Assembly: GCF_001306145.1 (NCBI RefSeq)
Contig: NZ_LGKO01000004.1
Span: 62,001-126,000, forward strand
Direction: 5' to 3'
DNA from: Thermanaerothrix daxensis
Lineage (GTDB): Bacteria > Chloroflexota > Anaerolineae > Anaerolineales > Anaerolineaceae
DNA length: 64,000 bases
A model generated the notes under the pieces. It saw nothing but the letters and a program-made list of their open reading frames with translations, searched no databases and was not told the origin of the DNA. Shown here in pieces: positions 1 through 64,000 of the stretch. Both the position numbers and the translations under genes were made by a program. Within the stretch, counting starts at the first letter, position 1, and every line of letters starts with the position of its first letter.

Positions 1-7
1 CCAATCT

Positions 8-553
8 TTGATCCATACTTCGGACATGGACCGCCCTCGGGAGTTGTTGGTCTCCTTTGCTCATCTGCTCCCTTCGTCTGGATGGGCACTGGACCTTGCC
101 ACCGGTCTGGGTGCCAGTGCGGCCTTTTTAGCACGACGGGGCCTGACCGTAGTGGCCATAGATATTTCCTGGACTGCCCTACAATACGCTCGCCAACGTT
201 GCCCATCCCTCAATCTTATTTTAGCTGACCTGACCGAATCTCCTCTCCCTCCTAAAGAATTCGACGTGCTAACTAACTTTTATTATCTAGAACGCTCGCT
301 ATTTCCACATTTTTATTCCCGTCTAAAGCCGGGGGGATGGTTATTCATTGAAACCTTAACCGAACGTATGGAAGAACTGCTTCCCGGACAAATTGCACCT
401 GCCCACCTGCTTAAGGAAGGCGAGCTTTACGAAACTTTCAAACACTGGAAAATTATTTACTATAATGAAGGTATCACCCAAGGCCACTCAGGTCTGAAGG
501 CTGTGGCAAGTTTGGTTGCTCAGCGCCCGCTTAACCCCTGGAGAACACCATGA
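8..553 (+). CDS. Class I SAM-dependent methyltransferase, probably 5'-truncated by the window edge
   Basis: This is a small Rossmann-fold methyltransferase. The SAM-binding motif I (LDLATGLGASA) lies near residues 28-38, followed by the acidic end of strand 2 (VVAIDIS) and a motif-IV-like FDVLTNFYYL. It is related to the tellurite-resistance/UbiE-like group; the substrate cannot be read from sequence. The only start in view is a TTG at position 8, and the frame is open to the window edge. The protein is also short (181 aa) with almost no N-terminal helix before motif I, so the true start probably lies outside the window. Its stop overlaps the next gene's ATG (ATGA), indicating translational coupling. 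Confidence 0.75.
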   Translation: MIHTSDMDRPRELLVSFAHLLPSSGWALDLATGLGASAAFLARRGLTVVAIDISWTALQYARQRCPSLNLILADLTESPLPPKEFDVLTNFYYLERSLFPHFYSRLKPGGWLFIETLTERMEELLPGQIAPAHLLKEGELYETFKHWKIIYYNEGITQGHSGLKAVASLVAQRPLNPWRTP

Positions 554-888
554 CCGAATCCCCCCTTTCCCGTTTACGCAAGGAAATTATCCATCAGAAG
601 ACCGCTCATTTGGATGCGCCATCCCACTGCCCATTGTGTATTCGGGCTTACGAGCAATTTCAATATTACGAGGCCTTTGTGACACAACGTAGCATTGAAG
701 CCCTTCAAGGCAATCCCCAAGTTGTTGAGTACCCCCATCAGAAAGCGCTCGATAAGACCATTGAGCAACTTGGTGCCTCCCCTGCCCCCGAAGACGCACG
801 TTTTTACCGTCTTCTGCAGAATGCAAAACAGCGCCTGGACCTCATACTGGCATTGATCCAAGAACTCAACCAGGAGAGTAATCAATGA
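550..888 (+). CDS. Hypothetical protein with CPLC motif
   Basis: I do not recognise this 112-residue protein. It is soluble and mostly helical, with one CxxC pair (CPLC) near residue 28 and an additional upstream His. That could be half of a metal site or a redox pair. The C-terminal third (LQNAKQRLDLILALIQELNQ) looks like a short coiled coil. It overlaps by 4 nt both the methyltransferase upstream and the DUF2007 gene downstream, so the three genes are one transcription and translation unit. No function is proposed. Confidence 0.6.
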   Translation: MTESPLSRLRKEIIHQKTAHLDAPSHCPLCIRAYEQFQYYEAFVTQRSIEALQGNPQVVEYPHQKALDKTIEQLGASPAPEDARFYRLLQNAKQRLDLILALIQELNQESNQ

Positions 889-1184
889 GTCCCTCAGAAT
901 CCACTCCCTATGAAGAGGTTTACCGCGCAAATGGCCGTCTCCACGCCGACATCATTCGCGGTTTCCTGGAGGCTGCGGGTTTTAGTGTGCTGCTCTATCA
1001 GGAGAGCGCAGGCGCCGTATATGGATTAACCGTTGGCCCCTTGGGAGAGGTACGAATCCTAGTGCCCGCCGACCAGGCAGCAGATGCTCGCGATTTGCTG
1101 GCCGCCATGGATCGTGGCCAAATTCCCGCACCGGATGAGGGGGAAGCCTTTGAAGAAGCGCCCCCAGACCAAGACGCTCACTAG
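885..1184 (+). CDS. DUF2007-like small protein
   Basis: A 99-residue protein matching the DUF2007 ('putative signal transducing protein') pattern. It opens with a beta strand (EEVYRANGRLHADIIRGFLEAAGF), followed by a ferredoxin-like strand-helix layout with V-x-V-P (RILVPADQAADARDLL). The acidic tail (EGEAFEEAPPDQD) is low complexity. DUF2007 proteins often sit beside PII-like or housekeeping genes, and their biochemical role is not established. It is the last gene of a + strand operon, and its stop overlaps by 4 nt the stop of the convergent aminotransferase gene. No terminator is visible there. Confidence 0.65.
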   Translation: MSPSESTPYEEVYRANGRLHADIIRGFLEAAGFSVLLYQESAGAVYGLTVGPLGEVRILVPADQAADARDLLAAMDRGQIPAPDEGEAFEEAPPDQDAH

Positions 1185-2032
1185 ATAGGTTCAACCATTT
1201 GCTCTACCCGCAGAGCATACAGGCAGGCAATACTCCGAGTAATTACACCCGGGCTTCCATTTCCTATGGTTATTTCATCAATGCGCACCAGCGGTAGGAC
1301 CCCTCGGCTGCTGCTGGTAATAAATGCTTCCTCAAGCCCACTGAGTTCGTCAATTTTTATTGCCCGAAAGAGGAGTGGATATCCTGCCCGTTGCGCGATT
1401 TCAATTACCAACGAGCGCGTCACACCCTGCAGGACCCCATGTCCTGCTGTCAAAATGTGTCCCTCTTGAACGGCAAAAAAATTGCTCGATAGGCCTTCGA
1501 GAATCTCACCCTCTGGGTTAACCATTAAGATCTCGTTGACCCTGGGATGCGCTTTCAGGTCGCGTTCACGCATATCAGCAGTTTGATAAATAAACCGGCT
1601 GGATTTGGCCTGAGGCTGCTCGCGGCTTAACACTCGCGTCACCGCCCATGCACCTTCTTGATAAAGCCATGCTGCCGGAACGGAGAGCGGTTCAACAAAG
1701 ACGTAACATCCTGGCACCTTATCGAGCATGGGGATAAGTAACCGAACGCGGACATCTTCCATCGGGGCTTTATTCGCAATTGCCAACCGAATCGTCGCCC
1801 GCAATTCTGAGCGAGGCAGTATTACATGATATCCGCTCAGACGCAGGGTTTCTTCCAGGCGTTGAAAATGCGCTTCCAGGTGCAACGCGCAATTGCCTTT
1901 GAAGGTGCGAAACGTAGTATAAGCCCCTGCTGGGAGTTCCAGCGTCAAACTATCAAGCGTACCCTCCCGGCTTCCCAGCCCCTGTGGCTTCAACGTGCAA
2001 AAATCTAAAAACCACCGCGAAACGGTTGCCAT
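1181..2032 (-). CDS. Class IV PLP-dependent aminotransferase (branched-chain aminotransferase / ADC lyase-like)
   Basis: A 283-residue fold-type IV PLP enzyme. The active-site Lys lies in the SSRFIYQTADMRERDLK region, and the family segment EILMVNPEGEILEGLSSNFFAVQEG contains the conserved E-G-x-x-S-N-x-F motif that binds PLP phosphate. The HFQRLEETLRLSGY segment also fits. Substrate (branched-chain amino acid, D-amino acid or aminodeoxychorismate) cannot be assigned. It lies about 53 nt downstream of mocA on the same strand as the molybdenum-hydroxylase operon and may be its last gene. A possible SD (GGAG) lies 9 nt upstream of the ATG. Confidence 0.75.
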   Translation of the reverse strand: MATVSRWFLDFCTLKPQGLGSREGTLDSLTLELPAGAYTTFRTFKGNCALHLEAHFQRLEETLRLSGYHVILPRSELRATIRLAIANKAPMEDVRVRLLIPMLDKVPGCYVFVEPLSVPAAWLYQEGAWAVTRVLSREQPQAKSSRFIYQTADMRERDLKAHPRVNEILMVNPEGEILEGLSSNFFAVQEGHILTAGHGVLQGVTRSLVIEIAQRAGYPLLFRAIKIDELSGLEEAFITSSSRGVLPLVRIDEITIGNGSPGVITRSIACLYALRVEQMVEPI

Positions 2033-2085
2033 GATGCCATGCTCCAGTTATAAAAGGCAATTATTGGCGCAATTATACGTCTCCT

Positions 2086-2697
2086 TTACTCAAGTGAAGG
2101 GCCCTCGAGGGGCTTCATGCGTTCATAATCATCCGGCGTATCCAGGTCTTGCACAACCGTAGGAGTATCAACCACAAGATAATCAATATCGCCCGCATGG
2201 ATGCCTAAGAAATCACGCAGTGTTTGAGAGGCTGGCAAACTAATTAATTCTCCCCATAGGCGCCGGTCCACCAGCCAGGGATGTCCACGTCGCATCTGGT
2301 AACTGGGCACCACTAATAAAGATTTTCGCTCGGCGTAAAGCGAAAACAGGCTGATGACCACTTCTTTTTGGATCTGGGGCTGATCCCCCAGGACAACCAA
2401 AGCGGCTTCCAACTCTGGTGGGAGATGTTGGAAGCCCACCTTCAACGAAGAAATCATTTCACCATGAGCATAATTCGGATTATGCACACACCGAACAGGA
2501 AACGTCAGAGCCCGAAGAAGGGCCTCGACTTGTTCACGATATCCACCCGTAACCACATAAATAACCGTTACTCCGGCTTCCCACAACGTGGTTACTACCT
2601 GTGTCAAAACGGTCCTTTTGCCCCAGGGTAACAGCAGTTTAGGCGTCCCCATACGCCGGGACAAACCCGCGGCCAGAACCACAGCCCCAATTCTCAT
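2086..2697 (-). CDS. mocA: MobA/MocA-type nucleotidyltransferase
   Basis: A GT-A-fold NTP transferase of about 203 aa with the N-terminal signature AVVLAAGLSRRMGTPKLLLPW (G-x-x-x-R-M-G-x-x-K) and the metal-binding region VVLGDQPQI. By family and context it should be a MocA-like enzyme that transfers CMP to molybdopterin to make molybdopterin cytosine dinucleotide, the cofactor form used by many xanthine-oxidase-family hydroxylases. The ATG at 2697 has GGGGAG four nt upstream and follows the stop of the preceding gene by one nt; a GTG at 2709 is the alternative start. A second MocA-like domain sits in the gene just upstream, so the operon carries two. Confidence 0.8.
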   Translation of the reverse strand: MRIGAVVLAAGLSRRMGTPKLLLPWGKRTVLTQVVTTLWEAGVTVIYVVTGGYREQVEALLRALTFPVRCVHNPNYAHGEMISSLKVGFQHLPPELEAALVVLGDQPQIQKEVVISLFSLYAERKSLLVVPSYQMRRGHPWLVDRRLWGELISLPASQTLRDFLGIHAGDIDYLVVDTPTVVQDLDTPDDYERMKPLEGPSLE

Positions 2698-2698
2698 C

Positions 2699-4060
2699 TC
2701 ACTCCCCACGGCATGCCCTCCGTTTCATTTTACGAGCCTGCTCCCAATCCGCGGGTTGGTCAATGTCCAGCAAAATACGTTCATCAGACCACGGCAAGGC
2801 CAGAACAGAATATTGATCAAAAACAGCTCGCCCCCCCACATCCCCACGGATTTGCCTCAACGCGGGGAACGTAATGCGATCAAATAGAACCGGGTTTGCG
2901 CGTCTTTCTCCAACAAACGGAGCCACAATCGGCGCCAAAGTCCGGGCATGTTTTTCCACCAAGGCACGGATAAGGTCTACAGATACAAAGGGCTGATCAC
3001 TAAGAAGGAAAAGAGCAGCCCCCACCTGCTCTGGAAGTGCCTTAATCCCACAGACAACCGAGGTCGCAACTCCCTCTTGCCATCTCGGATTCACGATGAT
3101 TTCAACGGGCATATCAGCCAAGGCTGCCTGAATTGGTTCGACGGTAGCCCCCACGACCACTATTACTGGCGAAAGATCTGCTTGTAGGGCCCTTTCTACC
3201 ACTACACGAATTAATGGCCTGCCATTCCATTCTAACAACTGCTTGGGTTGGCCGAAACGACGCGACTCACCAGCCGCTAGGACAATTCCTGCTACTGGCT
3301 GATGAACAGCCACCACCGCCTGTTCCCCACCCCGGATGACATTACCCAACAACACGGCGTCATAGGCAGAATAAAGCCGCTTCAAGTGCTGCAAAATTTC
3401 CGCCCGATATTCCGGTACACACTCATCCCACTGGTTGAGCAAAACCGCTCGTCGTGCCTCAGATGGAATGTCTTTCAACCCGCCCTGGGGGTGCAAAAGA
3501 TAAGTGATCAGTGCCGAAGGGGTAACTGGCGATCCGGGTTCCAGGCCTGTCAATTTTGCAAACAGATCGGAACGAAAAACCGTTGCTTCATCGAGAGGCT
3601 GCCCCAATCCCGAAAGCCCACATACCACCACAACCAGATTGATCCACTCGGGAATGGGAGGCTCATGATTAGCCGGCGCTTTAAGAGGGCGCATGCGTGA
3701 ACCGTCCGCTTCCACCAGCACAGGCAGGTGCAATCTATCTGCGTACTCATAGATGCGTCTCAACGCTTCATCTCCAGGGCTGATCAAACGCCCACTTTCA
3801 TACTCAACCCCGGTTATGAGAATCACCCCTCCCCCCAGTTCAGTAAAGATTTTATCTACCTCCGACTCTGTCCTGATGACAAAATGCCGATCTGCCAGCA
3901 GGGCTTGTTGACGCCCCAGATGAGCACTATTGGTTAGAATCACGGATCCTTCCAGAGCACGCGCCAGAGCAAAAAGCGTGGTGGTCTTCCCGCCAGCCCC
4001 AACCAGCGCCACTCGGGAATCATGACTTACCCGCAGGGCATGTTTGAGGTTCATCTCCAT
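2699..4060 (-). CDS. yqeC: YqeC-MocA fusion: selenium-dependent hydroxylase maturation protein plus nucleotidyltransferase
   Basis: A 453-residue fusion. Residues about 1-240 match YqeC, a P-loop protein of the selenium-dependent molybdenum hydroxylase (SDMH) system: VGAGGKTTTLFALA near residues 20-33, then LVEADGSRMRPLKAP and a GLSGLGQPL segment. Residues about 258-445 are a MocA-like nucleotidyltransferase (GIVLAAGESRRFGQPKQLLEW; LFLLSDQPFVS). YqeC and MocA are usually separate adjacent genes, as in E. coli. Both stops overlap neighbours: the start overlaps the yqeB end by about 10 nt, and the stop is next to the second mocA. Together with YqeB this marks the operon as an SDMH type. Confidence 0.85.
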   Translation of the reverse strand: MEMNLKHALRVSHDSRVALVGAGGKTTTLFALARALEGSVILTNSAHLGRQQALLADRHFVIRTESEVDKIFTELGGGVILITGVEYESGRLISPGDEALRRIYEYADRLHLPVLVEADGSRMRPLKAPANHEPPIPEWINLVVVVCGLSGLGQPLDEATVFRSDLFAKLTGLEPGSPVTPSALITYLLHPQGGLKDIPSEARRAVLLNQWDECVPEYRAEILQHLKRLYSAYDAVLLGNVIRGGEQAVVAVHQPVAGIVLAAGESRRFGQPKQLLEWNGRPLIRVVVERALQADLSPVIVVVGATVEPIQAALADMPVEIIVNPRWQEGVATSVVCGIKALPEQVGAALFLLSDQPFVSVDLIRALVEKHARTLAPIVAPFVGERRANPVLFDRITFPALRQIRGDVGGRAVFDQYSVLALPWSDERILLDIDQPADWEQARKMKRRACRGE

Positions 4061-4875
4061 CCATCCTCGGCATAAAGTAAGGGGCGCAAGGCTGGAATGG
4101 AGAGGATTGCCTCCAGCGCAGCCCCTCCAATTGCCAGGGATTTATCCGAGACTAAGAAACAAAATTTCGGATTTTGCCGCGGATCCACATCACCGATTTT
4201 CATTCCTTGCGTGACATGGAGACCTTCGGCCACCAGCCCGCGAATAACACCGTCAAACGGAGCGCGTACCTCATGACCATTAACTTCTGCAATCACCTGT
4301 CCCTCTCTCACCAGATCCCCAATCTCAACTCGCGTGTGAACTACCCCCTCAACTGGTGCCCGTAGCACCCGTTGGGCATTGTACCCACTCACGCTTTCAG
4401 GGATCCCGGTGTCGGGTTCCGCACTCCCCTCCCAGTACAACCGGCCCAGCGTATGTCCACGCATGGATTCAATTACCACGTGACAATCTTTACCTGCCAC
4501 AAATCCCGGTCCAATCCCTATAACCAAAGGGGCCGCTGGGTGCACCAAGTCCCCACCTTTTTTGGTCAGCCGGGCATCTACCAGCACATGAGGTTGGAAC
4601 CAAATACGTGTTTGCGCTGCCGGGTCAATTACAACCGGCACCTCTCCCCGCAGGAAACAGGCTCGGGCTTCTTCAGGAGATTCCACCTTTCGCGCAATAA
4701 TTTCTTCAACCCTTGCCACCCCGGTGTAAATCGCCTCGGCAAAGGCCACCTTGCGCCGTACCACCAGTGGCTTTTCCAACTCGGTGACCAATACCCAGAA
4801 ACCGGCGCGGTGCAATCGCAGCACCACTCCACTTCCCAGGTCACCTCCTCCTCTCACCAGAACTCGCAATGGCAT
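4051..4875 (-). CDS. yqeB: YqeB-type selenium-dependent molybdenum hydroxylase accessory protein
   Basis: Matches the EF2563/YqeB family found with selenium-dependent molybdenum hydroxylases. It has an N-terminal nucleotide-binding-like segment (VLVRGGGDLGSGVVLRLHRAGF) followed by LVTELEKPLVVRRKVAFAEAIYTG. A biotinyl-lipoyl-like C-terminal portion shows the HEVRAPFDGVIRGLV hairpin pattern. Family members are thought to act in selenium insertion or maturation of the Mo site, but the biochemistry is unproven. I chose the ATG at 4875, where the family homology begins. A TTG at 4917 would lie inside a strong hairpin (4904-4928) between this gene and the Mo subunit gene. Confidence 0.85.
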   Translation of the reverse strand: MPLRVLVRGGGDLGSGVVLRLHRAGFWVLVTELEKPLVVRRKVAFAEAIYTGVARVEEIIARKVESPEEARACFLRGEVPVVIDPAAQTRIWFQPHVLVDARLTKKGGDLVHPAAPLVIGIGPGFVAGKDCHVVIESMRGHTLGRLYWEGSAEPDTGIPESVSGYNAQRVLRAPVEGVVHTRVEIGDLVREGQVIAEVNGHEVRAPFDGVIRGLVAEGLHVTQGMKIGDVDPRQNPKFCFLVSDKSLAIGGAALEAILSIPALRPLLYAEDGWR

Positions 4876-4903
4876 CGGCTTATAGACTCTCAATCTTGTC
4901 AAC

Positions 4904-4928
4904 CCGGGGACGAGCAACTCGTCCCCGG
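4904..4928 (-). other. Perfect 11-bp intergenic hairpin inside the hydroxylase operon
   Basis: The sequence reads CCGGGGACGAG-caa-CTCGTCCCCGG: eleven uninterrupted pairs with a 3-nt loop. It lies between the Mo-subunit gene (stop at 4937) and the yqeB start (4875). No T-tract follows on the minus strand, so it is not a classic terminator. It could block 3' exonucleases, or tune the ratio of the abundant enzyme subunit to the maturation proteins. Confidence 0.7.
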
Positions 4929-4936
4929 ATTCGGTT

Positions 4937-7159
4937 TCACGCGGGTTTTAAGCCCGACCAAACACGTTCAGGCGTATAGGGGAAAGCATCCAGCCAATGC
5001 CCTGTTGCCTGACGCAAAGCAGCCGCAACCGCAGGCGCTAAGGGCAAATAAGGCATTTCAGCCATTCCACGCGCGCCCCATGGCCCAAGCGGATCGGGAT
5101 ATTCTACAATGAGGGATTCCACCCGTTCAGGAACATCCAGAACCGTGGGGATCAAGTAGGTCGAAAGCGTACCGGTAAGGACCTGGCCTTCTTGGGTCAC
5201 AAAGTTTTCCAGCAAAGCGTAACCCGCCGCCTGGACAATCGCCCCTTCAATCTGCCCCTGTACCTGTTGGGGGTTGACCGCTTTACCCACATCATCTGCA
5301 CACCAGACATTAACCAGGCGGGTTTGCCCGGTTTCAAGATCCACTTCCACCTCAACCGCCTCTGCCACATAACCGTAGGCAAAGTTTGGTTCAGATTTGC
5401 CCGTTTCCGGATCAAACGGGGTGGTCTTGGGCGGACGGTACTGAAATACCGCACGAGCCGGTCGCTCCTCATTGCGCCACTTTTCAAGAGCCAGTTGAGC
5501 CGCTCCTCGAATGGCATTTCCAGCCATGAAAGTCATCCGCGAAGCTGAGGCGCTTCCGGAATTGAGCGTGTAAGCCGTATCCGAAGCCACCAGCGAGACC
5601 TTTTCAAGCGGTAGCCCCAACGCCTCAGCCGCCATCTGCACAAAAACGGTATGAGCCCCCTGGCCCACATCAGCACCAGCATGATAGAGGGTCGCTTTCT
5701 CGATCTCTGCTCCGCCTTCCAGTTCTATGATCGCCCAACAATTTTCTGGTGCTCCAAATGAAAAGCCCACGTTCTTGAAACCACAGGCAAAACCGATGGC
5801 GCGGCGCAGGTTCGCAGAACCCTCAATCGCCCAATAATACCCTCCCGGTCGGGCCCAACCCTCCTCAGTCTTTTCCCAACCAGCAGCCCTGGCGCATGTC
5901 TCCACCACCTGTTTGATGCTAACGCCTTTAGGCAGGGGGGTACCGACAGAGAGCAAATCCCCTTCATCCAAGAGGTTGCGCATCCGGATTTCAACCGGAT
6001 CCATGCCCAACGCTTCGGCCAGTTTGTTCATTTGCGATTCGGCGGCAAAAATGGCCTGCGGTCCACCAAAACCGCGGAAGGCTCCGGTTGGAATGTTGTT
6101 GGTATAAACAGCATACGCATCTACTTTAACATTGGGAATGTTATAGGCGCCGGTACAGAGGAGCGTTGCATTCCCAAGAACTTTGGTTGATGTATATGCA
6201 TAAGCACCGCCGTCAGCAATAAGTTCCGTCTCGGCTGCGATGACCTTGCCTTCGCGCGTTGCCCCCCACTTAGCCCGAATGTAGAAGGGATGGCGTTTGT
6301 GATGGCCAATAATCGATTCTTCACGCGACCACACAATCTTTACCGGCCGATTAATTCCGCGCTGGTGTAAGCGCCAGGCAGCCAGGGCCAGCACAATCTG
6401 CACCGACATATCTTCTCGACCGCCAAACGCCCCTCCAATCGCTGGATAAATCACCCGGATCTGTTCTTCAGGAAGATTCAATGCATGCGCAATCTGCTCC
6501 CGATCTTCATGGGTCCACTGGCCAGCCACCACCACCGTCACCCGGCCAGCCTCGTCTATATAGGCCACCCCTGCTTCCGGCTGCAGATAAGCATGCTCTT
6601 GGAACGGGGTTTCGTAATACCCCTCCACAATGACATCTGCTTGAGCAAATGCATTGTCCACGTCCCCCTTACGGATCCGGTAACGGCAAAATACGTTAGA
6701 CCCTTTATCCGGATGAAGCAAAGGTGCATCTTCCCGCATGGCTTCTCGCGGGTCCGTCACAATCGGTAGATCCTCATAATCCACATGAATGGCGTGTAAG
6801 GCCTTCTCGGCAATAGCCTCACTTTCTGCCACTACCAGTGCTACCTGATCGCCAATGAAACGCACCCGATCGGCAAAAGGTTTGTTTGAACCGGGCCCAC
6901 ACAGAACGGGTTGATCGGGCATAATCAGGCCATATTCATTAACAGGCACATCGGCAGCCGTGAATACTGCCAATACTCCCTCAATGCTCAAGGCGTCTGA
7001 AACATCAATTCCTTTGATACGAGCATGAGGACGATTGGCAAACAGGATTTTCATATACACTTGATTAGGAAAATTAAAATCTCCCGGATAGAGCGCCTCA
7101 CCTTTAACCTTCGCCACGGCGTCCAGCCGGGTTACTGATTGCCCAATGTAATGACTCAT
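4937..7159 (-). CDS. Xanthine dehydrogenase-family molybdopterin-binding subunit (stand-alone)
   Basis: A large Mo-cofactor subunit of about 740 aa. Visible family motifs are [20 protein letters not shown] at the N-terminus, [13 protein letters not shown] (Q-loop/substrate channel), and [16 protein letters not shown]. Near the C-terminus [18 protein letters not shown] carries the catalytic Glu. The CO-dehydrogenase active-site loop (AYxCSFR) is absent, so it belongs to the hydroxylase branch (xanthine, purine or N-heterocycle). The ATG at 7159 has GGAGAG 7 nt upstream; the open frame upstream of it lacks homology. Partner redox domains are probably the FAD/2Fe-2S fusion encoded at 7556-8980. 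YqeB/YqeC context suggests a labile Se ligand at Mo. Substrate unknown. Confidence 0.9.
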
Positions 7160-7178
7160 AGCCCACTCTCCAGAACCA

Positions 7179-7556
7179 TCATCGCTGTCTCTTCCTGCGC
7201 TTTGGATAAGCCACCGGAGGCACATCAAGCGGCCCATATCGTGAAGGACCAAACAGACGGTAAAGCACGTAGGTGATTAGCTGAAAGAACGTGAAGATGA
7301 CCAGCATCAACGCAATCGTCAGAATGATCTTCACATACAACAGGGGATCACTACCCGGCGCCAGCAAATCAGCAGGGATCGTCGCCCAACCCCGACGCGC
7401 GTTTTCATCCAGAAGGGCAAGCGCACCAAAATACCCCAGCACTGGCGTGAGAATCATCAGGCCGAAGCCCACTCCCTGCCAGATGGGATGCAATTTCGAA
7501 TTGGCTTCACGCTCGTTGAGCGACGGTTGACGTTTGTAGTCGGTATATTTGCCCAT
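7179..7556 (-). CDS. Small two-TM membrane protein within the hydroxylase operon
   Basis: An unrecognised 125-residue protein. It has a charged N-terminus, TM1 around residues 27-48 ([22 protein letters not shown]), TM2 around 75-97 ([23 protein letters not shown]), and a very basic C-terminus (YPKRRKRQR). The positive tail suggests it stays cytoplasmic. It is wedged between the FAD/2Fe-2S fusion (1-nt overlap) and the Mo subunit (about 19 nt), so it should be co-made with them. It may tether the hydroxylase to the membrane or link it to a respiratory chain. That role is inference from position only. Confidence 0.65.
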
Positions 7557-8980
7557 CAGACCCCTTCGGTTTGTTGCTCCGCTGCACGCTCAATGGCCTG
7601 AATAATTTTGTAATATCCGGTGCACCGGCACAAATTGCCGGTAATAGCATGTTGAATATCCTCAATCGAAGGACGTGGCTTTTCCTCAAGCAGTTTTACC
7701 GCGGACATGATGAAACCCGGAGTACAATAACCACACTGTACAGCCCCCTCCTCAACAAAGGCTTGCTGAACAGGGTGTAGCCGGTCATCCGTTGCAATCC
7801 CCTCAATCGTGCGAATCTCGGCAAGATGGGCCCGCACGGCGGGAACCATGCAACTCATCACTGCCACACCATCCAGGAACACCGTACAAGCCCCACATTC
7901 GCCCTCTGCGCATCCCTCCTTCGTGCCGATCAAGCCGGCTTCTTCCCGCAGGAGGCGCAGGAGAGTCTTATTCTGTCCTGATGTGAACTCATAAGCCTTT
8001 CCGTTGATAGTTGTCCGGATTGGGGTATTCGGTGTATGAACAATGGTCGCCTGTAAAGTGCGGCTGTTAGGCACTGCATTCCCCCACAACAGCACGGGGG
8101 AGGCGGGCAAATTACCCCGTTCACGCCCCTGAGCGATTGCCGTTAGACCCCGCCGTACCAGGACACCCACCATATAGCGCCGATACTCTGCTGATCCCCG
8201 GATATCTGAAATAGGTCGAGCAGCCTGTGCAGCCAGTTCGGCCGCCTGCCGAATCGTTTCGGTATCCAGAACCCGACCCACGAGGTAGACTTCGGCCTCG
8301 CGAGCATGAATGATGGTAGGCGCAACAGCCCCCAACGTGATGGCCGCATGAACAACTCGCTCGGCTTCAAGGGTCAGCACAATAGCCGCGTTAACCACCG
8401 AAATGGCTTGTGCCCGGCGCAGGGCGTATTTCAGGAATATGCCATGCTGATTGGACTTCAAGGCCGGGAATACAATGTCCACCAGCATTTCATCCGGTTC
8501 AAGGACAGTGCGTCGCACACCCGTGTAAAAATCCTCAAGAGCGACTAAACGTTCTCCTCGAAGCGAGCGCAAACGCACTTTGGCTCCCAGCGCCATGAGC
8601 GGTGTGATCGTATCATTGGCGGGTGAGGCCGTGATCAGGTTACCGGCGATTGTACCGCGGTTACGAATCTGCGGGGATCCCACCTCCCAAGTGGCCTGGG
8701 CCAGGGGCAGTGCATATTCCCGAATCAACTTAGACGCCACACAGTGGTTGTGAGTCACCAGTGGACCCAGGTGAAGATATCCATCTTCATCCAGCACAAT
8801 CTGATCCAAATTGGGGATGCGAGTCACATCCACCAGGGTCTCAATGCCTTTACGCACTCCACGCTCAATTTCCAAAATCAGATCTGTGGCACCAGCCACA
8901 ACGCGTGCCTTTTCGCGTTTTTGCGCCAAAACGCGCAATGCATCTTCCAGGGTTGCTGCACTAACGTATTCCTGCCACAT
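7556..8980 (-). CDS. Fused FAD-binding and [2Fe-2S] subunit of a molybdenum hydroxylase
   Basis: A 474-residue fusion of two normally separate subunits. Residues 1-290 are the CoxM/XdhB-like FAD domain ([37 protein letters not shown]). Residues about 313-470 are the CoxS/XdhC-type iron-sulfur domain, with a plant-ferredoxin cluster ([17 protein letters not shown]...SC) and a second helical cluster (CGYCTPGF ... CRCTGY). Both clusters have all eight cysteines. The SD AGGAGG precedes the ATG. The order FAD then Fe-S in one chain differs from the usual separate or FeS-FAD-Mo xanthine dehydrogenase order. Electrons would pass from Mo through both clusters to FAD. Confidence 0.9.
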
Positions 8981-8983
8981 AAG

Positions 8984-9793
8984 CTAGCCTCCTGATACAG
9001 TTTCTTTCATTCGCCGTCCGCTGCCGCCATTACGCAACATGATAATTTCAGCCATGATGCTTACGGCAATCTCCTCAGGGGTTTCGGCGTTGATCTCCAA
9101 CCCAATCGGTGAGACGACCCGCGCCAGCGAACTCTCGGCAATTCCGCGCTCTATCAGCGCTTTTCGCGTGACCGCCCAGCGTCTTTTCGAACCGATGACA
9201 CCAATATAAGCGGCTGGGGTCTCCAACAAAGCCGGTAAGCCCTCTATATCAACTACACTACCGCGAGTGGTCAGAATCAGGTAGGTCTGGGAATGGATAC
9301 GCAAGTGTTTAGGCAATTCAGACATGGGCACAGGGTAGAATTCATCAGCATCCGGATTGAACTCCGGGGTGCAAAATTCTGGGCGGTCATCACACACCGC
9401 CACCCGAAAACCCAACCATTTGGCCAGGTGGGTGACCGCTTTGCCCACATGACCTCCTCCGATGACCACAATCATGGGCTTAGGAAGCACCGGCTCCACA
9501 TAGACCTCCAGCTGACCACCGCAGACACCTGGATCACCGCGCTGCGGATCTACCATATCATACCGCAACAAACGTGGCCGGCCATCCTGAATCGCCGCTA
9601 GCGCCTCTTTATGAACCCGATTCTCCAGTTCGCCGCCGCCGACAGTACCAATGAAATGCCCATCGGCATACACCAACATTTTACTGCCCTCGTGACGAGG
9701 CGTGGAGCCCCGTGCATAGACTACCGTGCACAGAGCCCCCGCCTCCCCTCTTTCAACCAGATTCAGAACCTCCCGATAAATTTCCACACTCAT
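8984..9793 (-). CDS. xdhC: XdhC/CoxI-family molybdenum hydroxylase maturation protein
   Basis: A 269-residue XdhC-type protein. The N-terminal XdhC_CoxI domain is visible (GALCTVVYARGSTPRHEGSKMLV; GTVGGGELE), then a Rossmann nucleotide-binding domain (IVVIGGGHVGKAVTHLAKWLGFRVAVCDDRPEF), and a conserved GVIGSKRRWAVTRKAL segment. XdhC proteins bind the Mo cofactor and help its sulfuration and insertion into the Mo subunit. It lies between the two hydroxylase gene sets, with 16 nt upstream and 3 nt downstream spacing, and could serve both. Confidence 0.88.
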   Translation of the reverse strand: MSVEIYREVLNLVERGEAGALCTVVYARGSTPRHEGSKMLVYADGHFIGTVGGGELENRVHKEALAAIQDGRPRLLRYDMVDPQRGDPGVCGGQLEVYVEPVLPKPMIVVIGGGHVGKAVTHLAKWLGFRVAVCDDRPEFCTPEFNPDADEFYPVPMSELPKHLRIHSQTYLILTTRGSVVDIEGLPALLETPAAYIGVIGSKRRWAVTRKALIERGIAESSLARVVSPIGLEINAETPEEIAVSIMAEIIMLRNGGSGRRMKETVSGG

Positions 9794-9809
9794 GGCTCTA
9801 AACCAAGGA

Positions 9810-12800
9810 TTACGCCTTTCTCAAAGCCCGCCAAACTTTCTCTGGCGTCACAGGGTTATCAAGGATATCCGCCCCGCAGGCATCCAGCACTGCATTGGCC
9901 ACCGCCGGTGCCACACCATCCATGGGGATCTCGGCCACCGCTTTAACCCCAAACGGGTGAGAAGGCTCAAAAGTTTCCACAAAGATGGTCCCCAATTCTG
10001 GCATCTCGTTTGCGCGGAAGATGTGGTAGTTAACCCAATCTTTTTCCCGCGGGCGGCCCTGCTCATCATATCTCAATTCCTCACACACCGCGTAACCCAG
10101 CGCCTGAGTCATTCCCCCTTCAATTTGACCGGAGGCCGTGATGGGGTTGACTATCACTCCCGAATCAACCGCCATGACCAGACGATCAACCGTCACCGCC
10201 CCTGTTTCAATGTCTACGGTCACCTCGGCAAACTGAGCCGCAAAAGGTGGAGGCGCAACAGGGGACATGTGGGAACCAATGCCCATGATTTGCTCCTGGT
10301 CCGCGTGATGAAGGCTGTTCAGGGCAATTTCTTCCATGGTGACATAACGACCATCCGGAGCCACGGCTTTTCGATCAACCAGACGGATGTCTTCCGGCTT
10401 GACCTCGCCATGACCATTCCCGCGTTGATTGAGCATTTTTGCCGCGCGAATTCGAATCCGCTCCGCCGCCTGTTGTGCGGCTTTGACCACTGCTGCACCG
10501 GAGATGTAGGTGGTACTGGAAGCGTAGGCACCTTTATCAAATGGCGTGAAGTCGGTATCCGACGAGTAGACAATAATATCTTCAACCGGTACCCCCAACA
10601 CTTCAGCCGCCATCTGTGCCAACACTGTATCCGAGCCGGTCCCTAAGTCTGTAGCCCCAACCATGAGATTGAACGAGCCATCATCGTTCATCTTGATCGA
10701 GGCGCCTCCCATATCCAGGTAAGGGATGGCCGTCCCTTGCATGACCATCGCCACCCCGATCCCCCGGCGCAAATGAGGTTTACCGGGCACCTGATGCCAT
10801 TCGGGGTTGCCAAACTTCTGCTCCCATCCAATGACCGCCTTACCTTGTGCAACACATTCCTCCAGCCCTACCGTGTGGATGATCTCGGGACGGGGTTCGC
10901 GCCCTTCACTCCAGGCTGTGCTGAAGGGATGCAACTCGCCTGCCCGTAAGGCATTTTTCAGACGAAATGTGATAGGATCCAGCCCCAAATCTCGAGCAAT
11001 ACGCTCCATGTGACGCTCTACCGCCCAAAAGCCCTGAGGCACACCATACCCTCGATAAGCCCCTGCTGGGGGCTTGTTGGTATATACAATATCCGCGTAG
11101 AAACGGATATTCGGGGCCTTACGGTACTCACCATCCCCTACATAAAGGGCCATAGCTTTATGCCCGGTATTTCCTGTGACAGTCAGCCCATGGCAGCCAT
11201 AGGCCCCCGTATCGCTCAAAACATACATGGCATTGGCGGTAATTGTGCCGTCAAGTTTGACACCGGTTTTCATGCGAATGCGCATCGGGTGGCGGGAGCG
11301 CGCCGCGGTGAATTCCTCTTCACGGTTATACACATACATCACCGGCCGCCCCGTTGCAATGGTCAAGTGCGCCGCCACATCCTCGATCAGTACTTCCTGT
11401 TTACCGCCAAACCCACCTCCAATACGCGGCTTAATCACCCGAATACGCTTAACGGGTAGCCCCAGCACAGGAGCCAAGATACGGCGCACATGAAACGGCA
11501 CCTGTGTACTGGTGCGGATAACCAACCGATCATCCTCATCCCAGTAGGTCACCACCACATGAGGCTCAATATGGGATTGCTGCACCTTGGGAACTTCATA
11601 CTCCGCCTCGTAGATACGGTCGGCTTCCTGAAAACCCTTCTCCACATCCCCAATATCAATGCGTATTTGCGCCGCCAGGTTGCGTTTGGGATCCGATTCG
11701 GCAAAGTTTACATAATCCGGTTCATCATGAATGATAGGCGCCCCATCTTTCAACGCATCTGCAGGGTCCAGGATGGCGGGCAGAGGCTCGTACTCGACCT
11801 CAATCAACTTTAGAGCCTGCTCTGCAATCTCTTCCGTTTCTGCGGCTACAAAGGCTACCCGATCTCCCACAAAGCGGACCTTTTCATCCAGGGAAAAGGT
11901 GTCCAGCGGTCCAGGAATAGGATCCGATTGACCAGCCGTAGAATATGGAACACGGGGAATATCCTTGTAGGTTAATACCGCTGCCACCCCAGGCAAGGCG
12001 CGGGCTTTTGACACATCAATATGCTTAATCCGCGCGTGGGCTACCGGACTGTGCAGTACCTTGGCGATCAACATTCCCCGCATTTCAATATCTGCTGCAA
12101 ATGCTGGCTTGCCCTGCACCAGTTTAATCGCATCCACTTTGATTTCCGGCTTTCCCACACGCTGCAGAGCCTGACGCTCGGGACGCATCACCGTCCAGAT
12201 GCGTGGCATAACCTGAGTTCGCACCGAGGGGGATACTTCATTGTCCAATGCGCTCTTAGGCGCATCAGAGGCTCCACCGGGCCAGTCGGTTGGGAAAGCC
12301 ATAGCCTCAGGTTCACCCTCGATAGGCGGTACCTCTTCCCCACGCATGACCGCTGCCGCACGCATAATTGCCTGCACAGGTTTGAGGTAACCGGTACAAC
12401 GACACAGCACGCCCGAGATGGCCTCGCGCACCTCTTCCTCGGTTGGGTTAGGGTTGCGCTCCAATAGCGCCTTCGCCGCCAGCGCTATTGCCGGCGTGCA
12501 ATAACCGCACTGTATGGCACCGCTTTCCACCAGCGCTTGCTGAATGGGATGCAACCCTTCAGTTTTACGCCAGCCCAAATCGGGATGCTTTCCCATCCCT
12601 TCAATGGTTTCAATGCGATGACCATCTGCCTGCGCCGCCAGCATCACGCAAGTGTTGGTCGGTACCCCATCCAGCAAGACCGCACAGGCACCACACTCTC
12701 CATGTTGGCAGCCACCATCCTTTACGCCGTAATAGCCATGTCGGCGCAGAGCGGCCAACAGAGTCTCATGGGGGGCCACTTGCCATTTATGCTCTTCACC

Positions 12801-12824
12801 GTTGATCCAAAGTCTGATTTGCAT
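9810..12824 (-). CDS. Fused [2Fe-2S]-molybdopterin subunit of a xanthine dehydrogenase-family hydroxylase
   Basis: A fusion of about 1004 residues. Residues 1-160 are the 2Fe-2S domain (GGCQHGECGACAVLLDG...TC; CGYCTPAI ... CRCTGY). After a linker rich in Pro/Ser/Asp (about 160-225), the rest is a full Mo-binding subunit (GKPAFAADIEMRGMLIAKVLHSPVAHA; RIGGGFGGKQEVLIED; GAYRGYGVPQGFWAVE; and catalytic Glu in FGVKAVAEIPMDGVAPAV). The ATG at 12824 is preceded by AGAGGAGGGAG; the frame upstream overlaps the FAD gene and lacks homology. The FAD partner is the adjacent 12842-13594 gene. This architecture is the mirror image of the second set in the same operon. Confidence 0.9.
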   Translation of the reverse strand: MQIRLWINGEEHKWQVAPHETLLAALRRHGYYGVKDGGCQHGECGACAVLLDGVPTNTCVMLAAQADGHRIETIEGMGKHPDLGWRKTEGLHPIQQALVESGAIQCGYCTPAIALAAKALLERNPNPTEEEVREAISGVLCRCTGYLKPVQAIMRAAAVMRGEEVPPIEGEPEAMAFPTDWPGGASDAPKSALDNEVSPSVRTQVMPRIWTVMRPERQALQRVGKPEIKVDAIKLVQGKPAFAADIEMRGMLIAKVLHSPVAHARIKHIDVSKARALPGVAAVLTYKDIPRVPYSTAGQSDPIPGPLDTFSLDEKVRFVGDRVAFVAAETEEIAEQALKLIEVEYEPLPAILDPADALKDGAPIIHDEPDYVNFAESDPKRNLAAQIRIDIGDVEKGFQEADRIYEAEYEVPKVQQSHIEPHVVVTYWDEDDRLVIRTSTQVPFHVRRILAPVLGLPVKRIRVIKPRIGGGFGGKQEVLIEDVAAHLTIATGRPVMYVYNREEEFTAARSRHPMRIRMKTGVKLDGTITANAMYVLSDTGAYGCHGLTVTGNTGHKAMALYVGDGEYRKAPNIRFYADIVYTNKPPAGAYRGYGVPQGFWAVERHMERIARDLGLDPITFRLKNALRAGELHPFSTAWSEGREPRPEIIHTVGLEECVAQGKAVIGWEQKFGNPEWHQVPGKPHLRRGIGVAMVMQGTAIPYLDMGGASIKMNDDGSFNLMVGATDLGTGSDTVLAQMAAEVLGVPVEDIIVYSSDTDFTPFDKGAYASSTTYISGAAVVKAAQQAAERIRIRAAKMLNQRGNGHGEVKPEDIRLVDRKAVAPDGRYVTMEEIALNSLHHADQEQIMGIGSHMSPVAPPPFAAQFAEVTVDIETGAVTVDRLVMAVDSGVIVNPITASGQIEGGMTQALGYAVCEELRYDEQGRPREKDWVNYHIFRANEMPELGTIFVETFEPSHPFGVKAVAEIPMDGVAPAVANAVLDACGADILDNPVTPEKVWRALRKA

Positions 12825-12841
12825 GGCTCCCTCCTCTGCGC

Positions 12842-13594
12842 TCACAAAACACTCATACATCGGCTTAATAGTACCTGCGCTACCTCTTGACGATACGCGG
12901 CACTCGCCCATTCGTCATCTGCATCCTGCAACACCGAACGCAAGGCTACCTGGGAACCACTTGCATCCGGTCCATCCATAACCAAGCGAGGTGTTTTTCC
13001 AAATCCTCCCACGACCACCCGTGTGCGCCCCGAGGGCCACTTCGCTACTGCTACCAGGATGATCGGGCGATCTTCGGGCGTACGGGCAACTGCTTCATAC
13101 TTGAAATTGACATTGGTTGCTACACGCAACTCCGTGATCAGTAGACCCTTCTGAGGGCGTCGCCCCCGCAAAGCCAGAAAATCCCCTACCGACTCCACCT
13201 GCTCCCTCGGCATCCAAAGCAGTGTGGCATCTAAAGCGAGCAAGGCCGCCAGGAAAGGTGAGCGCCCATCACCGCTGACAACACTGCCCGCCACGGTAGC
13301 ACGTTGCCGTAAATTGAAGGTGGTCTCTTTGCGCGCGGCCAGAACCAAATCGGGCCGAAGGCCTGCATAATCAATGAGTTGTTGCAAGGTGACTGTAGCC
13401 CCGATTTTTAAGATGTTTCCCTGAAGCATAATTTGATTTAAGCCAAGAGCCTGCAAGTCCACTACGGCACAATCGGGCTCTTTGAGACGGCTCAGCGTTG
13501 TTCCGCCCCCTAATGGAAGTGTGGGCGGCTGAGGACGCTGCAAAAGCCCCAAAGCCTCTTCCAATGTTTTTGGACGATGATACTCGATGATCAT
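12842..13594 (-). CDS. FAD-binding subunit of molybdenum hydroxylase
   Basis: A 250-residue FAD subunit of the CoxM/XdhB type. It carries the FAD pyrophosphate motif LPLGGGTTLSRL near residue 28 and the second FAD loop (LRQRATVAGSVVSGDGRSPFLAALLALDA). It is shorter than the usual 280-300 aa and the C-terminal CO-dehydrogenase flavoprotein domain is compact. The ATG has the SD AAGGAGGG. It is followed after 17 nt by the FeS-Mo fusion, with which it should form a complete three-cofactor enzyme. Confidence 0.88.
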   Translation of the reverse strand: MIIEYHRPKTLEEALGLLQRPQPPTLPLGGGTTLSRLKEPDCAVVDLQALGLNQIMLQGNILKIGATVTLQQLIDYAGLRPDLVLAARKETTFNLRQRATVAGSVVSGDGRSPFLAALLALDATLLWMPREQVESVGDFLALRGRRPQKGLLITELRVATNVNFKYEAVARTPEDRPIILVAVAKWPSGRTRVVVGGFGKTPRLVMDGPDASGSQVALRSVLQDADDEWASAAYRQEVAQVLLSRCMSVL

Positions 13595-13610
13595 ATTTCC
13601 CTCCTTACCG

Positions 13611-13635
13611 GGTCACCCGATATAATCAGGTGACC
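13611..13635. repeat. Intergenic inverted repeat between the LLM oxidoreductase and the FAD subunit gene
   Basis: GGTCACC (13611-13617) and GGTGACC (13629-13635) form a perfect 7-bp inverted repeat around an 11-nt AT-rich loop; the stem extends by a further pair or two with a G-U. It occupies part of the 59-nt gap in an otherwise close-packed operon. There is no T-run, so it is more likely an RNA processing or stabilising hairpin than a terminator. Confidence 0.45.
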
Positions 13636-13653
13636 TGGTTCCAGGTACTACAT

Positions 13654-14649
13654 CTATATCTGAGCAAAAGTATCAATCAGGAGCTTGTAATCACCACCGA
13701 CAGGGTACAGAATCGGGCAGGTCGCGCCCGTCTTGAGATACTCCTTGACTTTGGCCTTGGCCTCCTCAGGCGTACCCGAAGCCGTAATACGATGAATCAG
13801 ATCTTCCGGCACCAGGTGCTTGGCCTTTTGAATCTGTTCATGGGTTGCTGGCCATCCTAAAATGCTTTGGATCTCCGCCACCACGTCTGGAGAAACTCCT
13901 GAGGCTTTGGCAATATGAGGCTGCTGAGCCAGGTACTGGCACAAAAGTTCACGGGTTGTATCAATGGCGCGATCATGATCCGGATCCACCGAGCACACAA
14001 TTAACTGTGGGCGATCCAGGTCATCCACCCGCCGGCCTGCCTTCTTGGCGCCCTTATCCAGAAGTTCCATTGCGCGGTAATTGTATTCGGGCGGAACACA
14101 ATAATTCAAAACCACCCCATCCGCAATCTCACCCGCCAGTTCCATCATCTGATCGCCTGTCGCACCGATCATAATCGGCACGTTGCGTGGCTCGCGCCGA
14201 CCATGCACCACATCCAGTTCAATCCCTTCAACATGGATGAATTCTCCGTGGAAAGTAACCCGCTCCATGTTGAGCAGCCGGCGCAAAACCGTCACCGTCT
14301 CGCGCATGGCCACCAGCGGCTTCCTCCGCTCAATCCCCACGTTACGGGCTAGCGGATCCCACCAGGCCCCAATGCCACAGATGATGCGGTTGGGCGCTAA
14401 ATCATCCAGGGTCAGGAAGGTAGCCGCCAGTAAACCGATGTTGCGTGTCCAGTTGTTAATGACCCCTGATCCAATTTTGATCCGCTCAGTAACCGCAGCA
14501 TAAGCTGCCATTGGCACAATCGCGTCCCGCACCAGACGGCTTTCCGCCTGCCAAACAGCCTCAAATCCCCGCTGTTCGGCATAGCGGACGAAATCCAGCC
14601 CTTCGCGCAAATCATGGGCATCTTGTAAATAAAGTGCTACGCGTTCCAT
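13654..14649 (-). CDS. LLM-class (luciferase-like) F420- or flavin-dependent oxidoreductase
   Basis: A 331-residue TIM-barrel bacterial-luciferase-family protein resembling F420-dependent methylene-tetrahydromethanopterin reductase-like proteins. Typical segments are [62 protein letters not shown], and [26 protein letters not shown]. Immediate neighbours are cofC, cofD, cofE and an F420 reductase, so F420 rather than FMN is the likely cofactor (inference). The SD AGGAGG precedes the ATG. The substrate is unknown; it could act on the product of the molybdenum hydroxylases. Confidence 0.85.
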
Positions 14650-14667
14650 GGTTTCCTCCTGGGGATA

Positions 14668-15282
14668 TTATAGAGTAAGTGGGGTAGAGTGAAGTTGACG
14701 CCAGTGCTCCAGATCCTCGGGCCAGTCGAGGTCGAACGCAACTGATGGAAGTTCCAACGTTCGTACCTCCAGTCCCTTTTGACGGGCCTGGCGACAATGC
14801 GCTTCATACGAGTTGCTGCCAAACTGATAATCCAAAACCCCTGGTGGCCGTACCAGTAAAGCGTTGGTTCCATAGTGATGGCGGTCAGGTACTATCACAA
14901 TCCCTCGTTCAAATCGTGCCGTCTGAAAAATGGCTTGCACATCCTCGGCAGTGATCAGCGGCAAATCTACCGGCAGAATCAACACCTCACTCGCTGCGTA
15001 AATTTGGGCCATAACCGTTGCCCGGCGCAGGGCCATATTCAACCCGATACGACCATCCTCCTGTAAGGTACGAGCACCCCATTGACGTGCGGTAGCAAGA
15101 ATGGAGGTGTCACGGCTAACCACAAGGATCTCTTCAATATTATGAACCTCTCGAAGTACCTGAAGCAAGTGCATGTAGAGCATCTGGTTCAGCAGAACCC
15201 GTTCATGTTGCGATAAAACAACTGCCAGCCGTGATTTGCCCTGATAGATGGGTTTTACAGGCACAATCGCCCATGTGCTCAT
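14668..15282 (-). CDS. cofC: CofC-like 2-phospho-L-lactate guanylyltransferase
   Basis: A 204-residue nucleotidyltransferase. It begins WAIVPVKPIYQGKSRLAVVLSQHERVLLNQML, the CofC/FbiD form of the GT-A NTP-transferase signature. The family acidic motif is visible at LILPVDLPLITAEDV, and GIVIVPDRHHYGTNALLVRPP matches CofC. It activates 2-phospholactate (or phosphoenolpyruvate) with GTP for F420 side-chain assembly. Its ATG overlaps the cofD stop (4 nt), so CofC and CofD are coupled. Which phospho-acid it uses cannot be told from sequence. Confidence 0.9.
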   Translation of the reverse strand: MSTWAIVPVKPIYQGKSRLAVVLSQHERVLLNQMLYMHLLQVLREVHNIEEILVVSRDTSILATARQWGARTLQEDGRIGLNMALRRATVMAQIYAASEVLILPVDLPLITAEDVQAIFQTARFERGIVIVPDRHHYGTNALLVRPPGVLDYQFGSNSYEAHCRQARQKGLEVRTLELPSVAFDLDWPEDLEHWRQLHSTPLTL

Positions 15283-16232
15283 AAAGATAGCGCCTCCCGG
15301 ACCGCTTGTCCAAAGGTGACTGCTTCCTTTGCTAGACGGATACGATCCTGTTCATCTCGCATTACGATATCGGTAACATGCGGAATTATACCGAGATGCT
15401 GAATCTCCTCAGCCATCATTGCATCTGAGTTATCCACCAAAATTCCATGCAACAATGGCTGGTAAAAATGAGCCACTGCAAGCGGACTGGGCTGCCACCC
15501 CAATTCACGAAACATTTTCGCCGCAGGGCCTTTCAGCGCTTGCCCTCCTACAAGCGGTGAAACGGCAATAACCGGTTTTTGCATGAGCGCCTCCCGCACA
15601 CCCGGAAGAGTCAGAATAGGGCCAATGCTGACCCATGGATTTGAGGGGCAAAGGATGACCAAATCTGCCCCCCAAAGGGCCTCCAACACGCCCGGGGCAG
15701 GCTGCGCCGTTTCACTCCCCATAAAACGAAACCCCTTCACCTCAGGCTGACACTGCTGCGCCACAAAATAGTCCTGGAATCCAAGTTCATCCCCTTCCTT
15801 TGTCAGGACAATAGTGGAAACGGGATCATCGCTCATGGGTAAAACTTTCACTTTAATCCCCCACGCCTGACAGAAAGCCGCCACTACCTCTGAAAGGCGC
15901 TCCCCTTGCTGTAACCGGCGAGTTCGCTCTAGGTGCGTTGCCAGATCACGATCTCCCAGGCGAAACCAGGTTGGTCCCCCAAGTCGGCCGATTTCTTCCA
16001 TAACCGCCCAGGTATCTCCCATGCGCCCCCAACCGGTATCCGGGTTGGCTATGCCCGCCAGTGTATAGCAAACGGTATCCAAATCTGGGCTGATATGCAA
16101 CCCAAAGTGGCAAAAATCATCTCCAGTGTTAACGATCACGGTCAGGCGATCGGGCGGCACGCAGCGCGCCAACCCATCCACTAATTTTGCTCCACCGACT
16201 CCGCCTGCCAGGGCTACGAGGTTCATAGCCAA
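15279..16232 (-). CDS. cofD: CofD 2-phospho-L-lactate transferase
   Basis: A 317-residue CofD/FbiA protein. The hallmark N-terminus VALAGGVGGAKLVDGLA is present, with VIVNTGDDFCHFGLHISPDLDTVCYTLAG and the central LICPSNPWVSIGPIL-like segment (VILCPSNPWVSIGPILTLPGV). It transfers the phospholactyl group from the GDP-activated donor to Fo, giving F420-0. It sits 7 nt from the cofE stop in a cofE-cofD-cofC string. Confidence 0.95.
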   Translation of the reverse strand: MAMNLVALAGGVGGAKLVDGLARCVPPDRLTVIVNTGDDFCHFGLHISPDLDTVCYTLAGIANPDTGWGRMGDTWAVMEEIGRLGGPTWFRLGDRDLATHLERTRRLQQGERLSEVVAAFCQAWGIKVKVLPMSDDPVSTIVLTKEGDELGFQDYFVAQQCQPEVKGFRFMGSETAQPAPGVLEALWGADLVILCPSNPWVSIGPILTLPGVREALMQKPVIAVSPLVGGQALKGPAAKMFRELGWQPSPLAVAHFYQPLLHGILVDNSDAMMAEEIQHLGIIPHVTDIVMRDEQDRIRLAKEAVTFGQAVREALSL

Positions 16233-16239
16233 TCACTTC

Positions 16240-17013
16240 CTACCGGAATAAGTCCTGTTCTTCAGGACGACGTAACTCAGAGAAAGATGACTCGCGCAAC
16301 GGATACGGAAATCCCCTCACATGGACGACCGGGGTCCTCTCATCCGCCTGGCCCATTACCAATGAGGCCGCCGCTGCCAATTCATCCGCTGCAGCCACCT
16401 GAGTCACTCTCAGTTGATAACCGAACAAATCGGGGTGGCCTCGCAGATCTACCAACGCCGGAACTCCTGCCACGCCAATGCATACCCCCACGGTACCCAG
16501 CCGCCATGCCCGCCCATGAGAATCAATGATCAGCACCCCGATTGAAACCCCACTGCGCTCTTTTAATCCATTACGAATCCGCCGGGCCGAAGCATCCGGG
16601 TTTTCAGGCAACAGCAACACCCACTCCTCCGGATTACCGTAAGGACCCTCCACGTTCGAGTGATCAATGCCCGCATTGGCACAAACAAACCCCAACCGAT
16701 GCTCCACAATCAGCGTTCCCGGCCGGTAGCGTAAAACCTTACGGCTTTCACGCAACACAAGTTCAACAAATCGCTCATCCTTGTCAGTAAGACGCGCCAG
16801 TTCTACTGCCTGTGGCGAGGGCGCCACCTCTCTCAGATTCACCAGGCGGCCCTCGGATTTCGAAACAATTTTCTGAGCAATGACCAGGATATCTCCGGCT
16901 TGCAAGGCAATCTCATTTTTGAGCAAAGCGCGCCAGAGAATATCGCCCAAGTCATCACCTGGACGGATTAGTGGAATACCTTGCAAGGGAGTCAACACCA
17001 AAGGGGCAGGCAT
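16240..17013 (-). CDS. cofE: CofE coenzyme F420-0:L-glutamate ligase
   Basis: A 257-residue stand-alone CofE. Family features are GDILVIAQKIVSKSEGRLVNLREV, SRKVLRYRPGTLIVEHRLGFVCANAGIDHSNVEG and the metal/GTP region GVLIIDSHGRAWRLGTVGVCIG. It adds gamma-linked glutamates to F420-0. It lacks the C-terminal nitroreductase domain found in actinobacterial FbiB. Spacing to the F420 reductase gene is 15 nt and to cofD 7 nt. The Fo synthase genes (cofG/cofH) are not in the window. Confidence 0.93.
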   Translation of the reverse strand: MPAPLVLTPLQGIPLIRPGDDLGDILWRALLKNEIALQAGDILVIAQKIVSKSEGRLVNLREVAPSPQAVELARLTDKDERFVELVLRESRKVLRYRPGTLIVEHRLGFVCANAGIDHSNVEGPYGNPEEWVLLLPENPDASARRIRNGLKERSGVSIGVLIIDSHGRAWRLGTVGVCIGVAGVPALVDLRGHPDLFGYQLRVTQVAAADELAAAASLVMGQADERTPVVHVRGFPYPLRESSFSELRRPEEQDLFR

Positions 17014-17028
17014 GGCAGATTTGAGTCT

Positions 17029-17712
17029 CTAATCTGGTCGTGGTACACCCGTGATTCGAATTCCAGCCGACTGTACACCAAATTGTTTATTTAAGCCGAT
17101 CAAAATCGAAGTCAGTCCTTCAACAACCACCGCATTCTCTGTGGGTCCGGCATTCCAGCCCACGAGCCCCGCATCTTTTACCAAACCAAGCACCACCTCA
17201 CGGGCCTCTTTATTACCGCCACACACCAGTACATCGCACTCAATCGGTTCATCATGCAAGAGATGTTCATAAGAGATATTTTGGAAAGCTGCCACAACCT
17301 GAACATTTTCGCCCAGAATGCGCTGCGCTTCCATTGTAGCACTACCGTCCGGAGGCATCTGAACACGGGTAACCTTGGGAGGTACCAGCGGAACCGTAAC
17401 ATCAATGACGATTTTGCCCTGAACAAATGGCTTAATAAACTCACACATCTCACGGTGGGCCGCATAGGGCACCGTCAGGACCACAATCTCACCTGTTTGA
17501 GCCGCCCGTTCGTTAGCCATCCCAACAACCGATTGACCTGATGTCCCCAACAACCTGTTCACTTCTTCAGCCGCTGCCTGGGCTTTGGCTTCCTGCCGCG
17601 AACCAATAATGACGCGATGCCCGAAACGCGCCCAACGAAAGGCCAATCCCTTACCCTCTTTACCGGTACCCCCTATGATTGCAATTGTACGTGTCATTCG
17701 TGGCTCTTCCAT
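17029..17712 (-). CDS. npdG: NADPH-dependent F420 reductase
   Basis: A protein of about 227 aa with an N-terminal Rossmann fold (TIAIIGGTGKEGKGLAFRWARFGHRVIIGSR), the G-T-G-x-E-G-x-G form typical of F420:NADP oxidoreductases. VVLTVPYAAHREMCEF and VIDVTVPLVPP are family signatures. It moves hydride between NADPH and F420, linking the F420 pool to central redox. Two ATGs are possible: 17712, with GGGAG 9 nt upstream, and 17697. It lies between ssnA and cofE and shares its coding end spacing of 15 nt with cofE. Confidence 0.9.
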   Translation of the reverse strand: MEEPRMTRTIAIIGGTGKEGKGLAFRWARFGHRVIIGSRQEAKAQAAAEEVNRLLGTSGQSVVGMANERAAQTGEIVVLTVPYAAHREMCEFIKPFVQGKIVIDVTVPLVPPKVTRVQMPPDGSATMEAQRILGENVQVVAAFQNISYEHLLHDEPIECDVLVCGGNKEAREVVLGLVKDAGLVGWNAGPTENAVVVEGLTSILIGLNKQFGVQSAGIRITGVPRPD

Positions 17713-17735
17713 GGTGTTATGCTCCCGAAATGAGA

Positions 17736-19082
17736 TTAGAACAGGGCGTGATAGCGTTCCCAAATGCGTGGCGCCAATTGTCGCGCCTCATAGGCGATTT
17801 TCTCTGCATCCAACGTGAGCAGTTCTCGTTCGCGCATCAGCACTTTCCCGGCCACAATGGTCGTGGTAACCATGCTTTCATGGAATCCGAATACGATGTG
17901 CCAGGGAAGGTTATCGGGAGTCAACGGCGTAAATGGATGGTAATCCACAAATATGAGATCGGCTTGCGCTCCAGGAGCAATGACCCCAATTGGCCCACAA
18001 TTGAACTGCTGGGTAGCCAAAGCCGCGTTGTTGTAGATCGCCATTTTGACCACATCCGTGGCCGGCATACGGCGCGGATCCAGATGCCACAGTTTATGGG
18101 CAAGATAGGCCGCTTTCCATTCTTCCCACATGGCATTGGAAAAGCCATCATTCCCGAGACATACCTTAACCCCTGCTCGCAACATTCCCTCGGTCATGGC
18201 CATGCCCACTGCATTATTCATATTGGAGCGCGGCTGGTGTGTCACCCACGTACCTGTCTCGGCCAGCAGGTTGATCTCGCGGACATCCACATGCACTGCA
18301 TGGACTACAATGGACCTTGGCCCCAAAATCCCGTGTCGGTAAAGGCGATCCACCACGCGTTCACCATAACGGTGCAAACTATCATACTCGTCCACGGGAT
18401 GTTCGGCAACGTGGATATGGAACCCCACGTCCTCACCAACCCGCTCTCTACAAGCGCGTAAGGTTGCTTCGCCCAAAGTCAAGGAGGCATGCAGCCCAAA
18501 CATGGCGCTCAGACGCCCACCAAGAGGATGTTCGCGTTTAACGTATTCGATAAATCGCAGATTCTCCTCAATCCCAGCCTGTGCGCGCTCGGGTCCATCG
18601 CGATCTGTGACCTCATAACACAATGAGGCTCTAACACCACTCTGTTCCACTGCACGCGCGATATCATCCAGCGAACCCGCTATGGCATTGGGAGAAGCAT
18701 GGTGATCTATCAAAGTAGTCGTACCGTGACGTATGGCATCCACCAAACACACCATGGCGGAGTAATAAACAGCCTCATGAGAAAGCGATTTATCCAATGA
18801 CCACCACAGTTTTTCCAGAATCTCGGGGAAATCAGCGGGAGCGGGTCCAGGGATTGCCAGACCCCGGGCAAAAGCACCATAAAAATGGGTATGGGCGCAA
18901 ATGTTGCCAGGCATCACATATTGGCCTTTTGCATCCAGACGCTCTTCCTGAGGGTATTTGGCTAATAAGGTTTGGGTGGGACCGATTTCCTGAATGCGCT
19001 CATTGTCAATATATATGGTATGGTTCTCGAGGATACGATTGGGGGACTCCCAGGTAATCAGAGTACCATTCGTGATTAACAT
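17736..19082 (-). CDS. ssnA: SsnA-like amidohydrolase, first gene of the F420/hydroxylase operon
   Basis: A 448-residue amidohydrolase-superfamily protein close to E. coli SsnA: YVMPGNICAHTHFYGAFARGLA, LEKLWWSLDKSLSHEAVYYSA and TTLIDHHASPNAIAGSLDDIA. Metal ligands are in CAHTHF, the HIHVAEHPVDEYD segment and the late NDGFS Asp. SsnA occurs in selenium-dependent purine hydroxylase clusters and is probably an aminohydrolase of a purine or related ring, though its substrate is unproven. The ATG at 19082 has the SD GAGGTGG. It is the promoter-proximal gene, behind a structured leader. Confidence 0.88.
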   Translation of the reverse strand: MLITNGTLITWESPNRILENHTIYIDNERIQEIGPTQTLLAKYPQEERLDAKGQYVMPGNICAHTHFYGAFARGLAIPGPAPADFPEILEKLWWSLDKSLSHEAVYYSAMVCLVDAIRHGTTTLIDHHASPNAIAGSLDDIARAVEQSGVRASLCYEVTDRDGPERAQAGIEENLRFIEYVKREHPLGGRLSAMFGLHASLTLGEATLRACRERVGEDVGFHIHVAEHPVDEYDSLHRYGERVVDRLYRHGILGPRSIVVHAVHVDVREINLLAETGTWVTHQPRSNMNNAVGMAMTEGMLRAGVKVCLGNDGFSNAMWEEWKAAYLAHKLWHLDPRRMPATDVVKMAIYNNAALATQQFNCGPIGVIAPGAQADLIFVDYHPFTPLTPDNLPWHIVFGFHESMVTTTIVAGKVLMRERELLTLDAEKIAYEARQLAPRIWERYHALF

Positions 19083-19114
19083 AAACCACCTCAGACAGAT
19101 CAAATTAACAAAGG

Positions 19115-19143
19115 CGCCCGTGGTCTAGTCATGTTCACGGGCG
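19115..19143 (-). repeat. 8-bp inverted repeat in the ssnA leader
   Basis: CGCCCGTG (19115-19122) and CACGGGCG (19136-19143) form a perfect stem with a 13-nt loop. On the transcribed minus strand a run of nine T lies just before it, not after it, and another GCCCGTG copy (plus strand 19157-19163) precedes that T-run. The downstream CACGGGC on the RNA could pair with either copy, which is the geometry of two alternative hairpins. Confidence 0.5.
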
Positions 19144-19217
19144 TCAGAAAAAAAAACACGGGCTTAGCGAAGGAAGAAGGGGAGAAATTAGCAGACAGGT
19201 GTAAGTACAGACTCATT

Positions 19218-19308
19218 GGATCGGTGGACCTTATCCGGCGGCACTTTTCGACGGGCTAGTGGGATTGCCCGACGCCAGTCAAGCAGTGCTTGAACTGACC
19301 ACCGATTC
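19218..19308 (-). ncRNA. Candidate structured RNA leader (possible riboswitch) of the ssnA-F420-hydroxylase operon
   Basis: The minus-strand leader can fold into a multi-branched element. P1 pairs 19220-19227 with 19299-19306 (ATCGGTGG/CCACCGAT, extendable by two pairs). P2 is a hairpin at 19276-19297 (CAGT-CAAGC ... GCTTG-ACTG with one bulge). P3 is a hairpin at 19252-19271 (CGGGC/GCCCG). Unpaired joining sequence on the + strand includes CCTTATCCGGCGGCACTTTT. It begins just downstream of a minus-strand TAAAAT (19317-19322). I cannot match it to Moco, purine, cobalamin, TPP or other riboswitch cores I know. Folding was done by eye. Confidence 0.5.
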
Positions 19309-19368
19309 CTGCATATATTTTAGCACAAAACAAAAACAGAGGAAGTGTTTTTGTCTTACATTTCCAAT

Positions 19369-19374
19369 TATAAT
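19369..19374 (+). promoter_or_regulatory. TATAAT -10 box upstream of the dipeptidase gene
   Basis: A perfect TATAAT lies 34 nt upstream of the chosen ATG (19408). The -35 region 17 nt upstream (TGTTTT) is weak. A start of transcription near 19381 would leave the AGGAG at 19396-19400 in the leader and exclude the upstream in-frame GTG at 19345. Confidence 0.45.
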
Positions 19375-19407
19375 CGGTTTATCCCGATTGGATACAGGAG
19401 TTTGAAC

Positions 19408-20796
19408 ATGATGTCGGACAAAACCCAAGCCCTGAATTACATTGAGCGCCACCGCCAGGCTTTTCTCAATGCCTTAATGGAATTTGTGAGCATTCCATCT
19501 GTTTCCACTGATTCAGATCACAAAGGGAATATTCTCCAAGCCGCTCGCTGGTTGGTTAACGAGTTGCAGCGCCTTGGTTTCACTAACGCCAGATTGGTTG
19601 AAACACCGGGGCATCCTGTGGTCTTTGCCTATACCGATCCGCCGCTACTGGATAGCCCTACTGTCTTAATTTATGGGCATTACGATGTTCAACCCCCTGA
19701 TCCCTACGAAGAATGGAAAAATCCACCATTTTCGCCGTGGTTAGAAGGAGAACACCTTTATGGGCGCGGTGCCTCGGACATGAAAGGCCAGGTCGTGGCT
19801 GCCCTTAAGGCGGTGGAGGCCATCGCAACGACCGGTTCTCTTCCTCTCAATATCATCTGGGTCATTGAAGGAGAAGAAGAAATCGGATCGCCCAACCTAG
19901 GTCAATTCCTTGAACAGAACCGCCACCTTCTTAGGGCGGATGTGGCCTTAAATCTGGACACGGGAATGATTGCTCCCGATCAACCCACGATTACTTACGC
20001 GCTACGGGGTGTAGCCGCGTTCGAACTCCGTGTTTACGGGCCCGAACGCGATTTGCATTCCGGGCTTTTTGGGGGTGTGGTACACAACCCTGCTCAGGCG
20101 TTGTGCGAACTGATTGCTGGAATGCATGATGCCTCTGGAAGAGTGCTGATCCCCGGCTTTTATGACCGCGTCCGACCCCTCGATGAGGAAGAACGCCGGG
20201 AATTGGCTCGCATTCCCTTTAAGGAGATAGAACTGGTCCGCATTCTTGGTGTGCCTCACCTTTATGGCGAAGCGGATTACACGCCAATCGAACGCATTGG
20301 CGCCCGGCCAACCCTGGAAATCAACGGGCTTTATTCGGGCTACACCGGCCAGGGATCTAAAACAATCATCCCGGCATGGGCAATGGCAAAGATCTCGACA
20401 CGCCTGGTTCCCGACCAGGATCCCGAAGAAGTCCATCAACAATTACGTGCCTACCTCGAGGCGAAATGCCCCCCTACGGTGCGGTGGGAATTAACCGCCT
20501 TCGCAGGTTCTCCGGCTTCGATCACCGATCGCCATCATCCTGGGGTCCGCGCGCTGGCACATGCACTGAAGAGTGTCTGGGGCAAAGACCCTCTCTTCCG
20601 CCGCGAGGGTGGAAGTGTCCCCGTAGTTGGCATGATGCAGCGCATCCTTGGACTGGAATCGGCCCTCTCTGGATTTGGATTGCCCGATGATCACATTCAT
20701 TCCCCCAATGAACGGCTCCATCTACCCACCTGGTATCGAGGCATTCAAGCCGTGATTGAATTTCTGCTGAGCTATCCCGAATTTGCTCGCGTCTGA
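19408..20796 (+). CDS. M20-family dipeptidase / metallopeptidase
   Basis: A 462-residue M20/M25/M40 family enzyme. The zinc ligand segments are IYGHYDVQPPDPYEEWKNPPF, LYGRGASDMKGQVVAAL (metal-bridging Asp) and WVIEGEEEIGSPNL (general-base Glu followed by Glu ligand). A dimerisation domain (ERDLHSGLFGGVVHNPAQAL) lies in the middle. It probably hydrolyses dipeptides in the cytoplasm. No signal peptide is present. The ATG at 19408 has AGGAG with 7-nt spacing. The stop overlaps the SD of the DUF1385 gene. Confidence 0.9.
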   Translation: MMSDKTQALNYIERHRQAFLNALMEFVSIPSVSTDSDHKGNILQAARWLVNELQRLGFTNARLVETPGHPVVFAYTDPPLLDSPTVLIYGHYDVQPPDPYEEWKNPPFSPWLEGEHLYGRGASDMKGQVVAALKAVEAIATTGSLPLNIIWVIEGEEEIGSPNLGQFLEQNRHLLRADVALNLDTGMIAPDQPTITYALRGVAAFELRVYGPERDLHSGLFGGVVHNPAQALCELIAGMHDASGRVLIPGFYDRVRPLDEEERRELARIPFKEIELVRILGVPHLYGEADYTPIERIGARPTLEINGLYSGYTGQGSKTIIPAWAMAKISTRLVPDQDPEEVHQQLRAYLEAKCPPTVRWELTAFAGSPASITDRHHPGVRALAHALKSVWGKDPLFRREGGSVPVVGMMQRILGLESALSGFGLPDDHIHSPNERLHLPTWYRGIQAVIEFLLSYPEFARV

Positions 20797-20806
20797 GGTT
20801 GCCCCT

Positions 20807-21763
20807 ATGAATCGGCCGCTAAAACTCCCAGCCTACGGAGGCCAGGCTTTGATTGAAGGGGTCCTCATGCGTGGCCGGCACGCCGTCGCAGCGGCTATGC
20901 GAAGCCCTCAGGGGGAGATCATCCTTCAATCCGAGCCTCTCCGGGGCATTTACCTTACCCGCCTGACCAGCATCCCGTTTCTAAGAGGATTAGTGATTTT
21001 ATGGGATGCGCTAGGGCTGGGAATGCGCTATCTCTCGATATCGGCCAACCTGCAAGCCAACGATGAGAGCGAGAAGATCGAAGGACCTGCCTGGGCGTTG
21101 ACTCTGGTCATTAGTCTGGCACTGGCGGTGGGACTGTTTTTCCTGCTCCCCGCTTTGCTGGGCAAAGGCCTCCAGGCCTGGCTGGGGCTTTCAGGGTTGG
21201 CAACCAATCTCATAGAGGGAGTGCTGCGCTTGGTGGCTGTAATCGGCTATATCTGGGGAATCGGACGCATTCCAGATATTCAACGGGTGTTCGCCTACCA
21301 CGGCGCCGAGCACAAAACCATCAACGCCTACGAAGCCGGAGCGGAATTGACGCCGGAGAATATCAACCGCTATCCTCTTGAACACCCGCGTTGTGGTACT
21401 TCCTTCATCCTTACTCTGGTGGTGCTCTCGGTCCTGGTTTTCTCCATCCTTGGGGATCTACCGTGGCTGGGGCTAATTCTCAGCCGGGTTTTACTCATCC
21501 CCATACTTGCCATGCTGGCCTATGAATATATTCGCTGGGTCGCCGATCATCTTGATAACCCGTTAGTTAGCCAATTGATTCGCCCTAATCTATGGCTACA
21601 AAAACTGACCACCCGCCCGCCCAGCCTGGACATGCTGGAGGTTAGCATCGCCGCTTTCAAAGCCATGTTAGAACTTGAAACCGCCCTCGCTTCGAACTCA
21701 CTTAATCGCCAAGAATCTGCACCACCAGTCGTCGCTGCCGTGGACGCACATCAAAATCAATAA
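20807..21763 (+). CDS. DUF1385 membrane protein
   Basis: A 318-residue polytopic membrane protein with the DUF1385 pattern: YGGQALIEGVLMRGRHAVAAAMR at the N-terminus, four to five hydrophobic segments between about residues 85 and 235, and the family motif YHGAEHKTINAYEAG in the middle. DUF1385 proteins are conserved in many bacteria beside prmC/prfA or rpmE and have no agreed function. The ATG has GAGG 8 nt upstream and the gene starts 10 nt after the dipeptidase stop. Its 3' end overlaps the convergent yjbQ gene by 62 nt. Confidence 0.85.
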   Translation: MNRPLKLPAYGGQALIEGVLMRGRHAVAAAMRSPQGEIILQSEPLRGIYLTRLTSIPFLRGLVILWDALGLGMRYLSISANLQANDESEKIEGPAWALTLVISLALAVGLFFLLPALLGKGLQAWLGLSGLATNLIEGVLRLVAVIGYIWGIGRIPDIQRVFAYHGAEHKTINAYEAGAELTPENINRYPLEHPRCGTSFILTLVVLSVLVFSILGDLPWLGLILSRVLLIPILAMLAYEYIRWVADHLDNPLVSQLIRPNLWLQKLTTRPPSLDMLEVSIAAFKAMLELETALASNSLNRQESAPPVVAAVDAHQNQ

Positions 21764-22118
21764 AGATCACCTGCTGCCAGGTGCCCAGACTCAAGCGACG
21801 TTCCACAAACGGAATGGTCAGCGAGGGTCCCAGCATTGCTGCTCGGAGATGGCTGTGACCGTTGTTGTCACCCCAACGGTAATTATGAGCGTAATCACGC
21901 TCCGAGGGGATCCACTCCTCCAGAAGTTGTCGTAAATCGCTGATACAACCAGGCTCATATTCGATGGTGGTGAGCGCGCTGGTGCTGGAAGGGGTAAAGA
22001 TCACCACAACCCCATTTTCAATCCCGCTTTCCTCCACTGCACGCGAGATCAGCGAGGTGATTTCCTGCACGTCTGTGTTCCCCCGAGTGGATAAAGACAG
22101 ATAAGTTGTCTTGACCAT
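21702..22118 (-). CDS. YjbQ/UPF0047 family (secondary thiamine-phosphate synthase) protein
   Basis: A 138-residue protein matching UPF0047: VVIFTPSSTSALTTIEYEPGCISDLRQLLEEWIPSE, YAHNYRWGDNNGHSHLRAAMLGPSLTIPFV, and LGTWQQVIFIDFD. The His/Asp residues of the HNYR...D-N-x-H-S-H pattern form the family's metal site. YjbQ was reported to have weak thiamine-phosphate synthase activity in E. coli; its main role is uncertain. The SD GGGAG lies upstream. It is transcribed against its neighbours and overlaps the DUF1385 gene tail to tail. Confidence 0.85.
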   Translation of the reverse strand: MVKTTYLSLSTRGNTDVQEITSLISRAVEESGIENGVVVIFTPSSTSALTTIEYEPGCISDLRQLLEEWIPSERDYAHNYRWGDNNGHSHLRAAMLGPSLTIPFVERRLSLGTWQQVIFIDFDVRPRQRRLVVQILGD

Positions 22119-22179
22119 TCCGTTCTCCCGGTTATAGCATTGTCAGGAATTGGGTTGAAAACCAATGCACTGAACGGCC

Positions 22180-22207
22180 TTGACGGGCTTGCCGCACATA
22201 TTATACT
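22180..22207 (+). promoter_or_regulatory. Sigma-70-type promoter for the comEA-pgpH-dgkA operon
   Basis: TTGACG at 22180-22185 and TATACT at 22202-22207 are separated by 16 nt. Predicted initiation near 22214 fits a translation start at 22248 and rules out the upstream ATG at 22140. Confidence 0.6.
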
Positions 22208-22247
22208 GAGGATGATCCCATCTCATTTCTTTTTTCGACACCTCTCT

Positions 22248-22844
22248 ATGGAAAGCTCTTCTCTCAAATCCTGGCAGATCCTGATTTTAGGAATACTAAT
22301 TGGCCTTTTGTCCGCTGGCCTTATTTTGCTGGTAAGCGCTCCACCGAGGGCTCAAGCAATTCTCCTCCTTCCGACCAAAACCCTCCGCCCCTGGGTGATT
22401 CACCTCTCCGGCGCGGTGGCTACCCCCGGCGTTTATGAAATTGCACCCGAGAGCCGGCTTCGAGATGTCATCGCCCTTGCAGGCGGGTTGCTTCCTCAGG
22501 CAGACCTGGAAGCCATTAACCTGGCAGTACGCTTGAATGATGGGGTCAAAATTCGCATTCCTTATCAGGGTGAAACGCCCCCCGCCCCAATAATCGAGAT
22601 GCCCGTCCTTCCCGAAAGTTCTGAAGAGGCACCGGTGGCTAACACCACTCGCGTAGATATCAACCATGCCAACGCCGAGCAACTGGAGGCTCTTCCAGGG
22701 ATCGGCAAAACTCGGGCAGATGCCATTGTTGAATACCGTCAGAAGCACGGCAATTTTGATACAATTGAACAGATCCAGAATGTTCCGGGCATTGGGCCGA
22801 CGATTTTCGAGCAAATCCGGGATCTTATTGTAGTGACCCCATAA
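22248..22844 (+). CDS. comEA: ComEA-like SLBB/helix-hairpin-helix protein
   Basis: A membrane-anchored protein of about 198 aa. An N-terminal TM segment (WQILILGILIGLLSAGLILLVSA) is followed by an SLBB domain (IHLSGAVATPGVYEIAPESRLRDVIALAGGL). A ComEA-type double helix-hairpin-helix DNA-binding domain ends the protein (INHANAEQLEALPGIGKTRADAIVEYRQKHGNF; NVPGIGPTIFEQIRDLI). ComEA binds incoming DNA at the membrane during natural transformation. No comEC is visible nearby. The start at 22248 is favoured by the promoter position and by the TM beginning at once, although its SD is weak. Confidence 0.85.
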   Translation: MESSSLKSWQILILGILIGLLSAGLILLVSAPPRAQAILLLPTKTLRPWVIHLSGAVATPGVYEIAPESRLRDVIALAGGLLPQADLEAINLAVRLNDGVKIRIPYQGETPPAPIIEMPVLPESSEEAPVANTTRVDINHANAEQLEALPGIGKTRADAIVEYRQKHGNFDTIEQIQNVPGIGPTIFEQIRDLIVVTP

Positions 22845-22871
22845 ATGCTAATCGAGATTGGAGAGAAAGCG

Positions 22872-23327
22872 ATGGGAGAATTAAAAGCAAAACTCGAAGC
22901 GGCACTGCGAGATGCCATGCGCAGCGGTGACGAAGTTCGCAAGCGAACCATCCGTATGATCCTCTCAGCCATTCGCCTAGCGGAGGTTGAGAAAGGGAGT
23001 GGGCTGGATGATAACGCGACTCTGGCCCTCCTACATAAAGAGGTTAAATCCCGCCGTGAAACCATCGAAGATGCTCAAAAAGGCCAACGCTCTGATCTGG
23101 TGCAGGCTGCCGAGGCAGAAATCCAGGTCATTCAAGAATTTTTACCTCAGGCGCTATCGGAAGCAGAATTGCTCGCCATGGCCAAATCTGCCATTGAAGA
23201 GGCCGGGGCGAAAACCCCAGCGGACATGGGAAAAGTGATGAAAATTCTCATGCCGCGCCTGCAAGGACGTGCCAGTGGGGAAACCGCCAGCCGGGTTGTG
23301 CGGGAGCTCCTACAAAAGGAGACATGA
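22872..23327 (+). CDS. GatB/YqeY domain protein
   Basis: A 151-residue YqeY-type protein, homologous to the tRNA-binding tail domain of GatB. It has LEAALRDAMRSGDEVRKRTIRMILSAI, LLHKEVKSRRETIEDAQKGQRSDLV, and the C-terminal TPADMGKVMKILMPRLQGRASGETASRVVRELL. The role of stand-alone YqeY is not settled; it is assumed to touch tRNA. The ATG at 22872 has GGAGAG upstream; the ORF could start earlier at 22845 but that sequence carries no homology. The stop overlaps pgpH by 4 nt. Confidence 0.88.
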   Translation: MGELKAKLEAALRDAMRSGDEVRKRTIRMILSAIRLAEVEKGSGLDDNATLALLHKEVKSRRETIEDAQKGQRSDLVQAAEAEIQVIQEFLPQALSEAELLAMAKSAIEEAGAKTPADMGKVMKILMPRLQGRASGETASRVVRELLQKET

Positions 23328-25480
23328 AGACTTTACGTTTTCCTCCATCGCTGGTTGAGCGTCTTAATCGCATTGCCATTAAGCGCGCTCTGTTGATCCT
23401 TTGCAGCCTCCTCTCCCTCGGAGCGCTGCTCTTTCCCATTGCCATCCGCCCTCCGTACTTGAGCCTTAAGGTTGGCGATGTTGCAACCCAAGACATACTG
23501 GCTCCTAAGAATTTGACGTTTGTCAGTGATGTGCTGACTCGTCAAGCCCAAGAGGAAGCCCGCAAATCGGTTGCCCCGGTTTACCTTCCTCCTGACCCCT
23601 CTATCACGCGTCGCCAGATTGAAAAATTGCAACTGGCGCTAAATTACATCACAACGGTTCGTTATGACCCATATGCCACGGCCGAACAAAAGATTGAGGA
23701 CTTGCGGGCTCTGGCCGAAATTCCTCTTTCTGAGGAAACGGCGCGGCTGATCATAGATCTAAATGACAATCAGTGGCAAACCATTCAGCAAGAAGCCTTG
23801 CTTACCCTCGAGCAGGTCATGCGGGGCACCATTCGAGAGGATCGCCTGGAGGAAGCCCGTCAGAGTGTCCCCGGGATGATCAGTTTCACCCTTCCTGAGG
23901 AACAGGCTCGCATCGTCGCGGACCTGGTAACGCCCTTGGTTCAGCCCAATAGCCTATACAGCGAAGCACTGACCGAAAAAGCCCGCGAAGAGGCCGCCAA
24001 ACGTGTTGAGCCCGTCACACGCTCTTACCTGGCGGGCGAGGTTATCGTGCGCCGCGGTCAGCTGATCACCCCGGTTGTCATGGAGGCCCTGGAGAAATTC
24101 GGCCTGGTTGAAACCGAAAACCGTTACCGGGAGATTGCAGCAGCCACTGCACTGGTAGCCTCTCTGAGTGTCTTCATTGGTCTTTATTTCACCCGCCGAC
24201 GCGCCCCCTCGCTCGAAAGTCTTAAGGCCCTTTTGCTGCTGGCACTCACCTTCCTGGCATTCCTTTATGCTGCCCGCATCATCATTCCCAATCGAGTCGT
24301 TGTTCCCTACTTATATCCTCTGCCTGCTTTCGCCCTCACCGTGGCCAGTCTCTATAACCTGGAGATCGGACTCATTTTCTCGTTAGTACTGAGCCTGCTC
24401 TCGACCTACAATCTGCCCAACGCACTCGGATTGTTCATGTTCTACCTCCTCACCAGCCTGGTAGGCATTCTGGCATTAGGAAAGGCCCGCCGGGTGGCCA
24501 ACTTTTTTGGAGCAGGCATCGCCATTGGGCTGATCGGGAGCGCCATGATTATCGCCTTTCGTCTGCCCGACCCTTTTGCGGATTGGATCGGCATCACTAC
24601 CCTGGTGGGGTCTTCGTTCATTAATGGCATTGCTTCGGCCAGTCTGACCCTCCTGCTCCAATTTCTCTTTTCTCAAGCCCTGGGGGTCATCACCCCGCTA
24701 CAACTCCTGGATCTGCTTCGACCTGATCATCCTCTGCTTCAATTCGTTCTGCGAAACGCCCCGGGGTCCTACCAACACAGCCTTCAGGTCGCCAATCTTG
24801 CCGAGCAAGCAGCCGAAGCCATCGGCGCAGACACCCTGCTGACCCGCGTTGGGGCCATTTACCACGACATTGGCAAGGCTGTTAATCCGGCCTTCTTCAT
24901 TGAAAACCAGGTCCAGGGAAAGACCAACCCCCATAATGAACTGGATCCCTACACCAGTGCTGAGATCATCATTCGCCACGTGGAGGATGGTGTGCAACTG
25001 GCGCGCAAGCACCGCCTCCCCCCTCGGATTATTGACTTCATCCGTGAGCACCACGGCACCCTGATCGCCCGCTACCAATATGCCCGTGCGCTTGAAGCAG
25101 CAGGTAACGATCCCACCCAGGTGGATATGGAACGCTTTCGCTACCCAGGGCCTCCTCCTCAATCCCGCGAGACTGCCCTCCTCATGCTGGCAGACATGAC
25201 CGAGGCACGTGCCCGGGCTGAAACCCCCACCGAGGAAGAAGAATTCCGGAATCTGGTGCGCAAAGCCATTGAGTATTGCCAGCGCGAAGGGCAATTAGAT
25301 CAGACCAACCTGACCCTGCGTGATTTTTATCTGATTACCGAATCCTTCACCAAAACCCTGCTTAACGCCTATCATCCACGGATCAAATACCCCGAGGTCC
25401 AGCCAATTTCCAAATCCTCGGATGAGCCGGAAACTCAACCCATAGAATCTCCATCCCCTCTGGAAAGTCACTCCCCATGA
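23324..25480 (+). CDS. pgpH: 7TM-HD phosphohydrolase of the PgpH/YqfF family (c-di-AMP phosphodiesterase)
   Basis: A 718-residue membrane protein with all three parts of the PgpH family. An N-terminal anchor (around residues 18-45) precedes an extracytoplasmic 7TMR-HDED domain (about 50-255). A bundle of seven TM helices follows (about 270-470). The cytoplasmic HD domain has HSLQVANLAEQAA, GAIYHDIGKAVNPAFFIENQ, and the distal EHHGT and MLADMTEARAR motifs. Family members hydrolyse c-di-AMP to pApA. The HD catalytic residues are present. It sits in the classic context ahead of ybeY and dgkA. Confidence 0.92.
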   Translation: MKTLRFPPSLVERLNRIAIKRALLILCSLLSLGALLFPIAIRPPYLSLKVGDVATQDILAPKNLTFVSDVLTRQAQEEARKSVAPVYLPPDPSITRRQIEKLQLALNYITTVRYDPYATAEQKIEDLRALAEIPLSEETARLIIDLNDNQWQTIQQEALLTLEQVMRGTIREDRLEEARQSVPGMISFTLPEEQARIVADLVTPLVQPNSLYSEALTEKAREEAAKRVEPVTRSYLAGEVIVRRGQLITPVVMEALEKFGLVETENRYREIAAATALVASLSVFIGLYFTRRRAPSLESLKALLLLALTFLAFLYAARIIIPNRVVVPYLYPLPAFALTVASLYNLEIGLIFSLVLSLLSTYNLPNALGLFMFYLLTSLVGILALGKARRVANFFGAGIAIGLIGSAMIIAFRLPDPFADWIGITTLVGSSFINGIASASLTLLLQFLFSQALGVITPLQLLDLLRPDHPLLQFVLRNAPGSYQHSLQVANLAEQAAEAIGADTLLTRVGAIYHDIGKAVNPAFFIENQVQGKTNPHNELDPYTSAEIIIRHVEDGVQLARKHRLPPRIIDFIREHHGTLIARYQYARALEAAGNDPTQVDMERFRYPGPPPQSRETALLMLADMTEARARAETPTEEEEFRNLVRKAIEYCQREGQLDQTNLTLRDFYLITESFTKTLLNAYHPRIKYPEVQPISKSSDEPETQPIESPSPLESHSP

Positions 25481-25926
25481 TCAACCTCATAATTGAACCT
25501 CCTTTCGAAAACCGGGTAAATGAAGATTCGATTATCCAGGCCGCTGAAACCGTCTTGAAGCACCAAAACAAGGATGTGGACCTTTCCATAGTAATCAGCG
25601 ACAACAATGAGTTACAACGCCTTAATCGCGAGTTCCTTGGTGATGATGTTCCCACCGATGTGCTATCCTTCCCTTCCGGCGAGGTTGACCCGGATACACA
25701 GCGCCTCTATGCCGGTGATATCATCATTTCGTGGGAAAAAGCAAACGAACAGGCCCAAAAATCTGGTCATAGCCTGGAATGTGAAATGACTTTGCTGGTT
25801 GTGCATGGCGTTCTGCACCTGCTGGGCTACGACCACGCCGAAGAAGATGAGAAACAAATCATGTGGCGTCTTCAGTCTGAAATCCTTCAATCCCTGGGTT
25901 GCAATTCCCAAATCTTACCTGATTGA
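25477..25926 (+). CDS. ybeY: YbeY endoribonuclease
   Basis: A 149-residue YbeY. The zinc-binding motif H-x3-H-x5-H is complete in VVHGVLHLLGYDHAEEDE, and the upstream segment LNREFLGDDVPTDVLSFP is the family signature. YbeY is a metal-dependent RNase for 16S rRNA 3' end maturation and ribosome quality control. It overlaps pgpH by 4 nt upstream and dgkA by 4 nt if the TTG start of dgkA is used. Confidence 0.95.
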   Translation: MINLIIEPPFENRVNEDSIIQAAETVLKHQNKDVDLSIVISDNNELQRLNREFLGDDVPTDVLSFPSGEVDPDTQRLYAGDIIISWEKANEQAQKSGHSLECEMTLLVVHGVLHLLGYDHAEEDEKQIMWRLQSEILQSLGCNSQILPD

Positions 25927-25937
25927 AAGGCAAGCGC

Positions 25938-26318
25938 ATGATCCGGTTTCTTCGTTCGCGACTACCGGCCTTTCGCCACGCTTTCAGCGGTCTGGGATAT
26001 GTCTTGCGTACCCAGAAAAACGCCTGGATTCATGCCATGGCAACCTTATTGGTTATTGCGCTGGGCTTCTGGCTACACCTTGACCTGATCCAATGGGCAC
26101 TCTTGACTTTTGCCATTGGCGTGGTTTGGCTGAGTGAGGCCTTCAACACCGCGCTAGAAGCCTTCATTGACCTTGTCAATCCGGACACCCATCCCCTGGC
26201 TGGGATCGCCAAAGACACCGCGGCTGCCGCCGTCCTGATTGCTGCTATCACCGCAGCAGTCATCGGATTTTTGATTCTAGGGCCTCCGCTTTTCCAAAAA
26301 GTCTTTGCTCTCTGGTAA
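25938..26318 (+). CDS. dgkA: Diacylglycerol/undecaprenol kinase (DgkA family)
   Basis: A membrane kinase of about 126 aa with three hydrophobic helices and the diagnostic WLSEAFNTALEAFIDLV segment (E-x-x-N-T-A-x-E), with IKDTAAAAVLIAA-like sequence (AKDTAAAAVLIAA) in helix 3. Gram-positive type members phosphorylate undecaprenol; others phosphorylate diacylglycerol. The ATG at 25938 follows an AAGG; a TTG at 25923 overlapping ybeY is possible. The ybeY-dgkA order is a common conserved pair. Confidence 0.9.
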   Translation: MIRFLRSRLPAFRHAFSGLGYVLRTQKNAWIHAMATLLVIALGFWLHLDLIQWALLTFAIGVVWLSEAFNTALEAFIDLVNPDTHPLAGIAKDTAAAAVLIAAITAAVIGFLILGPPLFQKVFALW

Positions 26319-26354
26319 ACTGCGCCCGCTCCGGGCTAGAAAGGACTTAAAATC

Positions 26355-27203
26355 ATGCGCCCATTCCGCTTTGGTACCGTAGGCTCTCCCCTCTCCACCC
26401 CCAAAAAGCCGGGTGGATCGGTGGGGGCTGTTTACCAGATTGCTTCTCTGGGACTTTCAGCCCTGGAACTGGGCTGGGTGCAGGCTGTACGGGTCACCCC
26501 CGAGACATGTGCGCAAATTTCAGCAGCGGCCAAAGAAACCGGGATCGCCTTAAGTGTCCATGCGCCTTACTTTATCAACCTAAATGCCTCGGATGAGGAA
26601 TGGCCGAAATCCCGCCAGCGGCTAATAGATGCAGCTTTTTACGGGTTTCTTGCCGGAGCCACCGATATTGTGTTTCATCCTGGCTCCTATTTTGGTGAAA
26701 GTGCTGCCCAGGTTATGGGAAAGGTGATCTCGCGTTTACAAGGATGCGTGGAAGAGCTCCAGGCCAGGGGTGTTCGGGTGACACTCCGCCCGGAGACAAT
26801 GGGGAAATCAGCCATGATCGGCTCGCTGGAAGATGTGCTCCAGATGAGCCATGAAGTCCCACAGGTACAACCCTGTCTGGATTTTGCCCACCTACATGCA
26901 CGAGCCGGGGATGGCTCCATGAACAGTTACGATGAGTGGATGCGCGTCCTGGAGACCTACGCCCGTGCCCTAGGGGAAGAATCCCTACAGCGCTTACACA
27001 TTCACCTCTCCGGCATTGAGTACTCGACCAAGGGGGAACGCAATCATCTGCCCATCCAAGAATCGGATTTCGACGTCAAAGCGCTTTTTTCCGCCTTGCA
27101 CGATCGTGGCTGTGCTGGACGCATTCTCTGTGAGAGCCCTAACCTCGAAACAGATGCCCTCTGGATGCAAGAAACCTGGGATGCTTTGTTTCCCATGGGC
27201 TAG
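26355..27203 (+). CDS. AP-endonuclease-family-2 TIM-barrel protein (deoxyribonuclease IV-like)
   Basis: A 282-residue xylose-isomerase-like TIM barrel that resembles endonuclease IV: LSVHAPYFINLNASDEEWPKSRQRLIDA, DIVFHPGSYFG, VTLRPETMGKSAMIGSLEDVLQM, PCLDFAHLHARAGDGSMNSYDEW and LHIHLSGIEYSTKGERNH. His, Glu and Asp zinc ligands of the Nfo family are at the expected places. It would cut abasic sites in DNA. The classic Nfo G-L-x-G-V-C-L-D-T-x-H segment is altered here (PCLDFAHLHA), so a divergent Nfo-like enzyme is possible. Confidence 0.8.
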   Translation: MRPFRFGTVGSPLSTPKKPGGSVGAVYQIASLGLSALELGWVQAVRVTPETCAQISAAAKETGIALSVHAPYFINLNASDEEWPKSRQRLIDAAFYGFLAGATDIVFHPGSYFGESAAQVMGKVISRLQGCVEELQARGVRVTLRPETMGKSAMIGSLEDVLQMSHEVPQVQPCLDFAHLHARAGDGSMNSYDEWMRVLETYARALGEESLQRLHIHLSGIEYSTKGERNHLPIQESDFDVKALFSALHDRGCAGRILCESPNLETDALWMQETWDALFPMG

Positions 27204-27206
27204 AAA

Positions 27207-27233
27207 AAAAACAAAAGGCGGGATGGCCCCGCC
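27207..27233 (-). terminator. Rho-independent terminator for the NarL-type regulator gene
   Basis: On the minus strand GGCGGG...CCCGCC (27217-27233) forms a G+C-rich hairpin with a short loop, followed by TTTTGTTTTTTTT. It lies between the convergent stops at 27203 and 27270. On the plus strand the T-run is poor, so it serves the minus-strand gene best. Confidence 0.8.
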
Positions 27234-27269
27234 CCTTTCACGCCTTTTCAGGGGATCAGCCCCTGTTCT

Positions 27270-27923
27270 CTAAAGGTAATCTCGCAGGTTGTGTTCGACC
27301 GCGTAGGCCGCGGCTTCGGCACGATTGCTAACCCCCAATTTTGAAAGAATGCTGCTGACATAATTGCGTACCGTACCTTCCCCCAGGTAAAGTGCTTTAG
27401 CAATCTCGCGGTTGGTCTTGCCCTCCGAAACCAATAACAAAACGTGCTTCTCCTGCTGGCTGAGGTTAGCAAAAGCAGAAGCCTCTTCCTCCCGAACCGC
27501 TCGGCGCACTTCTTGAAAAACTCGCTGGGTAACCGCCGGATCGAGCAAGGCTTCTCCACGCCCGACCGCCTCAATGGCCCGGATCAGGTCCTCGCGACCG
27601 ATTTGTTTCAGCACATATCCTGAAGCCCCCGCCCGGATTGCCGAAAAGAGCATCTCGTCCTCCGCATAGGAGGTTAGCATAATCACTTTGGTTTCAGGAT
27701 ATTTCTGAGTGATCTCCTCGCAGGCTTCAATCCCCGAAGCCCCCGGTAAGCGAATATCCATCAACACGACATCCGGGCGATGTTGAGCCACTTGTTCCAA
27801 AGCCTCTTTCGCCGTCCCTGCCTCACCCACTACCTCAAATTGTGGGTGATGTTCCAATAAAGCCCTCAGCCCCAGGCGCACCACCTCGTGATCATCTACC
27901 AGCAAAATCCTCTGCTTTGCCAT
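27270..27923 (-). CDS. NarL/FixJ-family response regulator
   Basis: A 217-residue two-domain regulator. The receiver domain begins [18 protein letters not shown] (acidic pair); phospho-Asp is in [14 protein letters not shown] and the Lys in [12 protein letters not shown]. The C-terminal LuxR-type helix-turn-helix is [55 protein letters not shown]. The ATG at 27923 has an ideal SD (AAGGAGGT). No partner kinase is adjacent, so it is an orphan in this window. It has its own promoter and terminator. Confidence 0.92.
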
Positions 27924-27963
27924 AATCGCTACCTCCTTAAATCCAGAACCAACCCCGCTCTTG

Positions 27964-27992
27964 AGTATATTCAAAAGCCCCTATTATGACAA
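27964..27992 (-). promoter_or_regulatory. Sigma-70-type promoter of the NarL-type regulator
   Basis: On the minus strand TTGTCA (27992-27987) and TATACT (27969-27964) are separated by exactly 17 nt. Transcription should start near 27957, giving a leader of about 34 nt that carries the AAGGAGGT SD. Confidence 0.7.
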
Positions 27993-28139
27993 GATAGGGT
28001 CTTTCTGAATAAAGGGCTTTTCGGGGTTCACATGCGTCTCAAAATCACTCATGTGAGGGGACGCTAAGCAAATTGGGACTGTTGTGCGTTCGGGGCTTGA
28101 CGAAGAACAGTTGCTCGATCTTGATGGAGGGGGGCAGGA

Positions 28140-28172
28140 TTTTCAATCCACGCTCCCCGTGTGGGGAGCGAC
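28140..28172 (-). CRISPR. Orphan CRISPR repeat, type I-C-like (single copy)
   Basis: Read on the minus strand, the 33-nt element runs GTCGCTCCCCACACGGGGAG then CGTGGATTGAAAA. It has the GTCGC start, the perfect 8-bp palindrome (CGCTCCCC/GGGGAGCG, 28151-28170) and the GTGGATTGAAA end typical of type I-C repeats. There is no second copy within about 100 nt on either side, and no cas gene in the window. It sits in the 308-nt gap between the regulator start (27923) and the mcrB stop (28232). That gap otherwise shows only a 7-bp inverted repeat (TCACATG 28028-28034 / CATGTGA 28050-28056). Confidence 0.6.
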
Positions 28173-28231
28173 TTCCCCTCTATCAAACTTCCATTTTCAC
28201 GTCCCAGAATTCTGCAGGTGAAGATCAGGTC

Positions 28232-29956
28232 TCACAGGCGACTCAAGGCTGCTATCAAATCATCATCGTGTAAAACAGGAACAGTAGTAACGGGTGACTC
28301 ATCCTGAGCGAAGAAACTTGGCAATACCTGTTGTAATAAATCAGTTTGGCCATAGAAGTATTCTTTGAGCAGCGGAACAATTTGAAAATTCCAAATGTCA
28401 TCCAAGAGAGCAATCTTTTCCTCCCGGGTAAGGCTTTTTTGCTTCAACGGGAGAAAATAACTATGTCCAATTTGATAGTCCGCACCGCGCGTTTCAGTGA
28501 TGCGTTGATTAATTTTCCGTAAACAGGTACCCAAATTCAAGTCTTCTTCAATAACTATTTCATCCAACAGGGCGGCATCGGGCATCAATTCCAAAAAAGC
28601 AAAACGACGGCGTAGGGCAACATCCAAAAGCGCGATACTGCGATCGGCAGTGTTCATTGTTCCGATGAGAAAAAGATTGGACGGCACACGAAAAGGCTGA
28701 TTGCTATAAGGAAGTAACACCGACAAATTACCGCGCTTGTCTGCCTCAATCAGGGTCATTAATTCGCCAAACACTTTGGCAATATTTCCACGGTTAATCT
28801 CGTCAATGACAAGCACATACCGATGTTGTGAATCCTGTTCAGCAAGTTCACAAAGCCGGCGGAAAATACCATACTTAATCTCGAAAGAGAGACCATTGGA
28901 GGTATTGGTATCAAGCTTGGGGCGCAAGCCCTCAACAAAGTCTTCATACGCATAGGATTGATGAAAGGTAACCCAGTAAATATAAGTGGCAGTCTTTCCG
29001 ACGACCACTTGTGATACACTATTCTGCTCGGCCACCAATCGTTCGGCAATTTGCTTGGCCCAGTAAGTTTTCCCAGTACCAGGTGGCCCGGCCAGTATTA
29101 AATTTTTAAAGCGAAGAAGCAATTGTATAGCCTTTTCAACGACTTTATCATCAGGGGACTCTTTAATCCCTCTTCCCCATTCATCCCTCAAGTGATCGTA
29201 AAAATCCAAATCTGGACCTTGAGGGCGTATTTTGACCAATTGCTGGCGAATCTGGAGAAGTTGATCATCTAAGTCTGCCGTCGGCTCGGTAACATATCGT
29301 TTATAGTGCTCTACAATCTTTCGTTTGTCAGTTGTACTGATAATCCGCTCATAGTTTTCGGGAAACATTAGATACAAAATAGCATGGCGCATGTCATAAG
29401 CGCGGTCTCCCTTGTTCTCAATGCTTTCGAGGATTTCATCCAATAAACCCGAAACGCACTTTGGATCATTCAAACACGAATTGGGGTCTGATAGTTCTTT
29501 CACCTTTATCGCAAACAAGGCAAGTAAGTTCAACTGTGTAATGCGAATATGGTATTTATAAGCCGTTCTACAAAACCCCAATTGGCGGTGAGCTTCCCAA
29601 ATTGGGTCGTCCTCGGCAGGCAAACTAAGACCAGCTTTTTCTGCTGCCCAACGAATTCGATTTATACGGGTTGAAAAAGTAATGCTCGTGGATGGAAGGT
29701 AATAGACGAAGAGAAGATCAGCCGTGATAGCCCACAACGCAGTAGGTGCTTGGGCTAACTGATCTTCTATCTTTTCGCTGAATGTTTGAGAGGTCGAGAT
29801 TGGGCGGTCATTAACCAACTTTTTCCACCGCCTCAGGTTTTCAAGCGTCCAGATACGCCGTTCTGGCCAAAGCAGAGAGGTATCCCCAATTAAGCAGCGC
29901 TCCTTAAACAGAGCAAACGTATCGTAAAGTAACTGATCCTTTAATCTGCGCGCCAT
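28232..29956 (-). CDS. mcrB: McrB-family AAA+ GTPase of a type IV restriction system
   Basis: A 574-residue McrB-like protein. The N-terminal half (about 1-270) is a variable specificity region that I cannot assign to a known DNA-binding fold. The C-terminal AAA+ domain carries Walker A (ILAGPPGTGKTYWA), the McrB-specific TFHQSYAYEDFVEGLRP, Walker B (YVLVIDEINRGNIAKVFGELMTLIE) and the GTMNTADRSIALLDVALRRRFAF motif with the N-T-x-D signature for GTP. It drives translocation with McrC to cleave modified DNA. It overlaps mcrC by 16 nt. The region looks more AT-rich than its neighbours by eye, consistent with transfer. Confidence 0.9.
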   Translation of the reverse strand: MARRLKDQLLYDTFALFKERCLIGDTSLLWPERRIWTLENLRRWKKLVNDRPISTSQTFSEKIEDQLAQAPTALWAITADLLFVYYLPSTSITFSTRINRIRWAAEKAGLSLPAEDDPIWEAHRQLGFCRTAYKYHIRITQLNLLALFAIKVKELSDPNSCLNDPKCVSGLLDEILESIENKGDRAYDMRHAILYLMFPENYERIISTTDKRKIVEHYKRYVTEPTADLDDQLLQIRQQLVKIRPQGPDLDFYDHLRDEWGRGIKESPDDKVVEKAIQLLLRFKNLILAGPPGTGKTYWAKQIAERLVAEQNSVSQVVVGKTATYIYWVTFHQSYAYEDFVEGLRPKLDTNTSNGLSFEIKYGIFRRLCELAEQDSQHRYVLVIDEINRGNIAKVFGELMTLIEADKRGNLSVLLPYSNQPFRVPSNLFLIGTMNTADRSIALLDVALRRRFAFLELMPDAALLDEIVIEEDLNLGTCLRKINQRITETRGADYQIGHSYFLPLKQKSLTREEKIALLDDIWNFQIVPLLKEYFYGQTDLLQQVLPSFFAQDESPVTTVPVLHDDDLIAALSRL

Positions 29957-31315
29957 AAGGTCTCCTCCGTCATGTTCATATGTCGATGGACATACCCCAA
30001 GATATCCCTAAATTCGCCAATTATCCCATCCAACTTATCCAAAGGTTGGTGCAGATTAAGTGTGGCAACATAAATGCGGATAGGAGAAAGTTCAACATCC
30101 AGGAAAAAGGGTATGACGTTAGTATTCTTTGCCCGCGGATAAAGAAGTAAAACATTTGGACAACGCAATCGAGTAGCATATGCTACCATTTGATAGAGGT
30201 CATCTTCGGCTATGGATGCGTATACCGGCTGATGTGATAAAACTTTGTTTTTGGCATCGATAATTAGAAAGGGTGTGCTCCCTCGTTTGATCAAAATGTC
30301 CGGTTTGATCTGCGAAAAGGGTTTCGCATTGGAGTAATTTGGTCGGGCAAGGTATTTGGGTACTCTGCCCCCTTGCGTTTCGATCACGGTCTCTTTCCAT
30401 TGAGGTGGAATAATGCGGATTCGGTTGGATTGAAGCAGGCTGGTAACAAACGCTTCAAATAATTGGTTCATATCCAGAACAAACGCCCACGCTTGCTGTG
30501 CACCGGCTAACAGATGCACTGACTGTCCTAGCAGAAATAAACGTGCCAGGTCAAAAGCACCCTTGAAGCGTTCGCTGAGTCTCGTAAAATGGATCTTATC
30601 TAGGTAGGCAGATGCACTCGTAGGAATCTCAACGGGTTGGAGTAAATCGTCCAATTCGGCTAGTCGCTGTCGATTTGCCGAATCACGCGTAATTAATTGC
30701 ATTTGCCTGACTGCCAAACGAAAAATTCGGTTTAATGGTGTATCTGGCAAATATTCGTCATAAGCAACATCCAACCCCCCCACTTAGATCAGGATAACGG
30801 ACAAACTGACGAGTAACATTCCACCGTCCTCGCAAGTAGGGAAGCAAATCCTCCTGCACCACATAATCAAGGTGATACCCTTGTTTTAACTGGATTAGTA
30901 GTTCATCGGCAAACAGCCGGGTAAGCATTTCGAACCAGCCCGCTTGAACGGTGCCCACCGAGGCCAGGGTTAGATGATGCAGTTTTAGGTTGCGGGTGTG
31001 AATTAACATGTATATCAAGTTTCGTGCAGCGGTAATCCCTGCCGAATTTTCAGATAAAAGGACATTAGACGAGGCCGTGCCTATCCGGGGATCATAATCA
31101 ATTTTGGGCAAAATCTGGATGGTACATCTTTCCGTCTGGATGACTCCAACGTACTGAAGGGTTCGCAAGGCTTTGCGTTCAAGGCGAATAATCTCTTTCC
31201 CTTGATCCTGATTAATGCGCTCGAGCACTTCCAGCAAAGGATCACTACTGGATAAGCCAAGTGCATGATAGGGAACTGCTTGTTGCTCGAAAAGGGTGAT
31301 TACGCGATTAGTCAT
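29941..31315 (-). pseudogene. mcrC: McrC nuclease subunit, split by a frameshift in a G7 tract
   Basis: Two overlapping frames together make a full-length McrC. The N-terminal part (30758-31315, 185 aa) contains the McrC N-terminal domain (GVIQTERCTIQILPKID; LIYMLIHTRNLKL; ELLIQLKQGYHLDYVVQEDLLPYLRGRWNV). The C-terminal part (29941-30783, 280 aa) starts at DVAYDEYLPDTPLNRIFR and holds the PD-(D/E)xK nuclease core (IKPDILIKRG...FLIIDAKNK). The break is at seven C on the + strand (30775-30781). Removing one would restore ...YPDLSGGLDVAYDEY... It may be a pseudogene, a phase-variable gene, a frameshifting site or a homopolymer sequencing error. Confidence 0.82.
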
Positions 31316-31464
31316 CCAGACAATGTATTCCCCAAAAACCTCTTCTCAATGCCGAATCTAAAACTTCTATCTACCTACATTGAGCCCCCCTACCTGGAAG
31401 CCAAACCTAAAGAAAAAATATAACTAACACACAAAGCCCTACCCCCTCCCCCTGCCATAAATCT

Positions 31465-31896
31465 CTAACCTTTGCAGGGGCGAATGCCGTAATACACCTG
31501 CGGACCTGAAAGGGTGCGGAGAATCACCTCGGCCGGACGCCCTACCAAGGGCGCCATCTCTTCAGGAGTCATAGGGCGGTTGCCATTGGCTAACAGCAAC
31601 TTAAAAATCTTATTGATCAGTGAGGTCTCGCGGAGTAGGAAATCTGGTTGTTTAGCACAGTGATTCATCAATATATGCTGCAAACCATCAACCCGGTGCA
31701 CCTCAGCCGTTTGGGGATCTATATCATCAATCCAGATTTCCGCTTTACCCTCAAAGGCTTTCTGATGTTCAGGACAAAGAAAATCATTTAAATAAACACG
31801 CCAATTAGAATCATGATGCTGCCACCACTCAAAATCAATGTGGAAAGGCGTCTTAATCGTCGGGCGAATCATGCTAAAGGATTGAGGGCTACTCAT
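31465..31896 (-). CDS. Hypothetical protein, partner of the 529-aa unknown
   Basis: An unrecognised 143-residue soluble protein. It is rich in Trp/His near the N-terminus (FHIDFEWWQHHDSNWRVYLNDFLCPEHQKAFEG), and the C-terminal third looks like a winged-helix (INKIFKLLLANGNRPMTPEEMAPLVGRPAEVILRTLSG). There is a possible metal-binding Cys/His pair (LCPEH). The SD AGGAGG lies 6 nt upstream of the ATG. Its first 8 nt overlap the end of the 529-aa gene, so the two are co-translated. Downstream, about 150 nt of spacer before mcrC holds nothing I recognise. Confidence 0.6.
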   Translation of the reverse strand: MSSPQSFSMIRPTIKTPFHIDFEWWQHHDSNWRVYLNDFLCPEHQKAFEGKAEIWIDDIDPQTAEVHRVDGLQHILMNHCAKQPDFLLRETSLINKIFKLLLANGNRPMTPEEMAPLVGRPAEVILRTLSGPQVYYGIRPCKG

Positions 31897-33478
31897 GCCT
31901 GTCCTCCTCTTCGCTCAGGCGGAAATAAAGGTCGCCCAAATGAGTGACATCCGGCAACCCAGCCAGCACGGCGAGCAAGGCGCTAGGCGGACAGCGCTTA
32001 ACCAGATTAACCGCCGCGTAGAGTTCCTGCGCGTGAACATGTCCCTGCGGGTTCAGTTTGGCCAGTTCCTTCGCCATCGTCCGCGCCACCCGTTCAAGCG
32101 GGGTACGCTGATGATGCATTTGCTCCCACACCTGATCCAGGCGATCCGGGTCTGGGATGATGATGATCATGCGCTCATCGTATTCGACCCCAAGGGTATG
32201 TTTGAGCATGGTAAAGACAATTCCCCCATCGGAGCCAATGAGCACCGTTCGCAACCATTCCTTGGTAGGGCGTTTCTTACGCGCACGGATAAACACCTCC
32301 CCAGGTTTTTCACCCTGACGAACTGTGATCAGGCTACCCGGAATCACCCCCTGGCGGGCAAACCACTCTTTCAATCCATATATATACCGATATGGACGCA
32401 CCACCCAACCCGGGTAAGGGGTTCCGTCTTCCTCATCCACAAAATTGAAACGCACCCGCGGCGATTCATACGCTGTTGGGAAGAGCGTTGCAACGGGTCC
32501 CGCAAGAGGAAGCGTACCAGCCCGCCAGTGTGGGAAAATTAAACTTAATGTAACCTCGCCAACCTCCTCACTTGGAACCTCATAATCCTCCAGTTCGTCA
32601 TATACGAGCCGATTAAGTTCCTCCAAAATGTTCGGTGGGGGCTTCACCAACCCATCCTGCGCACTGTATTTTAGAAGCACAGGGGGCGTCTGAACGGCTT
32701 CTGGTTCTAGCCGTTTCAGGAACCACAAAATCTGCCCCGCCGGACCCACCTCATCAAAGCGCCCATCTTCCTGAAGCGCCAGATTAAGAGAGAACTCGGT
32801 GAGCTTAGGATTTACATCTGAGGGCAGTTCAATCTGTTCAAGAATGGCACGGGTGGGAAGCGGCCCACCTCCGGCCATCTCCAGAACAGCCTCTGCCAGA
32901 TTTAAGTACCCAATCGAGACATCCACCAGCAATGCACGCGGGAACCAGGCACCCGCAATTCGCACCAAATCGGGGTTTGTCTCAAAAATCGCGTTGAGTT
33001 TGGCAGCAATTTCACGCCCGTAATGTTTGATCACGTATTTGGCGTCCAGGAGAGGATCTTGAGCGTTGACCACCATTGGGGCATTCAAGGAATGCTCCGC
33101 CAGCCCGGCAGCAAACTCCTTATGAGTGGAGGAATCAAATTCAACTTCAATCACCTCAAAAGGTGGGTAATCCGGATTGAACCCCGGACGCACGTTTACC
33201 ACCACACCCTGTTTCATTCCAAGGGCAGGGAAACGCAGGGCCTGTCCGATACGATAGTGATTTTTGGGTTGGTAAAGCTCTCCCCCCGCCTCCTGTTCCC
33301 TCTTGAGACGCTCAATTTCTCGATGAATACGCTCCTTGATCAAAACCTCAGCCAATTCTGCGGCTGTTTGAGGCATCTCGGTTTCAAGGAGGTGATTATA
33401 AAGAAATTGCAAGTCTTCATCTGCGATAGTGAAGTTTTGCCAGTAGCCAGGCTCAAGGGATAATCCTAATGAGGCCAT
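31889..33478 (-). CDS. Large hypothetical protein of an uncharacterised two-gene unit
   Basis: I do not recognise this 529-residue soluble protein. The N-terminal region has a coiled-coil-like charged helix (AEVLIKERIHREIERLKREQEAG). An SH3-like beta segment follows (YRIGQALRFPALGMKQGVVVNVRPGFNP). The middle contains a helical repeat region (residues about 150-330). The C-terminal part includes a beta-rich SLITVRQGEKPGEVFIRARKKRPTKEWLRTVLI stretch. No Walker, nuclease or kinase motif is visible. It lies between the LysM-M23 gene and mcrC, and together with the downstream 143-aa gene it might belong to the defence-like region. That is inference. Confidence 0.55.
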   Translation of the reverse strand: MASLGLSLEPGYWQNFTIADEDLQFLYNHLLETEMPQTAAELAEVLIKERIHREIERLKREQEAGGELYQPKNHYRIGQALRFPALGMKQGVVVNVRPGFNPDYPPFEVIEVEFDSSTHKEFAAGLAEHSLNAPMVVNAQDPLLDAKYVIKHYGREIAAKLNAIFETNPDLVRIAGAWFPRALLVDVSIGYLNLAEAVLEMAGGGPLPTRAILEQIELPSDVNPKLTEFSLNLALQEDGRFDEVGPAGQILWFLKRLEPEAVQTPPVLLKYSAQDGLVKPPPNILEELNRLVYDELEDYEVPSEEVGEVTLSLIFPHWRAGTLPLAGPVATLFPTAYESPRVRFNFVDEEDGTPYPGWVVRPYRYIYGLKEWFARQGVIPGSLITVRQGEKPGEVFIRARKKRPTKEWLRTVLIGSDGGIVFTMLKHTLGVEYDERMIIIIPDPDRLDQVWEQMHHQRTPLERVARTMAKELAKLNPQGHVHAQELYAAVNLVKRCPPSALLAVLAGLPDVTHLGDLYFRLSEEEDRHE

Positions 33479-33555
33479 GTCTCCTATCCGTTCTCTTCAG
33501 GGTCACAAAATAGATTGCACCAAAAAGCACAAAAATTATACATCATCTCTCCGGC

Positions 33556-34980
33556 TCACGGATATTCCCGCTCCAACCAATCCAGGGGCTCCACCTGAAC
33601 CCCATTCACCCAGACCTCCCAGTGGAGGTGTGGGCCAGTTACGCGCCCGGTACCGCCGATCTCACCAATCAGTTGCCCGGCTTCAACACGATCCCCTACG
33701 TTTACCAGGATTTGACTCTGATGCCAGAATCCACTATAGACCCCCCACCCATGATCAATGATGGTAGCATTGCCGCGAACCGTCAGGGAACCGGTGTATA
33801 CCACGATTCCCGCCGCTGGTGCATATATGTTTAGATTTGCACATACTCCGTAATCCACTCCAGTATGGAAATAGGTGTAACCGCTGTCATTGTATGAACG
33901 ACGATTGCCAAACCAGGATTTGATGCAACTGGGCTCGTCCACAGGTTTGCGGAAAGTGCCCTTCCAGTACTTTACGGGAGTGTTTCCGCTCGTCACCGTG
34001 CGCACCAGTTGATCCTCTGGCTCGGTTATCGATTTATCCAGAGTTTGTGGATCAACATACAGAGGCGGATCCTGGGGGTAATTACCGGGCTGTAAGAGGA
34101 CAGGCTGGCTAAATGAGAACACCCTTCCATCTTGGGTAACCATGGAAAGCGAGAAGTCAACCAGTCCAGGCTGTGCCAGGGCATGGATACCCTGTAAAGC
34201 CCCATAGGTACTTGCATCCAGGGTATCAAATTGAAGGGACCAATCCCCAATAGCACCACTTAGTCTGACCGGTTGGGTCACACCCACCTTGACCACCACT
34301 GTCTTCCCTTGCGTGACTGGCAGAGGATAGAGCTCAACCCCTTGCACAAAATCGGGAGCCCCTGGAAGAGCGGACACTTTCTCCGAGGAGGATTGATCCG
34401 TCTTAACCGCCACAGGGTCTAAAGGCAAAAGGCGCGCACTGGTCTCAATATCATTTTGGAGCAAAAGTTCCCATAAAGTAAGCCCTGAGTCCACAGCCAG
34501 TTCGAGCGGGGATTGCCCGGCCTGCAGGCTTACCAAATGCACGGACTGTGAACGGTTTACTTCCTCTTGCACCGGCAAAATCAGGGTGGACCCCACAAAC
34601 AGTTGCGAAGGACTGGTCAAGCGATTCAAACGGATGATTTGCTCTTCACTGATTTGATACTGACGGCTCAATGAGGCCAGAGAAGCCCCAAGGGGCACCG
34701 AAACTGTGGTCAGGGTGCCATGAACCCCTGCGAATCCGGGGATCTTAAGCGCCATACCAACGCTTATAAGGTCCGGGTTGGTCAACTGGTTAACCCGAAC
34801 AAGTTCTTGAGGCGAAATCCCAAACCGGCGCGCAATGGTATTGATCGTGTCCGAAGGTTGAACAATGTAAACTGGCAAGTCCTCCGTTTGTGCCAATACG
34901 GCAGGTGGGGGTGTTGTCCAGGAGAGCAACAGCACCAGCAGAACCACGAAAACCCTAAAGTATAGTGATCTCGACCTCAT
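33556..34980 (-). CDS. Secreted LysM / M23-type peptidoglycan endopeptidase
   Basis: A 474-residue exported protein. The signal peptide is residues 1-30 (FRVFVVLLVLLLSWTTPPPAVLA). Two clear LysM domains follow (PVYIVQPSDTINTIARRFGISPQELVRVNQLTNPDLISVGMALKIP; LGASLASLSRQYQISEEQIIRLNRLTSPSQLFVGSTLILP) and a weaker third. The C-terminal lysostaphin-like M23 domain has the metal motifs HTGVDYG and GPHLHWEVWVNG. It probably cuts peptide cross-links, or acts as an amidase activator, in the cell envelope. Chloroflexota cell walls vary, so the exact substrate is open. Its 5' end overlaps the DUF192 gene by 26 nt. Confidence 0.9.
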   Translation of the reverse strand: MRSRSLYFRVFVVLLVLLLSWTTPPPAVLAQTEDLPVYIVQPSDTINTIARRFGISPQELVRVNQLTNPDLISVGMALKIPGFAGVHGTLTTVSVPLGASLASLSRQYQISEEQIIRLNRLTSPSQLFVGSTLILPVQEEVNRSQSVHLVSLQAGQSPLELAVDSGLTLWELLLQNDIETSARLLPLDPVAVKTDQSSSEKVSALPGAPDFVQGVELYPLPVTQGKTVVVKVGVTQPVRLSGAIGDWSLQFDTLDASTYGALQGIHALAQPGLVDFSLSMVTQDGRVFSFSQPVLLQPGNYPQDPPLYVDPQTLDKSITEPEDQLVRTVTSGNTPVKYWKGTFRKPVDEPSCIKSWFGNRRSYNDSGYTYFHTGVDYGVCANLNIYAPAAGIVVYTGSLTVRGNATIIDHGWGVYSGFWHQSQILVNVGDRVEAGQLIGEIGGTGRVTGPHLHWEVWVNGVQVEPLDWLEREYP

Positions 34981-35323
34981 CGCTCACCCTGAAATGACTA
35001 AGATGAATGGGATGGATTTCGAGAATATACGAAGCCGGTTGTTGGGGCATATATATACCCTTCCATGGACGTGCATGGCGCACATCCACAACCCGCCCGG
35101 CACGGTTGATCCACACGACAGCAATGTCAAATCGCATGAAAAGCATGTGAATTGCTGCCTGAAAACGCCCCTCCTCGGGCTCAACAAGAAGAATGCCCTC
35201 ATAAGGGGCAAGGCGGGGGTGAAACATCAACCCTCGCAATCGTTCCCAATAACTCGAACAAACACGGACCCGCAGGGGGATTTCCAGTGGCCTGGTTAGA
35301 TTCTGGATGATACCAAGGGGCAT
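34955..35323 (-). CDS. DUF192 protein
   Basis: A 122-residue DUF192 protein: YWERLRGLMFHPRLAPYEGILL, AIHMLFMRFDIAVVWINRAGRVVDVRHARPW and ASYILEIHP. This matches the R-x-x-G-L-M-x-R and M-x-F-x-I-D-V-x-F-[IL] family pattern. Many members are exported; this one starts without a signal peptide. Function unknown. The SD GGAGGTGA is about 12 nt from the ATG, longer than usual. It overlaps the LysM-M23 gene's start. Confidence 0.85.
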   Translation of the reverse strand: MPLGIIQNLTRPLEIPLRVRVCSSYWERLRGLMFHPRLAPYEGILLVEPEEGRFQAAIHMLFMRFDIAVVWINRAGRVVDVRHARPWKGIYMPQQPASYILEIHPIHLSHFRVSDEVEITIL

Positions 35324-35351
35324 GTCAGCGCAGGCTCACCTCCCCACACAT

Positions 35352-35759
35352 TCAGGCCGAGGGCTGGCCCGAGACACTCTTCAGCACATTTTCTATACTT
35401 TCAACCAGTTCCTGGGGGTGGAAAGGTTTGGCTATATAATCATCCACCTTGGCAATGTGAAGCCCAAGCACGCGATCTATGGGCTGAGCCTTGGCAGTGA
35501 TCACAATTACCGGGATTTTGCGCGTCTCTTCGCGGTTCTTTAATTGCTGAAAGACCTCCCACCCATCTACATCCGGCATCATCAGATCCAGCAAGATTAA
35601 GTCAGGCACCTGCGCAAGGGCAACTTCCAGACCATTCCGTCCCCCTTGGGCGCCAATGACCTCATAACCCCGACGACTCAGGATTAACGTGACCAGTTCA
35701 ATCATTTCCTGGTCGTCTTCAATATATACAATGCGTTTAGGTCTTTGGTCATCCGTCAT
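35352..35759 (-). CDS. Single-domain response regulator (CheY-like)
   Basis: A 135-residue receiver domain with no output domain: RIVYIEDDQEMIELVTLILSRRGYEV (acidic pair), phospho-Asp in LILLDLMMPDVDGW, Thr in VIVITAKAQ, and Lys in DDYIAKPFHPQEL. It could relay phosphate or act by protein contact. The ATG at 35759 has GGGAG upstream. The frame is open further upstream but the promoter found at 35778-35806 supports this start. No kinase is next to it. Confidence 0.88.
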   Translation of the reverse strand: MTDDQRPKRIVYIEDDQEMIELVTLILSRRGYEVIGAQGGRNGLEVALAQVPDLILLDLMMPDVDGWEVFQQLKNREETRKIPVIVITAKAQPIDRVLGLHIAKVDDYIAKPFHPQELVESIENVLKSVSGQPSA

Positions 35760-35777
35760 GCTGCTCACTCCCTTGCA

Positions 35778-35806
35778 TATATACAAGTTTACCACATAGC
35801 ATTCAA
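35778..35806 (-). promoter_or_regulatory. Sigma-70-type promoter of the CheY-like regulator
   Basis: On the minus strand TTGAAT (35806-35801) and TATATA (35783-35778) are spaced by 17 nt. Initiation near 35771 gives a very short leader before the ATG at 35759. The rest of the 356-nt gap to 36115 shows only a weak hairpin (CCGAAA/TTTCGG, 35885-35906) and a TATAAT at 36023-36028 facing lhgO. Confidence 0.5.
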
Positions 35807-36022
35807 ATACCTGGCGGGAATGAGCCGGAGATTGGCAATGTCCGTTAAGTTCACAATAGAGTAGAGAGACAATCACTCCGTTCCCCGAAAAATAATTTAG
35901 TTTCGGTAAGGCGATTCTATTTTCACATGAATTTTGCTCATATCCTCATTATTTATGTGATCCAATGCAATTGACTGCCAATCAAGTCCCACTCATAAGG
36001 CCCGCCCCTACGTGAAACGCGC

Positions 36023-36028
36023 TATAAT
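36023..36028 (+). promoter_or_regulatory. TATAAT -10 box upstream of lhgO
   Basis: A perfect TATAAT lies 87 nt before the lhgO start. The -35 position is poor (GCCCGC). An alternative nearby is TTGACT (35971-35976) with CATAAG (35994-35999) at 17-nt spacing. One of these probably drives the gene. Confidence 0.35.
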
Positions 36029-36115
36029 CATGGTGGCGCATTTGCTACATAGCCGACCCAATAAGAAATCTTTATGGCGCCCCAATACCACCCGCTCGAG
36101 GAGGAAGTTTTCATC

Positions 36116-37339
36116 ATGATGGCGCGTTATGACATTGCAATCGTTGGAGGTGGAATCGTGGGTATGGCCACGGCGATGGCTTTGACTCGATCTAGCCGCG
36201 CTTCCCTCATCATCCTGGAAGCCGAAGATCGCCTCGCCGCTCACCAAACCGGCAATAACAGCGGAGTCATTCATTCGGGGATTTACTACAAGCCTGGCTC
36301 ATTGAAAGCCCGAAACTGCATTCAGGGGCGAGAAGCATTGTACCGCTTCTGCGAGCAATACGAAATTCCCCATGAGCGCTGTGGTAAGATCATTGTTGCC
36401 ACTCTGCCTGAAGAACTTCCTCGCCTGGAAGCACTCTATCAGCGTGGTTTAGAAAATGGACTGGCCGAGATCCGCAAACTTGGGCCGGATGAGATCAAGG
36501 ACTACGAACCTCACACCACCGGATTGGCTGCTATTTACGTCCCTTACACCGGCATTGTTGATTACATTCGCGTGACCCAGAAATACGCTGAGTTAGCCCA
36601 GGCTCAAGGTGCAGTCATTCAAACGCGTGCCCGCCTGATTGGATTCCAACGGCGAGGAGAGAACCTGATTCTTGAAACCACGGCGGGTAACTATGAGGCT
36701 CGTCATTTGATTAATTGCGCCGGCCTGCATTCCGACCGGGTAGCCCGCATGTGCGGCCTGAAGCCCGACCTACAAATTATCCCCTTCCGGGGCGAGTATT
36801 ACGATATTGTGCCTGAGCGCCAATACCTGGTCAAAAATCTGATTTACCCCGTCCCAGACCCACGCTTTCCTTTTCTAGGGGTCCATTTCACTCGGCGTGT
36901 CACCGGGGGTGTAGAGGCTGGACCCAACGCCGTACTTGCCTTTAAACGCGAAGGCTACCGCATGACGGATATTTCACTCCGCGATATTGGTGAGTACCTT
37001 TTCTTCGCCGGCTTCTGGCGCATGGGACTGAAATACTGGAAAACCGGTTTGGGTGAATTCTACCGCTCTCTCTCCAAACGTGCATTTGTGCGCGCCCTCC
37101 AGCGCCTGCTCCCCGAATTACGCGAAGAGGACGTCAAACGCGGGGGAGCGGGGGTGCGCGCCCAGGCTCTGGGACGCAATGGAGCCCTGCTCGATGACTT
37201 TAGCATCCTGGAAGCCCCGCAAATGATCCATGTCCTAAATGCGCCTTCACCCGCCGCCACCGCCTCCATTAGCATCGGTCAAACTATTGCTGAAATGGCC
37301 TTGAAATCCTTCGAAATCCCTGAACGCGAGACGGCCTGA
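36116..37339 (+). CDS. lhgO: L-2-hydroxyglutarate oxidase / dehydrogenase (LhgO)
   Basis: A 407-residue FAD-dependent oxidoreductase of the DAO family. The dinucleotide-binding motif is DIAIVGGGIVGMATAMAL. LhgO signatures are HQTGNNSGVIHSGIYYKPGSLKARNC, YEPHTTGLAAIYVPYTGIVDY, LINCAGLHSDRVARM, and FPFLGVHFTRRVTGGVEAGPNAVLAF near the flavin. It oxidises L-2-hydroxyglutarate to 2-oxoglutarate, passing electrons to the quinone pool. GAGGAGGAAG precedes the ATG at 36116; a second ATG directly follows. The 3' end abuts the convergent M1 peptidase gene. Confidence 0.92.
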   Translation: MMARYDIAIVGGGIVGMATAMALTRSSRASLIILEAEDRLAAHQTGNNSGVIHSGIYYKPGSLKARNCIQGREALYRFCEQYEIPHERCGKIIVATLPEELPRLEALYQRGLENGLAEIRKLGPDEIKDYEPHTTGLAAIYVPYTGIVDYIRVTQKYAELAQAQGAVIQTRARLIGFQRRGENLILETTAGNYEARHLINCAGLHSDRVARMCGLKPDLQIIPFRGEYYDIVPERQYLVKNLIYPVPDPRFPFLGVHFTRRVTGGVEAGPNAVLAFKREGYRMTDISLRDIGEYLFFAGFWRMGLKYWKTGLGEFYRSLSKRAFVRALQRLLPELREEDVKRGGAGVRAQALGRNGALLDDFSILEAPQMIHVLNAPSPAATASISIGQTIAEMALKSFEIPERETA

Positions 37340-38893
37340 TCAGCGGGGAAGATAGGCGCTCAAATATTGGCGAAAAATGGGCTCAAGGTCGTTCGGGGAA
37401 TGCGCATTCAGCACATCTAACAGATCTTCCGGGAAGGCAATCTTCCCGTCATAGCGTTGAGCGTATTCACGTAAGGCGGCCAGGAATGCCTCATCCCCCA
37501 TGGTTTGGCGCACTCCCTCAAAAAACTGGGCCCCGCGTAAATACACTGCGTTTCGATAGGCCTGGTATCCCGCATAATCGTAAATGCTTTGATCTATCCA
37601 TCCCCCCGGCTGATAATAGTTGACACGGTAGAACCACCACCAGGATACCAGATCGGGGTAAATGCTCTCATAGAATAGGCGCTCACTATAGGTACACAAG
37701 GCTTCATCTAACCAGGGATGCATAGCCTGATCATTTGCCACCCGAACATACCACCATTGATGCGCCGTTTCGTGAGCAGCGATCATGGTCAGATACCCCT
37801 GCGGAGTACCGTCGTACAGGTTGTAAAACCCCTTACTCAGAAAATACAGTCCATCGTATTCCATCCCATCCAGAAAATCGGCTTCTACCAGGCTAAGTTG
37901 AGGCCGCATGTAGGGAATAAACCACTGGGAATACAAATCCAGCGCCTGCGCAGTAGCCTCCAGCGCTGCCTGTCCTGCCCGCTCATTTTCTGGGAAAACA
38001 TAACCGCGCACATCCACTCCATTGACCGTCTGCTCAAACAAGCGGTATTCAGGGCTGAGGGAAAGCACAAAATTGCGCGCTCCCTGATGCTCAAAAAGAA
38101 GAGTTCCCTCCGACGTGCGCTCGATCGGAGCACTGGCCGCAACCACCCATTCACGCGTCGTTCCCTCAATCTGCAAAGTTACCTCCTGCAAAGTTACCTC
38201 AAAATCAGCCAACGGATAGACCAAATGCTCACCAAAAAATCCTGGCGTGTGAGTTAGCCATCCACCACCCTGATAAGGGGGCACATAGGGATACCAGTCC
38301 ACCAGATTCACCTGCCGCTGGGTGAAGCCAAAGATCTGGGGCTTGGCTGTGCCTGAAGGTGGAGGAATCTCTGGAAGATCCAACTGGTAAGTAACGGTAA
38401 ACTCGCTCGTACCCCCTGCGGCCACCGGGGTTACTGGCTGAAGCCACCAGACATTTACTGTATCCTGCACCAGAGTTACCGGTTTTCCATCTTGAAGCGC
38501 CTCTATCAATATAAACCCATTTGGATAACCAGCTGGCTCGATGACCAGAGGTAGTTTAGATTGGGAATCTCCTGTGTCATTGACCCAGTTTATTACAGCC
38601 TCCACCTGGGCAGTATGGGCTTCGGGATTCAGTCTTAGCCTTAGGCGATAGCGGGTTAATTCACCTTTATTTGGATACACCTCTGTAGAAGTCAGTGCAA
38701 CCGTTTCGGTCACCTCAGCCACTGGTGTAGGAGCCGGCGCCGAGGATGATAGCGATGGAGAAACAATCTCGTGAGTCTGTTTTGTTGGGGTTAACGGTGT
38801 ATCCCTAACCGTCTGGCAAGCCACCAGGCCAAGCCCCACGCTCACACCCAAACACCACCCCAAGATTGCTCGCCCAAATCGCCTCGTTAGCAT
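37340..38893 (-). CDS. M1-family metallopeptidase lipoprotein
   Basis: A 517-residue surface lipoprotein. The signal peptide ends in the lipobox GLVAC (Cys near residue 26), followed by a Ser/Thr/Pro-rich linker. An N-terminal beta-saddle domain precedes the M1 zinc motif HETAHQWWYV (HExxH) and DEALCTYSERLFYE with the third ligand Glu. The family GAMEN motif is replaced by DGMEYDGLYF, as in several divergent M1 proteins. It probably processes peptides outside the cytoplasmic membrane. The ATG at 38893 has GAGGTGG upstream. Confidence 0.87.
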   Translation of the reverse strand: MLTRRFGRAILGWCLGVSVGLGLVACQTVRDTPLTPTKQTHEIVSPSLSSSAPAPTPVAEVTETVALTSTEVYPNKGELTRYRLRLRLNPEAHTAQVEAVINWVNDTGDSQSKLPLVIEPAGYPNGFILIEALQDGKPVTLVQDTVNVWWLQPVTPVAAGGTSEFTVTYQLDLPEIPPPSGTAKPQIFGFTQRQVNLVDWYPYVPPYQGGGWLTHTPGFFGEHLVYPLADFEVTLQEVTLQIEGTTREWVVAASAPIERTSEGTLLFEHQGARNFVLSLSPEYRLFEQTVNGVDVRGYVFPENERAGQAALEATAQALDLYSQWFIPYMRPQLSLVEADFLDGMEYDGLYFLSKGFYNLYDGTPQGYLTMIAAHETAHQWWYVRVANDQAMHPWLDEALCTYSERLFYESIYPDLVSWWWFYRVNYYQPGGWIDQSIYDYAGYQAYRNAVYLRGAQFFEGVRQTMGDEAFLAALREYAQRYDGKIAFPEDLLDVLNAHSPNDLEPIFRQYLSAYLPR

Positions 38894-38931
38894 ACCCCAC
38901 CTCTCACCCAAAATTGGGGGAACATGTAGCC

Positions 38932-38960
38932 TTGACGAAGCCGACAGAGGTGCTTAAAAT
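38932..38960 (+). promoter_or_regulatory. Sigma-70-type promoter of rplY
   Basis: TTGACG (38932-38937), a 17-nt spacer and TAAAAT (38955-38960). Predicted initiation is near 38967, leaving a leader of about 94 nt. The leader includes a 6-bp hairpin at 39017-39034 (ACCTCG/CGAGGT). Confidence 0.65.
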
Positions 38961-39060
38961 CACACCCTGCGGCCAATTTAACTGGCCTATATCATACCTC
39001 AAAAAGAGCGAAGGTAACCTCGATTTACCGAGGTGAGAGGCGCTCGAAGGATGGAAAAAA

Positions 39061-39705
39061 ATGGAAAAAGTTGTATTAAAAGCCACCCGCCGAAACGTGA
39101 TTGGCAAAAAGGTTGGCGCTTTACGTCGCGCAGGTCAGCTTCCTGCGATCCTATACGGGCATCACTTTGAACCTACCCCAATTACTCTCGACCTGCACGA
39201 AGCCACTAAAGTGCTCGCTGGCCTGAAACCCTCATCCCTGGTGACCATCGAACTTGACGGCACCCAGCACGCTGCGTTGATCCGCGAGAAACAGCGCGAC
39301 TTTATCAAGGGCACACTGCTGCATGTGGATTTCCAGGTCGTTTCCCTGACCGAGAAAATTCGCGCAGATGTTTCCCTTGAGTTTGTAGGTGAGGCTCCCG
39401 CCGTGCGTGACTTCAATGGCGTCCTTATCACCAACCTCGAGGAGGTTGAAGTCTCCTGTCTGCCCCAGGACCTGCCCGAAAAGATTGTGGTGGATATCTC
39501 CGGTCTGGCCCGCGTTGGCGATGCCATTTATGTCCGTGATCTCACTTTCCCGCCCAATGTCGAGTGTCTGGAGGATCCCGATGAAGTAGTGGCAGTAATA
39601 ACGGGCGGCGCTGAAGAAGAAATGGTCGAGGGAGAAGAAGTAGGCCTGGCAGAACCCGAGGTCATCGAACGTGGTAAGAAAGAAGAAGAGGTGGAAGAGG
39701 AATAG
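39061..39705 (+). CDS. rplY: Ribosomal protein bL25 (CTC form)
   Basis: A 214-residue long-form L25. The N-terminal 5S rRNA-binding domain is present (LKATRRNVIGKKVGALRRAGQLPAILYGHHFEPTPITLD; LLHVDFQVVSLTEKI). The C-terminal CTC/TL5 beta domain is VSLEFVGEAPAVRDFNGVLITNLEEVEVSCLPQDLPEKIVVDISGL. The tail is strongly acidic (Glu-rich, about 25 residues). It binds 5S rRNA in the large subunit. It is a single-gene unit with its own promoter and a terminator. Confidence 0.95.
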   Translation: MEKVVLKATRRNVIGKKVGALRRAGQLPAILYGHHFEPTPITLDLHEATKVLAGLKPSSLVTIELDGTQHAALIREKQRDFIKGTLLHVDFQVVSLTEKIRADVSLEFVGEAPAVRDFNGVLITNLEEVEVSCLPQDLPEKIVVDISGLARVGDAIYVRDLTFPPNVECLEDPDEVVAVITGGAEEEMVEGEEVGLAEPEVIERGKKEEEVEEE

Positions 39706-39732
39706 CCTTCCCCTCTGGTCATGGTAGCCTAT

Positions 39733-39766
39733 AAAACTGGATGCCTTTCTTAGGGCATCCAGTTTT
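39733..39766. terminator. Bidirectional terminator between rplY and the nudix gene
   Basis: AAAACTGGATGCC (39733-39745) pairs perfectly with GGCATCCAGTTTT (39754-39766). This gives 13 bp with A-runs on one side and T-runs on the other in either direction. It lies between the rplY stop (39705) and the convergent nudix stop (39777). Confidence 0.85.
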
Positions 39767-39776
39767 ATTTGCGCCT

Positions 39777-40418
39777 TTATGCCGTAAGTTTTAGGGCTTT
39801 TAGCAGCAAATAAACAATGCGGGCAGAAATGCCCCAAACACGCTCCCCCTGATAGGGTGCGAAAAAGAGCACCTCGTGAAGAGTACCGTCTCCCGCGGGC
39901 AGAATCTCTCGCTCCAGGTGGTCCGGCTGAGCCAGCCAAGCCAACGGGATTGTAAAAACCTTTTCAACTTCTTCCTCAGATAATCGAAGCGACACCGGCC
40001 AGTCCATCTTACCCACCACTGGGTAAATGAGGTAATGAGTCACCGACGTAAGCAGCGGCAATTGGCCCAAAAGCGTGATCCGTGACGCCTCAACCCCAAT
40101 TTCCTCCCAGGTCTCCCGTAAAGCCGCACTCTCCACCGAAGGATCTTCTGGTTCGATCGCTCCACCCGGAAAGGCGACCTGTCCTTTGTGATTCTGCACA
40201 CGTGAACTGCGACGGGTAAAAAGCAAATGCCACTCCCCGCCTTCCCGCACCAACGGCACCAGAACCGCGGCCGGACGAAGGGACGTCCGCTGAACAAACA
40301 AGGTGGGATTCGAGGCCGACCAGGTAGATTGAAACTCAGCCAGCCGTTGCTGAATGGTCTCTAAAGTGAGGTGATTCACCGCACCGGCAGTATCAGAAAG
40401 TGGCCGCTTCGCCATCAT
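39777..40418 (-). CDS. Nudix hydrolase (CoA pyrophosphatase-like)
   Basis: A Nudix protein of about 213 aa. The Nudix box is complete (GAIEPEDPSVESAALRETWEEIGV: G-x5-E-x7-R-E-x-x-E-E-x-G). The upstream VQNHKGQVAFPGG is the UPF0035/CoA-pyrophosphatase signature seen in NudL-type enzymes. It would cleave CoA or its oxidised forms to phosphopantetheine and 3',5'-ADP. Two ATGs (40418, 40415) are plausible; both overlap the end of trmI. It is the last gene of the nifS-mnmA operon and ends at a shared terminator. Confidence 0.88.
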   Translation of the reverse strand: MMAKRPLSDTAGAVNHLTLETIQQRLAEFQSTWSASNPTLFVQRTSLRPAAVLVPLVREGGEWHLLFTRRSSRVQNHKGQVAFPGGAIEPEDPSVESAALRETWEEIGVEASRITLLGQLPLLTSVTHYLIYPVVGKMDWPVSLRLSEEEVEKVFTIPLAWLAQPDHLEREILPAGDGTLHEVLFFAPYQGERVWGISARIVYLLLKALKLTA

Positions 40419-41259
40419 CCTCGTGCGCCATTTCCATCTCTGAAAGGTGCTCTTCTGAAAGTGCTTCTGACCCTGCCTGGACGGCGCGGGCAAAGATCAG
40501 AAAACCAGTGTGAGCCACCATGCGGTCCACTGGTCGCAATCGCTCAGGTTCTGGCTTGTAATGGCGCAAAAGCACTTCGCATACCTCAATCAGATCAAAC
40601 GCTTGCGCTCTCAAGGCGGCCACCAAACGCGTTACCTGGTTCGTAGTAGGCAAAATGCTACCAAAAAATCCCCCCGGCTTAAGCGCTTGACGGGCTTGTT
40701 CCGTATAATCCTGCGGATTGGGCACATCCAGAAATACAGCATCTACCTCGCGTTCGTCAAAACCAGCCGCAATGTCCCGCAGTTTAAGGGTTACCCGTTC
40801 AGCCAGTCCCAGACGTTGCAGGTTTTTTGCCGCTAGGTTTTGCACGTCCGCGCGCACATCGTAACTGGTCACCCGCCCATGAGCGCCCACAGCAAAAGCA
40901 AATGCACAGGTAAGCGAGCCTGAGCCGGTGCCAGCCTCGAGTATGTGCTGTCCTTCGCCAATACTCATATTGACCAGGATCAGGCCAATGTCTTTCGGAT
41001 AGAGGATTTGAGTGGTCCGGGGTAACTCACGGATCAGATCGGCCAGGGAAGGCTGGAGCACCAGGAAAGTTTCTCCCATGTGACTGGCAACACGGCTTCC
41101 CCAGGGTTTTCCAATCATATCGTCATGTTTGATGATGCCACGATGGCTGTGAAATTCACCGCCTTTTTCCAGACGCAAGATGAAAGCTTTGCGCCGCGGA
41201 CTGACCAAATAAACCAGGTCACCATCTTGTACAAAAGTTGAATGAAGATTCCAGCTCAC
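40393..41259 (-). CDS. trmI: tRNA (adenine-58-N1)-methyltransferase TrmI
   Basis: A 288-residue TrmI/Gcd14-type methyltransferase. The N-terminal beta region (GDLVYLVSPRRKAFILRLEKGGEFHSHRGIIKHDDMIGKPWG) precedes the SAM motif ILEAGTGSGSLTCAFAFAVG. The region VDAVFLDVPNPQDYTEQARQALKPGG carries the catalytic/motif IV D-x-P. The correct start is the GTG at 41259, preceded by GGAGGAAAAC and overlapping the preceding gene by GTGA. A longer frame to 41412 only shadows that gene. It methylates A58 of tRNA, important in thermophiles. Confidence 0.92.
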   Translation of the reverse strand: MSWNLHSTFVQDGDLVYLVSPRRKAFILRLEKGGEFHSHRGIIKHDDMIGKPWGSRVASHMGETFLVLQPSLADLIRELPRTTQILYPKDIGLILVNMSIGEGQHILEAGTGSGSLTCAFAFAVGAHGRVTSYDVRADVQNLAAKNLQRLGLAERVTLKLRDIAAGFDEREVDAVFLDVPNPQDYTEQARQALKPGGFFGSILPTTNQVTRLVAALRAQAFDLIEVCEVLLRHYKPEPERLRPVDRMVAHTGFLIFARAVQAGSEALSEEHLSEMEMAHEDDGEAATF

Positions 41260-41537
41260 GCCCGTTTTCCTCCTTGAGGGGGTTCGACCTGGCCTAACCA
41301 ATAAGCAAGGCCAAGAAAGAGAACGCCGCCCACCAGTGCACCCCCCAGGTTGATCGGTCCAACTCGCCCTGCCGTCCAATTCAGCGCACCAGCAGCCCAG
41401 TGCCCTACCCAAAAGCCCAGGTTAGCCGCTACCAGGTACGCTATCAGTTTCACCCAGCCGCCTCCTCGCCACAAGTGAAAGAGCGCCCCCAACAGTGTGG
41501 CCATGCAAATGCCAAGCAGGATGCTTTGTATGGTCAT
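41256..41537 (-). CDS. Small three-TM hypothetical membrane protein
   Basis: An unrecognised 93-residue protein that is almost entirely hydrophobic. It has about three TM segments (ILLGICMATLLGALFHLW, LIAYLVAANLGFWVGHWAAG, GALVGGVLFLGLAYWLG). A SD AAGGAT lies 8 nt before the ATG. It is translationally coupled to trmI (GTGA overlap) and follows mnmA by 10 nt. No family identified. Confidence 0.7.
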   Translation of the reverse strand: MTIQSILLGICMATLLGALFHLWRGGGWVKLIAYLVAANLGFWVGHWAAGALNWTAGRVGPINLGGALVGGVLFLGLAYWLGQVEPPQGGKRA

Positions 41538-41547
41538 CGTTAAATCC

Positions 41548-42639
41548 TTACCTGTTCGATGCTGAAACGATAGTCCCCCCACCTACGACCACATCCCCAT
41601 CGTAAAAAACCGCGCGCTGGCCAGGTGTAATATCTCGAACCGCTTGGTCAAATTCAACCCGTACCTGTTGCGGTGTCTCCACTATGACCGTCGCAGGAAG
41701 GGGATTAGCAGTATAGCGGATCTTTACCTCGGCACGGAATCGCTCCGCTGGAGGCTCACCCAACACCCAGTTCACCGGGGCCCCATGAAGCACCGTCTTT
41801 CCCAAGTCCTCCAGGTGTCCAACAATCAGGAGATTCTGGCGAATGTCTTTGTCAATCACATAGAGGGGTCGGGAAGACGTCACCCCCAATCCCTTGCGTT
41901 GCCCGATTGTGTAAAACGCCAGCCCGTGGTGTTCGCCCAGAACCTCACCCTCACGATTGACAATCCGCCCAGGGCGGATCACCTCAGGAGCATGCCGTAC
42001 CAGAAAATCTCGGTAATCCTCTCCGGCCAGAAAACACAAATCCTGGCTCTCCGATCGCTCCGCCACCGGTAAACCGAATGCACGCGCCAGTTCGCGTACC
42101 TGAGGTTTGGTATAGCCCCCAATGGGCAATAGCGTGTGGCGCAACTCCTCCTGCCCCAACACACTGAGCACATAGGATTGATCCTTGTTGGCGTCCAGAG
42201 CGCGTAAGAGCAAAAAGCGCCCCTGCTGGTCTCGTTCAATTCGCGCATAGTGTCCGGTCGCCAACCACTGGGCGCCCAGTGAAAGGGCTTGCTGGAGCAG
42301 CAATCCCCACCGAATCTGACGATTGCAAACCAGACAGGGGTTAGGCGTCATCCCCGTCAGGTAACCCTGGATAAAGGCCCCTACCACCCATTCACGAAAT
42401 TTTTCCCTTACATCCACAACGTAAAAGGGGATCCCCAACTTGGCTGCCACACGCCGAGCCATCATCATCGCATCCGGGGTACAACAACGGTTGAGATCTT
42501 CTTTGCCCGGCTCGCTCCATAAGCGAAGCATCATCCCCGTGACATCATACCCCTGCTCGACCAACAATGCAGCAGCAACTGAGGAGTCAACGCCCCCGCT
42601 CATTGCGACCACAACCTTAGGGTTTCGATCCGGCTCCAT
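41548..42639 (-). CDS. mnmA: MnmA tRNA-specific 2-thiouridylase
   Basis: A 363-residue MnmA. The PP-loop is VVVAMSGGVDSSVAAALL, the first catalytic Cys lies in PNPCLVCNRQIRWG, and the second in SQDLCFLAG. The tRNA-binding central domain and C-terminal beta-barrel are complete (YTIGQRKGLGV; AVFYDGDVVVGGG). It thiolates U34 of Lys, Glu and Gln tRNAs, using sulfur from a cysteine desulfurase. The gene for such an enzyme is directly upstream (5-nt gap). Confidence 0.95.
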   Translation of the reverse strand: MEPDRNPKVVVAMSGGVDSSVAAALLVEQGYDVTGMMLRLWSEPGKEDLNRCCTPDAMMMARRVAAKLGIPFYVVDVREKFREWVVGAFIQGYLTGMTPNPCLVCNRQIRWGLLLQQALSLGAQWLATGHYARIERDQQGRFLLLRALDANKDQSYVLSVLGQEELRHTLLPIGGYTKPQVRELARAFGLPVAERSESQDLCFLAGEDYRDFLVRHAPEVIRPGRIVNREGEVLGEHHGLAFYTIGQRKGLGVTSSRPLYVIDKDIRQNLLIVGHLEDLGKTVLHGAPVNWVLGEPPAERFRAEVKIRYTANPLPATVIVETPQQVRVEFDQAVRDITPGQRAVFYDGDVVVGGGTIVSASNR

Positions 42640-42644
42640 GCTGA

Positions 42645-43817
42645 TTAATTCACCCTGCTAACAACCCGGCACTTCTCCACTGCTGCCGGCAGCACGCCCA
42701 AAAACCGTTCAATATGGTCTTGAGTTGTACCTCGTCCCAAGGTCACCCGTAGCCCGCCCATAGCCCACTGCGAGGTGAAGCCAATCGCCTGTAGGACCTC
42801 AGAAGGCTCCGGATTGCCCGTCTTACAAGCCGATCCTGAAGAACACGCAAAACCTGCATGGTCCAGGTACATCAGGAGTGCGTTGGCCTCAACATTCTCA
42901 AAGGCAAAGGAGGCGTGGTTGGGCAACCGTTCTATAGGATGTCCAGTCAGTCGCACGCGGGGGATGGTGTTCAATATTCCTTCAATTAAGTGATCCCGCA
43001 ATGCGCGTAAACGTTGCGTTTCCTGGTCAAGTGTTTCCAGGGTCCATTCAAGGGCCTCGGCCATGCCGACTATCAACGGCACATTCTCGGTTCCAGCGCG
43101 TAAACCCCGCTCTTGGGCGCCTCCAGTTTGAATAGGAAGAATAGACGTCCCCTGACGCACATAGAGCGCCCCAACCCCTTTGGGCCCATAGAACTTGTGG
43201 GCACCAATCGAAAGCGCTGAAACTCCTAAGGCCCTCACATCCAACCGCAGGTGTGCCACCGATTGAACAGCATCTGTGTGAAAGGGCACACCCTTCTCCG
43301 CACAAACGGCTGCAAGCTCGACAATCGGATTGAGAGTACCAATTTCATTATTCGCGTGAATAATTGAAACCAGAGCCGTACTCGAATCAATCAAGCCACG
43401 CAAGTCATCCGGATCCACACGGCCATAGGAATCCACAGGTACGTAATCCACAATGAAACCAAACACATCCTGCAACTGGCGGGCTGTTGCTGAAACTGCA
43501 TGATGCTCAACGGGCGTGATCAGAATGCGATATGCTCCGCGCCGTTGATGTTCCGCCAGCGCAATTCCGCGCAAAGCCAAATTATCACTCTCCGTCCCCC
43601 CCGAAGTGAAAATTATTTCCCTGGGTTTGGCCCCCAGTGCTCGCGCAATCCGCTCACGTGCTTCTTCCAGCGCAGCCTCGGCTTGTTGACCCTCAAAATG
43701 CACCGAGGAGGGGTTGCCAAACGTGCCCCCAAAGAAAGGCAACATTGCCCTTATGACTCGATCAGCCACCGGGGTAGTGGCAGCGTAATCCAGATAAACA
43801 CGTTCATCCCAGGTCAT
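42645..43817 (-). CDS. Cysteine desulfurase (NifS/IscS family)
   Basis: A 390-residue class V aminotransferase-fold desulfurase. PLP Lys is in SIGAHKFYGPKGVGALYVR, the PLP-stacking His in TPVEHHAVSATARQL, and the persulfide Cys in CSSGSACKTGNPEPSEVL. YLDYAATTPVADRV opens the protein. It supplies sulfur for MnmA and possibly for Fe-S and molybdenum-cofactor sulfuration in this organism. It is the first gene of the desulfurase-mnmA-TM-trmI-nudix operon. Confidence 0.93.
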   Translation of the reverse strand: MTWDERVYLDYAATTPVADRVIRAMLPFFGGTFGNPSSVHFEGQQAEAALEEARERIARALGAKPREIIFTSGGTESDNLALRGIALAEHQRRGAYRILITPVEHHAVSATARQLQDVFGFIVDYVPVDSYGRVDPDDLRGLIDSSTALVSIIHANNEIGTLNPIVELAAVCAEKGVPFHTDAVQSVAHLRLDVRALGVSALSIGAHKFYGPKGVGALYVRQGTSILPIQTGGAQERGLRAGTENVPLIVGMAEALEWTLETLDQETQRLRALRDHLIEGILNTIPRVRLTGHPIERLPNHASFAFENVEANALLMYLDHAGFACSSGSACKTGNPEPSEVLQAIGFTSQWAMGGLRVTLGRGTTQDHIERFLGVLPAAVEKCRVVSRVN

Positions 43818-43868
43818 CTCTCGCTCCAGATAACGCTAAAATCAGCACTTCGTCTCTGATAACTCCCG

Positions 43869-43877
43869 ATTATAGCA
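43869..43877 (-). promoter_or_regulatory. Extended -10 promoter for the cysteine desulfurase operon
   Basis: On the minus strand TGCTATAAT is a perfect extended -10 element. The -35 region is weak, as is usual for that class. It faces away from the GT4 gene promoter in the 149-nt divergent gap. Confidence 0.5.
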
Positions 43878-43915
43878 CGAGATGTTTCGATCCCCTGGCG
43901 TTCATAAGAAGCCAT

Positions 43916-43945
43916 TTGACAAAAGATTTAATTTCACGATAAACT
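43916..43945 (+). promoter_or_regulatory. Sigma-70-type promoter of the glucosylglycerate operon
   Basis: TTGACA (43916-43921) is a consensus -35; TAAACT (43940-43945) follows after 18 nt. The SD GAGGAG precedes the ATG at 43967. It is divergent to the cysteine desulfurase promoter. Confidence 0.5.
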
Positions 43946-43966
43946 CTCAATAGTGAGGAGATCATC

Positions 43967-45187
43967 ATGCACATAGCCTTACTTCACTACGCGGCTCCCC
44001 CAATTGTCGGCGGGGTAGAAGCCGTAATCGCACGCCAGGCTAAGTATCTGCTGAAAGCCGGTCACCAGGTTACCATCCTGACTGGACGAGGCAAAGCCTG
44101 GGACGAGCGCATACCTGTGCACGTGTGTCCACTCCTTGATTCTCGGCACCCGCAAATTCTTGAAGTCAAGCGCGATCTCGACCGTGGACACATCCCGCCG
44201 GAAATGGATGCCCTGGTAACCACTTTGCAAGAATGGCTCGAATCTTACTTGCTTCAAACCGACGTGCTCATTGCACACAATGTGGCTACTCAGCATAAGA
44301 ACCTACCTCTCACAGTAGCCCTTCATCGCCTGATAACTCGTGGCATTCCTCGCCGGGTTATCCTCTGGCATCACGATCTGGCCTGGACCGCTGAGCGGTA
44401 TCAGGGCGAATTGCACCCAGGCTGGCCATGGGACCTCTTGCGGCAAGCCTGGCCCAATACGATTCAGGTCGTTGTGTCTGAAGCCCGTCGCCTTGAGTGG
44501 AGTCAGTTGTGCGGATTGCCGCGCGAAGAAATTCATGTCATCCCAGCGGGCATTGAACAGGTAGAATTCCTCGGCTTATCAGCGATCACACAAGAGCTCT
44601 TTGAGCGCCTCAGCCTGGCTTCTGCCATGCCGATCCTGCTTTGTCCGGTGCGCATCACCCGGCGTAAGAACCTGGAACAAGCGCTCGCGATTATGGCAGA
44701 ATTACACTCCCTCCTCCCCGCCGCCAGGCTTATCATCACAGGGCCACCAGGTGCCCATAACCCAGAGAATTTAAACTACTACCAGAGTCTTCTTTCCCTA
44801 CGTGACCAACTGGGAATCAAAAACTCGGCTCACTTTCTGGCAGAATACTACCCGGATGGCGTCAGCGATCTCGTAATCGCAGATCTCTACCGCCTTGCAG
44901 ATGCCCTATTGCTCACCAGCCGTGAGGAGGGGTTTGGCATACCTCTGCTAGAGGCAGGAATCAGTCGCCTACCCATCTTCTGTACCGGCATTGCCCCATT
45001 ACGCGCTATTGCCCAAGAAGATGCCTTTTACTTCACACCGGAGACCTCCTCTCTGGATATTGCCTATGCCATTAAGGAGCGCCTCGAGGGAGATCCTCTT
45101 TATCGAGTGCGTTGTCGCGTACGCCTTAATTTCTCCTGGGAAGTTGTCTACCAGCGCCAGATTGTCCCCTTGCTGGAGGGTCTATGA
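43967..45187 (+). CDS. GT4-family glycosyltransferase (possible mannosylglucosylglycerate synthase)
   Basis: A 406-residue GT-B glycosyltransferase. The N-terminal domain opens MHIALLHYAAPPIVGGVEAV and includes ILWHHDLAWTAERYQGELHP. The C-terminal donor-binding domain has ILLCPVRITRRKNLEQALAIM and SREEGFGIPLLEAGIS, with the conserved E-x7-E. By position ahead of gpgS it might add a sugar to glucosylglycerate (as in mannosylglucosylglycerate synthesis), but the donor and acceptor are not visible. It overlaps the next gene by 4 nt. Confidence 0.82.
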   Translation: MHIALLHYAAPPIVGGVEAVIARQAKYLLKAGHQVTILTGRGKAWDERIPVHVCPLLDSRHPQILEVKRDLDRGHIPPEMDALVTTLQEWLESYLLQTDVLIAHNVATQHKNLPLTVALHRLITRGIPRRVILWHHDLAWTAERYQGELHPGWPWDLLRQAWPNTIQVVVSEARRLEWSQLCGLPREEIHVIPAGIEQVEFLGLSAITQELFERLSLASAMPILLCPVRITRRKNLEQALAIMAELHSLLPAARLIITGPPGAHNPENLNYYQSLLSLRDQLGIKNSAHFLAEYYPDGVSDLVIADLYRLADALLLTSREEGFGIPLLEAGISRLPIFCTGIAPLRAIAQEDAFYFTPETSSLDIAYAIKERLEGDPLYRVRCRVRLNFSWEVVYQRQIVPLLEGL

Positions 45188-46983
45188 TAACCGAGAAACG
45201 CTTTATCCCTTTTCGACGGGTGGCTGTCCCCGTCCTTGGACAGGTGCTGCCCCACCACGCGTTAAGTCTGGCCCGTGCTCTGAATACCGAGATCATCATC
45301 TACCAGTTGATGCCGCCTTCATCAGGAGAAAGGATCACCCCCCACCCCAAAGGGTATAAAATTGCCGCCACATTGCGCGAGTCGCTTGGTGTTACCAACC
45401 GAGTCCAGGTTCTTTCCGAGTCTACCGAATGGTTTGATTTGCGTCAGCGCCTGGAAAACGATTCACCAGATTTGCTTATCCTGGAAATTCCTTACCATTT
45501 TCAAGGTCTGTTTACCCTTCCCGAAGTCCTCGCCTCCGCACCTTGCAACCTAGCGCTGATCCGCGGCCCGTGGCCAGAGCACAAAGGCAACATCTTGCTC
45601 CCTTTACGCGGCGGTCCTCATGCTGAACTTGGCCTGCGCATGGCCTTGGGATTGCACGATTTTCGCACAACGGCACTCCACCTGGTTGGGCCAAATCGCA
45701 GCCAGATCGAAGGCCCGTTCCGCGGCCTGGCGCGGATTCTCCCCAGTTTCCGAGAACTCACCTACAAAACTGCTGCTGCGGATCAACCAGCCCGCGAAAT
45801 TCTGGAAGAGGCTCGACAGGCCGATCTGCTGATTATTGGGGCAGCCGCATGGCCAACCTCTGAAACCAGCGGTCTGGGATCAACCGCTGAAACTCTGCTC
45901 AATCAGGCTCCATGTGCGGTGATCGTCATTAAGAGCGCCCAACCGCTGCCAGCAACCTGGAGCGGCCCCGAAAGCGAACGTATTGGTTACAAAGCCATCT
46001 CCGTTTTGGTGGATAAATGGTTCGCCGAAAATACCTTCCACGCGGATGAGTTTGCAAATTTAAAGGAATTGGTGGCGCTTAAAGAGAAACAAAACCTGAC
46101 CATCAGCCTGGCTCTCCCGGCACTTAACGAAGAGGAGACAGTCGGGCAGGTCATTTCCTGTGTCAAATCCGCGTTGATGGATCAGGTGCCCCTGCTGGAT
46201 GAAATTATCCTGATGGATTCCAATTCCACCGACCGCACGCGAGAAATTGCCACCGACTTGGGCATTCCTGTGTACATTCATCAGGAAGTCCTGCCTCAAT
46301 ATGGGGCTCGCAGGGGAAAGGGAGAGGCTTTATGGAAGAGTCTGTATGTCACAAAGGGAGACATTATCGTCTGGATAGATACGGATATTGTTAACATCCA
46401 TCCACGATTCGTCTACGGCATATTAGGCCCCTTGCTCCACTTCCCCCAAATCCAGTTTGTCAAAGGCTTTTACCGCCGTCCAATCCGCGAGGGTGAGAAG
46501 ATTCAGGCCACGGGTGGAGGACGAGTCACTGAGTTAACCGCTCGCCCTCTGATCAATATGTTCTATCCTGAACTCTCCGGGGTGATTCAACCGCTCTCTG
46601 GCGAATACGGGGGCCGACGTCGCGCCCTTGAACACCTGCCCTTTTTCTCGGGCTATGGGGTAGAGACAGGGCTTCTTATAGACGTTTTCGAAAACTTCGG
46701 GCTTTCCGCCATCGCTCAGGTTGATCTTCAAGAGCGCATCCACCACAACCAACCTCTGGAGGCGCTTAGCCGGATGTCCTTCCTGATCCTCCAGGCGTTT
46801 ATCCGCAAGCTTGAACAGCGCTACCATCTCCCCATTTTGGAAGAGGTCAACAAGTCCATGAAGTTCATCCGCTACGAAGAGGGGCGCTATTCACTCATGG
46901 TTCAGGAGGTCGTGGAACAGGAGCGCCCTCCCATGATTGAAATCCCCGAATATTTGGAGAGGCACCCAGATGGTCGTTCCTGA
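45184..46983 (+). CDS. gpgS: Universal-stress-domain / glucosyl-3-phosphoglycerate synthase fusion
   Basis: A 599-residue fusion. Residues about 1-255 look like two UspA-like alpha/beta domains (RRVAVPVLGQVLPHHALSLARAL; LLIIGAAAWPTSETSGLGSTAETLLNQAPCAVIVIK). Residues about 275-590 are a GT-A glycosyltransferase of the GpgS type: SLALPALNEEETVGQVIS, LMDSNSTDRTREIA, the metal motif WIDTDIVNIHPRFVYG and GVIQPLSGEYGGRR. GpgS joins glucose from an NDP-glucose to 3-phosphoglycerate, the first step of glucosylglycerate synthesis. Usual GpgS proteins are about 300-340 aa, so the stress-domain half is unusual. Confidence 0.85.
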   Translation: MITEKRFIPFRRVAVPVLGQVLPHHALSLARALNTEIIIYQLMPPSSGERITPHPKGYKIAATLRESLGVTNRVQVLSESTEWFDLRQRLENDSPDLLILEIPYHFQGLFTLPEVLASAPCNLALIRGPWPEHKGNILLPLRGGPHAELGLRMALGLHDFRTTALHLVGPNRSQIEGPFRGLARILPSFRELTYKTAAADQPAREILEEARQADLLIIGAAAWPTSETSGLGSTAETLLNQAPCAVIVIKSAQPLPATWSGPESERIGYKAISVLVDKWFAENTFHADEFANLKELVALKEKQNLTISLALPALNEEETVGQVISCVKSALMDQVPLLDEIILMDSNSTDRTREIATDLGIPVYIHQEVLPQYGARRGKGEALWKSLYVTKGDIIVWIDTDIVNIHPRFVYGILGPLLHFPQIQFVKGFYRRPIREGEKIQATGGGRVTELTARPLINMFYPELSGVIQPLSGEYGGRRRALEHLPFFSGYGVETGLLIDVFENFGLSAIAQVDLQERIHHNQPLEALSRMSFLILQAFIRKLEQRYHLPILEEVNKSMKFIRYEEGRYSLMVQEVVEQERPPMIEIPEYLERHPDGRS

Positions 46984-47596
46984 ATCCCGCTGTCATCCAA
47001 CGCAATGTGAAATCTGGGCAGTTCGCCACGGTCAGACCGACTGGAATCTGGAAGGTCGTTACCAGGGCCAAACGGATATCCCTCTAAATGCCACCGGGAT
47101 TGAGCAAGCCAAGCGACTCGCCGCCACCTTGGATGGATATCGTTTTGCCGCCATCTACAGCAGTGATTTGAAGCGCGCCCACGAAACAGCCCTCATCCTT
47201 GCCGCCAGGATTCAATGTCCGGTCATCGTGGACCCACGTTTACGGGAGATCCATCAAGGTGAGTGGGAAGGTATGCAATTCTCCGAGGTAGTGGCTCGTT
47301 TTCCCGCTCATTTGGCGCAGCGGCAAGAACAACCCTTGCATGCCCGTCCTCCCGGGGGTGAAAGTGTGCTCGAAGTAGCCCAGCGAATCGCTACTGCCGC
47401 TAACGAAATCGCCTCTCGTCACTCCGGTCAACGTGTGCTTTTAGTCTCACACGGTTTGGCAATTGCCACACTTATCGTCCAGGCCTCGCAACTACCTTTC
47501 GAACGCGTCTTTTCGTTGATTCCCGAGAATGCCTCTATCACAGTAGTCTGCTGGCCCCCTCAGTCCAATGGACATCAACCCCACCCCTCTCTTTGA
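46970..47596 (+). CDS. Histidine phosphatase family protein, probable glucosyl-3-phosphoglycerate phosphatase
   Basis: A 208-residue histidine phosphatase. The R-H-G motif is AVRHGQTDWNLEGRYQGQTDIPLN. Other catalytic residues are in IYSSDLKRAHETA, LREIHQGEWEGM (acid Glu region) and VLLVSHGLAIATLI (second His). In mycobacteria, GpgP of this family removes phosphate from glucosyl-3-phosphoglycerate; position directly after gpgS supports that role here. The start at 46970 has GGAGAGG; it overlaps the gpgS end by 14 nt. The 3' end overlaps the next gene by 29 nt. Confidence 0.82.
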   Translation: MVVPESRCHPTQCEIWAVRHGQTDWNLEGRYQGQTDIPLNATGIEQAKRLAATLDGYRFAAIYSSDLKRAHETALILAARIQCPVIVDPRLREIHQGEWEGMQFSEVVARFPAHLAQRQEQPLHARPPGGESVLEVAQRIATAANEIASRHSGQRVLLVSHGLAIATLIVQASQLPFERVFSLIPENASITVVCWPPQSNGHQPHPSL

Positions 47597-49289
47597 ACAC
47601 CTGGAATTCATTTACGGTAGCGACACCGCACAACGTGTTTTGCCCGTGCTGGTAGCGCGCCTTCAACGTTTTCGCTCGCCGGCGATCTCAACGCGCCCCT
47701 TAGATCATCGGGATGCCATTCTCATCACTTATGGGGACCAATTTACGACCCAGGGTGAGCCCCCTCTAAAAACATTGCATCAGTTTTGCCAACGCCACCT
47801 TAGAACCGCCTTGACAGGGTTGCATATTCTCCCCTTTTTCCCGTATTCCTCGGACGACGGGTTCTCGGTTATAGATTTCTATCAGGTCAATCCTGCCCTG
47901 GGCACTTGGGATGACATCCGGGCACTGGCTTCCGATTTTATCCTCATGGTTGACCTGGTACTCAATCACACCTCAGTCCAAAGCCCATGGTTTCAGGGCT
48001 TTCTGCGAGGGGACCCTGACTACCGCGATTTCTATCTTACTGCGTCACCTCAGAGTGATCTCTCCGCTGTGGTACGTCCACGCGCACTGCCTCTACTGAC
48101 CCCTTTTGAAACTCCGCAAGGAACGTTGTGGGTCTGGACCACTTTTAGCGCTGACCAGGTAGATCTCAATTACAAAAATCCTGAGGTATTGCTCCGGATG
48201 GTGGATGTCTTGCTCACTTACCTGGAGCAAGGAGCCCGGATTATTCGTTTAGATGCGGTCGCCTACGTCTGGAAAGAAATCGGCACTCCTTGCATTCACT
48301 TGCCCCAGACACATCGCCTGGTGAGTCTCTTCCGCACAATTCTAAACCAAATTGCGCCCTGGGCGCTTCTCATCACCGAAACCAATGTGCCGCACGCCGA
48401 GAATCTCTCCTACTTTGGAGACGGGTCTAACGAGGCTCATCTGGTCTATAATTTTGCCCTCCCCCCATTAATGCTCCATACCCTCCATAGCGGAAATGCC
48501 GAAAAGTTGACCCAATGGGCCAGTTCTGCTCTCCAACTACCTTCGCCAGAGGTTACCTTTTTTAACTTTCTCGCTTCCCACGACGGGATTGGCGTCAATC
48601 CCGCGCGGGGTATTTTGAGCGAAAGTGAAATTCAGGCCGTGATGACTCACGTTCTGGAACGCGGCGGGTTGATCTCCTATAAGAGCAATCCGGACGGCAG
48701 CCTGAGCCCCTACGAACTCAACACTACCTACTTTGATGCCCTTGCAGATCCCCATTCAGAGGAGGTTTCCCTCCAACGCTTCTTAGTAGCCCATGCAATC
48801 CTGATGGCCCTACAAGGGATCCCGGGAATTTATGTTCATAGTTTGCTTGGCTCGTCAAACTGGTACGAGGGAGTACGCTTGCTGGGCTACAATCGGGCCA
48901 TCAATCGCCAAAAGTTTTCCGTATCTATGATTGAAGAAAAACTACGCCATCCCGAATCTCGAGAAGCACGTGTACTCAAAGGAATGTTATCGCTGATACA
49001 CGCCCGACAAAAAAGTCCAGCCTTCAACCCATACGCGCCTCAAAGGGTGCTTTCACTTTCACCCGCAATTTTCTGTCTGATCCGTCAAACCCAAGAAGCC
49101 GCCTCGACAGTCCTTTGCCTGCACAATGTAAGTGCAAAGCCTCAAAATCTTAAGATACCCATCACCTCATATCAACTTTTTGGAACAAAAGGAGTAGAAT
49201 TACTATCCGATCGCGTCGTTGCACTGACCGATCCACTCGAAGTAAACCTCCCACCTTACGGGATTCTGTGGCTTGAGATAGTGAGGTGA
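47568..49289 (+). CDS. GH13_18 sugar phosphorylase (probable glucosylglycerate phosphorylase)
   Basis: A 573-residue GH13 enzyme of the sucrose-phosphorylase subgroup. Features are LHILPFFPYSSDDGFSVIDFYQVNPALG, MVDLVLNHTS, nucleophile Asp in ARIIRLDAVAYVWKE, acid/base Glu in LITETNVPH, and transition-state Asp in FLASHDGIGVNPARG. GH13_18 includes sucrose, sucrose-6-phosphate and glucosylglycerate phosphorylases. The linkage to gpgS and gpgP genes points to glucosylglycerate, releasing glucose-1-phosphate and glycerate. Specificity is not proven by sequence alone. Confidence 0.85.
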   Translation: MDINPTPLFEHLEFIYGSDTAQRVLPVLVARLQRFRSPAISTRPLDHRDAILITYGDQFTTQGEPPLKTLHQFCQRHLRTALTGLHILPFFPYSSDDGFSVIDFYQVNPALGTWDDIRALASDFILMVDLVLNHTSVQSPWFQGFLRGDPDYRDFYLTASPQSDLSAVVRPRALPLLTPFETPQGTLWVWTTFSADQVDLNYKNPEVLLRMVDVLLTYLEQGARIIRLDAVAYVWKEIGTPCIHLPQTHRLVSLFRTILNQIAPWALLITETNVPHAENLSYFGDGSNEAHLVYNFALPPLMLHTLHSGNAEKLTQWASSALQLPSPEVTFFNFLASHDGIGVNPARGILSESEIQAVMTHVLERGGLISYKSNPDGSLSPYELNTTYFDALADPHSEEVSLQRFLVAHAILMALQGIPGIYVHSLLGSSNWYEGVRLLGYNRAINRQKFSVSMIEEKLRHPESREARVLKGMLSLIHARQKSPAFNPYAPQRVLSLSPAIFCLIRQTQEAASTVLCLHNVSAKPQNLKIPITSYQLFGTKGVELLSDRVVALTDPLEVNLPPYGILWLEIVR

Positions 49290-49299
49290 TGCACCCTCT

Positions 49300-51111
49300 A
49301 TGCCATTCGATACCAGTGTTCCCCCATCCGGTTCCATTTGCTCTTTGCTGAAGAATCGAATTGATTTGATTAATATCCCCTTCACCGAGCGCGGTTCGCG
49401 CCTGATGGTCTTGCGCAATAATGACACGCTGACCATCCGCCTCGCCGAACGGTGGCTCAAAATAGATCCACGCCTCTCCGGTTACCGTTACCGCCCCCCA
49501 CTGATCGAAAACCTGACCTTCTGCGACGAAGAGGGATATCCTCTCGCATTTAGTGAAGTCACCACGTATCCCCATCTAATTGACATTCACACAACTAAAG
49601 GGAATTTCGCAATCACGTTTGTTGACCCCGAGACGCTTCTTATCCTCCTCCCTGAAGCACGCTGCGGTCTCTGCTTCACTGTTCATGTTAACCAGGGTCA
49701 AACAGATCGGCGCGGGGGAATTCTTCACATGGTCGGGGATATTCGGCGCAACGTAGCCTACACTACCGACCGTCCAATGCTCAAGAATCAGATCACACAA
49801 AAACAACCCAATGAAATCAACGTAGAGGTCTTATTCGACCAGGGCGGTCCCAATGCTTTGCTGATTAATATCACACCACGTCTGGGCTTCAATCGTTATC
49901 TTCCCGACCCCCAAAAGACCCTTGCTGAAGCCTTGCAGCGATGGGAAGAATGGTTCCAGGCTGTACCCAAGGTAGAAGGGAAATATCAAACACAATATTA
50001 CTATGCCTGGTGGATTATGCGGGCCGGGCTGATTTCCACACGTTTCTACACAACCCGAGAGGCCATGGTGCCCTCCAAGCCTTTCTACGTTGGGGTCTGG
50101 CAATGGGATGCCTTCTTTCACGCACTTGCCTATCGCCACGTAAACCCCCGTTTAGCCCAGGATCAATTCCGCGTACTGCTCGACCATCAACGTGAAGATG
50201 GCATGCTCCCCGATGCCGTCCACGACGAAGGCACCATCACACATCTGGATTTCCCGGTCGAAGCAGACGTGACCAAGCCTCCTGTTTTGGGTTGGGCGGC
50301 CTGGAAGTTCTATCTAAGCACCGGAGATCAGCAGTTTTTGAAAGAGATTTACGATGCTGTTGCCCGCTGGAATGCATGGTGGTTCAGCAAGAACGACACC
50401 GATGCAGATGGTCTATGCGAATACCATCACCCTTATTCCTCCGGCCTGGACGACAGCCCGTTATGGGATGAAGGGATGCCAGTAACTTCCCCTGATCTGA
50501 ATACATATCTCTTCCTTCAACTGGAAGCTCTGGCTAAAATGGCCAAGGTGCTCAACTTTAGCAATGACGTTCAGCATTGGCAAACCCAAGCCCAAACGTT
50601 GCTTTCCCGCATGATCGCAAGGCTTTGGGATGCCGAAGCCGGGGTGTTCTGGCCGCGGCACTGCGAAAAACCCATCAAAATCCTGACCCCATTCAGTTTA
50701 TTTCCTCTTCTAACCGGGCAACTTCCTCCCAAAATTAACTCTGCCCTGGTTCAACACTTGACTAATCCGGCTGAGTTCTGGTCCGCCTTTCCGGTGCCCA
50801 CTGTGGCGCTCAACGACCCTCACTACAATCCAACCCAGATGTGGCGTGGACCGACCTGGATCAACGTCAACTACCTCCTCATCGAGGGACTGATGCGTAC
50901 GGGCTACCTTGAACTCGGGCAAGAACTACGCCAGCGCACCCTGGAATTGATTAACCGCAATCGCGATATCGTTGAGTACTATCACCCCGAAACCGGTGAG
51001 GCTTGTGAAAAAGCCGCCCACGTTTTTGGTTGGTCGGCGGCTTTGTTCATTGACCTGGTATTGCAGGAACAACGGGAAACTTCACACCCGCGGGAGCCAG
51101 TCCCGGCCTAA
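49300..51111 (+). CDS. GH63/trehalase-like (alpha/alpha)6 glycosidase, probable glucosylglycerate or mannosylglycerate hydrolase
   Basis: A 603-residue glycosidase. An N-terminal beta domain (residues about 1-210) precedes an (alpha/alpha)6 barrel: FYVGVWQWDAFFHALAYRHVNP (general-acid Asp region), MLPDAVHDEG, YHHPYSSGLDDSPLWDEG, PTQMWRGPTWINVNYLLIEGL and ETGEACEKAAHVFGWSAALFIDLV. It matches GH63-type bacterial hydrolases that act on mannosyl- and glucosylglycerate. It ends the five-gene + operon, 9 nt before the convergent stop of the C25-like gene; no terminator is visible between them. Confidence 0.8.
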   Translation: MPFDTSVPPSGSICSLLKNRIDLINIPFTERGSRLMVLRNNDTLTIRLAERWLKIDPRLSGYRYRPPLIENLTFCDEEGYPLAFSEVTTYPHLIDIHTTKGNFAITFVDPETLLILLPEARCGLCFTVHVNQGQTDRRGGILHMVGDIRRNVAYTTDRPMLKNQITQKQPNEINVEVLFDQGGPNALLINITPRLGFNRYLPDPQKTLAEALQRWEEWFQAVPKVEGKYQTQYYYAWWIMRAGLISTRFYTTREAMVPSKPFYVGVWQWDAFFHALAYRHVNPRLAQDQFRVLLDHQREDGMLPDAVHDEGTITHLDFPVEADVTKPPVLGWAAWKFYLSTGDQQFLKEIYDAVARWNAWWFSKNDTDADGLCEYHHPYSSGLDDSPLWDEGMPVTSPDLNTYLFLQLEALAKMAKVLNFSNDVQHWQTQAQTLLSRMIARLWDAEAGVFWPRHCEKPIKILTPFSLFPLLTGQLPPKINSALVQHLTNPAEFWSAFPVPTVALNDPHYNPTQMWRGPTWINVNYLLIEGLMRTGYLELGQELRQRTLELINRNRDIVEYYHPETGEACEKAAHVFGWSAALFIDLVLQEQRETSHPREPVPA

Positions 51112-51120
51112 CTTTATTAA

Positions 51121-53745
51121 TTAATGCGAGACCGAAATCTTCATCACCTTCCCTTCTTTGCTCATGGTGACTCGGGCAAAGTAGTGGTGAGCCTTTCCAC
51201 CCTCAACTTGACTCCTGCGGAAGACAAGCACCAGTGGATCATTACTGCTTCTTAGAGGAGACTTTCCAGAACCTGAGTGAATGTCTTTTTCACCCGTTAA
51301 GGATTTGGCAACATTAAGTCGCCACTCTGCCTGCGAGAGTCCGGGTAGGAAGGGCTCCAAAATCCTCTTGGCCTCCATCACCAAATGGCCACTCTCCGCT
51401 TCGGAAAGCATCCTGCCATCCGGCTGATCAGCAATGGTCTTAACCTTAGGACGCTGGAAGGATCGGGGCAGGCGCTTAGGGGTTTTGAGCAAATCCACCC
51501 CATAGACCAAAGGATCCCCATAGAGAGTAAACGAGATAAGGGTCTTCTGGTCTTCACCATCTAGAAAACCCTGGCGGCGATTCATTTCTCGTACCAGGGC
51601 AATTTTTGCCAGCGAAAGAGCCTCGCCAGCCGAATAACCCGCCCGCAACCCGTTCCAGAAATAATAGCCCAGCAAATCGGCACCAACCAATGGGCTTTGA
51701 ACTGCTCCATAAGAGATGCTGGTTGAACCGACAATGGCTAAGGTACCAATTTCCAGAAATCGCAGGGCAATTGAGTCTTGCTCGCTTTTACCTAAAATGT
51801 GACCACCATAACAAGCCTCGGTAAATACAATCCGAGGAGCTTTACCGTTCTTGACAAGATCACCGGGGGTTAGGGCAACCGGGTAATCCGGCCCAGGGGC
51901 GGGATCGTGAGGATCCTTTTGACCGTACCACTCCGCTCCATCTATCACCCCGTGGAGATTGTAGTAATTCAACGGGGCATGGGTCAACGCCTTGGGGTTG
52001 AGTTGCTCTCGCCGGTAAGGGGGTGAAATCCAGAATATTCTCCGTCTTCCCACTGGTCGGAAGGTTGCCAGAGCAGCCCGACGCCATACGGCTGCCGAGT
52101 ATCCCAGCCCCCGATACCCTGAAAGGCCCCAAGCCCGCCAAAACGCCAACCAGCGCTCCCACCAGGAGGGGGCTTTGCGACGCTCACGATGGTACCTCTG
52201 CATGGCTCGCAGGCTCTGCAAAATCGGCCCAGGATCGCGATCCCTCCCACCAGGCAAGCGCCCAACAGCCCACTCAGGAACAAAGTAATTACTGTCACGG
52301 GTGGCATAAGGATTATCAGACAACACCTCAGTGTCTATATCATCAGTCGGGTTTGGCAATCGGTGGAATGGAACAATTTCATCCCCCCCTACAATTAGCA
52401 AAGCGCCGATGCGAGCACCCCGTTTGGCTAGCGCCTCATCCAAATCTGCCAAAGCCAGTTTGAGTGACCAGGCATCGGTTTTTAGAAGGGGTTTCATCCC
52501 CAAATGCGCCATCAAATCGGCATCATCCGGTAAAAAGAGCATAGCTCCCCAGCCAAATTCATTCGCCACAGCCTCCACTAACTCTCGCATGTGAGCCACT
52601 ATAGTAGCAGCAGTTTGCTCCCCATAATGGCGTTCCAGAGCAAGGCGTGAAGTAAAAGCCACATAAATTGGGAATCGTCCATCCGTACGTCCAGGAGCGC
52701 CACGATTAATTCGTTTGGCGATGGCATCGAGCTCGTTCTCAATCTCTAGAAGCCAGGGACTCTTTGCTCGACGTGAATGGAGTGTTTGGCTTCCCCTACC
52801 ACACTCCCCCGCTGCCCCTCCATGCTGATCAATTAATTTTTCTTCTAATGGGTGCTCAGGAGACCCTTTGGCAAACGAATCCGGGTTGGTGCTGGCGGTA
52901 ACTTCAGTAGAAACCTCTTGTGCCACAGATTCGGCAAGTTGATTCCATCCCAATCGAGCAGCCACCTCCGCCGGAACCGGAAAATCAAAGCCCAGAGTCA
53001 AACACTCGGGCCAAAGACGCCAGAAGGGGTGCTCAAATCCCAGCCACCGTTGAATCACCTGGCCGGCGATATCCATGGTTACACATCGGTGCAACAGGCT
53101 TGTGCCTTCCGCCTCATCTCCCAGTGCCAATTTGCCCTCTGCCAGCGCCAGGGTCAGCCCCACGCAATCTGGCCAACGCTGGCGATAGAGATTACCAAAT
53201 CGAATGACACTCACCCAATCCTGCAAATTAAGCAGAATCCGAATGTGAGTAAGGCAGACCAACAATTGATCCTGGGCAAGGGTAAGGGCACGGTAAATCA
53301 GATTCTCCGCTTGATCAAAGCGCCCCTGCTCTAACGCCTGCCTGGCCTGGCGTAACCTTTCAGCCCACTCGGGCATGGGTTCAAGCGGCTCAAGGTCTGT
53401 GTTTAGGATAAATAGCGCGGCCTTCGTGGCTTGGGGGTCCACGTGAGTACTCCCTTGCTCAGCGATATCCAGGAGTAATTGGTGTCCCTCGTAAAACTCC
53501 GGGTCCACCTGCAAAGCGCGCTCCAAGATAACCTGCCCTTGCCCGATTAGTCCATCCAGAACGAAGCTCTTGGCCAACCAATAACTCATCATCAAGTCAC
53601 CCGGATAAACGTTCAACCAGGCCATAGCAACCTGTCGGGCAAAACGTAGGCTTCGTACCTCAGTTGCTATTCGAATAACGGTCAACCATTGCTCACGATC
53701 CCAGAGCCGTGCGGTTGAGGGCAACATAGAGAATTGCTGTTCCAT
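51121..53745 (-). CDS. TPR protein with C-terminal gingipain-like (C25, caspase-fold) cysteine protease domain
   Basis: An 874-residue protein. Residues about 10-245 are TPR-like helical repeats (AMAWLNVYPGDLMMSYWLAKSFVLDGLIGQGQVILERALQVDP). After a low-complexity linker (280-330), residues about 355-755 form a clan CD protease domain: GALLIVGGDEIVPFHRLPNP, RDSNYFVPEWAVGRLPG, His598 in YYNLHG, Cys645 in IVFTEACYGG, then LEIGTLAIVGSTSISYG and FTLYGDPLVYG, the usual C25 ending. Both catalytic residues are present. No signal peptide, so it should act inside the cell. It starts 5 nt after the giant TPR gene. Confidence 0.82.
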   Translation of the reverse strand: MEQQFSMLPSTARLWDREQWLTVIRIATEVRSLRFARQVAMAWLNVYPGDLMMSYWLAKSFVLDGLIGQGQVILERALQVDPEFYEGHQLLLDIAEQGSTHVDPQATKAALFILNTDLEPLEPMPEWAERLRQARQALEQGRFDQAENLIYRALTLAQDQLLVCLTHIRILLNLQDWVSVIRFGNLYRQRWPDCVGLTLALAEGKLALGDEAEGTSLLHRCVTMDIAGQVIQRWLGFEHPFWRLWPECLTLGFDFPVPAEVAARLGWNQLAESVAQEVSTEVTASTNPDSFAKGSPEHPLEEKLIDQHGGAAGECGRGSQTLHSRRAKSPWLLEIENELDAIAKRINRGAPGRTDGRFPIYVAFTSRLALERHYGEQTAATIVAHMRELVEAVANEFGWGAMLFLPDDADLMAHLGMKPLLKTDAWSLKLALADLDEALAKRGARIGALLIVGGDEIVPFHRLPNPTDDIDTEVLSDNPYATRDSNYFVPEWAVGRLPGGRDRDPGPILQSLRAMQRYHRERRKAPSWWERWLAFWRAWGLSGYRGLGYSAAVWRRAALATFRPVGRRRIFWISPPYRREQLNPKALTHAPLNYYNLHGVIDGAEWYGQKDPHDPAPGPDYPVALTPGDLVKNGKAPRIVFTEACYGGHILGKSEQDSIALRFLEIGTLAIVGSTSISYGAVQSPLVGADLLGYYFWNGLRAGYSAGEALSLAKIALVREMNRRQGFLDGEDQKTLISFTLYGDPLVYGVDLLKTPKRLPRSFQRPKVKTIADQPDGRMLSEAESGHLVMEAKRILEPFLPGLSQAEWRLNVAKSLTGEKDIHSGSGKSPLRSSNDPLVLVFRRSQVEGGKAHHYFARVTMSKEGKVMKISVSH

Positions 53746-53749
53746 GAGA

Positions 53750-56700
53750 TCATGCCTCCTGGAGTTGATGCACCAGATTCAAGGCCACCAAAGCCCCCAA
53801 CTGGCGCTTGATGGTCAGGTTATCCGGAGCCAATTGGGCTGCTCGACGCAGCATAGACTCGGCGGCCAGATAGTCCTTGCTATCCCGAAGTGCCAAGCCA
53901 TACTCGTAATACACTCGAGGATCGCGTGGGGCAATACGTAAAGCCTGTTGATAGACTTCAAATGCCTTTGAAGATTCGCGCCGCTGTTGGTATACCTTTG
54001 CCATGGTCAGGTATCCCTCAACATTCTGAGGATTCAACCGCAATACCTCGCCAAGGTGATAAAGGGCTTTATCCAGTTGCCCCTTCTGAGTACAAATCTG
54101 GCCCATCAAAACATGCAGGTCTTCCTGATTGGGATCGCTTTGCAACCCCTTGAGCGCCATATTTTCCGCCTGAGTGAGATCGCCCAGTGACCAAAGCGCT
54201 TGCGCTGCCAACCTGAGCATGGCTAGATTCTCCGGGTCCTGAGCCAGCACCTTTTGAATAATGGGCAAAGCCTGGGCATTCCCCTCCAACTGACCTATAA
54301 GGCGGGCTTTCTCAACCAACAGTGCCACCTCCTCACCTCGGCCATCAATGAGCCGCTCCAGGTAAGCCAAGGCCTCCTTCTTGCCCAATCGTTTCTCCAA
54401 ATAGGCCACTCTCAAAATTACGGACTCATAGTCATCCTTCGATTTCTCCATAAGCGCTTCGGTCCAAACATCGGCCTGTTCCCACTGGCCGGATTCCAGC
54501 GCCGCTTGAGCCGCAACTTTCAACAACGCAGGCTCCTCAGAAAATTCACCCAAATAATCCTGGGCAATTTCAATCACCTGGCGAGACTCACCAAGGATCA
54601 GCAGGGTCTGAAGATATTGAAGAATAACTTTCAGATTATCGGGAGCCAACTGAAGAGCCTTTTCCAGGTGCCCTCGAGCCAGTGCTCCCTGATTAAGATC
54701 CATATACAATTGCGCCAGATTCAGGTGCGCTTCCAAGTGATCAGGACGCTCTTTCAATAAGCGTTCTAGATGATCAACTGCCTCGGTTAAATTTCCGGTT
54801 TCCATAGCCAAACGAGCCGCTTCTTCCCGCCAGACCCACTCGGTGGGCCACAGGTCCAGGGCACGATCCATGGCTTCCAGAGCCAACTCCGAGTTGCTCG
54901 CCATTCGAGCACAGCGAGCAAGGGCTACGAATAATGGTGGGAATTCGCTCAATTCCTCCAGAGCCTTTAGAGCCCAAGCCATTCCCTTTTCTGGCGCCCG
55001 CATACCAAGAAACGTGGCAGCGTGGAATAGCACCCAGGCATCCTGCGTGAACTGCTCTACCACCTTTTCTGCCCCAGGCCAGTTTCCCAGGTGGACCAGT
55101 GCCATAAGCAGAGCCACCGCACGCTCACCGTTCAATGGAAAGCCCACCAATGAGCGCACGGTGGAATAGGTGGGAGTGAAGACACAATGCCCCCAGACAC
55201 GCAGCGGCTCCACAGAAGCCTCGTAGCCGCTGTCCTTTAGCCTTGCAACGGCCTCCTCAAAGCGCTTGAATGCTTCCGAAGACATAGGAGGTCGGTGATT
55301 CTGAATGCCCAGCACATCTACCCAGGTAGCAGCCAAATGAGCACTCACCCACGCGCGCGCCAGACGCCAATGTGCCAATGGGATTTCCTTATACCGTTCA
55401 GCATTGGTCAGTAGCAACTGAAGTCCGCGCTCCCAATCCAAAACCGCCAGCGCCGCCTCACCTAACCACCCCAACTCCACGTCATTCCCAGACCCTTCCA
55501 GAGTACCTGAGAGGGCGGCCTGGATAACGGGCTCCAAGCGCTCATAGGCTGCGCGTGCTTCGTGCCACCGTCCTGATGCCGCCAAGTATCGCACTTTTAG
55601 GGCAATGGCCCGGGGATGGTCGGGAATTCGGCCAAGACTCTGCTCAATCCCTTGACGGGCTTTTTCAAGATCACCCTCTTCCAACCCAACCTCACCGACA
55701 AGGAGCGCCAGCAGGGTTAGCCAATTACGCTCTACCTCCCCTAAGAGCATTCCCTCAACAGCAATCCGTTCAACTTCAGTAAAAGTGCATACCTCTGCAA
55801 AACGCAACGTTGCCTGTGCCAGAAAAGCAGCCCACCCCCGATAGGCGACCACCTCGGGCTTCAGAGTCGCAGAGCGCACGAAATGCAGATAAGCCGCCTC
55901 AACATCTCCCGACCGGAATTTGAGATGGGCGTAAAGAAAGTGGATAGAAGCCCAGGAGAGATCAATTTGACTTTTCTGAAGCAAATCGAGAGTCCAGGCT
56001 TCAATACCAAACTCATCGCAAACCTCATCATCCTGGGCTTGCTGCAAAATGGCTCCCAGTTCAGCCATTGCTCCAGAGATTTGTCCATCCTGAGCCAACC
56101 AATGCGCCTTTACGAACCGAGCCGGTAGCCAATCGGGAGCCAGGCCAAGCGTTTCCTGAAGTACGGCGCGGGCCTTTTCTGGCTCGTTTCCCAAGAAGCG
56201 CAAAAGCGCAACCTGCAATCCTCGCTCCCGATTCCAGAACTCAGCATCCCCTTTCAACCGGCTCAATGTTTGGGCAGCCATCAAATAATTACCATAAGCA
56301 TATAAACGCTGGCTAAGCATCGGCACAATAGCGGAATCTAACTGGGACTGTGAGGAAAGTGTGTTTAGAATTTCAAGCCCTCGGCCCTCTTGCCCCCCCT
56401 CCACCAGAGCATCTGCCAGTTTAAGCCAGTAAATCCCGCATTGAGGTGCCAGCACAGTGGCTTGCTCAAACCCCTTTATCTTCTCCTCTACCCACTCCTC
56501 ACGTTCCGCGCATTGTATAAACCACTCTACAACGTCAAGATCATCTGCGAAGCGCTCCAGAAGGCGATTGGCGGTTTCACGGGCAGTGGCTTTTAGATTC
56601 AAGCAGGAATAAACGTCGGTTAACAACATATACAATCGCGGCCACTCAGGACATAGGGCAATGGCCTCTTCCAGGGCAGCCAACGCAACCTCAGGCTGCT

Positions 56701-59113
56701 GCTGCTTCATGGCTCCCACCCCAATCCCTCCTTGAAGGACAGCCTGCTTACAGCGATCAAAAGATGGTTGGCTGCTTTCCAGCATTTGGAAAACATTCAG
56801 CGCGGCTTGGGGTTGTTCCAGAGCCAATAGCACACACCCCATGACCAGGCGGACTTCTTGATTTTCAGGCTGCTGACCTAGAAGACGCTGTAACAGCGTA
56901 TGTGCTCGCTTCAATTCCTCCGAAGTAGCCCGTGCCTCCAGGTTCAGTAGGTCCTCATCTTTATTCCACAGTGTTTTCAAGTAAAACCAGGCCCATTCGG
57001 GTTGTACATTTCCATGGTCTAAAAGGGGATGCATCATCTCCCGAACTTGGTGGGGATCTGCTCCCAACCGCTGCTGGAGGCAAGCCCCCAGAAAAGTCAC
57101 ACGGGGATCACCAGGCCAACGTGTGCTCGCACGGGTTAAGACAGCCTGGCTTTCCTCAAAGTAGCCCAACCCAAGCAGAGTCTCAATCAGCAGGAGATTA
57201 GCCTGGTAGGAGTTCGGAGCCAGCTCAGCAGCACGACGCAGGTAAGGTAGCGCTTCAGAAAGGCTTCCTCGTTCCAAGAGGATCTTTCCTAATGCCAGAT
57301 GAATTTCCGCTGCAGCCGGCAAAATAAGGCTGGCGCTGCGTAGGGTATCAATCGCCTTGTTGGCCTCGCCCTGACGCTGGTAGTACTCCGCCAGTTTCAC
57401 CCAGGGGTAGGCTTCATTAGGACATAAGAGCGTGGCCTGAGTCAGGGCTTGAACGGCTTCTTCCGCCTCTCCGTTCTCCAGCAAGATGACCCCGAGATAA
57501 GCGTGAGCCATCCCGTTTTCAGGGAAATCAAGCAGAATTTTTTGGCACTCCTCGAAAGCCTCCTGAAATCGTCCTGCCTGAATGGCACAGTGAATCAACG
57601 CCATCCGATCACTGAGGTCATTCCTCGAAGCCTCGTCCCCAATGAGACTGCGCCATTCCTCCAGTGCCTTCTCCCAAGCCCCTGAACGTTCATAGGCTTG
57701 GGCCAGTTTCCGTCGTATAGGACGCGATTGTGGAAAGTGGATAATGCCCTGCAACCCATAGGTCAGCGCCTGTTGATAAAACCCCGCCTCATCGCAAAGA
57801 TCGCACATCTGAAGATAGAGATCTTCAGAAGAGGGGAGAAATTCCAACACTCGCTGCCCCAATTCAATACCCAATTCACTAAGCCCCAAACGCCGCAAGG
57901 CTTTTAGCAGGGGATTTGGGTCTAATTTACCCAGCCAGGCCATTATCTTCTGAAGGTGCGCTGAATCCTGATCATCCAACCAGGCGCGCAACCTATCTGC
58001 CAGGATCTGACGTCGTGTTGCCGGGAGGGGTTCATCTTTCTGAGCACACTGCAAGATCTCCACCAGAATAGGTGGAGCGTCCTTCGGGCAATCATCCCCT
58101 TCCCCCATGGCCTGTCCTGAAAGGGCCAGGGCATCTCCCAATCCCCAAGCGGAGAGTTGCTCCATGGTCACCCCGGCCAACTCCGGTAAAGCCTCCTCCC
58201 CAAAGCCAGGCGAACGCACCACCGACCGCTGTACTGCCACCCCGGTTTTCCAATAATCCAACAGCCTCTGCAATTGTTCATACCGCTCCAAACTTCTTGT
58301 GGGCATCCCGCTAAGCCGAAGCAGTAACGCCATTGCATGCAGCCAGAATGCCCGCTCTTTCAGATCGCTCCACGTGGTCAGAGCAGAAATGTCGGTGTCG
58401 CACCACGCCTCCAGGGCCTTTCGAGAAAGAACCAGCACATGACTTGCGGCAAGGCTGGCCACCTCCTCTTGACCACTTTGCAGGAGATACCACGGCCATT
58501 GTACTTGCTGGGGCAAAGGTTGCCTGAGAATCAGCGGGCGCAAATACTCCCACTGCTCTTGATCGCTCAAAGGTTGGCTAAGCAAAACGTGAAGCACATA
58601 ATGGTAGCACAGTGGCTCGGGTAGCACGGCCAGGAATTCCAGCAGGGAATGAGGATCGTCCAGGTAGGCCCACACACAAACCAGAGGAGCGTTCCACCGC
58701 TCAGGGTTGGTTTCAAACTGGACCCGGGGCAATACACTTTCCCAGGCGGCTTCTTGAGAGCGTCGCCATAATACCAAAGCCACCAACCCCGCTTCCCGCA
58801 AGTTGACCGGGGTATGCCCCTTCTCCACTCGCCCTAAAAGTGTCACCCCTTCTCGCACAATTGTTTCATCATTCATCAAATGCCCCAAACCTACTCCCCC
58901 CGTTGTTTGAAGCATGGGATGGATTAAGGGGAGCGCCAAATTTCCCGGCATCCACAATTCACGGGCATCACGCTTTACCCCATTCAGGATTCCCAATGCA
59001 CTGGCTTCCTGCAACGCTCTCCATACCACGGGGTCGCGGCGCAGTGCCCGTAGCACCAGACCTTGCTCATATTCGTTTAGGGACGAGCGGATCCATTCCA
59101 AAAGCGACTTCAT
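53750..59113 (-). CDS. Giant TPR-repeat protein (1787 aa)
   Basis: Residues about 1-390 are helical but not clear TPR: a start like EYEQGLVLRALRRDPVVWRALQEASAL suggests a death-fold-like or effector-adaptor region, though I cannot name it. From about residue 430 to the end there are some thirty tetratricopeptide repeats, with typical units such as NGMAHAYLGVILLENGEAEEAVQALTQATLLCP and NVEGYLTMAKVYQQRRESSKAFEVYQQALRIAP. No enzymatic motif, signal peptide or TM segment is visible. It should be a protein-binding scaffold or sensor for the protease encoded 5 nt downstream. SD GGCGAGG is 7 nt from the ATG. Confidence 0.85.
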   Translation of the reverse strand: MKSLLEWIRSSLNEYEQGLVLRALRRDPVVWRALQEASALGILNGVKRDARELWMPGNLALPLIHPMLQTTGGVGLGHLMNDETIVREGVTLLGRVEKGHTPVNLREAGLVALVLWRRSQEAAWESVLPRVQFETNPERWNAPLVCVWAYLDDPHSLLEFLAVLPEPLCYHYVLHVLLSQPLSDQEQWEYLRPLILRQPLPQQVQWPWYLLQSGQEEVASLAASHVLVLSRKALEAWCDTDISALTTWSDLKERAFWLHAMALLLRLSGMPTRSLERYEQLQRLLDYWKTGVAVQRSVVRSPGFGEEALPELAGVTMEQLSAWGLGDALALSGQAMGEGDDCPKDAPPILVEILQCAQKDEPLPATRRQILADRLRAWLDDQDSAHLQKIMAWLGKLDPNPLLKALRRLGLSELGIELGQRVLEFLPSSEDLYLQMCDLCDEAGFYQQALTYGLQGIIHFPQSRPIRRKLAQAYERSGAWEKALEEWRSLIGDEASRNDLSDRMALIHCAIQAGRFQEAFEECQKILLDFPENGMAHAYLGVILLENGEAEEAVQALTQATLLCPNEAYPWVKLAEYYQRQGEANKAIDTLRSASLILPAAAEIHLALGKILLERGSLSEALPYLRRAAELAPNSYQANLLLIETLLGLGYFEESQAVLTRASTRWPGDPRVTFLGACLQQRLGADPHQVREMMHPLLDHGNVQPEWAWFYLKTLWNKDEDLLNLEARATSEELKRAHTLLQRLLGQQPENQEVRLVMGCVLLALEQPQAALNVFQMLESSQPSFDRCKQAVLQGGIGVGAMKQQQPEVALAALEEAIALCPEWPRLYMLLTDVYSCLNLKATARETANRLLERFADDLDVVEWFIQCAEREEWVEEKIKGFEQATVLAPQCGIYWLKLADALVEGGQEGRGLEILNTLSSQSQLDSAIVPMLSQRLYAYGNYLMAAQTLSRLKGDAEFWNRERGLQVALLRFLGNEPEKARAVLQETLGLAPDWLPARFVKAHWLAQDGQISGAMAELGAILQQAQDDEVCDEFGIEAWTLDLLQKSQIDLSWASIHFLYAHLKFRSGDVEAAYLHFVRSATLKPEVVAYRGWAAFLAQATLRFAEVCTFTEVERIAVEGMLLGEVERNWLTLLALLVGEVGLEEGDLEKARQGIEQSLGRIPDHPRAIALKVRYLAASGRWHEARAAYERLEPVIQAALSGTLEGSGNDVELGWLGEAALAVLDWERGLQLLLTNAERYKEIPLAHWRLARAWVSAHLAATWVDVLGIQNHRPPMSSEAFKRFEEAVARLKDSGYEASVEPLRVWGHCVFTPTYSTVRSLVGFPLNGERAVALLMALVHLGNWPGAEKVVEQFTQDAWVLFHAATFLGMRAPEKGMAWALKALEELSEFPPLFVALARCARMASNSELALEAMDRALDLWPTEWVWREEAARLAMETGNLTEAVDHLERLLKERPDHLEAHLNLAQLYMDLNQGALARGHLEKALQLAPDNLKVILQYLQTLLILGESRQVIEIAQDYLGEFSEEPALLKVAAQAALESGQWEQADVWTEALMEKSKDDYESVILRVAYLEKRLGKKEALAYLERLIDGRGEEVALLVEKARLIGQLEGNAQALPIIQKVLAQDPENLAMLRLAAQALWSLGDLTQAENMALKGLQSDPNQEDLHVLMGQICTQKGQLDKALYHLGEVLRLNPQNVEGYLTMAKVYQQRRESSKAFEVYQQALRIAPRDPRVYYEYGLALRDSKDYLAAESMLRRAAQLAPDNLTIKRQLGALVALNLVHQLQEA

Positions 59114-59153
59114 AATAGCCTCGCCTTGTTTTGGAAGATGAAGAGGATTGGTT

Positions 59154-59483
59154 TTAGACGATCCGCACCACCAGGAGGTAAGAGGCCAGGATCAAGAGCA
59201 TCCCCACCAGCATCAGAAAGACCCCAATGCCCGCTGTAGTGTGCACCAATTGATTGAGGGATTCAATTAGGGTCGCAGCATTGCCAACCAAACCGGCGAT
59301 CTCTTCACTAATCCCCTTCTGAATTATCTTGGTAGTCTGGGTCGCCAGGCGCTGAATGTCGCTTCCCAAAACCCGCGAGGCTAGCGTGATAAGCCCCATC
59401 AGAAAACAAACGACCCCCAGCAGGAGCAAAAGCCCAGCCATAGTAAAGAAAAAATCATTTTTGGTCATCTCAAAAGGCATCAT
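59154..59483 (-). CDS. Small two-TM membrane protein, first gene of the sigma-54-driven operon
   Basis: A 109-residue protein of unknown family. TM1 is near residues 12-36 (FFFTMAGLLLLLGVVCFLMGLITLA) and TM2 near 82-106 (GIGVFLMLVGMLLILASYLLV). A roughly 45-residue amphipathic segment lies between them (IQRLATQTTKIIQKGISEEIAGLVGNAATLIESLNQLV). It lacks the charged tails of a receptor. SD AGGAGG lies 6 nt before the ATG at 59483 (59480 is a second option). It could anchor the TPR proteins or form a pore; neither is shown. Confidence 0.65.
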   Translation of the reverse strand: MMPFEMTKNDFFFTMAGLLLLLGVVCFLMGLITLASRVLGSDIQRLATQTTKIIQKGISEEIAGLVGNAATLIESLNQLVHTTAGIGVFLMLVGMLLILASYLLVVRIV

Positions 59484-59513
59484 TCCCATCCTCCTGACTT
59501 TGACAGACCGGAT

Positions 59514-59527
59514 GATGGGAATGATGC
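59514..59527. repeat. Half of a 14-bp perfect inverted repeat spanning the sigma-54 promoter and start codon
   Basis: GATGGGAATGATGC (59514-59527) is the exact reverse complement of GCATCATTCCCATC (59477-59490), separated by 23 nt. One arm covers the -12 box and the other covers the translation start. With the predicted +1 near 59514 only one arm is transcribed, so it is more likely a DNA operator-type dyad than an RNA hairpin. Confidence 0.55.
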
Positions 59528-59541
59528 AAGAAACGTGCCAA
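59525..59541 (-). promoter_or_regulatory. Sigma-54 (-24/-12) promoter of the TPR-protease operon
   Basis: On the minus strand TTGGCACGTTTCTTGCA matches the sigma-54 consensus TGGCACG-N4-TTGCW exactly, with the invariant GG and GC correctly spaced. Initiation is predicted near 59514, about 31 nt before the ATG at 59483. It lies in the 77-nt gap downstream of the sigma-54 activator gene. An rpoN gene is about 3 kb upstream. Confidence 0.9.
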
Positions 59542-59560
59542 ACCAGCAAGCCGCCTACAC

Positions 59561-60724
59561 CTAGATCACATCTGCTGGCAAGTCCCCTAAATCAATGACA
59601 CGCCCATTACAAAACAACATGGCCCGTTCGATGGCATGATTGAGCTCCCGAATATTGCCCGGCCAGTCATAGCGCATCAGGGCTTCCATGGCCGCAGGCG
59701 TTACATCCTGCACATTCATCCCCAATTTAGCTTTGTGATGACGGATGAAGAAGCCCACCAATTCGGGAATATCTTCCTTGCGTTCCCGCAAGGGAGGTAG
59801 GTGCAGATCCACCACCTTCAAGCGGTAATAAAGATCCTGACGGAATTGCTGTGAGCGGATCATTTCCTGTAGATTGCGATTGGAGGCTGCAATGATTTGT
59901 ACATCCACCTTGATCATGGTCGTTCCCCCCACGCGGCGGATGGCCTGCTCTTCAAGCGCCCGCAACAATTTAGCCTGCATATCTAAAGACATGGAGGAGA
60001 TTTCATCTAAAAACAATATGCCCCCATCGGCCACTTCAATAAGGCCGTGTTTACGCTTCTCCGCGCCAGTGAAAGCCCCCGCCTCGTGCCCAAAGAGCTC
60101 CGATTCGATCATGGTCGGTTGGATGGCCGCACAATTGACCGCGATATAGGGTTTTGACGCGCGCGGGCCGTTCTGGTGAATGTAGCGCGCCAGCACATCT
60201 TTGCCCGTGCCAGTTTCACCCGTAATAAGCACCGATACCTGAGCCTGGGCCGCCTTATGCGCTTGCAAAATGACTTTCTGCATGGATGGGCTTTTGCCAA
60301 TAATAAAATTGACCTCCCGTGTCTGAGCCCCACGCCAGTGAGCCAGTTCGCGCCGCATAAAGACAATTTCACTTGCCCGTTTCACCGAATTCGCCAATTG
60401 GGATAATTGAAATGGCTTGGTCACAAAGTCACTGGCACCGTTGCGCATCGCCTCGACGGCCATCTCAATATCCCCATAGGCTGTAATGACGATCATTGGA
60501 GGGCGGAAGGGCAAACGATTGCTCTCTAAAAGCAAGTCTGGGCCGTAGCCATCCGGCAATTGCACATCTACAATAAAGATGTCCCCCTCGCCGCGCTCCA
60601 GGCAGGCGCGGGCTTCGGCTAGCGTGCTCAAGCCAATCGTTTCGTATCCCAACGTGCTCAAATGCTCTAGAATGTTCAGACGGGCATTATCTTCGTCTTC
60701 AACGACAACAACTGTGATCGCCAC
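59561..60724 (-). CDS. NtrC-type sigma-54 activator (response regulator) lacking a DNA-binding domain
   Basis: A 387-residue response regulator. The receiver domain has VVEDEDN and phospho-Asp53 in FIVDVQLPDGYG, with Lys near 103. The AAA+ activator domain has Walker A GETGTGKD (169-176), the sigma-54-contact loop GAFTGA (216-221), Walker B GGILFLDE (234-241), and the R-finger/RxD region. The protein stops right after the AAA+ lid (DLGDLPADVI), at the place where a Fis-type helix-turn-helix normally begins. A TAG stop follows and no HTH lies in frame beyond it. HTH-less activators can work from solution. It starts 6 nt after the kinase stop. Confidence 0.93.
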   Translation of the reverse strand: MAITVVVVEDEDNARLNILEHLSTLGYETIGLSTLAEARACLERGEGDIFIVDVQLPDGYGPDLLLESNRLPFRPPMIVITAYGDIEMAVEAMRNGASDFVTKPFQLSQLANSVKRASEIVFMRRELAHWRGAQTREVNFIIGKSPSMQKVILQAHKAAQAQVSVLITGETGTGKDVLARYIHQNGPRASKPYIAVNCAAIQPTMIESELFGHEAGAFTGAEKRKHGLIEVADGGILFLDEISSMSLDMQAKLLRALEEQAIRRVGGTTMIKVDVQIIAASNRNLQEMIRSQQFRQDLYYRLKVVDLHLPPLRERKEDIPELVGFFIRHHKAKLGMNVQDVTPAAMEALMRYDWPGNIRELNHAIERAMLFCNGRVIDLGDLPADVI

Positions 60725-60729
60725 GGTGT

Positions 60730-62661
60730 TTAACCCTCATCTTCTGGAATGGCCGGTAGAAAGACGTGAAACACGGTTCCACCGGGAAACGAATTGACCT
60801 TAATCGTACCATGATGAGCCGTGATAATGCGCTTGGTGATGGGCAATCCCAGGCCAGTACCATGGGGTTTGGTAGTCACAAAGGGCTGAAAAATGCGTTC
60901 TCGGATCTCTTCAGGAATACCCGGACCATTATCTGAGATGGTAATTTCCACCTGGGGGCGCAGCGTTTCGGAATAATTGCGCTTAACGCGCACCGAGAGC
61001 ACCCCACCCTCCTGACTCATTGCATCCATCGCATTGCTGATCAGGTTCATAAAAACCTGTTCCAGCGCGCGCCAGTCCCCCAGCACCCGGGGCACATTTT
61101 CATCCACCTGCACAATAGAGGTAATCTTTAAGCGCGCCATGCGCGGCCGCCACCTTTCTACCAGGCGGCTGACCACTTCGCCAACGTCCACCGGCTCCTG
61201 CTTGGGCTCATAGGGCTTGGAAAGGCTCTTTAATGCCTCCATCTGATGTCCCAGACGGTGGCAATCGGCTTCCATGCGGCTGATCAGATCCCGATGGGGG
61301 CTATCCTCACCCAACCGCGCTGCCAACAACTCCAACCCGGTTGAAATTCCGTTTAGGGGATTGAGCACCTCATGGGCAAAAACCCCCATAAACTCTCCCA
61401 GAAAGGCCCGCTGTTCCAACTGACGCGTTTGGGCGCGGATCTGCTCATTTTCGCTGATGTCGTTGATCAGGACCACTACCGCCTGGACCTCACCCTCCCG
61501 CTCAACCGGCAAGATTTTTAAATCCGCAGGAAACGATTGCCCATTACGACGATGCAGGGTCACTCCAGGCAAAGATGGAAAACTCTTTCCCTGGCTGGCG
61601 CTGATTAGTGCCGGCATGACCCGATCTGGACTGATAAGGATATTTTCCACGGTATGGCCCACCACCTCATTACGGGCGTACCCCAGCATCATCTCAGCCG
61701 TTGCATTGAGATCTTCAACCAACAGCGCCGTATCCAGAATTAAGATCCCCTCGTGGCTGTTCTCCACAATGGCCGTTCGAATCAGGTTCTGCCGCTCATA
61801 AATGGCCTTTTCTATCTGCATGGATTCATTGCGCAGGTAGTGCTGAATGAGCAGATCTATGTAACTGGCCATTAGCATGGTCACTTCCAGTAAAAACGGG
61901 GGCGGAGTCTTTTCCCAGTCAGCCACAATCAGTAACCCCACCATTGCTTGCTCATAACCAATGGGGGCACTCACCACGTAACTGAGGTTTTGCATGCGGG
62001 CCAGGCGATGAACCTCGGTGGTAATGCGCTTACCCGGCACCCATATGGTGCCAACCGCCAGGCGAATTAAATCGGTGGTGGGAAGGGTCTCCGGAAACAG
62101 GGCTTCATTACCCATCCATGCCATACGCCGCAGAGCAGGGAACCGACTCTCGGCCTGATAAACCCCCACATAGGCAACCCTAAAGAGACGGGCAAATGCA
62201 CTCAGGGCCTCCCACACAGCCTGCTCCAGGGTGGGCTGACGAAAAAGGCGCGGCAGGTTTCCCAGAGATTCCAAAACCTGCAGCCACCAGCGCTGCATCA
62301 TGGCAGAAGGATCCTCACCCGGGGTAAGGCGTAAAACCGCCCAGGGTTCAGGCAAACCCAGGGGCATCCACCGCCCTACCACGCTAATCACATTCCCGCT
62401 TTTGGAGTGAAGCACCAGATCACGATCGCTGCCTTCAACGAACTCCGTTATATTTTCGCCACCTAGAATATCGTCTGGAGCCCGCTTTACCAATTCGCTC
62501 AAGTAGTAGCCGCTTAATTCGCAAAAGCGAGGAGTAGCGTATAAAATTCGATTCTGACGGGTATCAAACAGCAGAACCGGTTCATTGCACAAATCCAGGA
62601 GCAAAACCAGGCTGCGGAACAGGTTATTTTTGGTGTTGCGTCCAATGGAATAAAACGTCAT
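60730..62661 (-). CDS. PAS/GAF-domain sensor histidine kinase
   Basis: A 643-residue soluble kinase. A PAS-like N-terminal domain (CNEPVLLFDTRQNRILYATPRFCELSGYYLSELV) is followed by a GAF-like region (residues about 140-280), a second PAS (IVENSHEGILILDTALLVEDLNATAEMMLGYARNEV), and the HisKA domain with His near residue 430 in FMGVFAHEVLNPLNGIS. The HATPase has N-box NLISNAMDAM and G-boxes ISDNGPGIP and GTGLGLPITKRI. No TM segment is seen, so it senses a cytoplasmic signal. The ATG at 62661 has GAGG upstream. It should phosphorylate the activator encoded just downstream. Confidence 0.92.
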   Translation of the reverse strand: MTFYSIGRNTKNNLFRSLVLLLDLCNEPVLLFDTRQNRILYATPRFCELSGYYLSELVKRAPDDILGGENITEFVEGSDRDLVLHSKSGNVISVVGRWMPLGLPEPWAVLRLTPGEDPSAMMQRWWLQVLESLGNLPRLFRQPTLEQAVWEALSAFARLFRVAYVGVYQAESRFPALRRMAWMGNEALFPETLPTTDLIRLAVGTIWVPGKRITTEVHRLARMQNLSYVVSAPIGYEQAMVGLLIVADWEKTPPPFLLEVTMLMASYIDLLIQHYLRNESMQIEKAIYERQNLIRTAIVENSHEGILILDTALLVEDLNATAEMMLGYARNEVVGHTVENILISPDRVMPALISASQGKSFPSLPGVTLHRRNGQSFPADLKILPVEREGEVQAVVVLINDISENEQIRAQTRQLEQRAFLGEFMGVFAHEVLNPLNGISTGLELLAARLGEDSPHRDLISRMEADCHRLGHQMEALKSLSKPYEPKQEPVDVGEVVSRLVERWRPRMARLKITSIVQVDENVPRVLGDWRALEQVFMNLISNAMDAMSQEGGVLSVRVKRNYSETLRPQVEITISDNGPGIPEEIRERIFQPFVTTKPHGTGLGLPITKRIITAHHGTIKVNSFPGGTVFHVFLPAIPEDEG

Positions 62662-62680
62662 TCGGCCTCGTTTGAGGAAT

Positions 62681-64000
62681 TCATAAGGTAGAGGTTGAGT
62701 GGGAAGGTGAATGTCGCAAATGAGCAGGCAGGATACCCTCAATGGTTCGGTATTTGGCTACCGTCCGACGCGCTACCTTGAACCCCTGCTGGCGCAGGTG
62801 TTCAGCAATCTCAGCATCACTCAGCGGATGGGATTCACTGGCGATGATCTCGCGCAAGGCGCTTCGCACATTGCCATGCCGATCAAAGAACGAAGCCAGC
62901 GGCACAATGCGCTTATTTGGAAGTTGCACATTTTTCTGGGCCACCGCCCTGGAAATGGTAGATTCGTGCAGGTCCAGTTCGCGCGCAATTTGATGACGGG
63001 TAATGGGCCGTAGATAGCGCTCACCTTTCAGAATGTAATCGCGTTGCAACTCAACCACGCGGCGCATCAGGCGCAGTAAAGTGTGGTTGCGTTGCTGGAG
63101 GCACTTGATAAAAAGCGCCGCCCGGTCCAGATCGCTGCGCAGTTCCTCGCGTGCCTCACCCTCGGCCAGTTGGAGCCCCTGGCGAAAGGCCGGGTTGATG
63201 CGCAAAACACCTCTCAACGGCAGGATGATCTCCACCACCAGCGGCCCATTGGGATCATCGTTGAGGTGCGAGATGATAATATCAGGGTAGGTCAAAGTGC
63301 GCTGAGCCACAGCGGCTGGTGAGCGTACATCTCCCCAATGCCCCCGCGCGGGGAAGGGGTTCAGATTATCGCTGATAAACTGCGCCGCCTCTTTAACTGC
63401 ACGCAATGGAATGCCTAGGCGCCGCGCCAGATCCGCATAATGGCGCTTACCCAGGTCATCCAACCCCTCCCGTATCAAAAGGTCCACCACCGCGGGCACC
63501 TCTTGAGTTTCTTTCAACACCTCCAGTTGCACCAGCATGGCCTCCTGAGGGGTGCAGGAGCCCACCCCCAGCGGTTCGGCGTGTTGAATAGCCCGGCGAA
63601 TGCGTTCCACCCGCGAGGCCGGTATGTGAAAATAATCTGCCACCTCGGCCACATCCACCCTAAGCAGCCCATCTTCATCCAGATGCATGACCAGATGCGC
63701 TGCAATGAGCTGGTCGTCGTGCCCCAACTCGAAAGCCACCTGGCGCAGGACGTAAGTGGGCAGATCCAGCGGATCGGAGAAGAGCCGCTCTTCCGGGAGG
63801 CCCTCCTCGGTTTCCTCGCCGCTTTCCCCCGAGGAGGTGGGGAAAAAATCTTCGCGCGGGGAGATAAACACCACCACCTCATCCTGGGCATCGCTCCGCG
63901 GCTTGCTGCACACGGGACAGACGCTTTCGCCAGCTCTCAGCAGACGCTGACACATTGGACAACGCCGTTCCTCGACCAATTCAAGAGCGGGGTTGGCCAG
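62681..64000 (-). CDS. rpoN: RNA polymerase sigma-54 factor RpoN, 5' end cut by the window edge
   Basis: The frame runs to the window edge with LANPALELVEERR, which resembles the end of RpoN Region I, so the true start is upstream. The TTG at 63979 is an internal Leu codon. The core-binding and DNA-binding domains are complete: LPTYVLRQVAFELGHD, FPARGHWGD, PITRHQIARELDLHESTISRAV and the RpoN box KVARRTVAKYRTIEG. Right after Region I there is an insert with CPMCQRLLRAGESVCPVC (CxxC-x10-CxxC), a probable zinc ribbon not found in standard RpoN. It lies ahead of the kinase-activator pair and the sigma-54 promoter. Confidence 0.9.
   Translation of the reverse strand: MANPALELVEERRCPMCQRLLRAGESVCPVCSKPRSDAQDEVVVFISPREDFFPTSSGESGEETEEGLPEERLFSDPLDLPTYVLRQVAFELGHDDQLIAAHLVMHLDEDGLLRVDVAEVADYFHIPASRVERIRRAIQHAEPLGVGSCTPQEAMLVQLEVLKETQEVPAVVDLLIREGLDDLGKRHYADLARRLGIPLRAVKEAAQFISDNLNPFPARGHWGDVRSPAAVAQRTLTYPDIIISHLNDDPNGPLVVEIILPLRGVLRINPAFRQGLQLAEGEAREELRSDLDRAALFIKCLQQRNHTLLRLMRRVVELQRDYILKGERYLRPITRHQIARELDLHESTISRAVAQKNVQLPNKRIVPLASFFDRHGNVRSALREIIASESHPLSDAEIAEHLRQQGFKVARRTVAKYRTIEGILPAHLRHSPSHSTSTL

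Follow-up and report, generated by a model that had tools for sequence, protein, structure and literature searches.

The purine riboswitch (RF00167) is a three-way junction that controls purine genes, and in it a loop-loop contact is conserved. The molybdenum cofactor RNA (RF01055) is linked to molybdenum enzymes. The xanthine/urate riboswitch NMT1 (RF03054) is reported to be an OFF switch that sequesters the ribosome-binding site (RBS), and it has been reported from Proteobacteria only (PMC7373994). In Mycobacterium tuberculosis, the B12 riboswitch of ppe2 controls a leader ORF that is translated, and the downstream gene depends on this translation (PMC11260477). In Streptococcus, a candidate motif ahead of 5-formyltetrahydrofolate cyclo-ligase combines an SD-like sequence with a putative start codon of a leader ORF and a terminator hairpin (PMC11109978, excerpt).

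The leader described here comes from a stretch of 64,000 nucleotides of Thermanaerothrix daxensis (contig NZ_LGKO01000004.1, positions 62,001 to 126,000), called the window in the following. It shares the three-way junction and the purine genes with RF00167, but its loops L2 and L3 vary in length and are ill-suited to the RF00167 loop-loop contact. The link to molybdenum enzymes is shared with RF01055, which is a distinct, larger family and occurs as a separate element in some of the same genomes. The likeness to NMT1 is in the association with purine oxidation genes and in an RBS-sequestering platform, whereas NMT1 is a two-stem junction and an OFF switch, and the new RNA is a three-way junction and would be an ON switch (PMC7373994). 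Among the literature covered, the nearest published mechanism is that of ppe2, also a riboswitch-gated leader ORF (proposed here from ORF-to-terminator geometry). The ppe2 switch differs in its B12 aptamer, its OFF direction and its termination-reinitiation coupling (PMC11260477), whereas the ORF here extends up to or across a terminator and the direction would be ON. The Streptococcus motif has a similar SD-like leader, putative leader-ORF start codon and terminator hairpin; it differs in its three hairpins, its restriction to Streptococcus and the stop codon in its P2, and the excerpt describes it without a three-way junction aptamer (PMC11109978). A description of the present motif was not found in the openly licensed papers searched, a scope outside which a major survey from 2017, with 224 candidate RNAs, lies.

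We consider it probable that the leader represents a new orphan riboswitch class, an ON switch with two targets and a purine as the likeliest ligand. It would be a member of an undescribed class of the Anaerolineales, with an aptamer that combines P1 (GGUGGU/GCCGCC) with P2, P3 and a joining strand of the conserved sequence AAAAGY. In the unbound RNA, the GGUGGU strand of P1 would pair with CCACCGAUCC, a stretch flanked by the ribosome-binding site and the start codon, and translation would be off; bound ligand would stabilise P1, free the start region and turn translation on. Directly in front of xanthine-dehydrogenase (XDH) genes, the RNA would act on the start codon of XDH itself. In ssnA operons such as that of the window, its target would be a short leader ORF, the translation of which would reach or cross a terminator hairpin and let transcription continue into the ssnA-F420-XDH operon. 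The likeliest ligand would be a purine substrate or product of these enzymes. Computation established that the structure is conserved, that competing pairings exist and that the RNA is associated with these genes. The features are collected in Table 1.

Table 1. Features of the leader and the operon in the window (positions in the window; all on the minus strand)
Feature	Position	Details	Basis
Extended -10-like box TGCTAAAAT	19317–19325	RNA start a few nt downstream	sequence
Competing helix (anti-P1), 5' strand AUCGGUGG plus GG	19299–19309	pairs with 19218–19227; -16.8 kcal/mol, p 0.013 (window copy)	duplex test
Aptamer domain	19237–19303	three-way junction P1/P2/P3	covariation; RNAalifold
P1 5' strand GGUGGU	19298–19303	shared half of the competing helix	covariation, duplex test
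P2 hairpin	19276–19297	variable loop, covarying stem	covariation
P3 hairpin CGUCGG..CCGUCG	19249–19274	U.U position; closing base pairs conserved	covariation
Joining strand AAAAGU	19243–19248	conserved, P3 to P1	alignments
P1 3' strand GCCGCC	19237–19242		covariation
Weak Shine-Dalgarno-like AAGG	19229–19232	between P1 3' strand and competing strand	sequence
Competing helix, 3' strand CCACCGAUCC	19218–19227	directly 5' of the start codon	duplex test, energies
Leader ORF, 38 aa	19100–19216	ATG 19214–19216, stop 19100–19102; proposed to be switch-gated	
Hairpin in the leader ORF	19115–19143	terminator-like, weak U tract; -13.8 kcal/mol, tail CCTTTGTT	
ssnA, putative aminohydrolase SsnA	17736–19082	first full operon gene	NCBIfam NF005540, 521 bits (cutoff 444)
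Rest of operon	7556–17763	F420 reductase npdG, cofE, cofD, cofC, LLM oxidoreductase, XDH-family subunits, xdhC-like	

The leader lies between ssnA and the divergent gene of an M20-type dipeptidase (19345–20796). As originally predicted, it begins just past a -10-like box on the minus strand, and TAAAAT was also present upstream of three relatives (L009, L012, L014). A consensus promoter scan gave no minus-strand sigma-70 site at the leader, so the promoter call is carried by this box. The 103-nt segment 19210–19312 folded at -40.3 kcal/mol (z -3.33) and beat all of 200 dinucleotide shuffles; the fold of the 228-nt leader was no better than that of shuffles (z 0.17). A plasmid search gave no match. 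The M20-like dipeptidase gene is divergent from the RNA in the window and in the sister genome (L048:513-2180), where the mechanical ORF call overruns the leader.

A T9 run (19148–19156) between two copies of GCCCGTG (19157–19163 and 19136–19142), with a later CACGGGC (19116–19122, minus strand), had been pointed out as well. All of these exist, but the arrangement is not conserved in the sister genome (L048): the first GCCCGTG and the T9 are replaced by GCCTGTATTTTTC, and only the hairpin of the second copy is kept. An either-or switch made of the T9 and the duplicated GCCCGTG was rejected for this reason.

No Rfam family reached its gathering score in the whole window. At E values up to 10, the leader gave only three unrelated matches and none to the models of the purine riboswitch (RF00167), NMT1 (RF03054), the molybdenum cofactor RNA (RF01055) or the ZTP riboswitch (RF01750), the last of which was considered for a resemblance in GACUGGCG..CCGCC. 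Fourteen related loci gave no family match either. RF00167 was found in none of 61 relatives, with matches in two control genomes. NMT1 was likewise found in 0 of 61, a count that does not show absence, as the control genomes were without a match too.

The structure was aligned in two sets. Alignment A4 was made with MAFFT from 72 of 74 candidates (L111 and L115 were excluded for long inserts). In these 72 rows, the blocks GUC, GGCG and GAAAAG were invariant and the loops L2 and L3 were variable in length. The helices were P1 (GGUGGU/RCCGCC), P2 and P3 (CGUYGG/CCRUCG), with the U.U position of P3 changed to U-A or C-G in 4 of 72 members. Changes on both sides were seen in 15 of 21 pairs, with 176 doubly changed cells compared to 61.5 in shuffles. 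The covariation score was 0.361, compared to 0.161 when shuffled and 0.110 at best when slid, and every measure fell when the partners were slid. RNAalifold, run unguided on A4, returned the same helices, including GGUGGU/RCCGCC.

The second set tested the structure outside the model. It comprised 40 divergent loci that share no core with A4, and 38 belong to other families within the order. These loci were detected with the covariance model R2 (model-dependent), and their alignment A7 was a plain MAFFT alignment (model-independent) of 37 of the 40, with L304, L305 and L313 excluded for long inserts. Paired cells made up 81.0%, compared to at most 55.7% after sliding, and there were 84 doubly changed cells compared to 34.9 after shuffling. 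The covariation score was 0.342 compared to 0.207, and none of 500 shuffles reached it. The weaker measures were reached more often: the number of pairs changed on both sides by 77 and the number of further pair types by 8 of 500 shuffles. P1 pairs changed on both sides in 4 (columns 18-129), 10 (19-128) and 7 sequences (20-127). Only the G and the AAG of GAAAAG were invariant in the 37 rows.

Hence, the mRNA leader contains a conserved, covarying aptamer, one of the features by which a riboswitch is recognised, and it is well established that this conserved cis-regulatory RNA is real. The original prediction of a novel riboswitch-like leader had named a search with all Rfam models and covariation in relatives as its checks; no known family fits, the covariation is strong in both alignments and the prediction is supported.

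The RNA is not confined to the window. A DNA search found a second copy on another contig of the same genome (G000:C2:636221-636319), directly upstream of an XDH operon; a start codon follows directly behind its conserved end, and then genes for the FAD and molybdenum subunits of the XDH family. At the DNA level, 9 of 61 genomes searched had a match, the own genome included. With a first covariance model (R1, built from 10 copies), the RNA was found in 50 of 147 genomes of the family and in 27 of 396 genomes drawn from the class, some of the latter with weak E values and dropped later. With R2 (built from 72 sequences), it was found in 20 of 400 genomes drawn from the phylum and in 142 of 301 drawn from the order Anaerolineales, in 64 of 112 genera. 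In the model search over 82 sources, L108, L110 and L114 were excluded as repeats of loci already included. Of its 84 matches, five with no core visible by eye (L104, L122, L123, L124 and L126, 24 to 26 bits) were dropped, and so were two matches on the opposite strand of L050/L051 (21.8 bits).

A pattern scan of named genomes gave at least 119 stretches, and 80 loci were listed, among which a second match of L194 (15.9 bits) was dropped. Among the 80 loci listed, eight records were not labelled Chloroflexota: two score well, four had 16 to 22 bits and two had no match. The records of L202 (47 bits) and L180 (67 bits) are labelled Spirochaetales and Paludibacter, which may reflect horizontal transfer or mis-binned MAG contigs. 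The leader of L167, labelled uncultured Thermanaerothrix, is identical to that of the window's sister genome.

The association with genes was nearly exclusive. An XDH-family gene or ssnA was the first gene recognised downstream of 113 out of 115 distinct cores; the other two were followed by a BMP-type ABC permease and by a contig end. For this count, six loci with at most 25 bits (L151, L222, L198, L230, L207, L176) were taken as chance matches and 35 repeats were set aside; seven loci (L116, L097, L210, L183, L218, L192, L173) received their XDH or SsnA label by eye from the N-termini, and L128 was labelled ABC permease. Outside the model, an XDH or SsnA match lay downstream in 39 of 40 loci, two of the 40 sharing a core with the first set. 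From the start of the RNA match to that of the recognised ORF, the automatic set had a median distance of 90 nt, and 7 of 140 exceeded 300 nt. For the 40 loci outside the model, the XDH/SsnA match lay at a median of 126 nt (more than 400 nt in 5).

The RNA likely binds a small molecule. A protein as the binding partner, either an autoregulating enzyme or a dedicated regulator, is very unlikely. The XDH and SsnA operons do encode proteins able to bind their own leader, and such binding is compatible with the sequence evidence, but a joining strand conserved inside a small three-way junction resembles metabolite aptamers. The use of one element for two gene sets with different first genes in one genome would also suit a metabolite aptamer.

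The original prediction had placed a 10-bp P1 around two hairpins. Helix and hairpins are all present where they had been placed, but the helix (AUCGGUGG/CCACCGAU plus GG/CC, with one bulged A) is probably not the aptamer stem. It is best read as a competing helix, and the true aptamer P1 is probably GGUGGU/GCCGCC. The longer helix was rejected as the main reading of P1 because divergent members keep and covary GGU/RCC, mostly without a significant downstream strand. GGUGG is common to both helices, which are therefore mutually exclusive.

Of 100 distinct members, 70 had a competing duplex that was significant at p≤0.05 compared with dinucleotide shuffles of the downstream stretch, and 40 reached p≤0.01. 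For two control segments of these loci, p≤0.05 was reached in 1 and in 4 of 100. The 100 members remained from 156 loci once 35 duplicates had been removed together with 16 loci lacking an automatic XDH/SsnA label, 4 lacking the core pattern and 1 lacking GGTC. An earlier test for ungapped helices (35 of 104 at p≤0.05) was blind to a lineage with a helix interrupted around the AUG and used a wrong GGUC in some rows; it was superseded by the energy-based test. The competing strands vary in step: GGCGG occurs with CCGCC (L058), AGGUGGU with ACCACCU (L086), UGGAUCGGCG with CGCCGAUCCA (L174) and GGUUC-GGUGGU with GCCACC-AAUGAACC (L105). An expression platform that excludes the aptamer, a further feature of riboswitches, is thus predicted in 70 of 100 members. 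The remaining 30 had no significant competing helix, nor did 26 of 38 divergent members (12 had one), meaning that the platform is lineage-specific. Some members without a significant competing helix appeared by eye to have a longer P1 (L283, L296).

In 69 of the 70 members, the start codon lay inside the competing helix or at most 6 nt 3' of it. Read from that start, 52 of 57 XDH-type members had an N-terminus with an early tryptophan, as is typical of these subunits. One of seven SD-like words was found between the 3' strand of P1 and the competing strand in 53 of 70. When the two states were forced, the competing state was favoured over the P1 state in 70 of 70 members (median -5.0 kcal/mol), a calculation made for the 70 picked for a strong competing helix and with tertiary contacts ignored. 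This preference fits a default-off state that the ligand needs to overturn.

The opposite direction, an OFF riboswitch, is unlikely. In such a switch, AUCGGUGG/CCACCGAU would be the aptamer's own P1, stabilised by the ligand so that the start codon is blocked. The long helix is indeed the minimum-energy pairing predicted for the window copy, it lies over or beside the start codon in nearly all members having it, and NMT1 provides a precedent for an OFF switch with RBS sequestration (PMC7373994). The divergent set, few members of which have a significant competing helix, nevertheless shows both-side changes in the P1 pairs. RNAalifold on A4 also picks GGUGGU/RCCGCC, in a comparison of the two P1 choices that is partial because A4 ends before most competing strands. 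The register test favours the true P1 modestly. Over the eight positions past GGU/RCC, in-register pairing was the best of seven registers, with 5.07 of 8 positions compared to 4.91 in the register slid by -3 for the 70 members and 4.60 compared to 3.90 for the 30. Over the first three positions, the slid register was level with the true one. It comes this close because the P1 strands repeat with a period of three (GGUGGU/GCCGCC). ON is the direction that we infer as the better supported.

A self-cleaving ribozyme or a processing site is extremely improbable. The compact three-way junction with its conserved GAAAAG strand does recall small ribozymes, but a near-exclusive position at the start of XDH/SsnA operons and a pairing tuned to the start codon would not be expected of a ribozyme, and Rfam gave no ribozyme match.

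For the proposed ON switch, the start codon is a different one in the two gene sets. In ssnA leaders, the AUG that follows the competing strand begins a short ORF and not ssnA. All 12 leaders with a detected terminator have the stop codon of this ORF past the terminator stem or at most 12 nt upstream of it; these leaders include close relatives and form about six independent groups by eye. The clearest terminator is that of L062. The other two frames reached the terminator in 9 of 24 cases and the +2 frame alone in 5 of 12; this control is partly weak, as the +1 frame stops at once in 8 of 12, where the AUG is followed by A. No terminator was detected in 7 of 19 processed ssnA leaders. The start of ssnA was not assigned automatically in L078 and L089, and these leaders were read by eye only. 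In L082, the leader ORF has 56 codons and ends shortly past the U tract; in L088, with no terminator detected, its stop codon overlaps the ssnA start. The hairpin of the window was not called a terminator by a stricter scan. The leader-ORF frame stops inside this hairpin in the sister genome and beyond it in the window.

Where the leader ORF reaches or crosses the terminator, a translating ribosome would disturb the terminator. A new purine-sensing riboswitch class of the Chloroflexota with two outputs, acting directly on XDH start codons and, ahead of ssnA, on a leader ORF whose ribosome melts an intrinsic terminator, is a possibility that we put forward tentatively. If true, a translational switch would have been turned into transcriptional control, and the ssnA leaders would illustrate how a switch found in nature can govern a terminator by way of a leader ORF.

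The clues to the ligand come from the genes. Moco, F420, a purine and a selenium compound had been named as candidates; the gene context favours the purine and makes Moco and F420 less likely. The XDH of the second copy had its best score with selenium-dependent xanthine dehydrogenase (796 bits, just below the cutoff of 830). It has Glu at the position aligned to Glu802 of bovine XDH, a residue that binds purines. Two aldehyde oxidoreductases have Phe there and nicotinate dehydrogenase has Leu; Glu is not exclusive, as 4-hydroxybenzoyl-CoA reductase also aligns a Glu after a one-residue insertion. All 69 distinct XDH-type sequences had Glu at this position, counting the ORFs in which the loop pattern was found. 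A BMP/PnrA-family ABC transporter upstream of the second copy fits purine use, as does YgfK (1158 bits) at a Flexilinea locus with SsnA and MocA-like genes. It is a fair inference from the gene content that the ligand is a purine, with xanthine, hypoxanthine, guanine or urate as the likeliest candidates.

A ligand made or used in the operon in the form of molybdenum cofactor or F420 is quite unlikely. The linked XDH-family enzymes are molybdenum hydroxylases, and F420 genes are present in the window operon. The known Moco RNA RF01055, however, is present as a separate element in 13 of 61 relatives (L275-L278 among the loci), including three that also carry the new RNA (G004, G011, G047). Several RNA-carrying XDH operons (L045, L053 and L058 among them) have no F420 gene within about 7.5 kb downstream, and others have one.

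With a gene association this clear, the purine or another ligand should be assignable by a few direct tests. Such a class would provide a sensor RNA for the anaerobic use of purines in a phylum about whose regulation little is known, and it would help to identify what the puzzling SsnA-F420-XDH operon acts on.

The typical order in ssnA-type operons was npdG, cofE, cofD, cofC, LLM oxidoreductase and XDH subunits; some XDH-first operons also run on into ssnA and F420 genes. In many ssnA operons, a 2'-5' RNA ligase-like gene (Pfam PF13563; L075:3443-4105) follows cofE (15 ORFs in 15 loci). The window operon has no such gene there, and its cofE adjoins cofD. In two ssnA operons (L054:7804-9150, L059:7719-9065), the F420/LLM genes are followed by a gene that resembles those of manganese-dependent pyrophosphatases. 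The large XDH subunit of the window operon (9810–12911) has GGKQ, with Gln at the position aligned to bovine Glu802, compared to GGKE in the directly controlled XDH copies. Its substrate may therefore not be a purine, and the two RNA-linked operons of this one genome may differ in substrate.
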